DNA of 64,000 nt. Origin: Escherichia sp. E1V33. Lineage in GTDB: Bacteria > Pseudomonadota > Gammaproteobacteria > Enterobacterales > Enterobacteriaceae. Below the pieces are notes generated by a model. The model was not told the origin of the DNA. It saw nothing but the letters and a program-made list of their open reading frames with translations, and did not search any database. The stretch is taken from the NCBI RefSeq assembly GCF_004211955.1, contig NZ_RHJI01000001.1, positions 149,203 through 213,202 on the forward strand, written 5' to 3'. Every line of letters begins with the position of its first letter. Within the stretch, counting starts at the first letter, position 1. Position numbers and translations under genes: made by a program. Below are positions 1-64,000 of this stretch, piece after piece.

Positions 1-108
1 ATTAACGGAATATATTGTGAGTTTGGCTGTGGAATAAATATGCCGGAGATATTCTCCGGCAGAGATTGCTGACAAACTGGCTTAAAAGTCCAAAAGGGGC
101 ACGGTTTT

Positions 109-145
109 CCCCCTCGCCCTTTTAGGGAGAGGGCCGGGGTGAGGG
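109..145 (+). repeat. BoxC-like GC-rich repeat, copy A
   Basis: Starts CCCCCTCGCCCTTTTAGGGA and ends CGGGGTGAGGG. It shares its layout (CCCCTCGCCC, short spacer, GGGAGAG, then GGGTGAGGG) with the boxes at 174-216 (inverted) and 27511-27549. The name BoxC is from memory of E. coli repeat families and was not checked by search. Confidence 0.55.
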
Positions 146-173
146 TAAATAACCGTGCCAGTGCTGGTCTGTT

Positions 174-216
174 CCCCTCACCCTAACCCTAACCCTCTCC
201 CCGGAGGGGCGAGGGG
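174..216 (-). repeat. BoxC-like GC-rich repeat, copy B (inverted)
   Basis: Inverted relative to the box at 109-145. It begins CCCCTCACCC and ends GGGGCGAGGGG. It carries an internal tandem duplication of CCCTAA that the other two copies lack, which looks like slippage inside the repeat. Confidence 0.55.
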
Positions 217-301
217 ACTGTCCGGGCACATTTTTAGACTTTGTCATCAGTCTGAGCCGGAGATATTTTCCGGCATTTTTATGTCAGGCAAGGCGTTCGT
301 T

Positions 302-335
302 GCCAGATGCGGCGTGAACGCCTTATCTGACCTAC
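302..335. repeat. REP (palindromic unit) element
   Basis: Contains GCCAGATGCGGCGTGAACGC followed by CTTATCTGACCTAC, matching the E. coli REP/PU pattern (GCCGGATGCGGCGT..CGCCTTATCCGGCCTAC) with a few changes. The partial TCAGGCAAGGCGTTCG just upstream may be a second, decayed unit. It lies 40 bases past the yhgF stop codon. Confidence 0.7.
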
Positions 336-374
336 GATTTCGTGCAAATTCGAACCGTAGGCCAATCAGGGCAT

Positions 375-2696
375 TTAACGCTTTTTCCCCATTGCCGCTG
401 CCAGCGCATCCATCATTGCGCTATTACCGGCAGGCTGCGCTTCACGACCGCGCGGTTTGGCTGCCGGGCGGTTGTTTTGCGGGCGATCGTTACCACCGCT
501 GCGACGGGCATTGGTTTCACCAGGCTGCTCGTCCAGACGCATGGTCAGGGCGATACGTTTACGCTGAAGATCCACTTCCAGCACTTTTACCTTCACAATG
601 TCGCCCGCTTTCACCACGGTATGCGGATCTTCCACAAACTTGTTCGACAATGAAGAGATGTGAACCAGGCCGTCCTGATGCACGCCGATATCGACAAACG
701 CGCCAAAGTTGGTGACGTTGGTCACCGCGCCTTCGAGGATCATACCCGGTTGCAGGTCGTTCATTGTCTCGACGCCATCGGCAAACTGAGCGGTTTTAAA
801 TTCCGGACGCGGGTCGCGACCCGGTTTTTCCAGCTCTTTGATGATGTCGGTTACCGTCGGCACACCGAATTTTTCATCGGTAAAGTCAGATGCTTTCAGG
901 TTACGCAGCTCGCTGCTGTTACCCATCAGATCTTTCAGTGCCTGCTGCGTTGCCGCCAGAATGCGTTCCACCACCGGATAGGCTTCCGGGTGAACGGTAG
1001 AGGCGTCCAGCGGGTTATCGCCGTGGTTAATACGCAGGAAGCCCGCGCACTGTTCGAAGGCTTTTGGCCCCAGGCGGCTCACTTTCAGCAGTTGCTGGCG
1101 GTTCTGGAATTGGCCGTTCTCATCGCGCCAGGCAACAATGTTTTGCGCCATCATGCGCGTCAGGCCCGCCACGCGAGTTAACAGCGGAACAGAAGCGGTA
1201 TTCAAATCAACGCCAACGGCATTTACGCAGTCTTCTACTACTGCATCCAGTTTGCGGGCCAGCTGCGTCTGGCTGACGTCATGCTGATACTGACCCACAC
1301 CGATAGATTTCGGATCGATTTTCACCAGCTCCGCCAGCGGATCCTGCAAACGACGGGCGATAGACACCGCGCCACGCAGCGAAACGTCGAGATCCGGGAA
1401 CTCCTGTGCTGCCAGCTCGGAAGCCGAGTAAACCGACGCGCCAGCTTCGCTGACGATCACTTTCTGCGCAGTCACTTTCGGGAACTGCTTCTGAACGTCG
1501 AGATAGAAACGCTCGGTTTCGCGGGAAGCCGTACCGTTACCGATCGCCACCAGTTCAACGTTATGCTTTTCACACAGGGCAGCAACGGTCATAGCCGCTT
1601 TTGCAGCCTGCCCGGTATGCGGATAAATAGTATCGGTCGCCACCAGTTTGCCCGTTGCATCGACCACCGCCACTTTTACCCCGGTACGCAGGCCCGGATC
1701 GAGGCCCATCGTTGCACGCAGTCCGGCGGGGGCCGCCATCAGCAGATCGTGCAGGTTACGGGCAAAGACGTTGATTGCTTCATCTTCCGCGCGTTCGCGC
1801 ACGGTGCCCATCAGTTCGGTTTCCAGGTGCATCAGCACCTTGATGCGCCAGGTCCAGCTCACCACGCCTTTGCGCCAGCTATCTGCCGGGGCATTGTTCA
1901 GGCGCAGGCCGAGATGATCCATGATGATTTGCTCGCAATAGCTCTCTTTTGGCGGCTCATCGAACTGCGGATCGGCATTCAGCGAAAGCTGGAGTACGCC
2001 TTCGTTACGCCCACGGAACATCGCCAGCGCGCGGTGAGAAGGCACCGTTGACAGCGGTTCGTGATGATCGAAATAGTCGCGGAATTTCGCCCCTTCCTCT
2101 TCTTTACCGCTCACTACCGTAGAAACCAAATGCGCGTTCTTCCACAGATAATCACGCACTTTCGCCAGCAGCGCGGCATCTTCGGCAAACCGTTCCATCA
2201 GGATATAGCGCGCGCCGTCCAGCGCGGCTTTGGTATCTGCCACGCCTTTATCGGCATCAACATATTGTGCAGCGGCGACTTCTGGCGTGTGTGACGGATC
2301 GCTCCACAGCAGGTCAGCCAACGGCTCAAGCCCTGCTTCAATGGCGATTTGCCCGCGGGTGCGGCGTTTAGGTTTGTAGGGCAGGTAGAGGTCTTCGAGT
2401 TCGGTTTTGCTTAGGGTGGCGTTGATGGCATTCGCCAGATCATCGGTGAGTTTGCCTTGCTCGGAAATGGACTTGAGGATCGCCTGACGTCTCTCTTCCA
2501 GCTCGCGCAGGTATCCCAGACGCGTTTCCAGATTACGCAACTGCGTGTCATCCAGACCGCCGGTGATTTCCTTACGATAACGTGCGATAAACGGCACGGT
2601 ATTCCCTTCGTCAAGCAGGCGAACGGCAGCGTCAACCTGTTCCGGGCGCGCCTGAATTTCACCCGCAATAATGCGGCAGAACGAATCATTCATCAT
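375..2696 (-). CDS. yhgF: Tex-family RNA-binding transcription accessory protein YhgF
   Basis: A 773-residue Tex family protein, predicted to bind nucleic acid in the cytoplasm. Tex proteins act in transcription or RNA turnover, but the exact job in E. coli is not settled. The order seen is the Tex N-terminal helical region, a central YqgF/RNase H-like domain (around [19 protein letters not shown]), helix-hairpin-helix segments ([17 protein letters not shown]), an S1 domain at roughly 650-720 ([20 protein letters not shown]), and a basic Arg/Asn/Pro-rich tail ending GKKR. It starts with two adjacent ATG codons, so the start could be three bases later. greB lies about 95 bases upstream on the same strand. 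Identification is firm; the role is inferred from family. Confidence 0.93.
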
Positions 2697-2792
2697 GGTT
2701 TGAGTTCATCTTTTCGGATCAAAAATCAGGGGATAGTTATACGGATTGGCTGGCCAAAATGCCAGCCATTGGCAGGAGGTTAAGACTCTTCC

Positions 2793-3269
2793 TTACGGTT
2801 TCACGTATTCGATGGCGTTAACATACCAGCTCGCTTCCCCGGCAGGGGTATTCACCACCGCCAGATCGCCCACTTCTTTTTTCAGCAATGCGCGAGCCAT
2901 CGGGGAATCGATAGAGATGTAATCTTTACGGCCAAAGATTTCATCGTAGCCGACGATACGGAAACGGTGAGTCACGCCATCGTCGTTTTCAATCTCTACC
3001 CACGCACCAAAGAAAACTTTGCCTTCCTGCTGGGGCGAGTAATCGACGATTTTGAGATTTTCCATACATTTAGTGAGATAGCGCACACGACGGTCGATTT
3101 CACGCAGGCGCTTTTTATTATACTGATAGTCAGCATTTTCGCTGCGGTCGCCCAGACTCGCGGCCCAGGTCACCTTCTTTGTGACTTCCGGGCGCTCTTC
3201 ACGCCAGAGATAATTTAGCTCTTGTTTGAGTTTTTCATACCCTTCCCGGGTAACCAGGGGCGTTTTCAT
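2793..3269 (-). CDS. greB: Transcription elongation factor GreB
   Basis: Cleavage-stimulating factor that enters the RNA polymerase secondary channel and triggers endonucleolytic removal of backtracked RNA, up to long fragments. The 158 residues match the family length. The N-terminal coiled coil carries the acidic loop region ASLGDRSENADYQYNKKR that positions the catalytic Mg ion, and the C-terminal FKBP-like domain follows. I chose the ATG at 3269 because MKTPLVTREGYEKL is the conserved N terminus; an in-frame upstream ATG would add 12 residues without family support. It is divergent from ompR and lies upstream of yhgF on the same strand. Confidence 0.95.
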   Translation of the reverse strand: MKTPLVTREGYEKLKQELNYLWREERPEVTKKVTWAASLGDRSENADYQYNKKRLREIDRRVRYLTKCMENLKIVDYSPQQEGKVFFGAWVEIENDDGVTHRFRIVGYDEIFGRKDYISIDSPMARALLKKEVGDLAVVNTPAGEASWYVNAIEYVKP

Positions 3270-3496
3270 CTCGTTGATTCCCTTTGTCTGTTTGATAATG
3301 CGCACATTGGGTATAACGTGATCATATCAACAGAATCAATAATGTTTCGCTGAATAAATTGTATACTTAAGCCGCTGTTTAATATGCTTTGTAACAATTT
3401 AGGCTGAAATTCATACCAGATTTAGCTGGTGGCGAACGTGAGCTTTTTTAAGAATACACGCTTACAAATTGTTGCGGACCTTTGGGAGTACAAACA
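3270..3496. promoter_or_regulatory. Divergent greB / ompR-envZ promoter region
   Basis: 227 bases between greB and ompR, AT-rich near the ompR side. This is the place of the ompB promoters in E. coli. I could not assign a -35/-10 pair with confidence, so it is recorded only as the shared upstream region. Confidence 0.5.
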
Positions 3497-5565
<2,069 letters not shown>

Positions 5566-5600
5566 AAAAACGGGAGGCGAAGGTGCCTCCCGTTTTGCTT
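5566..5600. terminator. Bidirectional terminator between envZ and pckA
   Basis: CGGGAGGC (5571-5578) pairs with GCCTCCCG (5585-5592). It is flanked by a run of A on the left and TTTT on the right, so it can end both the ompR-envZ and the convergent pckA transcripts. Confidence 0.85.
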
Positions 5601-5640
5601 TCTATAAGATACTGGATAGATATTCTCCAGCTTCAAATCA

Positions 5641-7263
5641 TTACAGTTTCGGACCAGCCGCTACCAGCGCGGCACCCGCAGGGGTGTCGGTGTATTTATC
5701 GAAGTTGTCGATAAACAGTTTCGCCAGGGTTTCGGCTTTTTCCTGCCACTGTTCAGGAGAAGCGTAGGTGTTACGCGGATCGAGGATCTTCGTGTCTACG
5801 CCCGGCAGTTCGGTCGGGATCGCCAGGTTAAACATCGGCAGAGTGAAGGTTTCTGCGTTATCCAGCGAACCGTTGAGGATAGCGTCGATAATGGCGCGGG
5901 TATCTTTAATGGAGATACGTTTGCCGGTGCCGTTCCAGCCAGTGTTAACCAGATATGCCTGAGCACCTGCCGCTTGCATACGTTTCACCAGCACTTCTGC
6001 GTACTGAGTTGGGTGCAGCGACAGGAATGCCGCGCCGAAGCAGGCGGAGAAGGTTGGCGTCGGTTCGGTGATGCCACGCTCAGTACCCGCCAGTTTGGCG
6101 GTGAAGCCAGAGAGGAAGTGGTACTGAGTTTGATCGGCAGTCAGGCGAGAAACTGGTGGCAGTACGCCAAAGGCATCTGCGGTCAGGAAGATAACCTTAG
6201 TCGCGTGGCCCGCTTTGGAAACTGGCTTAACGATGTTTTCGATGTGATAGATCGGGTAAGAAACGCGGGTGTTCTCAGTTTTTGAACCATCGTCAAAATC
6301 GATAGTGCCATCTTCACGTACGGTGACGTTTTCCAGCAGCGCATCGCGGCGGATAGCGTTGTAGATTTCCGGTTCCGCTTCTTTCGACAGTTTAATGGTT
6401 TTCGCGTAGCAGCCGCCTTCGAAGTTAAACACGCCGTCATCATCCCAGCCGTGCTCGTCATCGCCAATCAGGCGACGTTTCGGGTCGGTGGAAAGGGTGG
6501 TTTTACCGGTGCCAGAAAGACCGAAGAACACCGCAACATCACCTTTCTCGCCAACGTTGGCGGAACAGTGCATGGAGGCAATGCCCTTCAGCGGCAGCAG
6601 GTAGTTCATCATCGAGAACATCCCTTTCTTCATTTCGCCGCCGTACCAGGTGCCGCCAATCAGCTGCATGCGCTCGGTCAGGTTAAACGCCACGAAGTTT
6701 TCAGAGTTCAGACCCTGCTCTTTCCACTGCGGGTTGGTGCACTTCGCGCCGTTCATGACGATAAAGTCAGGTTTGAAACCTTCCAGCTCTTCATCACTCG
6801 GGCGAATAAACATGTTCTTGACGAAATGCGCCTGCCAGGCCACTTCGGTAATGAAACGTACGGAAAGGCGAGTATCCGGGTTAGCGCCACAGAAAGCATC
6901 AACCACGAACAGGCGTTTGCCGGAAAGCTGTTTGGTCACCAGGCCTTTCAGATGTTGCCAGGTTTCCGGGGTGAGCGGTTTGTTGTCGTTCTTACCTTTG
7001 CCTTTGTCAGCCCACCAGAAGGTATCGCGAGTCGTATCGTCACGCACGATATACTTATCTTTTGGTGAACGCCCGGTGAAGATCCCGGTATCCACGGCAA
7101 CGGCACCCAGATTAGTTAACACCCCGCGCTCATAACCTGTCAGGCTCGGATCGAGCTCTTCCTGATACAGCAGGTCGTAGCTTGGGTTGTAAACGATATC
7201 ATGAACGTCACTGATACCATAAGCCTCGAGTTCTTGCGGGGTCAAACCATTGTTAACGCGCAT
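5641..7263 (-). CDS. pckA: Phosphoenolpyruvate carboxykinase (ATP)
   Basis: Converts oxaloacetate and ATP to phosphoenolpyruvate, CO2 and ADP, the entry step of gluconeogenesis. The 540 residues match the family. Visible motifs are the P-loop [11 protein letters not shown], the metal-binding DDEHGWDD, the kinase-1-type segment around [18 protein letters not shown], and the C-terminal [19 protein letters not shown] chose ATG 7263 ([10 protein letters not shown]), which has AAGGAG at good spacing; further upstream starts give an extension unlike the family. It converges on envZ. A CRP-type site lies about 127 bases upstream. Confidence 0.97.
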
Positions 7264-7378
7264 TTCACTGCTCCTTAGCCAATATGTATTGCCTGAATAG
7301 TAAAGTCTTTTTGGGGGGGTTAACCGCGACAAGGCTCATAGATTTACGCATCTGGAGAAATTCATATTTGACAAAAAA

Positions 7379-7400
7379 CTCCGTGATTCCTGTCACGAAA
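7379..7400. promoter_or_regulatory. CRP-type site upstream of pckA
   Basis: GTGA (7383-7386), six bases, TCAC (7393-7396): the full GTGA-N6-TCAC core, extended by one more symmetric pair (C/G). Catabolite activation of pckA by cAMP-CRP is established in E. coli; that this exact site is the one used is inference. Confidence 0.65.
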
Positions 7401-7481
7401 CGGTTGCTATTATCGCAGAAATAGCATTCCAGGTGTGGAAAATGTTCCTAAAAGGTTAAATGTTAGTTTAATTGACCATTA

Positions 7482-7503
7482 TAATGTGAGTTAAATCTCA
7501 TTC
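7482..7503. promoter_or_regulatory. Second CRP-like site, pckA-yhgE region
   Basis: TGTGA (7485-7489), six bases, TCTCA (7496-7500). The left half is perfect and the right half has one mismatch to TCACA. It could serve pckA from a distance or yhgE, whose start is about 140 bases downstream. Confidence 0.45.
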
Positions 7504-7641
7504 CTGATTGAAATTTATGCAAAATAAATCAGTAAAGTATCGATTCACCACCGCAAAATTTTTTGTAAATTTTTCTGAAAATAAATATTAGTACTGCCTG
7601 AATGCAATAATTAACCTTCCTTTTGATTCCGGATCACGAAC

Positions 7642-9366
7642 ATGGATAACGTTGAACTTTCACCTGCAACACGGTGGGGAATGGTCGCCACTGGGCTAAT
7701 CCAGGGGCTGGTTTGCTATTTTTTGATAACCTGGCTGGCTGTGGACAATAACAACTGGATTGTTTACGGCATCCCTGCGACCGTGGCACTTTCATCAGTT
7801 TTGTTATTCACCGTGGAATCCTTCAAACAGAAGCGTTTGTGGGGGTGGCTGGCGCTGGTATTTATTGCCACCCTGGCGATGAGCGGCTGGCTGAAGTGGC
7901 AAATTGATGGCATGAGTCCCTGGCGAGCAGACCAGGAACTCTGGGAATTTGGTTGTTATCTGCTGTTAATGGCGATGTTGTTATTGCCCTGGATACAACT
8001 GAATTTACACGACAGAAAAGAGCGAACGAACTATAGCTTTTTTTACCAGTCAGCGTGGCATAACGTTCTAATATTGATGGTGATTTTTATCACTAATGGT
8101 CTGACCTGGCTGGTGCTTTTACTGTGGAGCGAGTTATTTAAACTTGTTGGTATCACGTTTTTCAGTACCCTCTTTTTTTCAACCGACTGGTTTATTTATC
8201 TTACGCTGGGCCTGGTTACCGCGCTGGCAGTCATTCTTGCGCGGACACAATCGCGGTTAATCGCCTCTATACAAAAGCTCTTCACGTTAATCGCTACGGG
8301 TTTACTACCTCTGGTTTCACTGCTGACGCTGCTGTTTATTATCACTTTGCCCTTTGCTGGTTTGAATGCGATTTCACGCCACATCTCCGCCGCTGGGTTG
8401 CTTTTAACTCTGGCCTTATTGCAATTGCTCTTAATGGCCATTGTCCGCGATCCGCAAAAAACATCGCTTCCCTGGACTGGCCCGTTGCGTTGCCTGATAA
8501 ACACGTCTCTGCTGGTGGCTCCGCTCTATGTACTGATCGCTGCCTGGGCTATATGGATGCGGGTCGCTCAATACGGCTGGACTGCCGAACGCTTGCACGG
8601 CGCATTGGCGGTGGTGGTGTTACTGGTTTGGTCGCTGGGGTATTTCGTCAGTATTGTCTGGCGTAAAGGGCAAAATCCCCTTGTTCTTCAGGGTAAAGTG
8701 AACCTCACAGTTTCGTTGCTGGTACTGGCAATACTGGTGCTTCTTAATTCGCCGGTGCTGGACAGTATGCGCATTAGCGTGAACAGCCATATGGCGCGTT
8801 ATCAGAGCGGCAAGAACACGCCAGACCAGGTAAGTATCTATATGCTCGAACATAGCGGTCGTTATGGACGTGCGGCGCTTGAGTCGCTGAAAAGCGATGT
8901 CGAGTATATGAAAGACCCGAAACGCAGACGGGGCCTGCTGATGGCTTTTGATGGAGTGCAACGTCTTCAGCAGAAGATATCGGAAAAAGCATTAGCTGAT
9001 AATGTATTTATTGCCCCGGGTTCTGGCAAACCGGATGCGGCCTTCTGGTCGGCAGTGATGAAAAATCGCTATAACGCAATGATATGCATTGAAAAAGATG
9101 CCTGCGTGCTGGTAGAGCAAGATCTGAATAGTGATGGTAGGGCAGAGCGGATCCTGTTTGCCTTTAATGATGAAAGAGTCATTGTCTATGGTATTGATCC
9201 TGCCGGGAAAGAATGGAAAGAGATTACGATGAGTTCACTCCCGCGTGTAATAACGAAAGAGAAATTACTCACAGCGGCGAAAGATGGAAAACTGGGGACG
9301 AAGCCTAAAGTGTGGCGCTCTCTTACGGTGGATAGTGAAACGCTGGATTTGAATCTGAATGAATGA
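7642..9366 (+). CDS. yhgE: Inner membrane protein YhgE (DUF4153-like)
   Basis: A 574-residue polytopic membrane protein of unknown function. The first roughly 370 residues are almost continuous hydrophobic helices (about 11-12 segments, e.g. [13 protein letters not shown] and [14 protein letters not shown]). The last 190 residues are soluble and include [19 protein letters not shown], which looks like an EF-hand-like acidic loop (DLNSDGRAE). That loop could bind a divalent ion; this is only a pattern observation. It is a single gene between the pckA promoter and the convergent hslO. Confidence 0.85.
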
Positions 9367-9422
9367 CAGTGCGCATCTGATTTTTTATTGGATGCGGCGC
9401 ATCAGGCAATGTAGTCATGATA

Positions 9423-9446
9423 TCCGGCAGATTCATCTCTGCCGGA
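9423..9446. terminator. Intergenic hairpin between yhgE and hslO
   Basis: TCCGGCAGA (9423-9431), loop TTCATC, TCTGCCGGA (9438-9446): a nine-base perfect stem between convergent genes. No good T-run follows on either side. It may be a REP-derived hairpin rather than a true terminator, since GGATGCGGCGCATCAGGCA just before it looks like half a REP unit. Confidence 0.5.
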
Positions 9447-9454
9447 CATGGTGA

Positions 9455-10333
9455 TTAATGAACTTGCGGGTCTGCCGGAGACGCATTGTTGCGGATCTCG
9501 GCAATATCCATTGCATTGAACAGATAGTGGTTACCACAGTAATCACAATGCATGTCAATTTCGCCTTCTTCCGCGAGGATGCTATCAACTTCTTCATCCG
9601 GCAGCGTTTTCAGCGCGTCGGCGCAACGTTCACGCGAGCAGGTGCATTTGAATTCAACATCCTGCGGATCGTAAACCGTCACCTCTTCTTCGTGATACAA
9701 ACGCCACAACACTTCGTTTGCCGGTAACGTCAGTAGCTCTTCAGTTTTGATGGTTTCGGTTAGCGTCGCCAGATGGTCGAAGTCGTCCTGCTGGGCATTT
9801 TGCGCAGGCATTACCTGCAACAACATACCGCCCGCAGCCGGTTTGCCGTCTACGTCGCCGGTGCGAATAAACAGGCGCGTCGGCAGCTGTTCAGAACGCA
9901 TAAAGTAATCTTCCAGGCAAGCCGCCAGGGTGTCACCTTCCAGGCCAACTACGCCCTGATAGCGTTCGCCTTCGCTCGGGGTAATTGTGATCACCACGTA
10001 ACCATTGCCGACCAGCGTTTTCAGATCGGCATTTTCCGGAATTTCACCCTGCACACGCGCAACACCGCGCATCTGCTGTTTGTTGTTTCCGTTGATGACC
10101 GCCAGACTCATCGGGCCGTCGCCTTGCAGCTGTACGGTGATATCACCATCAAACTTCAGCGTAGCGGTCAACAGGCTGGTCGCGACCAGCAGTTCAGCCA
10201 GCACGTTTTTCACCGGCTGCGGATAATCGTGATTCTCAAGGATCTGTTGCAGGGTTTCCGAAACGGTTACCAGTTCGCCGCGCACGGCAAAGTTTTCAAA
10301 CAGATAGCGATGTAATTGGTCATGTTGCGGCAT
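9455..10333 (-). CDS. hslO: Redox-regulated chaperone Hsp33
   Basis: Cytoplasmic holdase that is switched on when oxidative stress plus heat oxidises its zinc-binding cysteines. The 292 residues match the family. The zinc switch is visible near the C terminus as [10 protein letters not shown] followed by HCDYCGNHY (the CxC and CxxC pair). I chose the second ATG ([10 protein letters not shown]), the family start; the first ATG six bases earlier is possible and shares the same upstream AGAGAG. It forms a same-strand cluster with hslR and yrfG. Confidence 0.95.
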
Positions 10334-10357
10334 AATCATCTCTCTTGCAGGTGACAG

Positions 10358-10759
10358 TTATTCACTGTCGCCGTGTTTAAATCGTAACAGGTCACGGCGC
10401 TCTTTTTTGTCCGGGCGCCGGTCCGGGTGCGGCATGGTTAAGGCATTCAGTTTACGTGCCAGCGCCATTTTTTCGCGTTTCTCTACACTTTCCGCAGTCT
10501 CTTCATACAGCAAGACCGCCTCGCTGGCGGGGCGACGCTGTTCAGTAATCGCCTTTACAATTACCGTTCGTTCGTCATTTCCCTGGCGCAGTGTGAGCGT
10601 GGCATTCAGCTCGACGATTTTGCTCGGCTTGCTGCGCTGCCCGTTGTAATGCACCTTACCGCCTTCAATCATTTCGCGGGCCAGCGCGCGGGTTTTATAA
10701 AAACGGGCGGCCCATAGCCATTTATCCAGTCGAACCTCAACAGCCGGTTTTTCTTTCAT
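10358..10759 (-). CDS. hslR: Ribosome-associated heat shock protein Hsp15
   Basis: A 133-residue RNA-binding protein that binds 50S subunits carrying a stalled nascent chain and helps recycle them after heat shock. The S4 RNA-binding domain fills about residues 9-75 (VRLDKWLWAARFYKTRALA), followed by a basic C-terminal extension rich in Arg/Lys (DRRPDKKERRDLLRFKHG). It lies about 25 bases from hslO and 10 bases from yrfG, consistent with one transcript. Confidence 0.95.
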   Translation of the reverse strand: MKEKPAVEVRLDKWLWAARFYKTRALAREMIEGGKVHYNGQRSKPSKIVELNATLTLRQGNDERTVIVKAITEQRRPASEAVLLYEETAESVEKREKMALARKLNALTMPHPDRRPDKKERRDLLRFKHGDSE

Positions 10760-10769
10760 GGCGTCTCCT

Positions 10770-11438
10770 TCACATTAGCGAGGGGATCAGGCGGCGGTAG
10801 TCATTCAGTGACGGATGGCGTTCATACTGTTTTTCGGCTATTCCAGAGTCAGGGTTGGTGACGCCGAGACAGTAACGAATACCAAATTGCGCGGCAGCAT
10901 CGAGAATGGCTTCGCTGTCATCAATAAACAGCGTTCTTTCAGCTTTCAGACCCGTAGCTTCGGCCACCGCATGCCATAACCGCTGATCCTCTTTCGGATA
11001 ACCAAATGTGTGGGTGGAAAGTAATAAATCAAGGTGCGCGTCCAGACCCGTATGCTCAAGTTTAACGGCCAGGTTATGTGGATGGGCGTTAGTGAGCAAA
11101 ATTCGCCGCTTGCCGCTGGCTTTCAGGGCTTCGAGAAACGGAATAGTATCTTCGCGCAACACGGCACGCGGCCCCATCTCGGTGGTCATCGCACAGATAT
11201 CCAGACCCAGTTGCTCGCTCCAGTAATCAAGACAGTACCAGTTTAGCGTATGCTGCACGTCGTGATATTGCTGGCGCATATATTCCATTGCTTCCTGTGG
11301 CGTAACACCGTTTTGCGCGCCCCAGGTTTCAGGCACTAGCTTTTGCCAGAAATAGTTATCGAAGGCGAGGTCGAGCAACGTGCCGTCCATATCCAGCAGA
11401 ACGGTATCTACGTCCTGCCAGGCAATGTTGATATGCAT
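10770..11438 (-). CDS. yrfG: HAD-family GMP/IMP nucleotidase YrfG
   Basis: A 222-residue HAD phosphatase; the E. coli protein is described as a purine nucleotidase acting on GMP and IMP. Motif I is LLDMDGTLLDL, motif II is ILLTNAHP, the motif III Lys is in FGYPKEDQRLW, and motif IV is LFIDDSEAI. The start MHINIAWQDV (ATG 11438, preceded by GGAGATTTCCCTC) is the family start; an upstream ATG would add 15 residues without support. It lies between igaA and hslR on the same strand. Confidence 0.93.
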   Translation of the reverse strand: MHINIAWQDVDTVLLDMDGTLLDLAFDNYFWQKLVPETWGAQNGVTPQEAMEYMRQQYHDVQHTLNWYCLDYWSEQLGLDICAMTTEMGPRAVLREDTIPFLEALKASGKRRILLTNAHPHNLAVKLEHTGLDAHLDLLLSTHTFGYPKEDQRLWHAVAEATGLKAERTLFIDDSEAILDAAAQFGIRYCLGVTNPDSGIAEKQYERHPSLNDYRRLIPSLM

Positions 11439-11502
11439 GAGGGAAATCTCCAGAGTGAAGCAACTTGCGCGACAGGGTAGCATAACCTGCCGCGCAAACG
11501 TG

Positions 11503-13638
11503 TTATTCGATGAGGCTTTCTGAAGACGTGAGCAGCGTCGGATTCAGGCAGCTTTCGTAATATTCCTGAATCTCCATCATGCGGGTGCGATGACGTTGGT
11601 AACGACGCCAGGCCTGCACGCCATTATAGATGGCACAGCCGAACATCGTCAGTAGCAGTAATGTGGTGCCGAGATAGCGCCACAGGCCAGAACGGTCTGG
11701 AATAGGGTGCAAGCCGATATGCTGCGTGCCGTTGGCATCGGTGAAGGTATTGGTGACGATCCCTTCGGCGTTAAACGGTGTATGCATCAACATTTGCGCC
11801 AGCTTCTGGAAAGCGTTCCATTGTTCTTGCGCCGGGTAGTCATAAAGCGAGGCTGCTGGCCACGGTTGATCGACAAAATCGCTGCCTTCGTCGCTGACAA
11901 TCAGGAAGCCGCCAGGCGCTGGGCTATTCAGTGATTGCGCCGCTCGCGCCGTTTCATGAGTGATAAACGGTGCGGTGGAAGTCGCCACCAGATTATCCAG
12001 CGATTCTGCGCTCACCGGGCGAAGTAATACATTTACACCATCAAGTTTTCCTGCGTTGGCGCGTTTCACCAGTGCGTCCCAGTCCTTACTGTTGCCGAGA
12101 TTCACCAGTGCGTTTTTTAAGCGCACACAATCATCTTTGGCAGCACAGAGATCTGCGGTCTTCAGTACGATGTTGCCAAAGTCATCAAGCAAAACCATGC
12201 CGGATTTCTGAATCGCAGAACGTAATGAGGCACTGACACGTGATTCATCTTCCGGTTTAGGGTGCAGTTGACGGTTTACTGCTTCGGTCAACGCCGTAGC
12301 TTTGTTAACCAGTTCCGATTCCGGTAATGGCAATGAACGGGCGTCATTCCAGATAATCTGTGAGCAGTCAAACGGCAAAAACGGTGAATTGGTTTTCGCG
12401 CTCCAGGTGCCGGAAGTGCGGATATTACACATGCCTGTACCGCTTAGACGTAAGGTATCGCCCACGCGTACGCCAGCGTCCGCAAGTTGTTTGACACTGG
12501 TGGCCTCAATAGTCTGCGCGCCTTTCATCCACGAGAGCGTGAATTTCAACGGCATATCCAGTGGGATCCAGAACAGCAGCATAAACAAGACTAACAGCGA
12601 ACCGGCAGCGATAACTGTGCTGCGTAGCCAGTGCTGCAACGGGAAGTTTTTTACTTCGTCATGCAGCGAAAGATAGCGCCCCTGGCGCACGACGTGGCGG
12701 TCGAGGTAGATATCGATATCGGTTTGTTGACCGAGATCCTGAGCAATGTATGGCTGCCAGTGTGCGGGATAGACCAGGTCGATAATACCAAGCGAAATAT
12801 TGTTGATCTGTTCCTGAGAGTTTTCGCCAAATAGCCCCCAGCGACGCGGTGTCCCGCGCAGGCAGTGGATCTCCCGTAGGGAAGATTTTGCAGGTGGCGC
12901 ATATAATCCCCACAGACCCGCACCCAGCAGCAGTAGCGCGCCGCCAACCAACCATGGGACAAATACATCTGGGGTCACCAGGCAGAAATAGAACATCAGG
13001 AATGAGGCGACAATTAGCAGCGCTTCCCGCAATCCTCGTGGGCGGCTAAGTGCATACTCTTCGTGCGTTTCCTGGCGAATGTTGAGCAACTCAATTTGTT
13101 CGCTCTCTTCACCGCGAATCGACGCCTGCGTTGATGGAATAGGTTGTAACGCGTAACCGCGAGTCTCCTGCATATACTCTTGCAGCGTATGGCCGTTGAG
13201 TGAAATGACTAATGGGAGCGAGTCGGTATAAATCAGTTCAACGGTGTTTTCGTCGTTGATGTACTGCTCCCAGAAAGGCGGCAGGTGGACTTCTACCGAG
13301 TCAAGATAGTAGCGCCATTTATTGGGATCGTCGGTAGAGATGCCATAACGTGTGATAGCGTGCGTCAACATCATCACGTTATTGCTTTCGGCGTTCAGCG
13401 TCAGAGAGACAGGCGCCGTGCTGGCACCCGTCGGACCGGGAACCTGCAAAATCTGCGTCAGGCTCTCGAGATAATTTTCAACAGCGCTACGTTCTTCTGG
13501 AGTGAGTTTGCGCGTTTGCGCATCAGCGAAGGCGTTAGCCCAGGGCAATTGTCGCCGCCTGGTGCGTGCTTTTATCAGCCATCCCGCAAGTAGTGAGCAG
13601 GCCAGCAAAGCAGCTAAAAAAATCACAATGGTGCTCAT
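11503..13638 (-). CDS. igaA: Rcs phosphorelay inhibitor IgaA (YrfF)
   Basis: A 711-residue inner membrane protein that restrains the Rcs envelope-stress phosphorelay, essential unless Rcs is disabled. Hydrophobic segments are an N-terminal helix (VIFLAALLACSLLAGWLI), a helix pair near 205-245, one near 340-360 (VIAAGSLLVLFMLLFWIPL) and one near the C terminus (YLGTTLLLLTMFGCAIY). This leaves two cytoplasmic regions and a large periplasmic domain between the last two. Cys pairs in that domain (GMCNIRT.., FDCSQ.., DLCAAKDDCVR) could form disulfides. The gene is divergent from nudE. Confidence 0.93.
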   Translation of the reverse strand: MSTIVIFLAALLACSLLAGWLIKARTRRRQLPWANAFADAQTRKLTPEERSAVENYLESLTQILQVPGPTGASTAPVSLTLNAESNNVMMLTHAITRYGISTDDPNKWRYYLDSVEVHLPPFWEQYINDENTVELIYTDSLPLVISLNGHTLQEYMQETRGYALQPIPSTQASIRGEESEQIELLNIRQETHEEYALSRPRGLREALLIVASFLMFYFCLVTPDVFVPWLVGGALLLLGAGLWGLYAPPAKSSLREIHCLRGTPRRWGLFGENSQEQINNISLGIIDLVYPAHWQPYIAQDLGQQTDIDIYLDRHVVRQGRYLSLHDEVKNFPLQHWLRSTVIAAGSLLVLFMLLFWIPLDMPLKFTLSWMKGAQTIEATSVKQLADAGVRVGDTLRLSGTGMCNIRTSGTWSAKTNSPFLPFDCSQIIWNDARSLPLPESELVNKATALTEAVNRQLHPKPEDESRVSASLRSAIQKSGMVLLDDFGNIVLKTADLCAAKDDCVRLKNALVNLGNSKDWDALVKRANAGKLDGVNVLLRPVSAESLDNLVATSTAPFITHETARAAQSLNSPAPGGFLIVSDEGSDFVDQPWPAASLYDYPAQEQWNAFQKLAQMLMHTPFNAEGIVTNTFTDANGTQHIGLHPIPDRSGLWRYLGTTLLLLTMFGCAIYNGVQAWRRYQRHRTRMMEIQEYYESCLNPTLLTSSESLIE

Positions 13639-13959
13639 GCTTTCCCCATCTTACTTAATTTGTCAGGCGTGATTATTCGCACCCTGGACACAATATAGGA
13701 TTCTGCGGTTGGCTATCGGCAAGCGTGGAGTTGAACTTGAGCATCATTAAGCGCATCCCAGTAACCGCTGATCATAGCAAACCCTCTGAGGGCGGAATAT
13801 CAGCAAATTCCTGGAGTTATTTCAACCTATTGACTTTTAATTTGATTTGAGAACGATTATTTATCAGGTTGCATAAATGTAAATAACATGCAATTCACAT
13901 TGCCGAAACGGTCTCCGATATCGCACAATAAATACTGATTTCACTGCAAAGATTCCACA
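13639..13959. promoter_or_regulatory. Divergent igaA / nudE intergenic region
   Basis: 321 bases without a gene. On the plus strand TTGACT (13830-13835) is followed 19 bases later by GATTAT (13855-13860), a possible but non-ideal promoter for nudE. No convincing operator or small RNA was seen. Confidence 0.35.
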
Positions 13960-14520
13960 ATGAGAAAATCATTACAAAAACCCACCATTCTGAATGTTGA
14001 AACTGTAGCCCGTTCCCGACTGTTTACCGTCGAAAGCGTGGATCTGGAGTTCAGCAATGGCGTGCGGCGTGTTTATGAACGAATGCGTCCAACCAACAGG
14101 GAAGCGGTGATGATTGTGCCTATTGTGGACGACCATCTGATCCTGATTCGTGAGTACGCGGTGGGAACTGAATCCTACGAGTTAGGTTTTTCGAAAGGAC
14201 TGATTGATCCCGGTGAAAGCGTTTATGAAGCTGCGAACCGCGAGCTTAAAGAAGAAGTTGGATTTGGTGCGAACGATCTGACTTTTTTGAAGAAACTCAG
14301 TATGGCCCCGTCTTACTTCTCCAGCAAAATGAATATTGTGGTGGCGCAGGATCTTTACCCGGAATCGCTGGAAGGCGATGAGCCAGAACCTCTGCCGCAA
14401 GTTCGCTGGCCGCTGGCGCATATGATGGATTTGCTCGAAGATCCTGACTTCAATGAAGCACGCAATGTCAGCGCACTGTTCCTGGTACGTGAGTGGTTGA
14501 AGGGGCAGGGGCGGTTGTAA
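13960..14520 (+). CDS. nudE: ADP-compound Nudix hydrolase NudE
   Basis: A 186-residue Nudix hydrolase acting on ADP-ribose, NADH and diadenosine polyphosphates, splitting the pyrophosphate bond. The Nudix box is complete: Gly in SKGLIDPGES, then REL and KEEVGF (pattern GX5EX7REUXEEXGU). The length matches the family. It is a single gene divergent from igaA, followed by a REP pair and a terminator shared with the convergent mrcA. Confidence 0.95.
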   Translation: MRKSLQKPTILNVETVARSRLFTVESVDLEFSNGVRRVYERMRPTNREAVMIVPIVDDHLILIREYAVGTESYELGFSKGLIDPGESVYEAANRELKEEVGFGANDLTFLKKLSMAPSYFSSKMNIVVAQDLYPESLEGDEPEPLPQVRWPLAHMMDLLEDPDFNEARNVSALFLVREWLKGQGRL

Positions 14521-14537
14521 ATACGTAGAGCTTGCCT

Positions 14538-14633
14538 GATGCGCTATGCCTTATCAGGCCTACGCATTTTCTTCAATGTATTTATTTTTCAATATATTGC
14601 ATGCCGGATAAGGCGTTCACGCCGCATCCGGCA
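14538..14633. repeat. REP pair (BIME-like)
   Basis: Two palindromic units: GATGCGCTATGCCTTATCAGGCCTAC-like at 14538-14563, and GCCGGATAAGGCGTTCACGC followed by CGCATCCGGC at 14603-14633 in the opposite orientation. They sit between the convergent genes nudE and mrcA, a typical BIME location. Confidence 0.8.
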
Positions 14634-14662
14634 TGAACAACGTGCACTTTGCCAGCGAACTG

Positions 14663-14685
14663 AAAAGGCGCCGAAGCGCCTTTTT
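14663..14685. terminator. Bidirectional terminator between nudE and mrcA
   Basis: AAAAGGCGC (14663-14671), loop CGAA, GCGCCTTTT (14676-14684): nine paired bases with A- and T-runs, so it works on both strands. It ends three bases before the mrcA stop codon. Confidence 0.85.
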
Positions 14686-14687
14686 AA

Positions 14688-17240
14688 TCAGAACAATTCC
14701 TGCGCCTCACCATTATCGATAATGGTCGTTCCCACCTCGCGCACCGCCTGCTGTGTAGGCTGTGTACCTTCAATGAAGTACTCTTCGCGGCTGTTGCCGC
14801 CGCTGGCCAGTTGCCCAGTGCTGCGATCGATATTCACCGTCACAATACCTGGCGGCGGCGTCAGCGGTTGTTCCGGCACACCTTCCAGAACGGCTTTCAT
14901 ATAAGCGTCCCATGCAGGCTGCGCGCTTTTAGCACCACCTTCATAACCAGAGATCTGATCTTTAATCGCCCCGGAAGCCGTGGTATGACCGAGATTACGA
15001 CGGTGATCGTCAAAGCCAATCCATACCGAGGTTACTACGCCTGGACCGTAACCCGAGAACCATGCATCTTTCGAGCTATTGGTTGTCCCGGTTTTCCCAC
15101 CGATATCATGACGTTGCAAATCACGACCTGCGCGCCAGCCAGTACCCTGCCAGCCTGGTTCACCAAAGATATTGGTGTTCAGTGCGCTCTTAATCAGAAA
15201 TGCCAGCGGAGTGCTGATAACGTGCGGTGCATACTCCTGCGCGCCAGTCTTCGCAACTAATGCCTGATTAGCTTGCTCCAGTTGCGGCATTGGCACCGAA
15301 ACATTTTGCTGCTCGCGTGAGATAGCCACGTCTTCAACGTCGTTATTTTCCAGCACGTTCGATTTTTGCGTATCGCCGTAAATCACCGGAATATCGCATT
15401 CCGGGCAAGCTACTTTCGGTTTCGCTTCGAAAATCACGCCGCCCTGGTCGTTTTCAATTTTGCTGATAAACCACGGATCCACCAGGAAGCCACCGTTCGC
15501 CATTACCGCGTAGCCGCGTGCCACCTGCAGCGGCGTGAAGGACGCGGAACCCAGCGCCAGTGATTCGGTATGAACAATGTTTTGCGCCGGGAAGCCGAAG
15601 CGTTGCAGATACTCTGCAGCGTAGTCGACGCCCATAGCCCGCATTGCACGCACCATCACCACGTTCTTCGACTGACCCAGTCCCTGACGTAAACGGATTG
15701 GACCGGCATATTGCGGCGGTGAGTTTTTCGGCTGCCAGTCAGAACCAGCACCGGCGTCCCAACGGGAAATCGGCACATCGTTCAGCATACTTGCCAGCGT
15801 CAGACCTTTATCCATCGCTGCGGTGTAGAGGAACGGTTTGATATTCGAACCCACCTGACGCAGCGCCTGAGTAGCACGGTTAAACTTGCTCTGGTTGAAG
15901 TCAAAGCCACCAACCAGCGCCATAACGGCACCGTTTTGCGGATTGATCGACACCAGCGCAGAGTTCACCTCTGGCACCTGCGCCAGCCACCAGGCATCGC
16001 CAACCTGACGAACCCAGATTTGCTGACCCGTTTGCACCACATCAGTCACTTTACGCGGCGTCGGTCCCTGCTGAGTGTCTGAACGGTAAGGACGCGCCCA
16101 GCGAACACCTTCCATACGCAACGCTACGGACGTTCCGTCAGCCAGCATCGCTGTTGCTTCCTGCGGATTGGCGCTGGTAACTGCGGCAGGCAGCAGCGGA
16201 CCGTATGTCGGCAACGCTTTTAGCGTATTGGTTATTTTTTTGGTGTCCCACGCCGTCTCACCCACCTTCCACAGCACATTAGCCGGGCCGCGATAGCCGT
16301 GGCGCATGTCGTAGTCCAGCACGTTGTTACGCACTGCCTGCTGGGCGGCCTGCTGAACTTTGCGGGTAATGGTAGTGTAAATGCGATAACCGTCTTCATA
16401 AGCGCTTTCGCCGTAACGGTTATACATCTCCTGACGCACCATTTCGGTGAGATACGGTGCCGAGAACGCAATTTCCGGCGCGTGATAGTTGGCGTTAATC
16501 GGCTCACTACGCGTCTGATCATATTGCTGCTGGGTGATATACCCTTCGCTCAACATACGCGACAGCACAACGTTACGCCGTGCGACGGCGCGATCCATTG
16601 AGTAGAGCGGGTTGAAAGTGGATGGGGCTTTTGGCAGCCCGGCAATCACCGCCATTTCGTTTAGCGTCAGTTGGTCGACCGTTTTACCGAAATAGACTTG
16701 TGCCGCAGCACCGACACCATAGGCGCGGTAACCGAGGTAAATCTTGTTCAGATAAAGCTCGAGGATCTCGTCTTTAGTCAGCAACTGTTCAATACGAATC
16801 GCGAGGAACACTTCCTTAATCTTACGCATCATCGTGCGTTCCGGACTCAGGAAGAAGTTTCTCGCCAGTTGCTGAGTAATGGTGCTCGCCCCTTGTGACG
16901 CGTGACCAGAGAACAACGCCACACTTGCCGCACGGAAGATCCCCACCGGGTCAACGCCGTGATGCTCATAAAAGCGGCTGTCCTCCGTCGCGATAAAGGC
17001 TTTCACCATTTCCGGCGGGATTTGATCCAACGTAACCGGAATACGACGCTTTTCACCATATTGCGCAATTAGCTCGCCATCGGCGCTGTAAATCTGCATC
17101 GGAATTTGCAGGCGAACATCTTTTAATGTCGCCACATCCGGCAGTTGTGGCTCGATGTAGCGGTATAGGCCATAAATCGAGCCTGCTCCCAGCAGAATGC
17201 AACAGACTGCAAGGATCAAAAAATACTTTACGAACTTCAC
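14688..17240 (-). CDS. mrcA: Penicillin-binding protein 1A
   Basis: Bifunctional class A PBP that polymerises and crosslinks peptidoglycan in the periplasm. It has an N-terminal membrane anchor (FLILAVCCILLGAGSIYGLY), a glycosyltransferase domain (EDSRFYEHHGVD, GASTITQQLARNFFLS), an OB-like insert and a transpeptidase domain with the active serine in GSNIKPFLYTA, SKN in GLGQSKNVV, and KTGTT. I chose the GTG at 17240 (protein begins MKFVKYFLIL, 850 residues as in K-12). An ATG eight codons upstream lacks a ribosome site, while the GTG has TGGGA eight bases before it. It is divergent from hofM. Confidence 0.95.
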   Translation of the reverse strand: MKFVKYFLILAVCCILLGAGSIYGLYRYIEPQLPDVATLKDVRLQIPMQIYSADGELIAQYGEKRRIPVTLDQIPPEMVKAFIATEDSRFYEHHGVDPVGIFRAASVALFSGHASQGASTITQQLARNFFLSPERTMMRKIKEVFLAIRIEQLLTKDEILELYLNKIYLGYRAYGVGAAAQVYFGKTVDQLTLNEMAVIAGLPKAPSTFNPLYSMDRAVARRNVVLSRMLSEGYITQQQYDQTRSEPINANYHAPEIAFSAPYLTEMVRQEMYNRYGESAYEDGYRIYTTITRKVQQAAQQAVRNNVLDYDMRHGYRGPANVLWKVGETAWDTKKITNTLKALPTYGPLLPAAVTSANPQEATAMLADGTSVALRMEGVRWARPYRSDTQQGPTPRKVTDVVQTGQQIWVRQVGDAWWLAQVPEVNSALVSINPQNGAVMALVGGFDFNQSKFNRATQALRQVGSNIKPFLYTAAMDKGLTLASMLNDVPISRWDAGAGSDWQPKNSPPQYAGPIRLRQGLGQSKNVVMVRAMRAMGVDYAAEYLQRFGFPAQNIVHTESLALGSASFTPLQVARGYAVMANGGFLVDPWFISKIENDQGGVIFEAKPKVACPECDIPVIYGDTQKSNVLENNDVEDVAISREQQNVSVPMPQLEQANQALVAKTGAQEYAPHVISTPLAFLIKSALNTNIFGEPGWQGTGWRAGRDLQRHDIGGKTGTTNSSKDAWFSGYGPGVVTSVWIGFDDHRRNLGHTTASGAIKDQISGYEGGAKSAQPAWDAYMKAVLEGVPEQPLTPPPGIVTVNIDRSTGQLASGGNSREEYFIEGTQPTQQAVREVGTTIIDNGEAQELF

Positions 17241-17322
17241 TGGAAATTTCCCATTTAGTTTCATTTGGGCAGTTTATAAACAAACGCGCGGTAGTATAAA
17301 GGCAAGCCAGACGCATTGATAT

Positions 17323-17341
17323 ACCCGTCAGAGTGACGGGT
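17323..17341. promoter_or_regulatory. Perfect inverted repeat just before the hofM ribosome site
   Basis: ACCCGTCA (17323-17330), GAG, TGACGGGT (17334-17341). It ends three bases before the TAAGGAG ribosome site of hofM (17344-17350). It could be a repressor site or an mRNA hairpin that affects translation of the hof operon. Confidence 0.45.
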
Positions 17342-17359
17342 GATAAGGAGATCATCACA

Positions 17360-18139
17360 ATGGCATTTAAGAACTGGCAAATTGGGTTGCATTTACAACA
17401 GCAAGAAGCGGTGGCGGTTGCTATCGTGCGTGGTGCAAAAGAATGCTTTTTGCAACGTTGGTGGCGTTTGCCGCTGGCGACAGACATTATCAAAGATGGG
17501 CGCATTCTCGATGCAGAGCGGCTGGCAAAAACGTTGCTACCGTGGAGTCGTGAACTGCCGCATCGACATCACATTATGCTGGCATTTCCTGCCGGTCGAA
17601 CGTTACAGAGGGCATTTCCACGCCCGGCGATGTCTCTCGGTGAGCGAGAGCAAACGGCATGGCTGGCCGGAACAATGGCACGCGAGCTGGATATGGAACC
17701 GGACTCCCTGCGCTTCGATTATAGCGAAGATTCACTAAGCCCCGCCTATAACGTGACCGCCGCGCAAAGCAAAGAACTGGCAACGCTGCTTACCCTGGCA
17801 GAAAGATTGCGTGTTCACGTTAGCGCGATTACCCCGGATGCCTGCGCTTTACAGCGGTTTCTGCCTTTTTTACCCCCTCACAAACAATGTCTGACCTGGT
17901 GTGATCACGAACAGTGGTTGTGGGCGACGCGCTATAGCTGGGGGCGCAAGCTGGCGGTGGGGATGACAAGCACAAACGACCTTGCCGCGATGTTATCCGT
18001 GGATCCCGAAAGTATCGCGGTATGTGGCGAAGGCGGATTTGACCCCTGGGAGGCGGTTTCTGTTCGTCAGCCGCCGCTACCGCCACCAGGTGGAGACTTC
18101 GCTATTGCGCTGGGGCTGGCGCTTGGGGGGAGTCGCTAA
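17360..18139 (+). CDS. hofM: PilM-like DNA-uptake assembly protein HofM
   Basis: A 259-residue protein related to PilM, the actin-like cytoplasmic ATPase-fold partner of type IV pilus alignment complexes. In E. coli hofMNOPQ is needed to use extracellular DNA as a nutrient and is counted in the Sxy/CRP competence regulon. It starts at ATG 17360 with TAAGGAG at nine bases; an earlier in-frame start would add nine residues and has no ribosome site. It is the first gene of five tightly overlapping genes and is divergent from mrcA. PilM motifs are weak here, so the function rests on context and family. Confidence 0.88.
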   Translation: MAFKNWQIGLHLQQQEAVAVAIVRGAKECFLQRWWRLPLATDIIKDGRILDAERLAKTLLPWSRELPHRHHIMLAFPAGRTLQRAFPRPAMSLGEREQTAWLAGTMARELDMEPDSLRFDYSEDSLSPAYNVTAAQSKELATLLTLAERLRVHVSAITPDACALQRFLPFLPPHKQCLTWCDHEQWLWATRYSWGRKLAVGMTSTNDLAAMLSVDPESIAVCGEGGFDPWEAVSVRQPPLPPPGGDFAIALGLALGGSR

Positions 18140-18678
18140 TGAATCCACCAATCAATTTTTTGCCCTGGCGACAGCAACGCCGTGTAGCCTTTCTTCGCTT
18201 CTGGTTGCAGATGTTTGTTGCCCCTCTGCTGCTGACCGTTGGGATAACGCTAATGCAGCGTCTGGCATATAACGCCGAAGCACGCGTAGACGCCATTTTG
18301 CTCGAGGCAGAACAACAACTCGCCCGTAGCTTACAGGTCACTAAGCCACGTTTGCTGGAGCGCCAACAGTTACACGAACAGCATTTGCGACGCCAGCGTC
18401 AGCGACAATTTACCCGCGACTGGCAACCCGCGCTGGAAACGCTGGCGACGCTTTTACCAGAAAAAGCCTGGCTGACTACGCTGAGCTGGCAGCAGGGAAC
18501 GCTGGAAGTCAAAGGGTTTACGTCGAACATCACAGCACTAAATGTGTTGGAGAAGTCACTCCGTGAGGATGTCTATTTTCAGCTCAACCAGCGAGGGGCC
18601 ACGCAGCAGGATGCACAAGGGCGCTGGCAATTTGAGTATCAGTTAACAAGGAAGGTTAGCGATGAACTCGCTCTTTGA
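18139..18678 (+). CDS. hofN: PilN-like protein HofN
   Basis: A 179-residue bitopic inner-membrane protein of the PilN family. It has a short cytoplasmic N terminus with the PilN-type motif (INFLPWRQQRR), one membrane helix (about 23-42), a coiled-coil stretch rich in Gln/Arg/Glu (LERQQLHEQHLRRQRQRQF) and a periplasmic ferredoxin-like domain. The start overlaps the hofM stop by one base (TAATG), and its 3' end overlaps hofO by 17 bases. It probably bridges HofM in the cytoplasm to HofO. Confidence 0.9.
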   Translation: MNPPINFLPWRQQRRVAFLRFWLQMFVAPLLLTVGITLMQRLAYNAEARVDAILLEAEQQLARSLQVTKPRLLERQQLHEQHLRRQRQRQFTRDWQPALETLATLLPEKAWLTTLSWQQGTLEVKGFTSNITALNVLEKSLREDVYFQLNQRGATQQDAQGRWQFEYQLTRKVSDELAL

Positions 18679-19102
18679 CTGGTGGTTTGCCACATCTCCT
18701 CGTATCCGCCAGTTTGGCTGGGCAGTCTGGTTGCTTATGTTATGCACAATCATCGTTCTTTCATTGACCCATCAGAAAGAGAGCGACGCATTAACTCGAC
18801 TGCGGGCAAGTAATCATCAGCAGTGGGCGGCACTGCATCGCCTGGTAGACGCGCCCACCATCAGCGAAGAAAAGACGTTGCCCTTTTCGCCGCTGGATTT
18901 TCAGTTGCCTGGCGCGCAACTGGTTTACTGGCATCCGTCCGCCCTGGGAGGTGAGTTAGCGTTGAAAACTCTCTGGGAAGCGGTGCCGTCGGCATTTACA
19001 CGACTGGCAGAGCGCAACGTCAGCGTAAGTCGTTTTTCGTTAAGCGTGGAAGGTGATGAACTCTTGTTCACATTACAACTGGAGACGCCGCATGAGGGTT
19101 AA
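18662..19102 (+). CDS. hofO: PilO-like protein HofO
   Basis: A 146-residue inner-membrane protein in the PilO position. One hydrophobic helix (FGWAVWLLMLCTIIVLSL, about 19-36) is followed by a periplasmic domain ending TLQLETPHEG. In type IV pilus systems PilN and PilO form heterodimers that align the machine under the secretin. It overlaps hofN upstream and hofP downstream (11 bases), so the operon is translationally coupled. Confidence 0.9.
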   Translation: MNSLFDWWFATSPRIRQFGWAVWLLMLCTIIVLSLTHQKESDALTRLRASNHQQWAALHRLVDAPTISEEKTLPFSPLDFQLPGAQLVYWHPSALGGELALKTLWEAVPSAFTRLAERNVSVSRFSLSVEGDELLFTLQLETPHEG

Positions 19103-19496
19103 ACGCTGGTTGTTGGCAGGTATTGCATTGTGCCTTTTAACCGGTATGCGCGACCCGTTTAAACCGCCGGAAGATCTATGCCGGATTAGCGAACTTACCC
19201 AGTGGCGCTATCAGGGGATGGTAGGAAGAGGCGAGCGCGTTATTGGCGTAATAAAAGATGGGCAAAAGAAATGGCGACGGGTGCAGCAAAACGATGTGCT
19301 GGAAAACGGCTGGACGATCTTACAGCTGACGCCAGACACACTAACGCTGGGAACCGGGACAAACTGCGAACCGCCACAGTGGTTGTGGCAACGGCAAGGA
19401 GATACAAATGAAGCAATGGATAGCCGTATTACTGTTGATAATGATGCCCATCGTGCAGGCGGCAAAGCCGCAAAAAGTCACGCTGATGGTGGATGA
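19092..19496 (+). CDS. hofP: PilP-like protein HofP
   Basis: A 134-residue exported protein in the PilP position. It has a signal-like N terminus (RWLLAGIALCLLTGMRDPFKP); the DPFKPP motif is the usual start of mature PilP-type secretin-docking proteins. Unlike many PilP proteins I see no lipobox Cys right after the hydrophobic stretch. The start is ATG 19092, the K-12 start; an upstream start would lengthen the overlap with hofO. Its last 89 bases overlap hofQ in another frame, which is unusually long. Confidence 0.9.
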   Translation: MRVKRWLLAGIALCLLTGMRDPFKPPEDLCRISELTQWRYQGMVGRGERVIGVIKDGQKKWRRVQQNDVLENGWTILQLTPDTLTLGTGTNCEPPQWLWQRQGDTNEAMDSRITVDNDAHRAGGKAAKSHADGG

Positions 19497-20646
19497 CGTT
19501 CCGGTTGCTCAGGTGTTGCAGGCACTGGCCGAACAGGAGAAGCTAAACCTGGTGGTGTCGCCAGACGTCAGCGGTACGGTATCGCTACATTTAACGGACG
19601 TTCCCTGGAAGCAGGCGCTACAAACCGTAGTGAAAAGCGCTGGGCTGATAACGCGTCAGGAAGGCAACATTCTTTCAGTGCATTCCGTTGCCTGGCAAAA
19701 TGAAAATATCGCCCGTCAGGAGGCAGAGAAGGTACGGGCGCAGGCAAATCTGCCGCTGGAAAACCGCAGTATAACCCTGCAATACGCCGACGCGGGAGAA
19801 CTGGCGAAAGCAGGGGAGAAACTACTGAGTGCCAAAGGGAGTATGACCGTTGATAAACGCACCAATCGCCTTTTGCTACGTGATAACAAAGCGGCGTTAA
19901 ACGCGCTGGAACAGTGGGTAGCGCAAATGGACCTTCCGGTCGGGCAGGTTGAACTGTCGGCGCACATTGTCACCATTAATGAAAAAAGTCTGCGCGAGTT
20001 AGGCGTGAAATGGACGCTGGCCGATGCGCAACAAGCTGGCAGCGTTGGGCAAGTGACTACGCTCGGTAGCGATCTCTCCGTAGCGACGGCGACGACACAT
20101 ATCGGTTTTAACATTGGGCGGATCAACGGACGTTTGCTGGATCTGGAGCTTTCCGCACTTGAACAGAAACAGCAACTGGATATTATCGCCAGCCCACGTT
20201 TACTGGCTTCGCATCTCCAGCCTGCCAGCATTAAACAGGGGAGCGAAATTCCGTATCAGGTTTCCAGTGGTGAAAGTGGTGCAACATCGGTGGAGTTTAA
20301 AGAGGCGGTGCTGGGAATGGAGGTCACGCCCACCGTGCTTCAAAAAGGCCGCATTCGGTTGAAATTACATATTAGCCAGAATGTGCCGGGGCAGGTACTA
20401 CAGCAGGCCGATGGCGAAGTGCTGGCGATTGATAAGCAGGAGATCGAAACGCAGGTCGAGGTCAAAAGCGGAGAAACGCTGGCGCTGGGCGGCATTTTTA
20501 CCCGTAAGAATAAATCAGGTCAGGATAGTGTACCGCTGCTGGGCGACATTCCTTGGTTCGGGCAATTATTTCGTCATGACGGAAAAGAAGATGAACGACG
20601 TGAGTTAGTGGTATTTATCACGCCACGGCTGGTTTCCAGTGAGTAA
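19408..20646 (+). CDS. hofQ: Secretin-type outer membrane porin HofQ
   Basis: A 412-residue secretin that should form the outer-membrane channel for DNA uptake. It has a signal peptide (KQWIAVLLLIMMPIVQAA), a secretin/TonB short N-terminal-like domain and N-domains (VAQVLQALAEQEKLNLVVSP), then the secretin core (PRLLASHLQPASIKQGSEIP; GGIFTRKNKSGQDSVPLLGD) ending ERRELVVFITPRLV. It is short for a secretin, as expected for HofQ/ComE. It is the last gene of the hof operon. Confidence 0.93.
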   Translation: MKQWIAVLLLIMMPIVQAAKPQKVTLMVDDVPVAQVLQALAEQEKLNLVVSPDVSGTVSLHLTDVPWKQALQTVVKSAGLITRQEGNILSVHSVAWQNENIARQEAEKVRAQANLPLENRSITLQYADAGELAKAGEKLLSAKGSMTVDKRTNRLLLRDNKAALNALEQWVAQMDLPVGQVELSAHIVTINEKSLRELGVKWTLADAQQAGSVGQVTTLGSDLSVATATTHIGFNIGRINGRLLDLELSALEQKQQLDIIASPRLLASHLQPASIKQGSEIPYQVSSGESGATSVEFKEAVLGMEVTPTVLQKGRIRLKLHISQNVPGQVLQQADGEVLAIDKQEIETQVEVKSGETLALGGIFTRKNKSGQDSVPLLGDIPWFGQLFRHDGKEDERRELVVFITPRLVSSE

Positions 20647-21047
20647 AACAGCCGTAAAACTGGCGATGTTTTTATGCTGAACACGTTTCATCTATTTGAC
20701 GTGCGCAGGTATTTAGCATACAAGGAGTACCGATTTGAGAGTTGGTGCTCTTCGCTGCCTGCGTTTCATGATGATGATTTATCATTCAGGCGGCATTTTG
20801 CTGTCTTTTTTACGCTAATCTTACCCGGTGATTTATCGCCAAAGCGGTGATAGCAAGGCAGCATGCTTGCAGCGACCAGATATGCAGAGGGATGGGCGAT
20901 TTATTCAGTTGCCAAACCTGCTGGAGTATTGAGATAATTTTCAGTCTGACTCTCGCAATATCTTATGAGGTTTCAGTTCATGTCCTGCTGCGCTCTCTGA
21001 GCGAAGCGGGTTTATCATTAACGAATAGTCTTAGTAGTACCGAAAAA
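20647..21047 (+). promoter_or_regulatory. hofQ-aroK intergenic region (aroK operon promoters)
   Basis: 401 bases with no convincing gene, although the aroK frame stays open upstream. It contains a terminator-like hairpin (20754-20811). The promoters of the aroK-aroB-damX-dam-rpe-gph-trpS transcript are expected downstream of that hairpin; I could not assign -35/-10 boxes with confidence. Confidence 0.5.
20754..20811 (+). terminator. Putative terminator of the hof operon
   Basis: GCTGCCTG (20754-20761) pairs with CAGGCGGC (20787-20794) with one G-T pair. An inner ATGAT-rich stretch adds weaker pairing. ATTTTGCTGTCTTTTTT follows. The T-run is offset, so efficiency is uncertain. Confidence 0.5.
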
Positions 21048-21569
21048 ATGGCAGAGAAACGCAATATCTTTCTGGTTGGGCCTATGGGTGCCGGAAAAAG
21101 CACTATTGGGCGCCAGTTAGCTCAACAACTCAATATGGAATTTTACGATTCCGATCAAGAGATTGAGAAACGAACCGGAGCTGATGTGGGCTGGGTTTTC
21201 GATTTAGAAGGCGAAGAAGGCTTCCGCGATCGCGAAGAAAAGGTCATCAATGAATTGACCGAGAAGCAGGGTATTGTGCTGGCTACTGGCGGCGGCTCTG
21301 TGAAATCCCGCGAAACGCGTAACCGTCTTTCCGCTCGTGGCGTTGTCGTTTATCTTGAAACGACCATCGAAAAGCAACTTGCACGCACGCAGCGTGATAA
21401 AAAACGCCCGTTGCTGCACGTTGAAACACCGCCGCGTGAAGTTCTGGAAGCGTTGGCCAATGAACGCAATCCGCTGTATGAAGAGATTGCCGACGTGACC
21501 ATTCGTACTGATGATCAAAGCGCTAAAGTGGTCGCAAACCAGATTATTAACATGCTGGAAAGCAACTAA
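21048..21569 (+). CDS. aroK: Shikimate kinase I
   Basis: Phosphorylates shikimate at the 3-hydroxyl with ATP, the fifth step of the shikimate pathway. The 173 residues match the family. Visible are the Walker A loop GPMGAGKST, the shikimate-binding FYDSDQEIE, and GGGSVKS. I chose ATG 21048 ([12 protein letters not shown]), the conserved start; the frame is open further upstream but the extension has no family counterpart. It is the first gene of the aroKB-damX-dam-rpe-gph-trpS superoperon. Confidence 0.96.
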
Positions 21570-21625
21570 TTCTGGCTTTAAATACACTCGTCTGCGGGTA
21601 CAGTAATTAAGGTGGATGTCGCGTT

Positions 21626-22714
21626 ATGGAGAGGATAGTCGTCACTCTCGGGGAACGTAGTTACCCAATTACCATCGCATCTGGTTTGTTTAACGAACCA
21701 GCTTCATTCTTACCGCTGAAATCGGGCGAGCAGGTGATGTTGGTCACCAACGAAACCCTGGCTCCTCTGTATCTCGATAAGGTCCGCGGCGTACTTGAAC
21801 AGGCGGGTGTTAACGTCGATAGCGTTATCCTCCCTGACGGCGAGCAGTATAAAAGCCTGGCAGTACTCGACACCGTCTTTACAGCGTTGTTGCAAAAGCC
21901 GCATGGCCGCGATACTACGCTGGTTGCACTTGGCGGCGGCGTAGTGGGCGATCTTACCGGTTTCGCGGCGGCGAGCTATCAGCGCGGCGTTCGCTTCATT
22001 CAAGTCCCAACGACGTTATTGTCGCAGGTTGACTCCTCCGTTGGCGGCAAAACCGCGGTAAACCATCCCCTCGGTAAAAACATGATTGGCGCGTTTTACC
22101 AACCTGCATCGGTGGTGGTAGATCTCGATTGTCTGAAAACGCTTCCTCAGCGTGAGTTAGCTTCGGGGCTAGCGGAAGTCATCAAATACGGCATTATTCT
22201 TGACGGCGAGTTTTTCCACTGGCTGGAAGAGAATCTCGACGCGCTGCTTCGTCTGGATGGCCCTGCAATGGCGTACTGTATTCGTCGCTGCTGTGAGCTG
22301 AAAGCAGAAGTTGTCGCCGCCGACGAGCGTGAAGCTGGCTTACGTGCTTTACTCAATCTTGGACATACCTTTGGTCATGCTATTGAAGCTGAAATGGGCT
22401 ATGGTAATTGGCTACACGGTGAAGCGGTTGCTGTGGGTATGGTGATGGCGGCGCGCACATCGGAACGTCTCGGGCAGTTCAGTTCTGCTGAAACGCAGCG
22501 TATTATTACCCTGCTCACGCGGGCTGGGTTACCGGTCAATGGGCCGCGCGAAATGTCCGCGCAGGCATATTTACCGCATATGCTGCGTGACAAGAAAGTC
22601 CTTGCGGGAGAAATGCGCTTAATTCTTCCGCTGGCAATTGGTAAGAGCGAAGTTCGCGGCGGTGTTTCGCACGATATCGTTCTTAACGCCATTGCTGATT
22701 GTCAGTTAGCGTAA
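21626..22714 (+). CDS. aroB: 3-dehydroquinate synthase
   Basis: NAD- and divalent-metal-dependent enzyme converting DAHP to 3-dehydroquinate, the second step of the shikimate pathway. The 362 residues match. The NAD-binding [13 protein letters not shown], the [20 protein letters not shown] signature, and metal ligands in [10 protein letters not shown] and [11 protein letters not shown] are present. It lies 56 bases after aroK, on the same transcript. Confidence 0.97.
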
Positions 22715-22805
22715 CAACAAGAAAGGTCAGGCCGCTTATCCAGCGGTTTATTAGCTTCAGGTTAATTGCAACGTGGTAAGCATTAACCTTTTAGTGGGGT
22801 GTTAA

Positions 22806-24104
22806 ATGGATGAATTCAAACCAGAAGACGAGCTGAAACCCGATCCCAGCGATCGTCGTACTGGTCGTTCTCGTCAATCTTCTGAGCGTTCTGAACGTAC
22901 TGAACGTGGCGAACCGCAGATCAATTTTGATGATATTGAACTTGATGATACGGATGATCGTCGTCCGACCCGCGCGCAAAAAGAGCGCGATGAGGAACCG
23001 GAAATCGAACAAGAATATGACGAATCCGAAGATGAAACCGTGGATGAGGAGCGCGTAGAGCGTCGTCCGCGTAAGCGCAAAAAAGCAGCCAGTAAACCCG
23101 CTTCTCGTCAGTATATGATGATGGGCGTCGGTATTCTGGTTCTGTTGCTGCTGATCATCGGTATCGGTTCTGCGTTAAAAGCCCCCTCGACCTCTTCCAG
23201 CGATCAAACTGCGTCTGGCGAGAAGAGTATTGATCTTGCTGGCAATGCGACCGATCAGGCGAATGGCGTGCAGCCAGCACCGGGAACCACGTCTGCGGAA
23301 AATACTCAGCAGGATGTTTCTCTGCCGCCAATCTCTTCTACGCCGACCCAGGGGCAAACCCCGACGGCAACGGATGGTCAACAGCGTGTTGAAGTGCAGG
23401 GTGATCTGAACAATGCGCTGACCCAGCCGCAAAATCAGCAACAGCTGAACAATGTGGCGGTAAGCTCGACATTGCCGACCGAACCAGCAACGGTTGCTCC
23501 AATACGCAATGGCAATGCATCGCGCGATACGGCAAAAACGCAAACCGCTGAACGTCCGACCACCACGCGTCCGGTTCGTCAGCAGGCAGTGATTGAACCG
23601 AAAAAACCGCAAGCAACTGTGAAAACTGAACCGAAGCCGGTAGCACAGCAACCGAAGCGTACCGAACCAGCAGCGCCAGTGGCGAGCTCGAAGGCACCGG
23701 CTGCGACTTCTACGCCAGCGGCAACGCCAGCGCCAAGTGCGACTGCCAGCACGGAGCCGACACAGACGGCATCGCCGGCACAAACCACAGCAACACCAGC
23801 TGCTGGGGCGAAGAGCGCGGGTAATGTTGGTTCGTTGAAATCGGCACCGTCAAGCCATTACACTCTGCAGTTGAGCAGTTCTTCTAACTACGACAACCTG
23901 AACGGTTGGGCGAAGAAAGAGAATCTGAAAAACTACGTTGTCTATGAAACGACGCGTAATGGTCAGCCGTGGTATGTCCTGGTTTCTGGCGTGTACGCTT
24001 CGAAAGAAGAAGCGAAAAAAGCGGTATCTACATTGCCAGCCGATGTCCAGGCCAAAAACCCGTGGGCGAAACCGCTGCGTCAGGTACAGGCCGATCTGAA
24101 GTAA
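22806..24104 (+). CDS. damX: SPOR-domain cell division protein DamX
   Basis: Bitopic inner-membrane protein that gathers at the septum through its peptidoglycan-binding SPOR domain. Of 432 residues, about 1-100 are a highly charged cytoplasmic region (acidic, with Arg clusters). A membrane helix follows near 103-122 ([20 protein letters not shown]), then a long periplasmic linker rich in Pro/Thr/Ala/Gln, and a SPOR domain from about 348 ([19 protein letters not shown]). K-12 DamX is 428 residues as I recall, so the low-complexity linker has probably gained a few codons. It lies between aroB and dam. Confidence 0.95.
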
Positions 24105-24210
24105 TCAAGGCTATTTCCCGCAATGGATAACCGTTGCGGGAACTGCCTGAAGCGCTGGATGCTGTCGGAGCTTTCTCCACAGCCGGAGAAGGTGTAATTA
24201 GTTAGTCAGC

Positions 24211-25047
24211 ATGAAGAAAAATCGCGCTTTTTTGAAGTGGGCAGGGGGCAAATATCCCCTGCTTGATGATATTAAACGGCATTTACCTAAGGGCGAATGT
24301 CTGGTTGAGCCTTTTGTTGGTGCCGGGTCGGTGTTTCTTAACACCGACTTTTCTCGTTATATCCTTGCTGATATCAACAGCGATCTGATTAGTCTCTACA
24401 ACATTGTAAAGACGCGTACCGAAGAGTACGTGCAGGCTGCTCGCGAGCTGTTTGTTCCAGAAACGAATTGCGCCGAGGTCTACTACCAGTTCCGCGAAGA
24501 GTTCAACAAAAGCCAGGACCCATTCCGCCGGGCAGTATTGTTTTTATATTTGAATCGCTACGGCTACAACGGCCTGTGTCGTTACAACCTGCGCGGTGAG
24601 TTTAACGTGCCGTTTGGTCGCTACAAAAAACCCTATTTCCCGGAAGCAGAGTTGTATCACTTCGCTGAAAAAGCGCAGAATGCCTTTTTCTATTGTGAGT
24701 CTTACGCCGATAGCATGGCGCGCGCAGATGATGCATCCGTCGTCTATTGTGATCCGCCTTATGCGCCGCTTTCTGCGACTGCCAACTTTACGGCGTATCA
24801 CACAAACAGTTTTACGCTTGAACAACAAGCGCATCTGGCGGAAATCGCCGAAGGTCTGGTTGATCGCCATATTCCAGTGCTGATCTCCAATCACGATACG
24901 ATGTTAACGCGTGAGTGGTATCAGCGCGCAAAATTGCATGTCGTCAAAGTTCGACGCAGTATAAGCAGCAACGGCGGCACACGTAAAAAGGTGGACGAAC
25001 TGCTGGCTTTGTACAAACCAGGAGTCGTTTCACCCGCGAAAAAATGA
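24211..25047 (+). CDS. dam: DNA adenine methylase Dam
   Basis: Methylates the N6 of adenine in GATC, directing mismatch repair, SeqA-based replication control and phase switches. The 278 residues match. AdoMet-binding motif I is [12 protein letters not shown], and the catalytic DPPY is at 181-184 ([12 protein letters not shown]). An N-terminal [12 protein letters not shown] motif is typical of the family. Its stop overlaps nothing but lies only 17 bases before the rpe start. Confidence 0.97.
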
Positions 25048-25064
25048 TTCTCAAGGAGAAGCGG

Positions 25065-25742
25065 ATGAAACAGTATTTGATTGCCCCCTCAATTCTGTCG
25101 GCTGATTTTGCCCGCCTGGGTGAAGATACCGCAAAGGCCCTGGCAGCTGGCGCTGATGTCGTGCATTTTGACGTCATGGATAACCACTATGTTCCTAACC
25201 TGACAATTGGGCCAATGGTGCTGAAATCCTTGCGTAACTACGGTATTACCGCCCCTATCGACGTGCATCTGATGGTGAAACCGGTCGATCGTATTGTGCC
25301 GGATTTCGCTGCCGCTGGTGCCAGCATCATTACCTTTCATCCAGAAGCTTCCGAGCATGTTGATCGCACGCTGCAACTGATTAAAGAAAATGGCTGTAAA
25401 GCGGGTCTGGTATTTAACCCGGCGACACCGCTGAGCTATCTGGATTACGTGATGGATAAGCTGGATGTGATCCTGCTGATGTCCGTCAATCCTGGTTTCG
25501 GCGGTCAGTCTTTCATTCCTCAAACACTGGATAAACTGCGTGAAGTACGTCGTCGTATCGACGAGTCTGGCTTCGACATTCGACTGGAAGTGGATGGCGG
25601 CGTGAAGGTGAACAACATTGGCGAAATCGCTGCGGCGGGCGCGGATATGTTCGTCGCCGGTTCGGCAATCTTCGACCAGCCAGACTACAAAAAAGTCATT
25701 GATGAAATGCGCAGTGAACTGGCAAAGGTAAGTCATGAGTAA
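25065..25742 (+). CDS. rpe: Ribulose-phosphate 3-epimerase
   Basis: Interconverts ribulose-5-phosphate and xylulose-5-phosphate in the pentose phosphate pathway, a metal-dependent TIM barrel. The 225 residues match. Motifs are [19 protein letters not shown], the metal His in IDVHLMV, the [12 protein letters not shown] signature and LEVDGGV. I chose ATG 25065 with AAGGAG upstream; a frame start 21 bases earlier lies in the dam end and has no family support. It overlaps gph by eight bases. Confidence 0.96.
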
Positions 25743-26493
25743 GTTTGAAGATATTCGCGGCGTCGCTTTTGATCTTGACGGTACGCTGGTGGACAGTGCT
25801 CCAGGTCTTGCTGCTGCGGTAGATATGGCGCTGTATGCGCTGGAGTTACCCGTTGCAGGTGAAGAACGCGTTATTACCTGGATTGGTAACGGCGCAGATG
25901 TTCTGATGGAGCGCGCATTGACCTGGGCGCGTCAGGAACGTGCGACTCTGCGTAAAACAATGGGTAAACCGCCCGTTGATGACGACATTCCGCCAGAAGA
26001 ACAGGTACGTATTCTGCGTAAACTGTTCGATCGCTACTATGGCGAGGTTGCCGAAGAGGGGACGTTTTTGTTCCCGTACGTTGCCGATACGCTGGGCGCG
26101 TTGCAGGCTAAAGGCTTGCCGCTAGGCCTTGTCACCAACAAACCGACGCCGTTCGTCGCGCCGCTGCTCGAAGCCTTAGATATCGCCAAATACTTCAGCG
26201 TGGTGATTGGTGGTGATGATGTGCAAAACAAAAAACCGCATCCGGACCCGCTGTTACTGGTGGCAGATCGGATGGGCATTGCCCCACAACAGATGCTGTT
26301 TGTTGGCGACTCACGCAATGATATTCAGGCAGCAAAAGCAGCTGGTTGCCCTTCTGTTGGTTTAACCTATGGATATAACTACGGCGAGGCTATCGATCTT
26401 AGCCAGCCTGATGTAATTTATCAGTCTATTAATGACCTTCTGCCCGCACTAGGGCTTCCGCATAGCGAAAATCAGGAATCGAAAAATGACTAA
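25735..26493 (+). CDS. gph: Phosphoglycolate phosphatase
   Basis: HAD-family phosphatase that clears 2-phosphoglycolate formed during repair of oxidised DNA ends. The 252 residues match. Motif I is [14 protein letters not shown], motif [11 protein letters not shown], the motif III Lys is in NKKPHPDP, and motif IV is [13 protein letters not shown]. The start overlaps rpe by eight bases and the end overlaps trpS by eight bases. Confidence 0.96.
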
Positions 26494-27490
26494 GCCCATC
26501 GTTTTTAGTGGCGCACAGCCCTCAGGTGAATTGACCATTGGTAACTACATGGGTGCGCTGCGTCAGTGGGTAAACATGCAGGATGACTACCATTGCATTT
26601 ACTGTATCGTTGACCAACACGCGATCACCGTGCGCCAGGATGCACAGAAGCTGCGTAAAGCGACGCTGGATACGCTGGCCCTGTATCTGGCTTGCGGTAT
26701 CGATCCTGAGAAAAGCACCATTTTTGTTCAGTCCCACGTGCCGGAACATGCGCAGTTAGGCTGGGCACTGAACTGCTATACCTACTTCGGTGAACTGAGC
26801 CGCATGACCCAGTTCAAAGATAAATCTGCACGTTATGCCGAAAACATCAACGCCGGGCTGTTCGACTATCCGGTGCTGATGGCGGCGGACATCCTGCTGT
26901 ATCAAACCAATCTGGTGCCGGTGGGTGAAGATCAGAAACAGCATCTGGAACTGAGCCGCGATATCGCACAGCGTTTCAACGCACTGTACGGCGATATCTT
27001 TAAGGTGCCGGAGCCGTTTATTCCAAAATCTGGCGCGCGCGTGATGTCGCTGCTGGAGCCGACCAAGAAGATGTCCAAGTCTGACGATAACCGCAATAAC
27101 GTTATCGGCCTGCTGGAAGACCCGAAATCGGTAGTGAAGAAAATCAAACGTGCGGTCACTGACTCCGACGAGCCACCGGTAGTTCGCTACGATGTGCAGA
27201 ACAAAGCGGGCGTTTCCAACCTGCTGGATATTCTTTCCGCGGTAACGGGCCAGAGCATCCCGGAACTGGAAAAACAGTTTGAAGGCAAGATGTATGGTCA
27301 CCTGAAAGGCGAAGTGGCTGATGCCGTTTCCGGTATGCTGACTGAATTGCAGGAACGTTATCACCGTTTCCGCAACGATGAAGCCTTCCTGCAACAGGTG
27401 ATGAAAGACGGCGCGGAAAAAGCCAGCGCGCACGCTTCCCGTACGCTAAAAGCGGTGTACGAAGCGATTGGTTTTGTGGCGAAGCCGTAA
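26486..27490 (+). CDS. trpS: Tryptophanyl-tRNA synthetase
   Basis: Class I aminoacyl-tRNA synthetase that charges tRNA-Trp. The 334 residues match. The HIGH-equivalent is TIGN in [14 protein letters not shown], and the KMSKS loop is intact in [10 protein letters not shown]. It is the last gene of the aroK superoperon, followed by a BoxC-like repeat and a strong terminator. Confidence 0.97.
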
Positions 27491-27510
27491 TATCAAAACG
27501 CTCGGACGGT

Positions 27511-27549
27511 CCCCTCGCCCCTTTGGGGAGAGAGTTAGGGTGGGGGGAG
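27511..27549 (+). repeat. BoxC-like GC-rich repeat, copy C
   Basis: Begins CCCCTCGCCCCTTTGGGGAG and ends with GTTAGGGTGGGGGGAG, the same layout as the box at 109-145. It is followed after about 50 bases by TTTGTCATCACTCTGA (27602-27617) and then a hairpin plus T-run, the same unit found at 240-280. Confidence 0.55.
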
Positions 27550-27616
27550 CAGGCAAGCGCCAGTGCGAATTACCCTCTGCTCGCATTGACGAATAAATCA
27601 ATTTGTCATCACTCTG

Positions 27617-27640
27617 AAACCGGGGAAACCCGGTTTTTTT
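27617..27640 (+). terminator. trpS operon terminator
   Basis: AAACCGGG (27617-27624), loop GAAA, CCCGGTTT (27629-27636), then more T to 27640. A stable GNRA-type loop with a T-run: a classic rho-independent terminator for the aroK-trpS transcript. Confidence 0.9.
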
Positions 27641-27709
27641 ATCCTCTTTTCGCCACAACCCGAAAAAATGTGAAGCGCCTCGCCGTTTCCACATCTCGTC
27701 GTTGCCACT

Positions 27710-27731
27710 TATCTTCATTTTAATGAAGATA
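27710..27731. promoter_or_regulatory. Putative YhfZ operator 1
   Basis: TATCTTCATT (27710-27719), TT, AATGAAGATA (27722-27731): a perfect inverted repeat with ten-base arms, about 30 bases before the yhfZ start. A related repeat lies 24 bp downstream (27737-27752) and another before yhfX (29073-29100). A GntR-like regulator binding its own promoter would need such sites. The link to YhfZ is inference. Confidence 0.5.
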
Positions 27732-27736
27732 TAAAC

Positions 27737-27752
27737 ATTCATTTTATTGAAA
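27737..27752. promoter_or_regulatory. Putative YhfZ operator 2
   Basis: ATTCATTTTATTGAAA matches the core of operator 1 (CTTCATTTTAATGAAG) at 13 of 16 positions, with the centre 24 bp away. It ends eight bases before the yhfZ ATG, where a ribosome site would be, so binding there should block expression. Confidence 0.45.
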
Positions 27753-27759
27753 ATATATT

Positions 27760-28665
27760 ATGCGTCGAACGTTTATCAAAAAAGAAGGCGTCGTCATCAC
27801 GACTCTGGCTCGTTATCTGTTAGGTGAAAAGTGCGGTAATCGATTGAAAACCATAGATGAACTGGCAACAGAATGCCATTCATCGGTTGGTCTGACACAA
27901 GCCGCGCTGAAAACGCTGGAATCAAGCGGCGCGATAAGAATTGAACGCCGCGGGCGCAATGGCAGCTATCTGGTTGAGATGGATAATAAAGCCCTGCTGA
28001 CTCATGTGGATATCAACAACGTGGTATGTGCGATGCCCTTGCCCTACACCCGTTTGTACGAAGGGTTGGCGAGCGGATTGAAAGCCCAGTTTGATGGCAT
28101 TCCTTTTTACTATGCGCATATGCGCGGCGCGGATATTCGCGTGGAGTGTTTACTTAACGGCGTGTATGACATGGCGGTAGTATCCCGCCTGGCGGCAGAA
28201 AGTTATCTCACGCAAAAAGGTTTATGCCTGGCGCTGGAACTTGGACCGCACACCTACGTTGGCGAGCACCAGTTGATTTGCCGTAAAGGCGAGTCCGCAA
28301 ACGTGAAGCGCGTGGGGCTGGATAACCGCTCGGCGGATCAGAAAATCATGACCGATGTCTTTTTTGGCAATAGCGATGTGGAGCGCGTCGACCTCTCATA
28401 TCACGAGAGTTTACAACGCATTGTTAAAGGCGATGTCGATGCGGTTATCTGGAACGTGGTGGCAGAAAGCGAACTGGCCATGCTGGGATTAGAGGCGACG
28501 CCGCTGACGAACGATCCACGATTTTTACAGGCCACTGAAGCTGTGGTACTGACGCGAGCCGATGATTACCCGATGCAACAATTGCTACGTGCGGTTGTTG
28601 ATAAACATGCCCTGCTTGCTCATCAACAGCGAGTAGTCAGTGGGGAACTTGAACCCAGTTATTAA
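27760..28665 (+). CDS. yhfZ: GntR-like transcriptional regulator YhfZ with ligand-binding domain
   Basis: A 301-residue protein, predicted cytoplasmic regulator of the yhf operon. Residues about 10-75 form a winged helix (TIDELATECHSSVGLTQAALK, then IERRGRNGSYLVEMD as the wing). From about 85 onwards the protein looks like a periplasmic-binding-type ligand domain (VVCAMPLPYTRLYEGLASGL; GVYDMAVVSRLAAE; HQLICRKGE; VDAVIWNVV). No good Shine-Dalgarno precedes the ATG; the region is AT-rich and holds two inverted repeats. The ligand is unknown. It is the first gene of yhfZYXW-php-yhfUTS, and autoregulation is likely. Confidence 0.85.
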   Translation: MRRTFIKKEGVVITTLARYLLGEKCGNRLKTIDELATECHSSVGLTQAALKTLESSGAIRIERRGRNGSYLVEMDNKALLTHVDINNVVCAMPLPYTRLYEGLASGLKAQFDGIPFYYAHMRGADIRVECLLNGVYDMAVVSRLAAESYLTQKGLCLALELGPHTYVGEHQLICRKGESANVKRVGLDNRSADQKIMTDVFFGNSDVERVDLSYHESLQRIVKGDVDAVIWNVVAESELAMLGLEATPLTNDPRFLQATEAVVLTRADDYPMQQLLRAVVDKHALLAHQQRVVSGELEPSY

Positions 28666-28681
28666 GCGAAAGGTGTCTTAA

Positions 28682-29044
28682 ATGGAAAACAGACTCAACC
28701 TGCTTTGCGAGGCAGGAGTCATTGATAAGGACATCTGCAAAGGCATGATGCAGGTCGTCAAGGTAATGGAAACTGAATGTCATCTGCCGGTGCGTAGCGA
28801 GCAAGGGACGATGGCGATGACACACATGGCGAGTGCGTTGATGCGCAGTCGTCGTGGTGAGGAAATTGAGCCGCTGGATGACGAATTACTGGCGGAACTG
28901 GCGCAATCCAGTCACTGGCCCGCGATTGTGCAATTGCATCAGGTGTTGTTGAAGGAATTCGCACTGGAAGTTAACCCGTGTGAAGAAGGCTATTTGCTGG
29001 CCAACCTTTATGGATTATGGATGGCTGCTAACGAAGAGGTTTGA
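28682..29044 (+). CDS. yhfY: Stand-alone PRD-domain protein YhfY
   Basis: A 120-residue protein consisting of one PTS-regulation domain (PRD). The segment MTHMASALMRSRRGEEIEPL fits the conserved first-His motif of PRDs (His48, followed by Ala and Arg). PRDs are usually attached to antiterminators or activators and are phosphorylated on His by PTS proteins. A free PRD beside a separate regulator (YhfZ) is unusual. It may sense phosphorylation state and act on YhfZ; that is speculation. It lies 16 bases after yhfZ. Confidence 0.8.
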   Translation: MENRLNLLCEAGVIDKDICKGMMQVVKVMETECHLPVRSEQGTMAMTHMASALMRSRRGEEIEPLDDELLAELAQSSHWPAIVQLHQVLLKEFALEVNPCEEGYLLANLYGLWMAANEEV

Positions 29045-29072
29045 GTCATACGGCAAATCCACGTCACATAAC

Positions 29073-29100
29073 TTAAATATTCAAAAAAATGAATGTTTAA
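29073..29100. promoter_or_regulatory. Putative YhfZ operator 3 (before yhfX)
   Basis: TTAAATATTCA (29073-29083), six A, TGAATGTTTAA (29090-29100): eleven-base arms with one mismatch. On the minus strand its core ATTCATTTTTTTGAAT matches operator 2 at 14 of 16 positions. The centre is about 41 bp before the yhfX ATG, in an 83-base gap inside the operon, suggesting a second regulated promoter. Confidence 0.5.
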
Positions 29101-29127
29101 TTCAAGGAATAGAAACGAGGCAACAAG

Positions 29128-30291
29128 ATGTTTGTAGAAGCATTGAAACGCCAGAACCCAGCACTGATTTCCGCCGCACTAAGCCTGTGGCAACAGGGCA
29201 AGATCGCCCCGGACAGCTGGGTTATCGACGTGGATCAGGTACTGGAAAACGGTAAGCGGCTGATTGAGACTGCGCGGCTTTACGGCATTGAGCTGTATCT
29301 GATGACCAAGCAGTTTGGCCGTAATCCGTGGCTGGCGGAAAAACTTCTGGCGCTGGGCTACAGCGGTATTGTGGCGGTGGATTACAAAGAGGCGCGGGTC
29401 ATGCGCCGCGCCGGTTTGCCGGTAGCGCATCAGGGGCATCTGGTGCAAATCCCTTGTCATCAGGTTTCTGACGCCGTTGAACAGGGAACCGACGTCATCA
29501 CCGTGTTTACCCTCGATAAAGCGCGGGAAGTTTCTGCGGCAGCGGTGAAGGCCGGACGGGTCCAGCCTGTGCTGCTCAAAGTTTATAGCGATAATGATTT
29601 TCTTTATCCGGGGCAGGAGAGCGGTTTTACCCAAAACACGCTGCATGACATTGTCGCTGAAATCCAAAAACTACCCGGATTACATTTAGCGGGACTTACC
29701 CATTTCCCTTGCCTGCTTTGGGATGAAACAAGCGGGAAAGTTTTACCCACGCCGAATCTTCACACGCTGGTACAAACACGAGATCAACTGGCGAAATCTG
29801 GTATTGCGATTGAGCAACTGAATGCCCCTTCAGCGACCAGCTGCACTTCGCTGCCGATGCTGGCGCAATACGGTGTGACTCATGCCGAACCCGGTCATGC
29901 GCTGACGGGCACTATTCCGGCAAACCAGCAGGGCGATCAGCCTGAACGTATCGCGATGCTTTGGTTAAGTGAAATTTCCCACCATTTCCGTGGCGACAGC
30001 TACTGCTACGGCGGCGGTTATTACCGTCGTGGTCATGCCCACCGCGCTCTGGTTTTTACTAAAGAAAATCAAAAGATTACTGAAACAAATCTCAAAACTG
30101 TGGATGACAGCAGTATCGACTACTACCTGCCGTTAGCAGGCGAGTTTCCGGTGAGTAGTGCCGTAGTGTTCTGTTTTCGTACACAGATTTTTGTTACCCG
30201 CAGTGATGTGGTGTTGGTATCGGGTATTCAGCGTGGCGAACCGGAAATCGTCGGTCGTTATGACAGTCTTGGAAACTCTCTGGAGGCGTAA
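29128..30291 (+). CDS. yhfX: PLP enzyme YhfX (alanine racemase-fold)
   Basis: A 387-residue PLP enzyme of the alanine racemase / D-amino-acid aldolase fold. The N-terminal barrel begins [16 protein letters not shown] and the PLP lysine should be Lys61 in [13 protein letters not shown]-terminal beta domain follows ([12 protein letters not shown].. [14 protein letters not shown]). The substrate is unknown; options are an amino acid racemase, a decarboxylase or an aldolase. It is the first enzyme gene of the operon after the internal gap. Its stop overlaps the yhfW start by one base (TAATG). Confidence 0.82.
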
Positions 30292-31517
30292 TGGCGCGAT
30301 TTGTGGTGTTAGTGATTGATAGCTTTGGCGTAGGCGCAATGAAAGATGTCACGCTGGTGCGTCCACAGGATGCCGGGGCGAATACCTGTGGTCACATCCT
30401 GAGCCAGTTGCCGCATTTGCAGCTACCAACGCTGGAGAAGCTGGGGCTAATCAACGCATTGGGTTATGCGCCAGGCGATATGCAACCGTCAGATTCCGCA
30501 ACCTGGGGTGTGGCAGAACTGCAACATGAAGGTGGCGATACCTTTATGGGGCATCAGGAAATTTTAGGCACGCGCCCGTTACCGCCGCTGCGGATGCCTT
30601 TTCGCGATGTGATTGACCGTGTTGAGCAGGCATTAGTTTCCGCCGCTTGGCAGGTGGAGCGCCGTGGCGATGATCTGCAATTTCTGTGGGTCAATCAGGC
30701 GGTTGCGATTGGCGATAATCTCGAGGCGGATTTAGGCCAGGTCTATAACATCACCGCCAATCTCTCTGTGATCTCTTTTGACGACGCAATCAAAATTGGT
30801 CGTATCGTGCGTGAGCAGGTACAGGTCGGTCGGGTCATTACATTTGGTGGCTTGTTAACCGACAGTCAACGCATTCTCGATGCCGCAGAAAGTAAAGAAG
30901 GGTGCTTTATTGGTATCAATGCGCCGCGTTCTGGCGCTTATGACAACGGCTTCCAGGTCGTGCATATGGGCTACGGTGTTGATGAAAAAGTGCAGGTGCC
31001 GCAAAAACTGTATGAAGCGGGCGTGCCAACCGTGCTGGTGGGTAAGGTGGCAGATATCGTCAACAATCCTTATGGCGTGAGCTGGCAAAATCTGGTGGAT
31101 AGCCAGCAGATTATGGATATCACCCTCGACGAATTTATCACCCATCAGACAGCGTTTATTTGCACCAACATTCAGGAAACCGACCTCGCTGGTCACGCAG
31201 AAGACGTCGCACGTTATGCCGAACGTTTGCAGGTCGTTGACCGCAATCTTGCTCTCCTGGTTGAGGCGATGCAGCCAGATGACTGCCTGATCGTCATGGC
31301 TGATCATGGTAACGACCCGACAATCGGTCACAGCCACCATACCCGCGAAGTCGTGCCGGTGCTGGTTTATCAGCAAGGCCTGGCTGCTACTCAGCTAGGT
31401 GTTCGCACCACGCTTTCTGATGTGGGGGCTACCGTGTGTGAATTTTTCCGTGCGCCACCGCCACAAAATGGTCGCTCTTTTCTTTCCTCCCTCCGGTTTG
31501 CAGGAGACACCCTATGA
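30291..31517 (+). CDS. yhfW: Phosphopentomutase-like metalloenzyme YhfW
   Basis: A 408-residue member of the alkaline-phosphatase metalloenzyme superfamily, closest in layout to phosphopentomutase DeoB. It has the N-terminal metal Asp in [15 protein letters not shown], a middle [14 protein letters not shown] that should carry the phosphorylated Thr, and the C-terminal metal cluster [21 protein letters not shown], like DeoB. It therefore probably moves a phosphate within a sugar-phosphate-like compound. It overlaps yhfX by one base and php by four bases. Confidence 0.82.
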
Positions 31518-32392
31518 GTTTTGATCCGACGGGCTACACCTTCGCCCATGAACATCTGCATATTGATCTTTCCGGCTTTAAAAACAACGTGGACTGCCGC
31601 CTTGATCAGTATGCGTTCATTTGCCAGGAGATGAACGACCTGATGGCCCGGGGCGTGCGTAATGTGATTGAGATGACCAACCGCTACATGGGGCGAAATG
31701 CACAATTTATGCTCGATGTGATGCGTGAAACGGGGATCAACGTGGTGGCCTGTACCGGCTATTACCAGGATGCCTTTTTTCCTGAACATGTGGCGACCCG
31801 CAGTGTGCAGGAACTGGCACAAGAGATGGTCGATGAAATTGAACAGGGTATTGATGGCACTGACCTGAAAGCCGGGATCATTGCAGAGATTGGTTCCAGC
31901 GAGGGCAAAATCACGCCGCTGGAAGAGAAGGTGTTTATTGCCGCCGCGCTGGCGCATAACCAGACCGGGCGCCCAATCTCCACGCATACGTCGTTTAGCA
32001 CCATGGGGCTGGAACAACTGGCGCTACTGCAAGCCCGCGGAGTTGATCTTTCGCGCGTCACTGTTGGCCACTGCGATCTGAAAGACAACCTCGACAACAT
32101 TTTGAAGATGATCGATCTCGGCGCGTATGTGCAGTTCGACACCATCGGCAAGAACAGTTACTACCCGGACGAAAAGCGCATTGCGATGCTCCACGCGCTA
32201 CGCGACCGTGGGTTGCTTAACCGCGTCATGCTGTCGATGGATATTACGCGCCGCTCTCATTTAAAAGCCAACGGTGGTTATGGCTATGACTATTTATTGA
32301 CCACCTTTATTCCGCAATTGCGCCAGTCAGGATTCAGTCAGGCCGATGTGGATGTGATGTTACGTGAAAATCCCTCTCAATTTTTCCAATAA
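31514..32392 (+). CDS. php: Phosphotriesterase homology protein Php
   Basis: A 292-residue amidohydrolase-superfamily TIM barrel of the phosphotriesterase/lactonase group. The metal ligands are all present: His12 and His14 ([10 protein letters not shown]), Glu125 ([10 protein letters not shown]) where phosphotriesterase has a carbamylated Lys, His158 (PISTHTS), His186 (VGHCD) and Asp243 (LSMDITRR). The family suggests hydrolysis of a lactone or phosphoester, but the substrate is not known to me. The start overlaps the yhfW stop (ATGA). Confidence 0.88.
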
Positions 32393-32402
32393 GGACAGAC
32401 TA

Positions 32403-32756
32403 ATGAAAAAGATTGGCGTTGCAGGCTTACAGCGTGAGCAGATCAAAAAAACCATTGAAGCGACGGCTCCAGGCTGTTTTGAAGTTTTCATTCACAACGA
32501 CATGGAAGCGGCAATGAAGGTGAAATCCGGGCAACTGGATTATTACATCGGCGCGTGTAATACCGGTGCGGGCGCGGCATTGTCGATTGCCATCGCGGTG
32601 ATTGGCTATAACAAAAGTTGCACCATTGCCAAGCCGGGTATCAAAGCGAAAGACGAACATATCGCCAAAATGATCGCCGAAGGGAAAGTGGCGTTTGGGC
32701 TTTCCGTTGAGCACGTCGAACACGCGATTCCGATGCTGATTAACCATCTGAAATAA
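32403..32756 (+). CDS. yhfU: Small protein YhfU (DUF2620)
   Basis: A 117-residue soluble protein of unknown function. It has an alternating beta-alpha pattern (KKIGVAGLQREQIKKTIEAT; DYYIGACNTGAGAALSIAIA) that could be a small Rossmann-like or PTS IIB-like fold. I chose ATG 32403, preceded by AAGGA; an upstream start in the php end would add 13 residues. It sits directly before the membrane protein gene yhfT, so a role as a transporter partner is plausible but not shown. Confidence 0.8.
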   Translation: MKKIGVAGLQREQIKKTIEATAPGCFEVFIHNDMEAAMKVKSGQLDYYIGACNTGAGAALSIAIAVIGYNKSCTIAKPGIKAKDEHIAKMIAEGKVAFGLSVEHVEHAIPMLINHLK

Positions 32757-32767
32757 AAGGCACGACT

Positions 32768-34072
32768 ATGGATCTGTATATTCAGATTATCGTGGTGGCG
32801 TGCCTGACGGGTATGACATCGCTTCTGGCGCATCGCTCGGCAGCCGTTTTTCATGACGGTATCCGCCCGATCCTGCCGCAACTGATTGAAGGCTATATGA
32901 ACCGTCGCGAGGCGGGGAGTATCGCTTTTGGTCTGAGCATTGGTTTTGTGGCCTCGGTGGGGATCTCCTTTACCCTGAAAACCGGGCTACTCAACGCATG
33001 GCTACTCTTTCTTCCTACCGATATCCTCGGCGTACTGGCGATAAACAGCCTGATGGCGTTTGGTCTTGGCGCTATCTGGGGCGTGTTGATCCTCACCTGT
33101 CTGTTGCCGGTAAACCAGCTGCTGACCGCACTGCCGGTGGATGTATTAGGTAGTCTGGGGGAATTAAGCTCGCCGGTGGTTTCAGCTTTTGCACTGTTCC
33201 CGTTGGTGGCGATTTTCTACCAGTTTGGCTGGAAGCAAAGTCTGATCGCTGCCGTGGTTGTGCTGATGACCCGTGTGGTGGTAGTGCGCTATTTCCCACA
33301 TCTTAACCCTGAATCCATAGAAATCTTTATTGGCATGGTGATGCTGCTGGGGATCGCGATAACTCACGACCTGCGTCATCGTGATGAAAATGACATCGAT
33401 GCCAGCGGGCTTTCGGTGTTTGAAGAACGCACGTCGCGGATTATCAAAAACTTACCGTATATCGCTATTGTTGGGGCACTGATTGCCGCCGTTGCCAGCA
33501 TGAAGATTTTTGCTGGCAGTGAAGTGTCGATCTTCACCCTTGAGAAAGCATATTCCGCAGGCGTAACGCCGGAACAATCACAAACGCTGATTAATCAGGC
33601 GGCACTGGCGGAATTTATGCGCGGGCTGGGTTTTGTGCCGTTGATTGCCACCACCGCGTTAGCCACTGGCGTGTATGCGGTTGCGGGCTTTACCTTTGTT
33701 TATGCGGTGGGCTATCTCTCGCCAAATCCGATGGTTGCAGCAGTATTAGGCGCAGTGGTTATTTCGGCAGAAGTGCTATTGCTTCGTTCGATCGGCAAAT
33801 GGCTGGGGCGTTACCCATCGGTACGTAATGCGTCGGATAACATCCGTAACGCCATGAATATGCTGATGGAAGTGGCGTTGCTGGTCGGTTCGATTTTCGC
33901 AGCAATCAAAATGGCAGGCTATACCGGATTCTCTATCGCGGTTGCCATTTACTTCCTCAACGAATCTCTGGGCCGTCCGGTACAGAAAATGGCGGCACCG
34001 GTCGTAGCAGTAATGATCACCGGCATCCTGCTGAATGTTCTTTACTGGCTTGGTCTGTTCGTTCCGGCTTAA
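32768..34072 (+). CDS. yhfT: Membrane transport protein YhfT (putative)
   Basis: A 434-residue integral membrane protein with about 10-12 hydrophobic segments (e.g. IIVVACLTGMTSLLAH, TILA-poor loops, VALLVGSIFAAIKMAGYTGF, MITGILLNVLYWLGLFVPA). It has no recognised transporter motif. Being in an operon of catabolic enzymes and adjacent to YhfU, it is probably the importer of the pathway substrate. With YhfU (small, IIB-like) and YhfY (PRD) the set recalls a PTS permease, but I see no phosphorylation-site signature to prove it. Confidence 0.8.
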   Translation: MDLYIQIIVVACLTGMTSLLAHRSAAVFHDGIRPILPQLIEGYMNRREAGSIAFGLSIGFVASVGISFTLKTGLLNAWLLFLPTDILGVLAINSLMAFGLGAIWGVLILTCLLPVNQLLTALPVDVLGSLGELSSPVVSAFALFPLVAIFYQFGWKQSLIAAVVVLMTRVVVVRYFPHLNPESIEIFIGMVMLLGIAITHDLRHRDENDIDASGLSVFEERTSRIIKNLPYIAIVGALIAAVASMKIFAGSEVSIFTLEKAYSAGVTPEQSQTLINQAALAEFMRGLGFVPLIATTALATGVYAVAGFTFVYAVGYLSPNPMVAAVLGAVVISAEVLLLRSIGKWLGRYPSVRNASDNIRNAMNMLMEVALLVGSIFAAIKMAGYTGFSIAVAIYFLNESLGRPVQKMAAPVVAVMITGILLNVLYWLGLFVPA

Positions 34073-34083
34073 GGAAGGCACCT

Positions 34084-35169
34084 ATGAAGACGTTTCCTTT
34101 GCAGAGCCTGACTCTTACTGAAGCGCAGCATAAGCAGTTTGCGCTGGTGGACTCGATTTGCCGCCATTTCCCCGGCAGCGAGTTTCTTACTGGCGGTGAT
34201 TTAGGGTTAACTCCAGGGCTGAATCAACCGCGTATTACCCAACGGGTGGAGCAGGTGCTGGCTGACGCGTTTCATGCGCAAGCGGCGGCGCTGGTACAGG
34301 GCGCGGGTACTGGAGCGATTCGTACGGCGCTGGCGGCTTTGCTCAAACCGGGACAGCGTCTTCTGGTGCATGACGCGCCTGTTTACCCGACGACTCAGGT
34401 CATTATTGAACAGATGGGGCTGACGCTTATCACTGCTGATTTCAATGACCTGTCGGCACTTAAGCAAGTTGTCGAAGAGCAACAACCGGATGCGGCGCTG
34501 GTGCAGCATACGCGCCAGCAGCCGCAGGACAGCTACATTCTGGCAGATGTGCTGGCAACGTTGCGCGCGGCAGGTGTGCCAGCGTTAACCGATGACAACT
34601 ATGCGGTGATGAAAGTGGCGCGAATTGGCTGCGAATGTGGGGCAAATGTCTCGACATTTTCCTGCTTCAAGCTGTTTGGGCCAGAGGGTGTTGGCGCGGT
34701 GGTAGGCGATGCCGATGCTATTAGTCGGATTCGCGCCACGCTCTATTCCGGCGGCAGCCAGATTCAGGGCGTGCAGGCGTTAGAAGTATTGCGTGGTCTG
34801 GTGTTTGCGCCAGTGATGCACGCGGTGCAGGCGGGGGTATCTGAGCGGTTGTTAGCTTTGCTTAATGGTGGTGCGGTGCCGGAAGTTAAAAGCGCCGTCA
34901 TTGCTAATGCACAGTCGAAGGTATTGATTGTGGAGTTTCATCAGCCGATTGCCGCCAGAGTGCTGGAAGAAGCGCAGAAACGCGGCGCGTTGCCTTATCC
35001 GGTGGGAGCGGAGTCGAAATATGAGATTCCGCCGCTCTTCTATCGACTTTCCGGAACGTTCCGTCAGGCGAATCCGCAATTAGAACATTGTGCGATTCGC
35101 ATTAACCCGAATCGCAGCGGTGAAGAGACGGTGCTGCGGATTTTGCGTGAGAGTATTAGCAGCGTTTAA
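34084..35169 (+). CDS. yhfS: PLP-dependent aminotransferase-fold protein YhfS
   Basis: A 361-residue fold-type I PLP enzyme. The PLP-binding Asp lies in ALTDDNYAVMKV (about 170-171) and the Schiff-base Lys is most likely Lys196 in STFSCFKLFGPEGVGAV. The overall order (GAGTGAIR cofactor loop, then DNY, then SCFK) resembles class V or Cys/Met-metabolism enzymes, so transaminase, lyase or selenocysteine-synthase-like chemistry are all possible. It is the last gene of the yhf operon, 12 bases after yhfT. Confidence 0.82.
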   Translation: MKTFPLQSLTLTEAQHKQFALVDSICRHFPGSEFLTGGDLGLTPGLNQPRITQRVEQVLADAFHAQAAALVQGAGTGAIRTALAALLKPGQRLLVHDAPVYPTTQVIIEQMGLTLITADFNDLSALKQVVEEQQPDAALVQHTRQQPQDSYILADVLATLRAAGVPALTDDNYAVMKVARIGCECGANVSTFSCFKLFGPEGVGAVVGDADAISRIRATLYSGGSQIQGVQALEVLRGLVFAPVMHAVQAGVSERLLALLNGGAVPEVKSAVIANAQSKVLIVEFHQPIAARVLEEAQKRGALPYPVGAESKYEIPPLFYRLSGTFRQANPQLEHCAIRINPNRSGEETVLRILRESISSV

Positions 35170-35210
35170 TCTTTTGAACGATATTTTCGAAAAGAGTGCA
35201 GAAACAAATA

Positions 35211-35234
35211 CGCCCTCGGGTAATCCCGAGGGCG
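35211..35234. terminator. Strong hairpin between yhfS and yhfL
   Basis: CGCCCTCGGG (35211-35220), TAAT, CCCGAGGGCG (35225-35234): ten perfect base pairs between convergent genes. No T-run follows in either direction, so it is terminator-like rather than a textbook terminator. It sits exactly where the frl cluster lies in K-12. Confidence 0.6.
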
Positions 35235-35275
35235 TCAGGCAATTAAACCGGCGTTAACCGATTTCTGTCAATGAC

Positions 35276-35443
35276 TTACTGTGCAGTAGGACCGCAGCCG
35301 CCAATGATTTTAGAAATAGAAATTGCCGGGTGCAGCAGGTAGTCGTAAGAGCAGTTCTTTTCACGGTTTTCAATATGACCAGTACATGCAGTTAATGTTG
35401 CCAGTACCGCACCAACCAGTGCTACTTTAATAAACTTGTTCAT
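35276..35443 (-). CDS. yhfL: Small lipoprotein YhfL
   Basis: A 55-residue predicted lipoprotein. The signal ends in a lipobox with Cys at position 20 (VLATLTACTGH), followed by a short mature part with two more Cys (NCSYDYLLHP, IGGCGPTAQ) that could form a disulfide. The function is unknown. ATG 35443 is preceded by AGGGAATG. It is a single small gene on the minus strand, convergent with yhfS. In K-12 frlA would lie beyond its 3' end, but here yhfS follows directly. Confidence 0.88.
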   Translation of the reverse strand: MNKFIKVALVGAVLATLTACTGHIENREKNCSYDYLLHPAISISKIIGGCGPTAQ

Positions 35444-35671
35444 TTTCATTCCCTATGTAAAATATATCGAGTAATATTCATTGATTATGTGAATATAAGC
35501 AAACAGCTCGCTAAAGACGATACAGGAATATCTATTATGCGTCAGTGAATGGACTATGAATATTATGATTATATTTGTAAGCCGCTGTAACTGTAGGACG
35601 TTATTAAACTAAATTAGTTAAAAGTTTGTTTTATGTCTGGTGAAAATAAACATTAATATAAGTATGTTTGT
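35444..35671. other. AT-rich intergenic region upstream of yhfL
   Basis: About 230 AT-rich bases between the yhfL start and the cysG terminator. It should hold the yhfL promoter. I see no further gene or clear operator in it. Confidence 0.4.
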
Positions 35672-35703
35672 AAATAAAAAAAGGCCAGAAATATCCGGCC
35701 TTA
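35672..35703 (-). terminator. cysG (nir operon) terminator
   Basis: Read on the minus strand: AAGGCC, a ten-base loop, GGCCTT, then TTTTTTTATTTA. It is a rho-independent terminator for the nirBDC-cysG transcript, 16 bases past the cysG stop. Confidence 0.8.
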
Positions 35704-35718
35704 GTTGATTTTTTTAAA

Positions 35719-37092
35719 TTAATGGTTAGAGAACCAATTTAATTTATCGCGCAGGCCAACGACCCGACCAATAATAATTAATGATGGGCTGTTCATTTTC
35801 TGCGCCAGTTCGCCCAACTGCGTGAGCGTACCGTTAATCACACGCTGCGTGACTGCCGTACCGTTTTCGACAATTGCCACCGGCATTTCACCAGGCATTC
35901 CGTGTTCAATCAGTTTTTGCTGAATGGTCGCGGCCTGATTCAGTCCCATATAGAACACCAGCGTCTGTTTTTCTGCCGCCAGATTTTCCCAGTCCAGCTC
36001 TCCACCGGTTTTTAAGTGTCCGGTAATTAAGCGTACGCTCTGAGCATAATCGCGATGCGTAAGTGGAATACCCGAATAGGCAGAGCAACCAGAAGCTGCG
36101 GTTATACCCGGAACCACCGAGAACGGAATGCCTGCATTGCATAGTGTTTCCAGCTCTTCGCCACCACGGCCAAAAATAAACGGATCGCCGCCTTTCAAAC
36201 GCACCACGCGTTTGCCTTTTTGCGCTTCCCGAAGAAGGATCTGGTTAATCTCTTCCTGCGGTACGCAGTGATATCCCGCGCGTTTACCGACGAAGACACG
36301 ATCCGCATCGCGGCGTACCAGATTCATAATATCGTCAGAAACCAGACGGTCGTAGACCACCACATCAGCCTGCTGAATTTGTTGCAGACCTTTCAGCGTC
36401 AGAAGACCAGCATCGCCTGGACCTGCGCCAACCAGCACTACTTCACCACGATGATCGAGCGGTTCGTTGATTAACTGTTCGGTGGTTTCAGTAATGGCTT
36501 TCTGATCGTTGTTCGCCAGCGACTGCGCCAGACGGTCGTTAACGAACAATTTTTCCCAGAAGCGGCGACGTTCACCCATCGTGGCGAACTGTTGTTTGAC
36601 CCGACCGCGCAACTGCCCGGCATATTTCGCCACCTGGCCCAGATGCAGCGGCAGCAGTGATTCGAGTTTTTCGCGCAACAGGCGCGCCAGAACCGGAGAA
36701 GTACCGCCAGAGGAAACCGCCACCATCAGCGGTGAGCGGTCAATAATCGACGGCATAATGAAGCTGGCGGCTTTCGGCGCATCGACCACGTTACAGAAGA
36801 TGCGACGAGCTTCAGCGGCTTCGCTGACGCGCTGGTTAAGCGCGTCATCATCCGTCGCTGCAATCGCCAGCCAGCAGGTGTCGAGAAGGCTTTCATCAAA
36901 TGGCCCTTCGACGAGGGTTAACATGCCTGCATCTGCCCATGCGGTGAACTGTGGAATAAACGCTAATGCATTCACCGTTAAGCGAGCGCCTGCGTCTAAC
37001 AGCAACCTTGCTTTGCGTTCCGCGACATCACCACCGCCGACAATCAGACAGTCGCGATCGCGTAATTGGCAAAATATAGGCAAATGATCCAC
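35719..37092 (-). CDS. cysG: Siroheme synthase (multifunctional)
   Basis: Makes siroheme from uroporphyrinogen III: two methylations, an NAD-dependent oxidation and iron insertion. Of 457 residues, about 1-210 form the dehydrogenase/ferrochelatase half ([20 protein letters not shown]ossmann loop) and about 216-457 the methyltransferase half ([35 protein letters not shown]). Siroheme is the cofactor of NirB, encoded upstream in the same operon, and of sulfite reductase. It lies 18 bases after nirC. Confidence 0.97.
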
Positions 37093-37110
37093 GTAAAAAC
37101 CCCTTAGTAA

Positions 37111-37917
37111 TTAACCGGCAGCCGTTTCAGTTTGATTAAATTTGTCCGCAACCGGACGATTCGCTTTCGGCGTAGCATACCAATAACCCAATCCCATGAA
37201 TACGGCGCCCGATAAAGTATTACCCAGCGTCACCCACAGCAGGTTATGACCAATACCCGCCAGCGTGTAGGCTTCGCTGTGATTGCCGAACCAGGAGAGC
37301 GCGAATAGCGTCATGTTAGCGATGGAGTGCTCATAGCCGGATGCAATAAATGCCAGCAGACACCACCAGATAGCGATAAATTTCGCCGCCCCTTCAGTAC
37401 GCAGCGCCATCCAGATTGCCAGACAAACCAGCCAGTTACACAATGCACCTTTGAAGAACAGTACCATTGCCGGTGCGGTGGTTTTAGCCAGCGCGACGGA
37501 GTGAACGATGCTGGTATCTACCGGCAGCAGGCTACCGCCGCCCCAGCTATAGAGCATGGCAACGAAGACAGAACCGACCAGGTTACCCAGCCAGGTTTGC
37601 GGCAGGATTGCCCACATTTGCCCGTGGCTGATGGTGCCCGCTTTCACCCCAAAGGTGAGGAACATGGTGTGTCCGGTGAACAGTTCAGAACCGGCGATAA
37701 TCACCAGCGTTAAAGCGATACCAAAGGTCGCGCCCATCACCAGAGGGCGTACGGATGGATCGAGCAAATTACCGAGCGTGAAAATCAGGATGATCCCAAG
37801 ACCCACATACGCGCCCGCCATAGCGGAGCTGACCCAAAAGCCGAGCGGGTTATTTGCCGACAGGCGTGCAATGCGCGCAGCATTAGCCGCACACTTATTA
37901 ATAGTGTCTGTAAACAT
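37111..37917 (-). CDS. nirC: Nitrite transporter NirC
   Basis: A 268-residue inner-membrane channel of the formate/nitrite transporter family that exchanges nitrite. The six-helix layout is visible, with the family signatures GSELFTGHTMFLTFG and NWLVCLAIWMA. It lies between nirD and cysG. A terminator-like hairpin in the 125-base nirD-nirC gap may lower its expression relative to nirBD. Confidence 0.96.
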   Translation of the reverse strand: MFTDTINKCAANAARIARLSANNPLGFWVSSAMAGAYVGLGIILIFTLGNLLDPSVRPLVMGATFGIALTLVIIAGSELFTGHTMFLTFGVKAGTISHGQMWAILPQTWLGNLVGSVFVAMLYSWGGGSLLPVDTSIVHSVALAKTTAPAMVLFFKGALCNWLVCLAIWMALRTEGAAKFIAIWWCLLAFIASGYEHSIANMTLFALSWFGNHSEAYTLAGIGHNLLWVTLGNTLSGAVFMGLGYWYATPKANRPVADKFNQTETAAG

Positions 37918-38007
37918 TTGATTATCCTTTAAAAAATAAAAGCAAAAAATAAAACAAAAAGTTTAAAAAATGTCCTGCAATATACCGAAGGTCATTACAG
38001 GACAATG

Positions 38008-38033
38008 CAAAAAGGGGAGGCATTGCGCCTCCC
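38008..38033 (-). terminator. Intra-operon terminator/attenuator between nirD and nirC
   Basis: On the minus strand: GGGAGGC, GCAAT, GCCTCCC, then CTTTTTGC. The T-run is short, suggesting partial termination inside the nir operon. Confidence 0.6.
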
Positions 38034-38042
38034 GTTAAAACA

Positions 38043-38369
38043 TTAACCGCGTAGCTGTACCACGCCGTCTTTCACTCGCGCTTCGTAATGCTTGACGGAA
38101 AACTGTTCGTCTTCCATGCACAATCCGTCGCTTAAGCGAAAACGCTGTTTTTTCAGCGGGCTGGCGACCCACAGCTCGCCCTGGTGTTCCGCAATCAGTC
38201 CGCGTGACAGCACGCTGGATTCGAAGAACGGATCGATGTTGCTGATCGCAAACACCTGGTCGCTGTGATACGGGCGGAAAATTGCTACCTGCTCGTCACC
38301 TAACAGCGCGCAGACACCGGTTTCAGGCAGGATGTCATCGATTTTGCAGATGTCTTTCCACTGGCTCAT
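38043..38369 (-). CDS. nirD: Nitrite reductase small subunit NirD
   Basis: A 108-residue small subunit of cytoplasmic NADH-dependent nitrite reductase, with a Rieske-like fold. The Rieske cluster ligands (CxH..CxxH) are not present: the sequence has Cys at ICKIDD, VCALLG and LCMED but no matching His pairs. That is normal for NirD, which keeps the fold without the cluster. Its start overlaps the nirB stop by four bases. Confidence 0.95.
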   Translation of the reverse strand: MSQWKDICKIDDILPETGVCALLGDEQVAIFRPYHSDQVFAISNIDPFFESSVLSRGLIAEHQGELWVASPLKKQRFRLSDGLCMEDEQFSVKHYEARVKDGVVQLRG

Positions 38370-40909
38370 GCGTTGTCCTCCACCAGAGTTACCGGGATAC
38401 GTTCATACGGCGTTGCCGGACGGTGCTGTTCGCGCTCTGGCACCATCTGCACGTTCGGGTCACGCTTGTCGCTGTTGATGAAGTGTTTGAAGCGAGTCTG
38501 CGCAGACGGCGTATTGACCGTTTCAGTCCACTCACACACTACCGCTTCACGCAGGCGCGCCATCTCTTCTTCCAGATGTGCGTTCAGCCCCAGTTTGTCG
38601 TCAATGATCACTGCTTTCAGGTAATCGATGCCGCCTTCGAGGTTTTCTAACCACGGTGCGGTACGCGTCAGCTTGTCGGCGGTACGGATGTAGAACATCA
38701 TGAAGCGGTCGAGATATTTGATCAGCGTTTCGCGATCGATATCCGCCGCCAGCAGATCCGCATGACGCGGTTTCATGCCGCCGTTACCACAAACGTACAG
38801 GTTCCAGCCTTTTTCGGTGGCGATGATACCCACGTCTTTACCCTGGGCTTCTGAACATTCACGGGTACAGCCGGAGACACCGAACTTCATTTTGTGCGGC
38901 GTACGGATGCCTTTGTAGCGGTTTTCCAGTTCCACGCCAAGGCCGACGCTGTCGCCAACACCGTAGCGGCACCAGGTGCTACCCACGCAGGTTTTCGCCA
39001 TACGCAGTGCTTTCGCATAGGCATGACCGGTTTCGAAGCCCGCTTCAATCAGCTGACGCCAGATTTCCGGCAGATCGTCTTTCTGTGCACCAAACATCGC
39101 CAGGCGCTGGGAGCCAGTGATTTTGGTGTAGAGATTAAATTCACGCGCGATACGACCCACTGCCATCAGCCCTTCCGGGGTGATTTCACCGCCCGGAGAA
39201 CGCGGGATCACCGAGTAGGTGCCGTCTTTCTGGATGTTAGCGAGGAAGTTGTCGTTAGAATCCTGCAGCGGAGTATGTTCCGGCTTCAGAATGTATTCGT
39301 TCCAGCAGGAGGCCAGCAGCGAACCGACGGTCGGTTTACAAACTTCACAACCGTAGCCTTTGCCGTGTTTCGCCAGCAGTTCTTCGAAGGTTTTGATGCC
39401 TTCAACGCGGATCAAATGGAACAGTTCCTGACGCGAATAAGCAAAGTGTTCGCACAGGTTGTTGTTGACTTCGATACCCTGTTTCGCCAGTTCTGCGTTC
39501 AGTACCTGCGTTACCAGTGGGATACAGCCACCGCAGCCAGTACCCGCTTTGGTTTCGGCTTTCAGCGCCGCAACGGTGTGGCAGCCTTTGTTGATAGCAG
39601 CAATCAGATCACCTTTAGTGACGTCGAAGCAGGAGCAGATTTGCGCACTGTCTGGCAGTTTATCAACACCGATAGACGGCTTACCGCTACCCGAGTGTGC
39701 TGGCAGGATCAGGGAATCCGGGTTTTCCGGCAGTTCGATAGCGTTCAGCACCAGTTGCAGCAGGTTGCCGTAGTCGCTGGTATCGCCCACCAGTACCGCA
39801 CCGAGCAGGGTTTTGTTGTCTTCGCTGACAATCAGGCGTTTGTAGATCTCTTTGCTTTCGTCGAGGTAAACGTAGCTACGCGCGCCAGGTGTACGACCAT
39901 GCGCATCGCCAATACCGCCTACGTCTACGCCCAGCAGTTTCAGCTTGGCGCTAAGGTCGGCACCTTCAAAGGCGTTTTCGCTGCCAAGAATGTGGTCAAC
40001 GGCGACCTGCGCCATTTTGTAGCCCGGAGCTACGAGACCAAACACACGGTTGTTCCAGCTTGCGCATTCACCGATGGCGTAGATATCCGGATCGGAAGTC
40101 TGGCAGGAATCATTAATGACGATACCCCCACGCGGAGCTACGTCCAGACCACACTGGGTTGCCAGCTTATCGCGCGGACGGATACCGGTAGAGAAGACGA
40201 TAAAGTCAACTTCCAGCTCGCTGCCGTCGGCAAAACGCATGGTTTTACGCGCTTCGACACCTTCCTGCACAATCTCAAGGGTGTTTTTGCTGGTGTGAAC
40301 GCGCACACCCATGCTCTCGATTTTGCGACGCAGCTGCTCGCCACCCATCTGATCAAGCTGTTCCGCCATCAGCATAGGGGCAAATTCGATAACGTGGGTT
40401 TCAATACCTAAGTTTTTCAGCGCGCCAGCGGCTTCCAGACCTAACAGGCCGCCACCAACAACGGCACCGCGCTTGCTGCGACGTGCGCAGGATTCAATGG
40501 CGTTGAGGTCTTCAATGGTGCGATAGACAAAGCAGTCCTGAGTATCAGAACCTTTGATTGGCGGGATCCACGGGTAGGAACCGGTCGCCATGATCAGCTT
40601 GTCATAAAAAACGGTGCGCCCGGCGCTGGAGTGGATCACCTTCTCCTGGCGGTTGATGGTGATAGCGCGTTCGCCGACCAGAACTTTGATGCCGTGTTTC
40701 TCGTAAAAGCCTTCGCGCACCAGCGACAGCTCTTCGGCGGTGTGGTGAGAGAAGTAAGACGAGAGGTGTACGCGGTCATAAGCGATGCGCGGTTCTTCAC
40801 AGAAAACGGTAATATCAAAGTTGGCCGCATCAGATTTATCAAGAAGATCTTCGATAAAGCGATGGCCGACCATACCGTTACCGATAATTGCGAGTCTGAC
40901 TTTGCTCAT
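38366..40909 (-). CDS. nirB: Nitrite reductase [NAD(P)H] large subunit NirB
   Basis: Reduces nitrite to ammonium with NADH in the cytoplasm during anaerobic growth. Of 847 residues, the order is FAD/NAD-binding (LAIIGNGMVGHRFIEDLL; GGGLLGLEAAGALKNLG), a BFD-like [2Fe-2S] domain (ICSCFDVTKG..TGCGGC), then the siroheme/[4Fe-4S] domain with C-x5-C (TCVGSTWCRYG) and C-x3-C (GCTRECSEAQG). It is the first gene of nirBDC-cysG. The promoter carries FNR and NarL/NarP sites. Confidence 0.97.
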   Translation of the reverse strand: MSKVRLAIIGNGMVGHRFIEDLLDKSDAANFDITVFCEEPRIAYDRVHLSSYFSHHTAEELSLVREGFYEKHGIKVLVGERAITINRQEKVIHSSAGRTVFYDKLIMATGSYPWIPPIKGSDTQDCFVYRTIEDLNAIESCARRSKRGAVVGGGLLGLEAAGALKNLGIETHVIEFAPMLMAEQLDQMGGEQLRRKIESMGVRVHTSKNTLEIVQEGVEARKTMRFADGSELEVDFIVFSTGIRPRDKLATQCGLDVAPRGGIVINDSCQTSDPDIYAIGECASWNNRVFGLVAPGYKMAQVAVDHILGSENAFEGADLSAKLKLLGVDVGGIGDAHGRTPGARSYVYLDESKEIYKRLIVSEDNKTLLGAVLVGDTSDYGNLLQLVLNAIELPENPDSLILPAHSGSGKPSIGVDKLPDSAQICSCFDVTKGDLIAAINKGCHTVAALKAETKAGTGCGGCIPLVTQVLNAELAKQGIEVNNNLCEHFAYSRQELFHLIRVEGIKTFEELLAKHGKGYGCEVCKPTVGSLLASCWNEYILKPEHTPLQDSNDNFLANIQKDGTYSVIPRSPGGEITPEGLMAVGRIAREFNLYTKITGSQRLAMFGAQKDDLPEIWRQLIEAGFETGHAYAKALRMAKTCVGSTWCRYGVGDSVGLGVELENRYKGIRTPHKMKFGVSGCTRECSEAQGKDVGIIATEKGWNLYVCGNGGMKPRHADLLAADIDRETLIKYLDRFMMFYIRTADKLTRTAPWLENLEGGIDYLKAVIIDDKLGLNAHLEEEMARLREAVVCEWTETVNTPSAQTRFKHFINSDKRDPNVQMVPEREQHRPATPYERIPVTLVEDNA

Positions 40910-40967
40910 TTTTGCCTCGATTTCTTTTTTATTACCGCCTACCTTAACGATTCAGCAACCCCGCTTA

Positions 40968-40981
40968 TTGATGTAAATCAA
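40968..40981. promoter_or_regulatory. FNR site of the nir promoter
   Basis: TTGAT (40968-40972), GTAA, ATCAA (40977-40981): an exact match to the FNR consensus TTGAT-N4-ATCAA. Anaerobic activation of nirB by FNR is established. Confidence 0.9.
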
Positions 40982-40994
40982 ATTCACCTTTATA

Positions 40995-41010
40995 TACTCC
41001 TTAAGTGGTA
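40995..41010. promoter_or_regulatory. NarL/NarP 7-2-7 site of the nir promoter
   Basis: TACTCCT (40995-41001), TA, AGTGGTA (41004-41010): two inverted NarL heptamers with 2-bp spacing, centred about 28 bp upstream of the FNR site centre. It mediates nitrate/nitrite response at nirB in E. coli. Confidence 0.85.
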
Positions 41011-41057
41011 TATTGCTGATTTGTATAAATTTTCTTAAGTCACGGAATTGTCTGACA

Positions 41058-41091
41058 TTTCATGTTTGTGTAAAAAACACACAAAATGAAA
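41058..41091. terminator. AT-rich inverted repeat between tsgA and the nir promoter
   Basis: TTTCAT, one unpaired G, TTTGTGT (41065-41071), seven bases, ACACAAA (41079-41085), ATGAAA: thirteen paired bases. tsgA transcription runs into it from the right. Without a T-run after the stem it may be a weak terminator or a protein site. Confidence 0.4.
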
Positions 41092-41170
41092 GGTTTTATA
41101 GAGATGAAGGCACGTTGCGGGGGAAGAGAAGAAAAGGCCGGACGACGATAGCGGCGCCCGGCATGAGCAA

Positions 41171-42352
41171 TTAATGAGAGGTCAGGGTGTTGTGCTGACG
41201 GTGACGGCTGACAAAACCTAACAGGAAGCACATCACGAATACCACAGCGTACAGACCGTTTGCAGTGAGCAGTGCTGCCTGTGGACCGCTATGTTCAACA
41301 ATCGGTCCGGTAACCACAAAGGTCAACATGGTGCCGATGGTCCCGCAGGTCAGGACAAAGTTAACCAGTTTTGGCGATGGTACTTTGGTCTGCTGTGAAC
41401 CCAGGGTGATGATGGTGGTATAGATCGCGCTGGAGAAGAAGCCCAGGGCGAGAATTGACCACGCCATATGTGCCGGTGTTCCGGTGTTAAAGACATACAT
41501 CAGAATCGCAGCCAGACCAGCCAGTACGGTCAGAATGCGTTGCAGATCAAAGAAGCGAAGAATAAAGCTGAATGCCCACATGCCAACCATGTACGACATC
41601 CAGAAGTTGCTTACCAGCGTACCTGCATCGTTCAGGCTCATGCCCAAACCTTTGGCATACTCCGGCACCCAGGAGATAAAACCTAACTGACCGAGGATGT
41701 AGCACAGTGCCGCAATGGAGAGAAACAGCACGCCGATCCCCCATTTTTCTTTCGCTACCGGAGCGTCAGTTTTTGGCGCATGTTTACCCAGTGACGGGAA
41801 CTCACAGCCGAAGGTCAGAATAAAGATAGCGACGTACACCAGCCCGATGCAGGCATAAACCCAGTACCACTCAATGCTGCGTGCCAGCAGATACGCGGCA
41901 ATCATCGGGAAAATCATCCCGGCCATGCTGAAGAAGGAGTCGGTAAACAGTAGACGGGAACCGCGCTGACGTCCTTCATAGATTTGCGTTATCAGGAACG
42001 TACCAATCGACATAGTGATGCCGCTGACTACTCCAAGGATGAACATCGCCGCCGAGAATAGCGCAAGGCTATGACTGAACATCAAACCAGCAACCGCCAG
42101 CACCATCAGGAGAAAGCCAAAACGTAACTGCGTTTTCAACGGGACGATTTCCATCAGCCAGGCGTTGAGGAAGATTGAGATTAGAATGCCGGCATTGAGG
42201 AAGGTGAAGGTATTACTCATACTGGAAACGGGCAGATTGAAATAATCGGCGATATTCCCCATCACCATCCCGGTGACAATAACCAATGCACCTGTCAGTG
42301 CGTAGGAAAGAAAGCTAATCCATGTGAGCTTGATGCGATTGCTGTTAGTCAT
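41171..42352 (-). CDS. tsgA: MFS membrane protein TsgA
   Basis: A 393-residue protein of the major facilitator superfamily with 12 hydrophobic segments ([20 protein letters not shown] at the N terminus; [19 protein letters not shown] at the C terminus). An MFS loop-type basic motif appears between helices 4 and 5 ([15 protein letters not shown]). The substrate is unknown; in Salmonella the gene was linked to tellurite/selenite effects, hence the name. It is divergent from ppiA and lies upstream of the nir operon on the same strand. Confidence 0.9.
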
Positions 42353-43189
<837 letters not shown>

Positions 43190-43293
43190 TGATTTCTCGC
43201 GCGGGCAATCTTGTCCGCGCCTCTGCTCTCCCGGCGTAACCTGGATTTGCCGCTTATACTTGTGGCAAACGGACACGTTCAGGGAGGCATCAA

Positions 43294-43461
43294 GTGAAGA
43301 AACTCACCGATAAGCAAAAGTCCCGTCTCTGGGAGCTTCAGCGTAATCGTAATTTCCAGGCCAGCCGCCGCCTTGAAGGCGTCGAGATGCCATTAGTCAC
43401 TCTTACTGCCGCAGAGGCTTTAGCACGCATTGAAGAGTTGAGGGGGCATTATGAGCGCTAA
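43294..43461 (+). CDS. yhfG: YhfG, antitoxin-like partner of Fic
   Basis: A 55-residue protein starting at GTG 43294 with AGGGAGGC upstream. It carries SRRLEG at residues 24-29, which fits the class I Fic-inhibitory pattern [S/T]xxxE[G/N]; the glutamate blocks productive ATP binding in the partner Fic. The stop overlaps the fic start by 11 bases, as expected for a co-translated antitoxin-toxin pair. It is too short to appear in simple gene calls. Confidence 0.88.
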
Positions 43462-44053
43462 ATTCGGCGAAGGGCGCGACCCGTATCTCTATCCTGGCCT
43501 TGATATCATGCGTAATCGACTGAATATTCACCAGCAGCAGCGGCTTGAGCAGGCAGCCTACGAAATGACGGCGCTGCGTGCCGCGACCATTGAGCTGGGT
43601 CCGCTGGTGCGCGGTTTACCGCATTTGCGTGCTATTCACCGCCAGCTGTATCAGGATATTTTCGACTGGGCGGGGCAACTGCGCGAAGTCGATATTTATC
43701 AGGGCGATACGCCGTTCTGCCACTTTGCCTATATCGAAAAAGAGGGCAATGCCCTGATGCAGGATTTGGAGGAAGAAGGTTATCTGGTTGGCCTTGAGAA
43801 AGCGAAGTTTGTCGAGCGACTGGCGCACTACTATTGTGAAATCAACGTCCTGCATCCATTCCGTGCGGGAAGCGGCCTGGCACAACGGATCTTCTTCGAG
43901 CAACTGGCGATTCATGCCGGCTATCAACTGAACTGGCAAGGTATTGATGAAGAGGCCTGGAATCAGGCGAATCAGAATGGGGCAATGGGCGACCTTACGG
44001 CTCTGCAGACGATATTTAGCAAAGTGGTAAGCGAAGCCGGGGAATCTGAGTAA
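43451..44053 (+). CDS. fic: Fic-domain protein with degenerate active site
   Basis: A 200-residue Fic (filamentation induced by cAMP) fold protein; family members transfer AMP from ATP to target proteins. The Fic motif here is [12 protein letters not shown] (135-146). Compared with HPFx[D/E]GNGRxxR it keeps His135 and the last Arg but has Ala for the acidic metal ligand, Ser for Asn and Leu for the first Arg. Enzymatic activity is therefore doubtful or altered. It overlaps yhfG upstream and is followed by pabA after 31 bases. Confidence 0.93.
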
Positions 44054-44084
44054 AATAGCGCGGTTCTTTCGTACCGGAGCCGCC

Positions 44085-44648
44085 ATGATCCTGCTTATTG
44101 ATAACTACGATTCTTTCACCTGGAACCTCTACCAGTACTTTTGTGAACTGGGGGCCGATGTGCTGGTTAAGCGCAACGATACGCTGACACTGGCGGATAT
44201 CGACGGCCTTAATCCACAGAAAATAGTCATCTCGCCCGGACCCTGTACGCCAGATGAAGCCGGGATCTCCCTTGACGTTATTCGCCACTACGCCGGGCGC
44301 TTGCCAATTCTTGGCGTCTGCCTCGGCCATCAGGCGATGGCGCAGGCATTTGGCGGTAAAGTCGTACGCGCCGCAAAGGTCATGCATGGTAAAACCTCAC
44401 CGATTACGCATAACGGCCAGGGCGTATTTCGGGAGCTGGCAAATCCACTTACTGTGACGCGCTACCATTCGCTGGTGGTGGAACCTGACTCATTACCGGA
44501 GTGCTTTGAAGTGACGGCCTGGAGCGAAACTGGGGAGATTATGGGGATTCGCCATCGCCAGTGGGATCTGGAAGGTGTGCAGTTCCATCCGGAAAGCATT
44601 CTCAGCGAGCAGGGGCATCAACTGCTGGCGAATTTCCTGCATCGCTGA
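44085..44648 (+). CDS. pabA: Aminodeoxychorismate synthase glutaminase subunit
   Basis: Provides ammonia from glutamine to PabB for p-aminobenzoate and hence folate synthesis. It is a 187-residue class I glutamine amidotransferase. The catalytic Cys79 lies in [13 protein letters not shown] and the His/Glu pair in [10 protein letters not shown]. The oxyanion loop [11 protein letters not shown] is present. It is probably transcribed with fic. Confidence 0.96.
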
Positions 44649-44670
44649 TTTCTGGTTGCTATCTAGTGAT

Positions 44671-45954
<1,284 letters not shown>

Positions 45955-45958
45955 ATAA

Positions 45959-46023
45959 GACGCGTCAGCGTCGCATCAGACAAAGGATGTCGGATACGGC
46001 GTGAATGCCTTATCCGACCTGCG
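45959..46023. repeat. REP element between argD and yhfK
   Basis: GTCGGATACGGCGTGAATGC followed by CTTATCCGACCTGCG (45989-46023) is a REP unit; GCGTCAGCGTCGCATCAGAC before it looks like a second, degenerate unit. It lies between two convergent genes. Confidence 0.75.
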
Positions 46024-46046
46024 TTTTGCCCCAGGCATTGAATATA

Positions 46047-48137
46047 TTACGCCTTCGAATCCCGCAACTTGCGACTCAGCCAAATACCGTGGTGGGGGCG
46101 CTGCCGCCACGCCATCGATGAAATGGTGTGCATGGTGTTCAGATGACCAATAACCCGCTGTAAATGCTGTTCCAGGGTACCCGCCGCGCCATCGTGCGGT
46201 AACATCTCTGGCGAGTCTATGATATTGGCGTCACCAGACCCGCCCGGCTCGTCATATTCCAGCCGCTGTTGACAGCGTTGAATGGCGATTTCACAAGACT
46301 GCAAATACTCTTGCGCCAGCTCCGGTGGTAATGTCCGGTGTTCTCGCGCCAGCGTGGTCATGGCATTAATATGTTCAACAATAAACTGACTATGCGTTAC
46401 CCACAGTTTCATATCTGCCAGATAATGGCTGTTAAACGCCGGTTCCTGCATCGCCTGATTTAATGAGTTATACAGAGTGTTATGTGCCTGATTCACCCGC
46501 ATTCGCTGCCAGGCCAGTGGCGTTGGTTGCGGATCTTTACTCAGGATCAGACGAATCGCTTCCTGGTAGGTTTCTAAAGCATCATGGGCGTTTTTACGCA
46601 ATAAACCACTCTGCCACTGCGGCCACAGCCATACCGTGCCGCCGAAGGCAATTAAACAACCAATAATGGTATCGATAAGACGCGGAATGATGTATTGCTC
46701 GCCGTTCAGCCACAACAGTTGCAGGGTATACACCGCAGTTATGGTAAAGCCGACCGTTGCCCAGCCGTAGTTTTTGCGCAATATCAGGTAGCTGGCGAGG
46801 GTGGTAAACAGCATCAGCGTCAGGGTGTAACCTTCGGGAATTTTAAAGTGCAGCGCCACGCCCGCAATGATTAACCCGACCACGGTTCCCACGGATCGAT
46901 TCACGATCCTCAGACGGGTCGCGCCGTAACCGTTTTGTGTCACCAGCAACACCGTCATCAGGATCCAATACGACTTCGGCAGATGTAGCGCGGTCCCCAT
47001 CAAACTGGCGACGCTTAACATCACGCTGAGTCGCCCGGCATTGCGCAGTGCCGGAGATTTCAATGAAAGATAACTTTTTAACGCCGGAAGTAATGGCATC
47101 CGCCGTTGTTTATCCGCCAGCAGATCGCGGGTATAGAGCGGTTTCTGGGTGCGCAGCACACGAGCGATGCGGCTGAAGTGCCAGTAGCAGAATTGCCCCA
47201 CGGGGTTATCCGGATGCTGGCGGGCGATTTTCTCCAGTGCGCCAATTTGCTTCTCCATCGTAAAACGCGTAGGTAGGCGATGGTAAAGAATGTCATCAGC
47301 CAGCACGCGCAGGCGAGCGGCGATCGTTTGCGCATTCCAGCGGATAACTTCTTCCGCATGGCTACGCTCGACCAGCTTTTGCACCTCTTCAGGTTGATGC
47401 AAACTGACCGAAATGTGTTCCTGTAAATCCAGTGCTTCCTGGAAAATGCGCAACATCCGCTTGTAATCGGTATTATTTTGCGCGGAAAGCATGTGCATTT
47501 GCTGATAGCACTGGGTAATTAAATCGACCGCTTTTTGCTGGCGTACCAGCAGCGGAGGCAGCGCTTTTTCAGGGTCGGTGTGCTGGGTAAGCAGACTGTA
47601 TTTGATTTCACAATAATCAGCCAGTTCACGGTAGAGCAGACTTAGTGACTCGCGTAGGGGTTGTTCGCGCCAGATCCAGAACCAAAACCAGTTAAACAGC
47701 CCGTACCAGAGTGTGCCTAACGCATAAATGAGCAGTGGCTCCCATACCGGCATATATCCCGCCAGACTGAGGGTAAAAATGGCAGCTAGCAGCGATGCAG
47801 GAAGCAATTTGGCGTGTAATGGCCCAAGCTCGGCAGTGACGCCAAGTACCAGCGTTAACCCGGTCAGCAGAAAGGGCAGGGGGATATCTTTTTCCAACAG
47901 CAGCTGTGTCAGTAAGCTACAGGTAGCAAACAGTGACGCGCCAATAATCAAGCGTTTAAAAAAACGTTTATGGGGGGTATCAAGCCCCGCAATGTTGCAA
48001 CAGGCAGGGACGAGTGAAAACAGCAGGCCGAGTCTTAATTCGCCAAACAACAGACCAACGGCCACGGGCAAACATAGCACCAGTGTTTGTCGTAGTGCAT
48101 AGTTGATATCAGGATGATAAATCAGTCTGCGCCACAT
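46047..48137 (-). CDS. yhfK: Inner membrane protein YhfK (FUSC/YccS family)
   Basis: A 696-residue membrane protein of the YccS/YhfK group, related to aromatic acid exporters and of unknown substrate. Two blocks of membrane helices (about 15-150 and 375-500) flank a long soluble helical region. The conserved second block begins near LHLPKSYWILMTVLLVTQNG. I chose ATG 48137 (MWRRLIYHPD); a TTG four codons upstream keeps the frame open but lacks support. It lies about 50 bases from crp on the same strand. Confidence 0.9.
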   Translation of the reverse strand: MWRRLIYHPDINYALRQTLVLCLPVAVGLLFGELRLGLLFSLVPACCNIAGLDTPHKRFFKRLIIGASLFATCSLLTQLLLEKDIPLPFLLTGLTLVLGVTAELGPLHAKLLPASLLAAIFTLSLAGYMPVWEPLLIYALGTLWYGLFNWFWFWIWREQPLRESLSLLYRELADYCEIKYSLLTQHTDPEKALPPLLVRQQKAVDLITQCYQQMHMLSAQNNTDYKRMLRIFQEALDLQEHISVSLHQPEEVQKLVERSHAEEVIRWNAQTIAARLRVLADDILYHRLPTRFTMEKQIGALEKIARQHPDNPVGQFCYWHFSRIARVLRTQKPLYTRDLLADKQRRMPLLPALKSYLSLKSPALRNAGRLSVMLSVASLMGTALHLPKSYWILMTVLLVTQNGYGATRLRIVNRSVGTVVGLIIAGVALHFKIPEGYTLTLMLFTTLASYLILRKNYGWATVGFTITAVYTLQLLWLNGEQYIIPRLIDTIIGCLIAFGGTVWLWPQWQSGLLRKNAHDALETYQEAIRLILSKDPQPTPLAWQRMRVNQAHNTLYNSLNQAMQEPAFNSHYLADMKLWVTHSQFIVEHINAMTTLAREHRTLPPELAQEYLQSCEIAIQRCQQRLEYDEPGGSGDANIIDSPEMLPHDGAAGTLEQHLQRVIGHLNTMHTISSMAWRQRPHHGIWLSRKLRDSKA

Positions 48138-48187
48138 CGGTTTAAACAAAATGGCGCGCTACCTGGTAACGCGCCACTCCGATGGGA

Positions 48188-48820
48188 TTAACGGGTGCCG
48201 TAAACGACGATGGTTTTCCCGTGTGCGGAGATCAAGTTCTGATCTTCGAGCATCTTCAGAATGCGCCCCACGGTTTCACGAGAACAGCCGACAATTTGAC
48301 CAATTTCCTGACGGGTAATTTTAATTTGCATACCGTCCGGGTGAGTCATTGCATCGGGTTGTTTCGCCAGATTCAGCAGCGTCTGCGCGATGCGACCTGT
48401 CACGTCGAGGAACGCGAGGTTGCCCACTTTCTCTGAAGTGACTTGCAGACGACGCGCCATCTGCGCGGAGAGACGCATCAGAATATCCGGGTTCACCTGA
48501 ATTAATTGACGAAATTTTTTGTAGGAAATTTCAGCTACTTCACAGGCGGTTTTTGCACGTACCCATGCGCTACGTTCCTGGCCTTCTTCAAACAGGCCCA
48601 ATTCGCCAATAAAATCACCCTGATTCAGATAGGAGAGGATCATTTCTTTACCCTCCTCGTCTTTGATCAGCACTGCCACAGAGCCTTTAACGATGTAGTA
48701 CAGCGTTTCCGCTTTTTCACCCTGGTGAATAAGCGTGCTCTTGGATGGATACTTATGAATGTGGCAATGAGACAAGAACCATTCGAGAGTCGGGTCTGTT
48801 TGCGGTTTGCCAAGCACCAT
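48188..48820 (-). CDS. crp: cAMP receptor protein CRP
   Basis: Global regulator that binds cAMP and activates or represses hundreds of promoters. The 210 residues match. It has a cyclic-nucleotide-binding beta roll ([20 protein letters not shown] contains the cAMP pocket Glu/Arg), the dimer helix, and a C-terminal helix-turn-helix ([20 protein letters not shown]). Its own upstream region has a CRP-type site, in line with autoregulation. It is divergent from yhfA. Confidence 0.98.
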
Positions 48821-49121
48821 GCGCGGTTATCCTCTGTTATAAGCTTTCTCCAGAGCCAGAAAACGGCGCTGTCTCTGGATTGCCGAAATGTGCTTCCCGC
48901 TACCTGGGAAGGGGCTATCAACTGAACTGCACGGTAATGTGACGTCCTTTACATACATGCAGTACATCAATGTATTACTGTAGCATCCTGACTGTTTTAG
49001 CATAGCTTTCGCTTTGTGTCTCCTGGTGTCTCGCTTCAGCATGACCCAGGTCGCCTTCCGTTGCGCGAATTGGTCAGTACGCGTACTCTGTCAGGAAAAT
49101 TGACGCAATGGAGTTCCGATT
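48821..49121. promoter_or_regulatory. Divergent crp / yhfA regulatory region
   Basis: 301 bases without a gene. It holds the crp promoter and untranslated leader, the CRP-type site at 48936-48955, and the yhfA promoter. A short divergent RNA from this region is known in K-12, but I cannot confirm its promoter from sequence alone. Confidence 0.55.
48936..48955. promoter_or_regulatory. CRP autoregulatory site
   Basis: TGTGA (48938-48942), six bases, TTACA (48949-48953): one mismatch to TGTGA-N6-TCACA. It lies about 120 bases upstream of the crp ATG, fitting the known autoregulation of crp. Confidence 0.6.
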
Positions 49122-49526
49122 ATGCAAGCGCGTGTGAAGTGGGTTGAAGGGTTAACTTTTTTGGGCGAATCCGCCTCTGGTCACCAGATTTTAATGGATG
49201 GTAACTCTGGCGATAAAGCGCCAAGCCCGATGGAAATGGTGCTGATGGCGGCGGGGGGCTGTAGCGCCATTGATGTGGTTTCTATCCTGCAAAAAGGGCG
49301 TCAGGATGTCGTTGATTGTGAAGTAAAACTGACATCTGAACGCCGCGAAGAGGCACCGCGCCTGTTTACTCATATCAATTTGCATTTTATCGTCACTGGT
49401 CGCGACCTGAAGGACGCAGCGGTTGCGCGTGCGGTTGATCTCTCTGCCGAGAAATATTGTTCAGTGGCGCTGATGCTGGAAAAAGCCGTGAATATTACTC
49501 ACTCGTATGAAGTGGTTGCCGCGTGA
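49122..49526 (+). CDS. yhfA: OsmC-family protein YhfA
   Basis: A 134-residue OsmC/Ohr-fold protein. The two family Cys are present: one in AAGGCSAIDVVSIL and one in AEKYCSVALML, the pair that forms the peroxidase site in active members. The substrate and role are not established. It is divergent from crp. Confidence 0.9.
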   Translation: MQARVKWVEGLTFLGESASGHQILMDGNSGDKAPSPMEMVLMAAGGCSAIDVVSILQKGRQDVVDCEVKLTSERREEAPRLFTHINLHFIVTGRDLKDAAVARAVDLSAEKYCSVALMLEKAVNITHSYEVVAA

Positions 49527-49544
49527 TTTAACTACCCCGTAGTG

Positions 49545-49570
49545 ACGCCGGATAGTATTTTATCCGGCGT
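49545..49570. terminator. Hairpin between yhfA and prkB
   Basis: ACGCCGGATA (49545-49554), six bases, TATCCGGCGT (49561-49570): ten perfect pairs between convergent genes, REP-like in sequence. No long T-run follows, though the loop and right flank are T-rich. Confidence 0.55.
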
Positions 49571-49580
49571 AATAGCAGAG

Positions 49581-50450
49581 TTACTCGATTTTCTTCCCTT
49601 CCATCAATCGCTGTACCAGCGGCAGCATAATTAATTCCATTGCCAGCCCCATTTTGCCGCCCGGCACCACTAATGTATTGATGTGGGAAATGAACGAGCC
49701 TTGCAGCATCGCCAGTAGCCAGGGGAAATCGATCCCTTCCAGATTACGAAAGTGAATCACCACAAAGCTCTCGTCCAGCGATGGGATGCCTTTCGCCGCG
49801 AACGGGTTTGAGGTGTCAACGGTGGGGACGCGCTGGAAGTTAATATGGGTGCGGGAAAACTGCGGTGTGATGTAGTTGATATAGTCTTCCATTGAACGCA
49901 CTACCGAGTCCATCACCGCTTCTCGTGAGTGCCCGCGTTCGCTGGTGTCGCGGATTAGTTTTTGAATCCACTCCAGGTTAACGATAGGCACTACGCCAAC
50001 CAGTAAATCCACACGCTGCGCGACGTTATGTTGTGGTGTGACCACGCCGCCGTGCAAACCTTCATAAAACAGCACATCGGTGGGTTCCGGTAGCGCCTGC
50101 CACGGGGTGAATGTGCCCGGCACCTGATTCCACGGTACGGCTTCGTCGTAGGTATGCAGATATTTGCGAGATTTCCCTTTGCCGCTCTGGCCGTATTCAA
50201 TAAAGGTCTGTTCCAGCAGGCCGAAGTCGTTGGCCTCGGGGCCGAAGTAGCTAATATGCCGCCCGGCATCGCGCGCCTTGCGGATCGCCATATCCATTTC
50301 CGGGCGGGTGTAGCGGTGAAAACTGTCGCCTTCCACCTCGGCTGCTTGCAGATTTAACTGCGCGAATATTTTACGAAACGCGAGGCTGGTGGTGGTGGTC
50401 CCCGCGCCGCTGGATCCTGTTACCGCAATGACCGGATGTTTGGCAGACAT
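49581..50450 (-). CDS. prkB: Phosphoribulokinase-like protein PrkB
   Basis: A 289-residue P-loop kinase of the phosphoribulokinase/uridine kinase family. Walker A is TGSSGAGTTTTSLAF, followed by EGDSFHRYTRPEM and FYEGLHGGVV. E. coli has no Calvin cycle, so the natural substrate is unclear. It is the last gene of the yheS-yheT-yheU-prkB same-strand cluster, 53 bases after yheU. Confidence 0.88.
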   Translation of the reverse strand: MSAKHPVIAVTGSSGAGTTTTSLAFRKIFAQLNLQAAEVEGDSFHRYTRPEMDMAIRKARDAGRHISYFGPEANDFGLLEQTFIEYGQSGKGKSRKYLHTYDEAVPWNQVPGTFTPWQALPEPTDVLFYEGLHGGVVTPQHNVAQRVDLLVGVVPIVNLEWIQKLIRDTSERGHSREAVMDSVVRSMEDYINYITPQFSRTHINFQRVPTVDTSNPFAAKGIPSLDESFVVIHFRNLEGIDFPWLLAMLQGSFISHINTLVVPGGKMGLAMELIMLPLVQRLMEGKKIE

Positions 50451-50503
50451 AGTAACTCCATGACTTGGCTATCATTATTATCTCGTCCGCCGACGGTTGC
50501 AGG

Positions 50504-50722
50504 TTATTCGCGAAACTGACTGCGCGGCATGATATTGACCGTTTCGTGCAGCTCTGACCATACCAGCACCGCTTCTCCGCACTGTAGCTGGCGTTTGACG
50601 TCGGCGACTTTCTGTTCAAGCGTACGCTCTTGTTCACCATAATCGGTGCCTTCACGTAACACAAAGCTTTCAATTAAATTTTCCAGCGTTTCAGGGGAGA
50701 TGTCTTGCCAGGGAATCAACAT
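50504..50722 (-). CDS. yheU: YheU, UPF0270 family protein
   Basis: A 72-residue soluble protein of unknown function ([20 protein letters not shown] start). The sequence is acidic and helical, with no catalytic motif. Its start overlaps the yheT stop by seven bases, so it is coupled to yheT. Confidence 0.88.
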
Positions 50723-51738
50723 GATTTCGCCTCCAGATACGTTGTTAACCAGTCAGGAATGCGTGACTCCAGCCACATTTGCGGGTGAAGTAATGTACCG
50801 CCAATAAAGCCAACATGGCCCCCATGTTCGGTCAGTTGATACTCTACTTGCGGGGGAAGATTTTCCGGTTTCGGGATCACCTGGTGATCCATAAACGGAT
50901 CGTCTTTGGCGTGAATAATCAGCGTCGGTTTGGCGATCCGATTGAGCATCGGCATGGCGCTACACTGACGATAATAGTCGATAGCATCGGCGTAGCCGTG
51001 AATTCTGGCGGTGATTAGATCGTCAAATTCGCGGATGCGACGTACCGATTTTAACTGCGCGAGATTAATCGGCAGTGTTCCGGGGTAGGCTGCCAGTTTG
51101 CGCGCGGCATTGGCTTTTAACAGGTTCAGCAAGTAACGCTGATAAACGCGGGAAAAGCCCTTTTCCATATGGTAACTACAGGCTTCCAGCACAAATGGCG
51201 CGGAGACAATCACCGCCGCATCAATCGGGACATCATTACCTTCTTTGGCCAGCAGGCAAGCCAGCATATTACCGCCGAGCGAATAGCCGACGGCAGCCGT
51301 TGGCGCATGACCAAACTCGCGTTGCAGCCAGCGTAAAAACCAACTGGCATCTTCGGTTTCGCCCGAATGGTAAATGCGGTGCATACGGTTTGGTTCACCG
51401 CTGCATCCGCGAAAATGCATCACCACCCCCAGCCAACCGCGCTTTTGCGCTGCATCAACCAGACCGTGGGCATAAGGGCTATTCAGACTGCCCTCCAGAC
51501 CATGAAACACCACCAGACGCGGTTTATGCTGCGCTTGTGTGGGATCTTCACTCCACGCGAGATCGACAAAATCACCGTCGGGCAACTCTAGCCGCCGCCA
51601 GTGCGGGGTGAATTTCACCTGACGACGAAACAGACGCGGCAGCATGGTTTGTAGATGGCAATTGCTAAAGCCGCGCATAGGGGTGAATTCAGCACTGCTG
51701 CTGAATTCATTGGCATCGGTCGTCGTTATCTGCGCCAT
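50716..51738 (-). CDS. yheT: Alpha/beta hydrolase YheT
   Basis: A 340-residue alpha/beta hydrolase of the YheT/ABHD1-3 group. The nucleophile elbow is [11 protein letters not shown], the acidic residue lies in [12 protein letters not shown], and the His in [13 protein letters not shown]. The oxyanion HG motif is VVFHGLEGS. The substrate is unknown, likely an ester. The start shares a base with the yheS stop. Confidence 0.9.
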
Positions 51739-53651
51739 CAGTTGCTTTGGCCTTCCAGCAGCATCTGCTCAAGCTGCTCCTGAGCTTCCAGCCACGCCAT
51801 TTCGCACTCTTCCAGGCCGGATTTGGCGCTGGCTTGCTGTTGCAGGCAGGCGGTCAGCTCCGCTTTACGGCTCTGGTCATACAGTTCGCTGTCGCCGAGT
51901 TTCTCTTCTGCCTGCGCCAGTTGAGCGTTCAGCTTCTCCATCTCTTTTTCCAGACGGGCAATCTCTTTACGCAGTGGCTGGGTTTGCGCACGCAGCTCCG
52001 CTTCCCGGCGCTTCTGATCTTTACGTGCCTGGGCGCTGTTCGCGTTCTCTTTTGGCGCTTCGTCGGTCTGGTTTTCCTGCTTTTGTACGTCGCTCAACCA
52101 CTGTTGATAATCTTCCAGATCGCCGTCGAACGGTTCGACTTTACGATCGTGAACCAGGTAGAGATCGTCAGTGGTGGAACGCAGCAAATGACGGTCGTGC
52201 GAAACGACAACCAGCGCGCCTTCAAACTCGATTAATGCTTCGGTGAGTGCCTGACGCATGTCGAGGTCAAGGTGGTTGGTCGGTTCGTCGAGCAGCAGCA
52301 GATTCGGACGCTGCCAGACGATTAATGCCAGCACCAGGCGTGCTTTTTCCCCACCGGAGAAGCGGCGCGTTTCTTCGGTTACTTTATCGCCCTGGAAACC
52401 AAAGCCGCCGAGGTAGTCACGCAGTTTTTGCTCCAGCTCCTGCGGCGCTAAACGTGCCAGATGTTGAATAGGCGATTCGTCGGCGCGCAAGTATTCAAGT
52501 TGATGCTGGGCGAAGTAGCCGAGCTTGATCCCTTTCGCCAGACCAATTTCACCGCTGACTGGCGCAAGTTCACCGGCTAACAGTTTGATTAATGTCGATT
52601 TACCTGCGCCGTTGCGGCCTAGCAGACCAATGCGCGAGCCGGGGACCAGGTTCAGTTTAATCGAGTCGAGAATAATGCGATCGCCATAGCCCGCGCTGAC
52701 TTTTTCCATCTTCAGTAACGGATTTGGCAGGCTTTCCGGCGCGCGGAAGCTAAAGCGGAACGGGTTGTCGACGTGCGCGGGGGCAATCAGCTCCATACGC
52801 TCGAGCATCTTAATGCGGCTCTGGGCCTGCTTCGCTTTGGTGGCTTTGGCACGGAAACGGTCGATATAACTTTGCAGATGCGCCACACGCTCTTGCTGGC
52901 TTTCGTACATCGCCTGTTGCTGCGCCAGACGGGTGGCGCGCTGCACTTCAAACGAGCTGTAGTTGCCGGTGTACTCGAACATGCTTTGTTGTTCGATATG
53001 AATAATTTTATCAACGATCGGATCGAGGAAGTCGCGGTCGTGAGAGATCAGGATCAGCGTGCCCTGATAGCTCTTCAGCCATTTTTCCAGCCAGATAACG
53101 GCATCGAGATCGAGGTGGTTAGTCGGTTCGTCGAGCAGCAGTAAGTCTGAACGGCAAATCAGCGCCTGGGCGAGGTTAAGACGCATACGCCAGCCACCGG
53201 AGAAATCACTCACCGGGCGCTCCAGTTGTTCATTGCTGAAACCGAGGCCGTGCAGCAGGCTGGCGGCACGGGAGCGAATACTCCATGCGTCAATAGCATC
53301 CAGCTTGCCATGAATGGTGGCGATGGCGTGCCCGTCGTTACGTTCGTTGGCGTCGTGTAGCTGCGCTTCCAGTTGACGATATTCACGGTCGCCGTCAATG
53401 ACATATTCCAGCGCCGCTTGCGGTAGCGCCGGCGTTTCCTGATTCACCCACTCTAGTTGCCAGCTTCCCGGAAAGGTGTAGCTGCCGCCGTCGGCGCTGA
53501 TTTCATTTTTCAGCAATGCCAGCAGGGTAGATTTACCACAGCCGTTTTTACCCACCAGGCCGACTTTCTGCCCGGGGTTGATGGTGGCGGTGGCATTATC
53601 CAGCAGGACGCGCACGCCGCGACGAATTTGTAACGAGGAGAAAACAATCAT
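51738..53651 (-). CDS. yheS: ABC-F ATPase YheS
   Basis: A 637-residue ABC-F protein, one of the four E. coli members; such proteins act on the ribosome during stalled translation. It has two ATPase halves without membrane segments: Walker A GKNGCGKSTLL and GRNGAGKSTLI, signature FSGGWRMRL and FSGGEKARL, Walker B LLLDEPTNHLDL twice. A linker of about 80 residues between the halves is the P-site-tRNA interaction motif, and a C-terminal coiled coil follows (about 530-637). Confidence 0.94.
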   Translation of the reverse strand: MIVFSSLQIRRGVRVLLDNATATINPGQKVGLVGKNGCGKSTLLALLKNEISADGGSYTFPGSWQLEWVNQETPALPQAALEYVIDGDREYRQLEAQLHDANERNDGHAIATIHGKLDAIDAWSIRSRAASLLHGLGFSNEQLERPVSDFSGGWRMRLNLAQALICRSDLLLLDEPTNHLDLDAVIWLEKWLKSYQGTLILISHDRDFLDPIVDKIIHIEQQSMFEYTGNYSSFEVQRATRLAQQQAMYESQQERVAHLQSYIDRFRAKATKAKQAQSRIKMLERMELIAPAHVDNPFRFSFRAPESLPNPLLKMEKVSAGYGDRIILDSIKLNLVPGSRIGLLGRNGAGKSTLIKLLAGELAPVSGEIGLAKGIKLGYFAQHQLEYLRADESPIQHLARLAPQELEQKLRDYLGGFGFQGDKVTEETRRFSGGEKARLVLALIVWQRPNLLLLDEPTNHLDLDMRQALTEALIEFEGALVVVSHDRHLLRSTTDDLYLVHDRKVEPFDGDLEDYQQWLSDVQKQENQTDEAPKENANSAQARKDQKRREAELRAQTQPLRKEIARLEKEMEKLNAQLAQAEEKLGDSELYDQSRKAELTACLQQQASAKSGLEECEMAWLEAQEQLEQMLLEGQSN

Positions 53652-53778
53652 AAGGCGCCGTATGTTCAGACTATGTTAACTTATCATTATGATAATGTAA
53701 TGTATGGGCGAGCTGCCGCACCGGGCGCAATGGTAGCCCAAAACAGCGACTATACACAAAAACCATACCGGGAGGGGG

Positions 53779-54333
53779 ATGATGTCTCAGCCAGCGAAAG
53801 TTTTGCTGCTGTATGCCCATCCGGAATCTCAGGACTCGGTGGCAAACCGGGTACTGCTTAAACCGGCCACGCAGCTCAGCAATGTTACCGTGCACGACCT
53901 TTACGCGCACTATCCTGATTTTTTTATTGATATCCCCCGTGAGCAGGCATTACTGCGTGAGCACGAGGTGATTGTCTTTCAGCATCCTCTTTATACCTAT
54001 AGCTGCCCGGCGCTACTGAAAGAGTGGCTGGATCGGGTATTAAGCCGTGGTTTTGCCAGCGGGCCGGGAGGAAACCAACTGGCGGGAAAGTACTGGCGGA
54101 GTGTGATCACCACCGGCGAGCCGGAAAGTGCTTACCGTTATGACGCGTTGAATCGCTACCCGATGAGCGATGTTCTGCGCCCCTTTGAACTGGCGGCGGG
54201 CATGTGCCGGATGCATTGGTTAAGTCCCATCATTATTTACTGGGCGAGACGGCAAAGCGCACAGGAGCTGGCGAGCCACGCCAGAGCCTACGGTGACTGG
54301 CTGGCAAATCCGCTGTCTCCAGGAGGCCGCTGA
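53779..54333 (+). CDS. kefG: KefB ancillary protein KefG
   Basis: A 184-residue flavodoxin-fold quinone-reductase-like protein needed for full activity of the KefB potassium efflux system. It starts with ATGATG, so two starts are possible; GGGAGGGGG lies just before. The N-terminal fold begins [18 protein letters not shown], with [20 protein letters not shown] in the middle. Its stop overlaps the kefB start by one base. Confidence 0.95.
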
Positions 54334-56138
54334 TGGAAGGTTCCGATTTTTTACTGGCGGGAGTGCTGTTTCTCTTCGCGGCGGTGGCTGCGGTGCCATT
54401 GGCATCGCGGCTGGGCATTGGGGCTGTGTTGGGATATCTGCTGGCAGGAATTGCGATTGGCCCGTGGGGGCTGGGGTTTATTAGCGACGTCGATGAGATC
54501 CTCCACTTTTCGGAACTCGGCGTGGTATTTCTGATGTTTATCATCGGCCTTGAGTTGAATCCTTCCAAGCTTTGGCAATTGCGACGCTCGATTTTTGGTG
54601 TAGGCGCGGCGCAGGTGCTGTTAAGTGCGGCGTTGCTGGCAGGATTATTGATGCTGACCGATTTCGCCTGGCAGGCTGCAGTGGTGGGGGGCATTGGTCT
54701 GGCGATGTCCTCAACCGCAATGGCACTGCAACTGATGCGCGAAAAAGGGATGAATCGCAGCGAATCCGGGCAGTTAGGCTTCTCGGTGTTACTGTTTCAG
54801 GATCTGGCGGTGATCCCGGCGCTGGCATTAGTGCCGCTGCTGGCGGGATCGGCAGACGAACATTTCGACTGGATGAAAGTCGGTATGAAGGTGCTGGCGT
54901 TTGTCGGCATGTTGATTGGTGGACGCTATTTACTGCGTCCGGTATTCCGTTTTATTGCAGCTTCTGGTGTGCGAGAAGTGTTCACCGCCGCGACGTTACT
55001 GCTGGTGCTGGGTTCCGCGTTATTTATGGATGCGCTGGGGTTGTCGATGGCGCTTGGTACGTTTATTGCGGGCGTGTTGCTGGCAGAAAGCGAATATCGC
55101 CACGAACTGGAAACAGCTATCGACCCGTTTAAGGGGTTGCTGCTCGGGCTATTTTTTATCTCGGTTGGAATGTCGCTCAACCTCGGGGTGCTTTATACCC
55201 ATCTGCTGTGGGTGGTGTTAAGCGTTATTGTGTTGGTGGCGGTGAAAATTCTCGTGCTGTATCTGCTGGCGCGGCTGTATGGCGTGCGTAGCTCCGAGCG
55301 GATGCAGTTTGCTGGCGTGTTGAGTCAGGGCGGCGAGTTTGCCTTTGTCCTCTTTTCTACGGCTTCTTCGCAACGGTTGTTTCAGGGCGACCAGATGGCG
55401 CTGTTGCTGGTGACGGTCACGCTTTCCATGATGACCACGCCGCTGCTGATGAAACTGGTAGATAAGTGGCTATCCCGCCAGTTCAACGGTCCGGAAGAAG
55501 AGGATGAAAAACCGTGGGTCAACGATGATAAACCACAGGTCATTGTCGTGGGCTTCGGACGTTTTGGACAGGTGATTGGTCGTTTGCTGATGGCGAATAA
55601 AATGCGTATTACCGTGCTGGAGCGGGATATCAGCGCCGTTAACCTGATGCGTAAATATGGCTACAAAGTTTATTACGGTGATGCCACGCAAGTTGACCTG
55701 TTGCGCTCTGCAGGTGCCGAGGCCGCAGAGTCTATCGTCATCACCTGTAACGAGCCGGAAGACACCATGAAGCTGGTGGAGATTTGCCAGCAACACTTCC
55801 CGCATTTGCATATTCTTGCGCGAGCGCGCGGACGTGTGGAAGCGCATGAGTTATTACAGGCAGGGGTGACGCAGTTTTCCCGTGAGACATTCTCCAGCGC
55901 GTTAGAGCTGGGGCGCAAAACGCTGGTCACGCTTGGCATGCATCCGCATCAGGCGCAGCGGGCGCAACTGCATTTTCGCCGTCTGGATATGCGGATGCTG
56001 CGGGAGTTAATCCCGATGCATACCGATACCGTACAAATTTCTCGCGCCAGGGAAGCCCGACGCGAACTGGAAGAGATTTTCCAGCGTGAGATGCAACAAG
56101 AACGACGCCAGCTGGATGGCTGGGATGAATTTGAGTAG
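54333..56138 (+). CDS. kefB: Glutathione-regulated potassium efflux antiporter KefB
   Basis: A K+/H+ antiporter that acidifies the cytoplasm when electrophiles form glutathione adducts. Of 601 residues, about 1-380 hold the CPA2 membrane domain, and about 400-520 the RCK/TrkA-N domain with Rossmann loop [17 protein letters not shown], where glutathione and its adducts bind. A basic C-terminal tail follows. It overlaps kefG and is followed by yheV after nine bases. Confidence 0.96.
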
Positions 56139-56147
56139 AGGGTAAAG

Positions 56148-56348
56148 ATGGCAATCCGAAAACGTTTTATTGCGGGCGCAAAATGCCCGGCCTGTCAGGC
56201 GCAAGATTCCATGGCGATGTGGCGCGAAAATAATATTGATATTGTTGAATGTGTTAAGTGCGGACACCAGATGCGTGAAGTCGATAAAGAAGCCCGCGAT
56301 CACGTTCGCAAAGATGAGCAAGTGATCGGGATTTTTCATCCGGACTAG
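56148..56348 (+). CDS. yheV: Small zinc-ribbon protein YheV
   Basis: A 66-residue protein with two CxxC motifs (AKCPACQAQDSM and VECVKCGHQ), a likely structural zinc ribbon. The function is unknown. It follows kefB closely and is probably co-transcribed with kefGB. Confidence 0.9.
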   Translation: MAIRKRFIAGAKCPACQAQDSMAMWRENNIDIVECVKCGHQMREVDKEARDHVRKDEQVIGIFHPD

Positions 56349-56442
56349 CGATATGCTTCGAGTTTTTTTAAGCTAGTGAGTACACGGCTGCAGAATTCCG
56401 CTACAATCTGCGCCACTATTCTTCCCATGCTCAGGAGATATC

Positions 56443-57033
56443 ATGAAAGTAGCAAAAGACCTGGTGGTCAGCCTGGCCTATCAGGTACGTACAGAAGACG
56501 GTGTGTTGGTTGATGAGTCTCCGGTGAGTGCGCCGCTGGACTACCTGCATGGTCACGGTTCCCTGATCTCTGGCCTGGAAACAGCGCTGGAAGGTCATGA
56601 AGTTGGCGACAAATTTGATGTCGCTGTTGGCGCGAACGACGCTTACGGTCAGTACGACGAAAACCTGGTGCAGCGCGTTCCTAAAGACGTATTTATGGGC
56701 GTTGATGAACTGCAGGTAGGTATGCGCTTCCTTGCTGAAACCGACCAGGGTCCAGTACCAGTTGAAATTACTGCGGTTGAAGACGATCACGTAGTGGTTG
56801 ACGGAAACCACATGCTGGCTGGCCAGAACCTGAAATTCAACGTTGAAGTTGTGGCGATTCGCGAAGCGACCGAAGAAGAACTGGCTCATGGTCACGTTCA
56901 CGGCGCGCACGATCATCACCACGATCACGACCACGACGGTTGCTGCGGCGGTCATGGCCACGATCACGGTCATGAACACGGTGGCGAAGGCTGCTGTGGT
57001 GGTAAAGGCAACGGCGGTTGTGGTTGCCACTAA
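56443..57033 (+). CDS. slyD: FKBP-type isomerase and metallochaperone SlyD
   Basis: Cytoplasmic prolyl isomerase and chaperone that delivers nickel for hydrogenase maturation. Of 196 residues, the FKBP domain is split by the IF chaperone domain (residues about 70-120), and the C-terminal tail (about 148-196) is packed with His, Cys, Asp and Gly (e.g. HDHHHDHDHDGCCGG). It is a stand-alone gene with a strong bidirectional terminator shared with slyX. Confidence 0.97.
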   Translation: MKVAKDLVVSLAYQVRTEDGVLVDESPVSAPLDYLHGHGSLISGLETALEGHEVGDKFDVAVGANDAYGQYDENLVQRVPKDVFMGVDELQVGMRFLAETDQGPVPVEITAVEDDHVVVDGNHMLAGQNLKFNVEVVAIREATEEELAHGHVHGAHDHHHDHDHDGCCGGHGHDHGHEHGGEGCCGGKGNGGCGCH

Positions 57034-57048
57034 TACCGAAAAGATGAC

Positions 57049-57078
57049 AAAAAAGCGGGGAATTCCCCGCTTTTTTTT
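57049..57078. terminator. Bidirectional terminator between slyD and slyX
   Basis: AAAAAAGCGGGG (57049-57060), AATT, CCCCGCTTTTTT (57065-57076) and further T: twelve pairs including the A/T-runs, functional on both strands. Confidence 0.92.
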
Positions 57079-57081
57079 GCC

Positions 57082-57300
57082 TCAATAATGCGGCGGCGGT
57101 GTTTCTTCAGCCTGCGACGCGATGTTCGACGGCTGGCTGGCTTTTAACTTCTCGGTCAGCAGACGCAGATGATCGCGCAGTTTCGCCATCTCCATTTCAT
57201 GAGCGGTCACCGTGACGTTCAGTTCTTCAATGGTGATTTCCTGAAAAGCCAGTCGACTCTCCAGTTCTGCCAGGCGTGCTTCCAATGTTAAATCCTGCAT
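57082..57300 (-). CDS. slyX: SlyX protein
   Basis: A 72-residue protein of unknown function. It is almost entirely a coiled coil ([20 protein letters not shown], then heptads to about 55) with a Pro/Thr-rich tail ending PPPHY. The Tyr-terminated PPHY end is typical of the family. It is convergent with slyD and divergent from fkpA. Confidence 0.93.
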
Positions 57301-57380
57301 GATTCACCTCTTTTGTCGAATGGTCGCCGCGGATTCTACTTAACTTTGCTGCCCGAGACAGCACTCATTTCGCAGTCATC

Positions 57381-57408
57381 GAAACTAATTTAAACAAAAA
57401 GAGTCTGA
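57381..57408 (+). promoter_or_regulatory. Sigma-E-like promoter of fkpA
   Basis: GAAACTA (57381-57387), 16 bases, TCTGA (57404-57408). This fits GGAACTT-N16-TCTRA at five of seven -35 positions and fully at -10. fkpA is a known sigma-E regulon member; the exact promoter is inferred. Confidence 0.55.
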
Positions 57409-57520
57409 AAATAGATGATAATAGGGCGTATCTGTATGTAGATTTGTTCGACAACGTTTTATAGTACCCTTCTGATAATAGTTAACCCAGGGGTGAGATG
57501 CCCCGATCCTGGAGATATGG

Positions 57521-58333
57521 ATGAAATCACTGTTTAAAGTAACGCTGCTGGCGACCACAATGGCCGTTGCCCTGCATGCACCAATCACTTTTGCTGCCGA
57601 AGCGGCGAAACCAACTGCAACTGCTGACAGCAAAGCAGCGTTCAAAAATGACGATCAGAAATCAGCTTACGCGCTGGGTGCTTCGCTCGGTCGTTACATG
57701 GACAATTCTCTGAAAGAACAAGAAAAGCTGGGCATCAAACTGGATAAAGATCAGCTAATCGCGGGTGTTCAGGATGCATTTGCTGATAAGAGCAAACTCT
57801 CCGATCAAGAGATCGAACAGACTCTGCAAGCGTTTGAAGCACGCGTGAAGTCCTCCGCTCAGGCGAAGATGGAAAAAGATGCTGCTGATAACGAAGTAAA
57901 AGGTAAAGAGTATCGCGAGAAATTTGCCAAAGAGAAGGGTGTGAAAACCTCTTCAACTGGCCTGGTTTATCAGGTAGTAGAAGCCGGTAAAGGCGAATCA
58001 CCGAAAGACAGCGATACTGTTGTAGTGAACTACAAAGGTACGCTGATCGACGGTAAAGAGTTCGATAACTCTTACACCCGTGGTGAACCGCTCTCGTTCC
58101 GTCTTGACGGCGTGATCCCTGGCTGGACTGAAGGTCTGAAGAACATCAAGAAAGGCGGTAAGATCAAACTGGTTATTCCACCAGAGCTGGCTTACGGCAA
58201 AGCGGGCGTTCCTGGGATCCCACCGAATTCTACCCTGGTATTTGACGTAGAACTGCTGGACGTGAAACCAGCGCCGAAGGCTGATACGAAGCCAGAAGCA
58301 GATGCTAAAGCAGCAGATTCTGCTAAAAAATAA
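57521..58333 (+). CDS. fkpA: Periplasmic FKBP-type isomerase FkpA
   Basis: Periplasmic prolyl isomerase and chaperone for outer-membrane and exported proteins. Of 270 residues, the signal peptide is 1-25 (cut after PITFA), then an N-terminal helical dimerisation domain (about 40-140) and an FKBP domain (VVNYKGTLIDGKEFDNSY; VIPGWTEGLKNIKKGGKIKL). The C terminus is Ala/Lys/Asp-rich. It is followed by a strong terminator. Confidence 0.97.
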   Translation: MKSLFKVTLLATTMAVALHAPITFAAEAAKPTATADSKAAFKNDDQKSAYALGASLGRYMDNSLKEQEKLGIKLDKDQLIAGVQDAFADKSKLSDQEIEQTLQAFEARVKSSAQAKMEKDAADNEVKGKEYREKFAKEKGVKTSSTGLVYQVVEAGKGESPKDSDTVVVNYKGTLIDGKEFDNSYTRGEPLSFRLDGVIPGWTEGLKNIKKGGKIKLVIPPELAYGKAGVPGIPPNSTLVFDVELLDVKPAPKADTKPEADAKAADSAKK

Positions 58334-58338
58334 GCATT

Positions 58339-58372
58339 AAAAACCGCCGCCTGACCAGGCGGCGGTTTTTTT
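58339..58372 (+). terminator. fkpA terminator
   Basis: CCGCCGCCT (58344-58352), GACC, AGGCGGCGG (58357-58365), then seven T, with AAAAA before the stem: a strong rho-independent terminator. Confidence 0.93.
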
Positions 58373-58499
58373 ATTGCAGGCCGGATATAATTAGTGCTGG
58401 AAAGCGGAACCTCCGCTGTATTAATTTAATTACCCGCATCATTAATGAGCCTGCCCTGAAAAGTTAACGACAGGCTCCTGAAAAGGAGTGTTTTTTTTC

Positions 58500-59607
<1,108 letters not shown>

Positions 59608-59608
<1 letters not shown>

Positions 59609-59967
59609 TGAAACGAATTGCGTTTGTTTTTTCTACTGCGCCTCATGGCACCGCGGCTGGCCGCGAGGGATTAGATGCTTTACTCGCAACTTCCGCTTTA
59701 ACTGACGATCTCGCCGTCTTCTTTATAGCCGATGGCGTTTTTCAGCTCCTGCCAGGACAAAAGCCCGATGCTGTGCTGGCACGTGATTATATCGCCACTT
59801 TTAAACTGCTGGGTCTGTATGATATTGAACAGTGTTGGGTTTGTGCGGCTTCTCTGCGCGAACGCGGGTTATATCCGCAGACACCATTTGTTGTCGAAGC
59901 CACGCCGCTTGAAGCAGAAGCCTTACGCAGCGAACTCGGCAACTACGATGTTATTTTGAGATTTTGA
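59608..59967 (+). CDS. tusC: Sulfur transfer protein TusC
   Basis: A 119-residue DsrF-like subunit of the TusBCD relay. It begins [20 protein letters not shown], with an alternating beta-alpha DsrE fold and [17 protein letters not shown]. It is structural in the heterohexamer as far as known. The start overlaps the tusD stop (TGATG). Confidence 0.95.
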
Positions 59968-59974
59968 GGCGTAC

Positions 59975-60262
59975 ATGCTGCACACATTACATCGCTCACC
60001 CTGGCTGACAGATTTTCCTGCGCTGCTGCGTCTGCTCAGTGAGGGCGACGAACTACTGTTATTGCAGGATGGCGTAACTGCCGCAGTTGACGGCAACCGC
60101 TACCTTGAAAGTCTGCGTAATGCCCCCATTAAGGTCTATGCCCTGAACGAAGACCTCATTGCCCGCGGTTTGGTTGGTCAAATTTCGAACAATATCATCC
60201 CAATTGACTATACTGATTTCGTCAGACTTACGGTAAAGCACACCAGCCAGATGGCCTGGTGA
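59975..60262 (+). CDS. tusB: Sulfur transfer protein TusB
   Basis: A 95-residue DsrH-like subunit of the TusBCD complex ([20 protein letters not shown] start). The DsrH fold is recognisable by [15 protein letters not shown]. It lies seven bases after tusC and just upstream of the str promoter. Confidence 0.95.
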
Positions 60263-60284
60263 CGGCGGGAACGTTGTATATTTC

Positions 60285-61329
<1,045 letters not shown>

Positions 61330-61413
61330 TCCCTTCGGAGTTTTAGTCACCAGGCGGGCGCTTCCAGTAAGCAGCCCGCTTTGGGCTACTTAAATTGAAC
61401 GCCTAAAAGATAA

Positions 61414-63540
<2,127 letters not shown>

Positions 63541-63553
63541 GCCTAAGGGTTAA

Positions 63554-64000
<447 letters not shown>

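Follow-up and report, generated by a model that had tools for sequence, protein, structure and literature searches.

A possible PTS-linked uptake and catabolic module encoded by the yhf operon of Escherichia

Eight genes lie in a row on the + strand of the window (the whole stretch of 64,000 nucleotides of Escherichia sp. E1V33 DNA analysed here). The first, yhfZ (27760..28665), encodes a GntR-type HTH protein with a YhfZ_C domain (Pfam PF14502 and PF14503), presumably a ligand-sensing regulator; yhfY (28682..29044) encodes a stand-alone PRD protein, yhfX (29128..30291) a fold type III PLP enzyme made of an alanine-racemase-like N-domain and YhfX_C (PF01168, PF21279), yhfW (30291..31517) a phosphopentomutase-like phosphomutase (PF01676; NF009049) and php (31514..32392) a phosphotriesterase-like binuclear metal hydrolase (PF02126, 8.7e-146). 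These are followed by yhfU (32403..32756, ATG at 32403), which encodes a DUF2620 protein of 117 residues, yhfT (32768..34072) for a polytopic membrane protein, a predicted transporter of unrecognised fold (PF10797, 1.1e-180), and yhfS (34084..35169) for a fold type I, gamma-lyase/aminotransferase-like PLP enzyme (PF22475, PF00155, PF01053). The coordinates of these tightly packed frames, proposed earlier from the sequence, were confirmed, with spacings of 16, 83, -1, -4, 10, 11 and 11 nt from yhfZ to yhfS, the 83-nt gap lying between yhfY and yhfX. A possible terminator, a GC-rich 11-bp stem 41 nt 3' of yhfS (35210..35235), was listed by a pattern scan on the - strand only; since the region contains 13 terminator-like sites compared with 9.3 +- 3.3 in shuffles, it is a weak candidate.

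This set is the already known yhf operon (yhfZYXW-php-yhfUTS), and it differs in nothing of kind from that of E. coli K-12: genes, order and lengths are the same, the annotation names match those of MG1655, and nucleotide identity with MG1655 is 93.0%. Only the downstream side differs, frlR and frlD following yhfS in MG1655 whereas cysG is the next gene found in the window. Compared with MG1655, dN/dS was 0.040 for yhfZ, 0.074 for yhfY, 0.112 for yhfX, 0.080 for yhfW, 0.024 for php, 0.000 for yhfU, 0.005 for yhfT and 0.064 for yhfS (0.007 for trpS, used as comparison gene). Equal lengths and low dN/dS show that none of the eight frames is a chance ORF; the genes are real, intact and held by purifying selection. 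In the accessible part of a published operon table, the operon comprises php and yhfS, T, U, W and X, and neither yhfY nor yhfZ is included (PMC4448311).

At least 80% of the operon was present in 5012 of 5426 complete E. coli genomes, and the set was found in Bacillota, Fusobacteriota, Spirochaetota, one Thermotogota MAG and gammaproteobacteria (the best 80 of 154 relatives were taken as related loci). Gene presence was scored in the 83 of 108 loci whose sequence reaches 6 kb or more upstream and 6.5 kb or more downstream of yhfT: yhfY, yhfX, yhfU and yhfT were present in all 83, php in 82, yhfZ in 80, yhfW in 73 and yhfS in 69, which defines a Z-Y-X-php-U-T core with W and S as accessory genes. 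No YhfW-like ORF was found anywhere in the ten loci devoid of yhfW, and yhfS was absent from 14 of the 83. The idea of a complete route needing all eight genes is therefore not supported in that form and, yhfW and yhfS being accessory, the shared chemistry is that of YhfX and Php. In contrast, the proposal of a single conserved unit for uptake and catabolism was upheld by genome-neighbourhood comparison, the same partners recurring across five phyla in differing gene orders, as was the pairing of a small protein with a membrane protein, yhfU being immediately 5' of yhfT in 106 of 108 loci. Neighbouring genes were counted in 107 loci; the window's own locus is among them three times, as overlapping copies (window, L001 and L002), and L013, the yhfT of which was missed by the ORF caller, is not. 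Some loci are redundant: L042 and L096 come from one genome, L046 and L088 have identical YhfT, and L027 and L050 belong to one species.

Rows of unsuitable length and identical rows were dropped before residue conservation was scored, leaving 86, 90, 96, 82, 95, 85 and 25 rows, each including the reference, for the families labelled Y, U, X, S, P, W and A, respectively (89, 97, 103, 87, 103, 90 and 31 labelled ORFs before filtering). The catalytic residues, described as intact in the sequence-only reading, are conserved in the relatives: the PLP lysine of YhfX, Lys61, in 96/96 (PDB 4kbx), Lys196 and Asp170 of YhfS in 82/82 (PDB 4j8l), and the six metal ligands of Php, H12, H14, E125, H158, H186 and D243, in 95/95 (PDB 4lef/1bf6). 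Php thus combines the PTE domain with the binuclear metal ligands of the phosphotriesterase family. YhfW scored 732.5 with NF009049 (cut-off 254) and was aligned with phosphopentomutase 3m8w; D10, D298, H302, D338, H339 and H350 are present in all 85 rows, 68 of which have Thr and 17 Ser at the nucleophile position 84. YhfW could not be equated with DeoB, the deoB equivalog TIGR01696 giving 147.4 for a cut-off of 341.2; the two share a family. The catalytic roles of these conserved residues of Php, YhfX, YhfS and YhfW are in part those we take them to have, and the residue roles used as reference for RpiB, phosphopentomutase, PRD and amidase are likewise assumed.

YhfZ matched NF041241 with 373 bits (cut-off 260), and a solved structure exists (PDB 2ozz). 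The family assignments made from the sequence held by profile matches, with one exception: the YhfY of the window gave a PRD match of 16.5 bits (E 0.011), below the Pfam cut-off of 23. All four relatives scanned were above it (34.9-49.7 bits) and yhfY was present in each of the 83 well-covered loci, in agreement with a free PRD protein. YhfY was below cut-off with TIGR03582, the EF_0829 family (5.3e-6). His48 and Arg55 are invariant in 86/86 YhfY relatives.

Genes for general PTS components adjoin the operon in some lineages. Nine of the 107 loci have an HPr gene that runs in the same direction as yhfT and lies 4.4-6.5 kb downstream of it, and in four of the 107 an Enzyme I gene follows the yhf set; HPr was confirmed by Pfam in the six loci scanned and in the L020 contig, and Enzyme I in both loci scanned. 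The HPr-bearing loci occupy four separate places in the YhfT tree, and the number of HPr genes expected by chance in the 70 non-gamma loci was 1.3, or 0.23 on the same strand within 7 kb downstream. HPr was encoded in 17/17 carrier genomes, and Enzyme I in 39 of the 40 carrier genomes tested compared with 70 of 196 Clostridia, a contrast confounded by lineage and genome size; such genes are common, and their presence is not specific to a PTS permease. L017 (G1203), a carrier that has HPr within the operon, lacked a detectable Enzyme I, which may be due to a draft gap. No HPr gene lies just downstream in 98 of 107 loci, and neither HPr nor NagB was found beside the yhf genes in gamma loci, including that of the window. 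The tie to the PTS might consist of nothing more than regulation via YhfY.

The fold predicted for YhfU is that of RpiB/LacAB. The protein aligned with five RpiB/DhuI-type sequences (hhalign score 36.2 over 61 columns, E 1.5e-5; 30 shuffles reached at most 19.8), its Cys52-x-[TS]-G-x-G loop coinciding with the active-site Cys loop of RpiB (x-T-G-x-G), and with the SFCGS protein (33.3; at most 17.8 in 30 shuffles). Cys52, Gly55 and Gly57 are present in 90/90 relatives and residue 54 is Thr in 79 and Ser in 11. Together with YhfY His48, Cys52 is a candidate phosphorylation site. The predicted YhfT model is helical and of modest confidence (pLDDT 75.5); Foldseek found no match to it at E <= 0.001, and neither EIIC-GAT (18.7; reversed, 19.4) nor PTS_EIIC (18.5; reversed, 19.3) beat its reversed null. 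The structure predictions predate the diverse alignment of relatives.

We favour, with a probability slightly under one half (about 0.48), a PTS-linked module for the uptake and catabolism of an amino-sugar-type conjugate, YhfT acting as the transporter with YhfU. YhfZ would sense the ligand and the yhf genes would be induced, while YhfY, a lone PRD with the invariant His48, would receive a phosphoryl group from HPr and so couple the unit to PTS status. The compound would be imported by YhfU and YhfT, probably in a phosphorylated form; an acyl, ester or lactone bond would be hydrolysed by Php, with an amidase-signature enzyme in some lineages, and the amino-acid-like part would be racemised or epimerised and then undergo elimination, through the PLP chemistry of YhfX (with YhfS where present). 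Phosphate would be moved by YhfW where needed, and the remaining amino-sugar phosphate would be deaminated by the adjoining NagB in several Bacillota. Twelve of the 107 loci carry a NagB gene just downstream of the set and in the same orientation, leaving 95 without it; both NagB neighbours scanned exceed the nagB equivalog cut-off. Also in favour of the module are the core shared by five phyla, the low dN/dS, the HPr and Enzyme I genes, the fold predicted for YhfU with its SFCGS similarity, and MurNAc or peptidoglycan-recycling genes adjoining the set in several genera (MurQ with MupG, NamZ with PIG-L) together with PF00144 hydrolases, for which loci are given below. The sequence-only reading did not have the link to the PTS, NagB, the amidase or the RpiB-like fold predicted for YhfU.

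YhfU might instead be a catalytic RpiB/LacAB-like sugar isomerase in a pentose-type route, YhfW making a 5-phosphate that YhfU isomerises towards the pentose phosphate pathway, with the PTS link reduced to regulation through the YhfY PRD. The predicted fold, the Cys52 alignment and the phosphopentomutase family of YhfW speak for this, but we consider it unlikely. RpiB presumably uses a catalytic His and an Arg that binds phosphate; in the 90 YhfU rows we found no Arg column of at least 60% identity and a best His column of 78/90, so these RpiB residues have no invariant counterpart, and YhfU was not classed as an RpiB isomerase. Moreover, yhfW is missing from 10 of 83 loci and yhfU from none; yhfU is coupled to a membrane protein gene (106/108) and not to enzyme genes; and the related SFCGS protein belongs to a cluster of DgaE/DgaF type, in which none of the named steps calls for an isomerase of this kind. 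Compared with the RpiB/LacAB superfamily, YhfU shares the predicted fold and the Cys loop, and differs by its small size, its lack of an invariant His or Arg and its genetic tie to a membrane protein. On the side of the pentose-type route, L023 has as neighbours a gene of the pseudouridine-5'-phosphate-glycosidase family and one for a PfkB-type sugar kinase, and a table for an L. rhamnosus clinical clade lists, with DUF2620, PRD, YhfX-family and phosphotriesterase-related proteins, a transketolase and a transaldolase that are lacking in the set of the window (PMC7513527). Close accession numbers suggest that the listed genes are neighbours; with a KDPG aldolase observed near the yhf genes of L052, the transketolase and transaldolase hint at other end products.

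An extension of the favoured module, rather doubtful at present, is that YhfY, YhfU and YhfT form a new class of PTS permease, phosphoryl passing from PEP to Enzyme I, HPr, His48 of YhfY as a minimal PRD (EIIA role), YhfU Cys52 (EIIB role) and the sugar, via YhfT as a new EIIC fold. The yhf set shares with known PTS permeases the presence of genes for HPr and Enzyme I within or near the operon in some lineages, a PRD protein and a Cys-loop small protein next to a membrane protein; it differs from them in that it has no recognisable EIIA, YhfT has no detectable EIIC similarity and the topology of YhfU is RpiB-like. The EF_0829-EF_0839 cluster (SFCGS, DUF4310-4312, amidohydrolase, DgaE/DgaF-like) is similar to the yhf set in its PRD-type regulator, small Cys-loop protein, membrane proteins, metal hydrolase and PLP enzyme; it differs in ending with a KDPG-type aldolase and in having no YhfX, YhfW or Php. 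A relation of its membrane proteins to YhfT was not established (DUF4310, 27.9, reversed 17.8; DUF4311, 16.2, reversed 14.8).

The yhf genes might alternatively be an accessory to cell-wall recycling, salvaging a peptidoglycan-derived amino sugar or peptide with D-amino acids. YhfX would then be a racemase, an amide would be cleaved by Php or the amidase, and the products would enter the MurNAc/GlcNAc route. Such a pathway may be none other than the favoured module with its substrate named, and peptidoglycan genes do occur nearby: MurQ and MupG at L013, L028 and L047 (those of L013 counted apart from the 107 loci), NamZ and PIG-L preceding yhfZ at L089, GH3 and PF00144 hydrolases at L026 and L032, an M23 peptidase at L015 and L018, and PF00144 hydrolases in 12 of 107 loci. 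However, such neighbours are a minority, found mostly in Bacillota and none of them next to the operon of gammaproteobacteria, and the NCBIfam PBP4B score at L027, 316.5, is below the cut-off of 385; we regard this alternative as improbable. Peptidoglycan and NagB neighbours may both reflect operon shuffling. That the genes are metabolically unrelated and held together by common regulation, with no joint pathway, is very improbable: accessory genes are gained and lost and the yhfY-yhfX gap is 83 nt, but the partners recur in five phyla in varied order and dN/dS is low.

No functional study of the yhf operon was found in the open-access PMC literature, nor any relevant-looking paper on SFCGS/DUF4310-4312 among the matches listed. 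Most E. coli genomes carry this operon, the function of which is not yet assigned; the comparison gives it a core of six genes, proposes YhfY His48 and YhfU Cys52 as candidate sites of phosphorylation, predicts a fold for DUF2620 and points to a probable class of compound. If the proposed permease were real, the SFCGS and DUF4310-4312 system (EF_0829-type) would be its sister, and a phosphorylated substrate for the DgaE/DgaF pathway, in a cluster devoid of any recognised EII or kinase gene, would be explained. If YhfU and YhfT do transfer phosphoryl groups, a new class of PTS would have gone unnoticed in the best-studied of bacteria as well as in four or more further phyla.

The sequence-only reading had placed eight reading frames, yhfZ, yhfY, yhfX, yhfW, php, yhfU, yhfT and yhfS, at 27760..35169 of the window, and an ORF check of the window confirmed these positions. 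The intergenic spacings, in order from yhfZ to yhfS, are 16, 83, -1, -4, 10, 11 and 11 nt, and the MG1655 annotation gives eight identical names in identical order; the operon is already named and is uncharacterised. Compared with MG1655, dN/dS ranged from 0 (YhfU, 117/117 residues identical) to 0.112 (YhfX), and by this measure the constraint on YhfU and YhfT equals that on trpS. Nucleotide identity of the region is 93.0% with MG1655 and 93.7% with E. whittamii. A single place covered 80% or more of the region in 5012 complete E. coli genomes out of 5426; a smaller part was found in 335, and 79 gave no match. The genes have seemingly been lost in E. coli O157:H7 str. SS17 (NZ_CP008805.1), as the match is limited to 48 bp at the query end. 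It was observed that the 83-nt yhfY-yhfX gap (29045-29127) contains an AT-rich 11-bp hairpin (z -2.06; 6 of 200 shuffles were equally stable). In MG1655, frlR and frlD (fructoselysine genes) lie directly 3' of yhfS; in the window, cysG is the first gene detected after yhfS, and this place (35170-35718) therefore lacks the frl genes.

Key residues were kept in all aligned relatives: His48 and Arg55 of the stand-alone PRD protein YhfY (86/86), Cys52, Gly55, Gly57, Asp33 and Asp46 of YhfU (90/90), Lys61 of YhfX (96/96), Lys196 of YhfS (82/82), the six metal ligands of Php (95/95) and the metal ligands of YhfW (85/85), in which position 84 is Thr or Ser. In part of the lineages, the unit includes a ninth gene, which is amidase-signature-like. 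Its Lys44, Ser93 and Ser117, which we take to be the Ser-Ser-Lys triad of amidases, were kept in 25/25; its Pfam amidase score of 21.3 bits is under the cut-off of 27. This gene occupies 16294-17325 in locus L006 and occurs with its Lys-Ser-Ser residues in 29 other loci, usually between yhfT and php.

When 84,980 species genomes were searched with an alignment of YhfT, 154 relatives were confirmed, the best 80 of which were retained. YhfT occurs in Bacillota, Fusobacteriota, Spirochaetota, Pseudomonadota and, with one MAG, Thermotogota; a Cetobacterium somerae plasmid carries all eight yhf genes and the amidase-type gene in a single run. In the samples, YhfT scored above the cut-off in 24/398 Bacilli, 1/391 Clostridia (the centre genome) and 4/299 Pseudomonadota (including the window's own genome); its distribution is therefore wide yet patchy.

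An HPr gene lies 4.4-6.5 kb downstream of yhfT, on the same strand, in 9/107 loci (L014, L017, L019, L020, L103, L104, L105, L108 and L109), and an Enzyme I gene lies downstream in 4/107 (L014, L064, L108 and L109). Pfam confirmed HPr in 6/6 and Enzyme I in 2/2 of those scanned; the L108 HPr frame is truncated, and the L020 copy was detected by a Pfam family search. With the density in 17 carrier genomes as background (65 per 67.8 Mb), chance would place 1.3 HPr genes in the 70 non-gamma loci; counting just those within 7 kb downstream and on the same strand lowers this to 0.23. The Poisson probabilities of at least nine are 9e-6 and 4e-12, respectively. The HPr-carrying loci fall at four places in the YhfT tree, and the Poisson probability of four independent events is 9e-5. 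All 17 carrier genomes have HPr. Enzyme I was present in 39/40 carriers versus 70/196 Clostridia (Fisher 2.5e-14; 2.3e-6 with only the 17 carriers classed as clostridial by title), a contrast confounded by lineage and genome size. The sole carrier among the 40 with no detected Enzyme I N-domain is the draft genome of Anaeromonas frigoriresistens (G1203), whose locus, L017, has the order yhf and nagB, then the HPr gene. The PTS link may be regulatory only, acting through YhfY. Searches of known folds and EIIC families gave no match for YhfT, but its structure model was poor and a relation may have been missed. In G433 (L107) and G600 (L106), an insertion near profile position 172-190 accompanies a longer YhfT of about 500 aa.

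The SFCGS protein (PF14272/TIGR03577) matched YhfU over its full length, Cys aligned on Cys, with a score of 33.3 (E 4.9e-5), versus 11.6 for the reversed control and no more than 17.8 for any of 30 shuffles. In L111, its neighbours are TIGR03579, TIGR03580 and TIGR03583 proteins, a DgaE-family lyase (TIGR01437, 575.8 > 385.3; DgaE equivalog NF047797, 379.1 < 600) and DgaF (NF047796, 383.7 > 300). The SFCGS/DUF4310-4312 clusters of L110-L114 also encode a DgaE-family lyase, DgaF and an amidohydrolase. The substrate of the DgaE route is phosphorylated, yet no EII or kinase was recognised among the proteins scanned there (part of the ORFs). By analogy with the SFCGS system, the small Cys-loop protein would belong with the transporter. 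No RpiB/LacAB family gene was detected in the window's own genome.

In raw neighbour counts, NagB is just downstream on the same strand in 12/107 loci and elsewhere nearby in 3 further loci; MurQ and MupG adjoin the yhf genes in L013, L028 and L047; NamZ and PIG-L lie upstream of yhfZ in L089; and PF00144 occurs in 12/107 loci, together with GH3 in L026. Both NagB proteins scanned passed the nagB equivalog cut-off of 236.9 (297.0 and 317.7), and the L013 MurQ passed its own (397.6, cut-off 302). None of these genes adjoins the gammaproteobacterial yhf operon. In L089, ABC-type transporter-sized genes, the PIG-L deacetylase and the NamZ exo-muramidase run into yhfZ, and possibly form a complete MurNAc-type scavenging set. 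Several neighbours lead in other directions: L052 has KDPG aldolase and a sugar kinase, L023 a pseudouridine-5-phosphate-glycosidase-family gene and a sugar kinase, L026 a nucleoside hydrolase, L079 a Ugp-like ABC transporter, and L022 and L029 methionine-synthase-like genes. Because the neighbours are thus mixed, we commit, with moderate confidence, to an amino-sugar-type conjugate and to nothing narrower.

In conclusion, what is new here is the wide conservation and the minimal core of the yhf operon, the RpiB-like fold predicted for DUF2620 (YhfU), the association of the yhf genes with PTS and NagB genes, and their likeness to the SFCGS system. With these points, a long-standing unknown can be tested directly in K-12.
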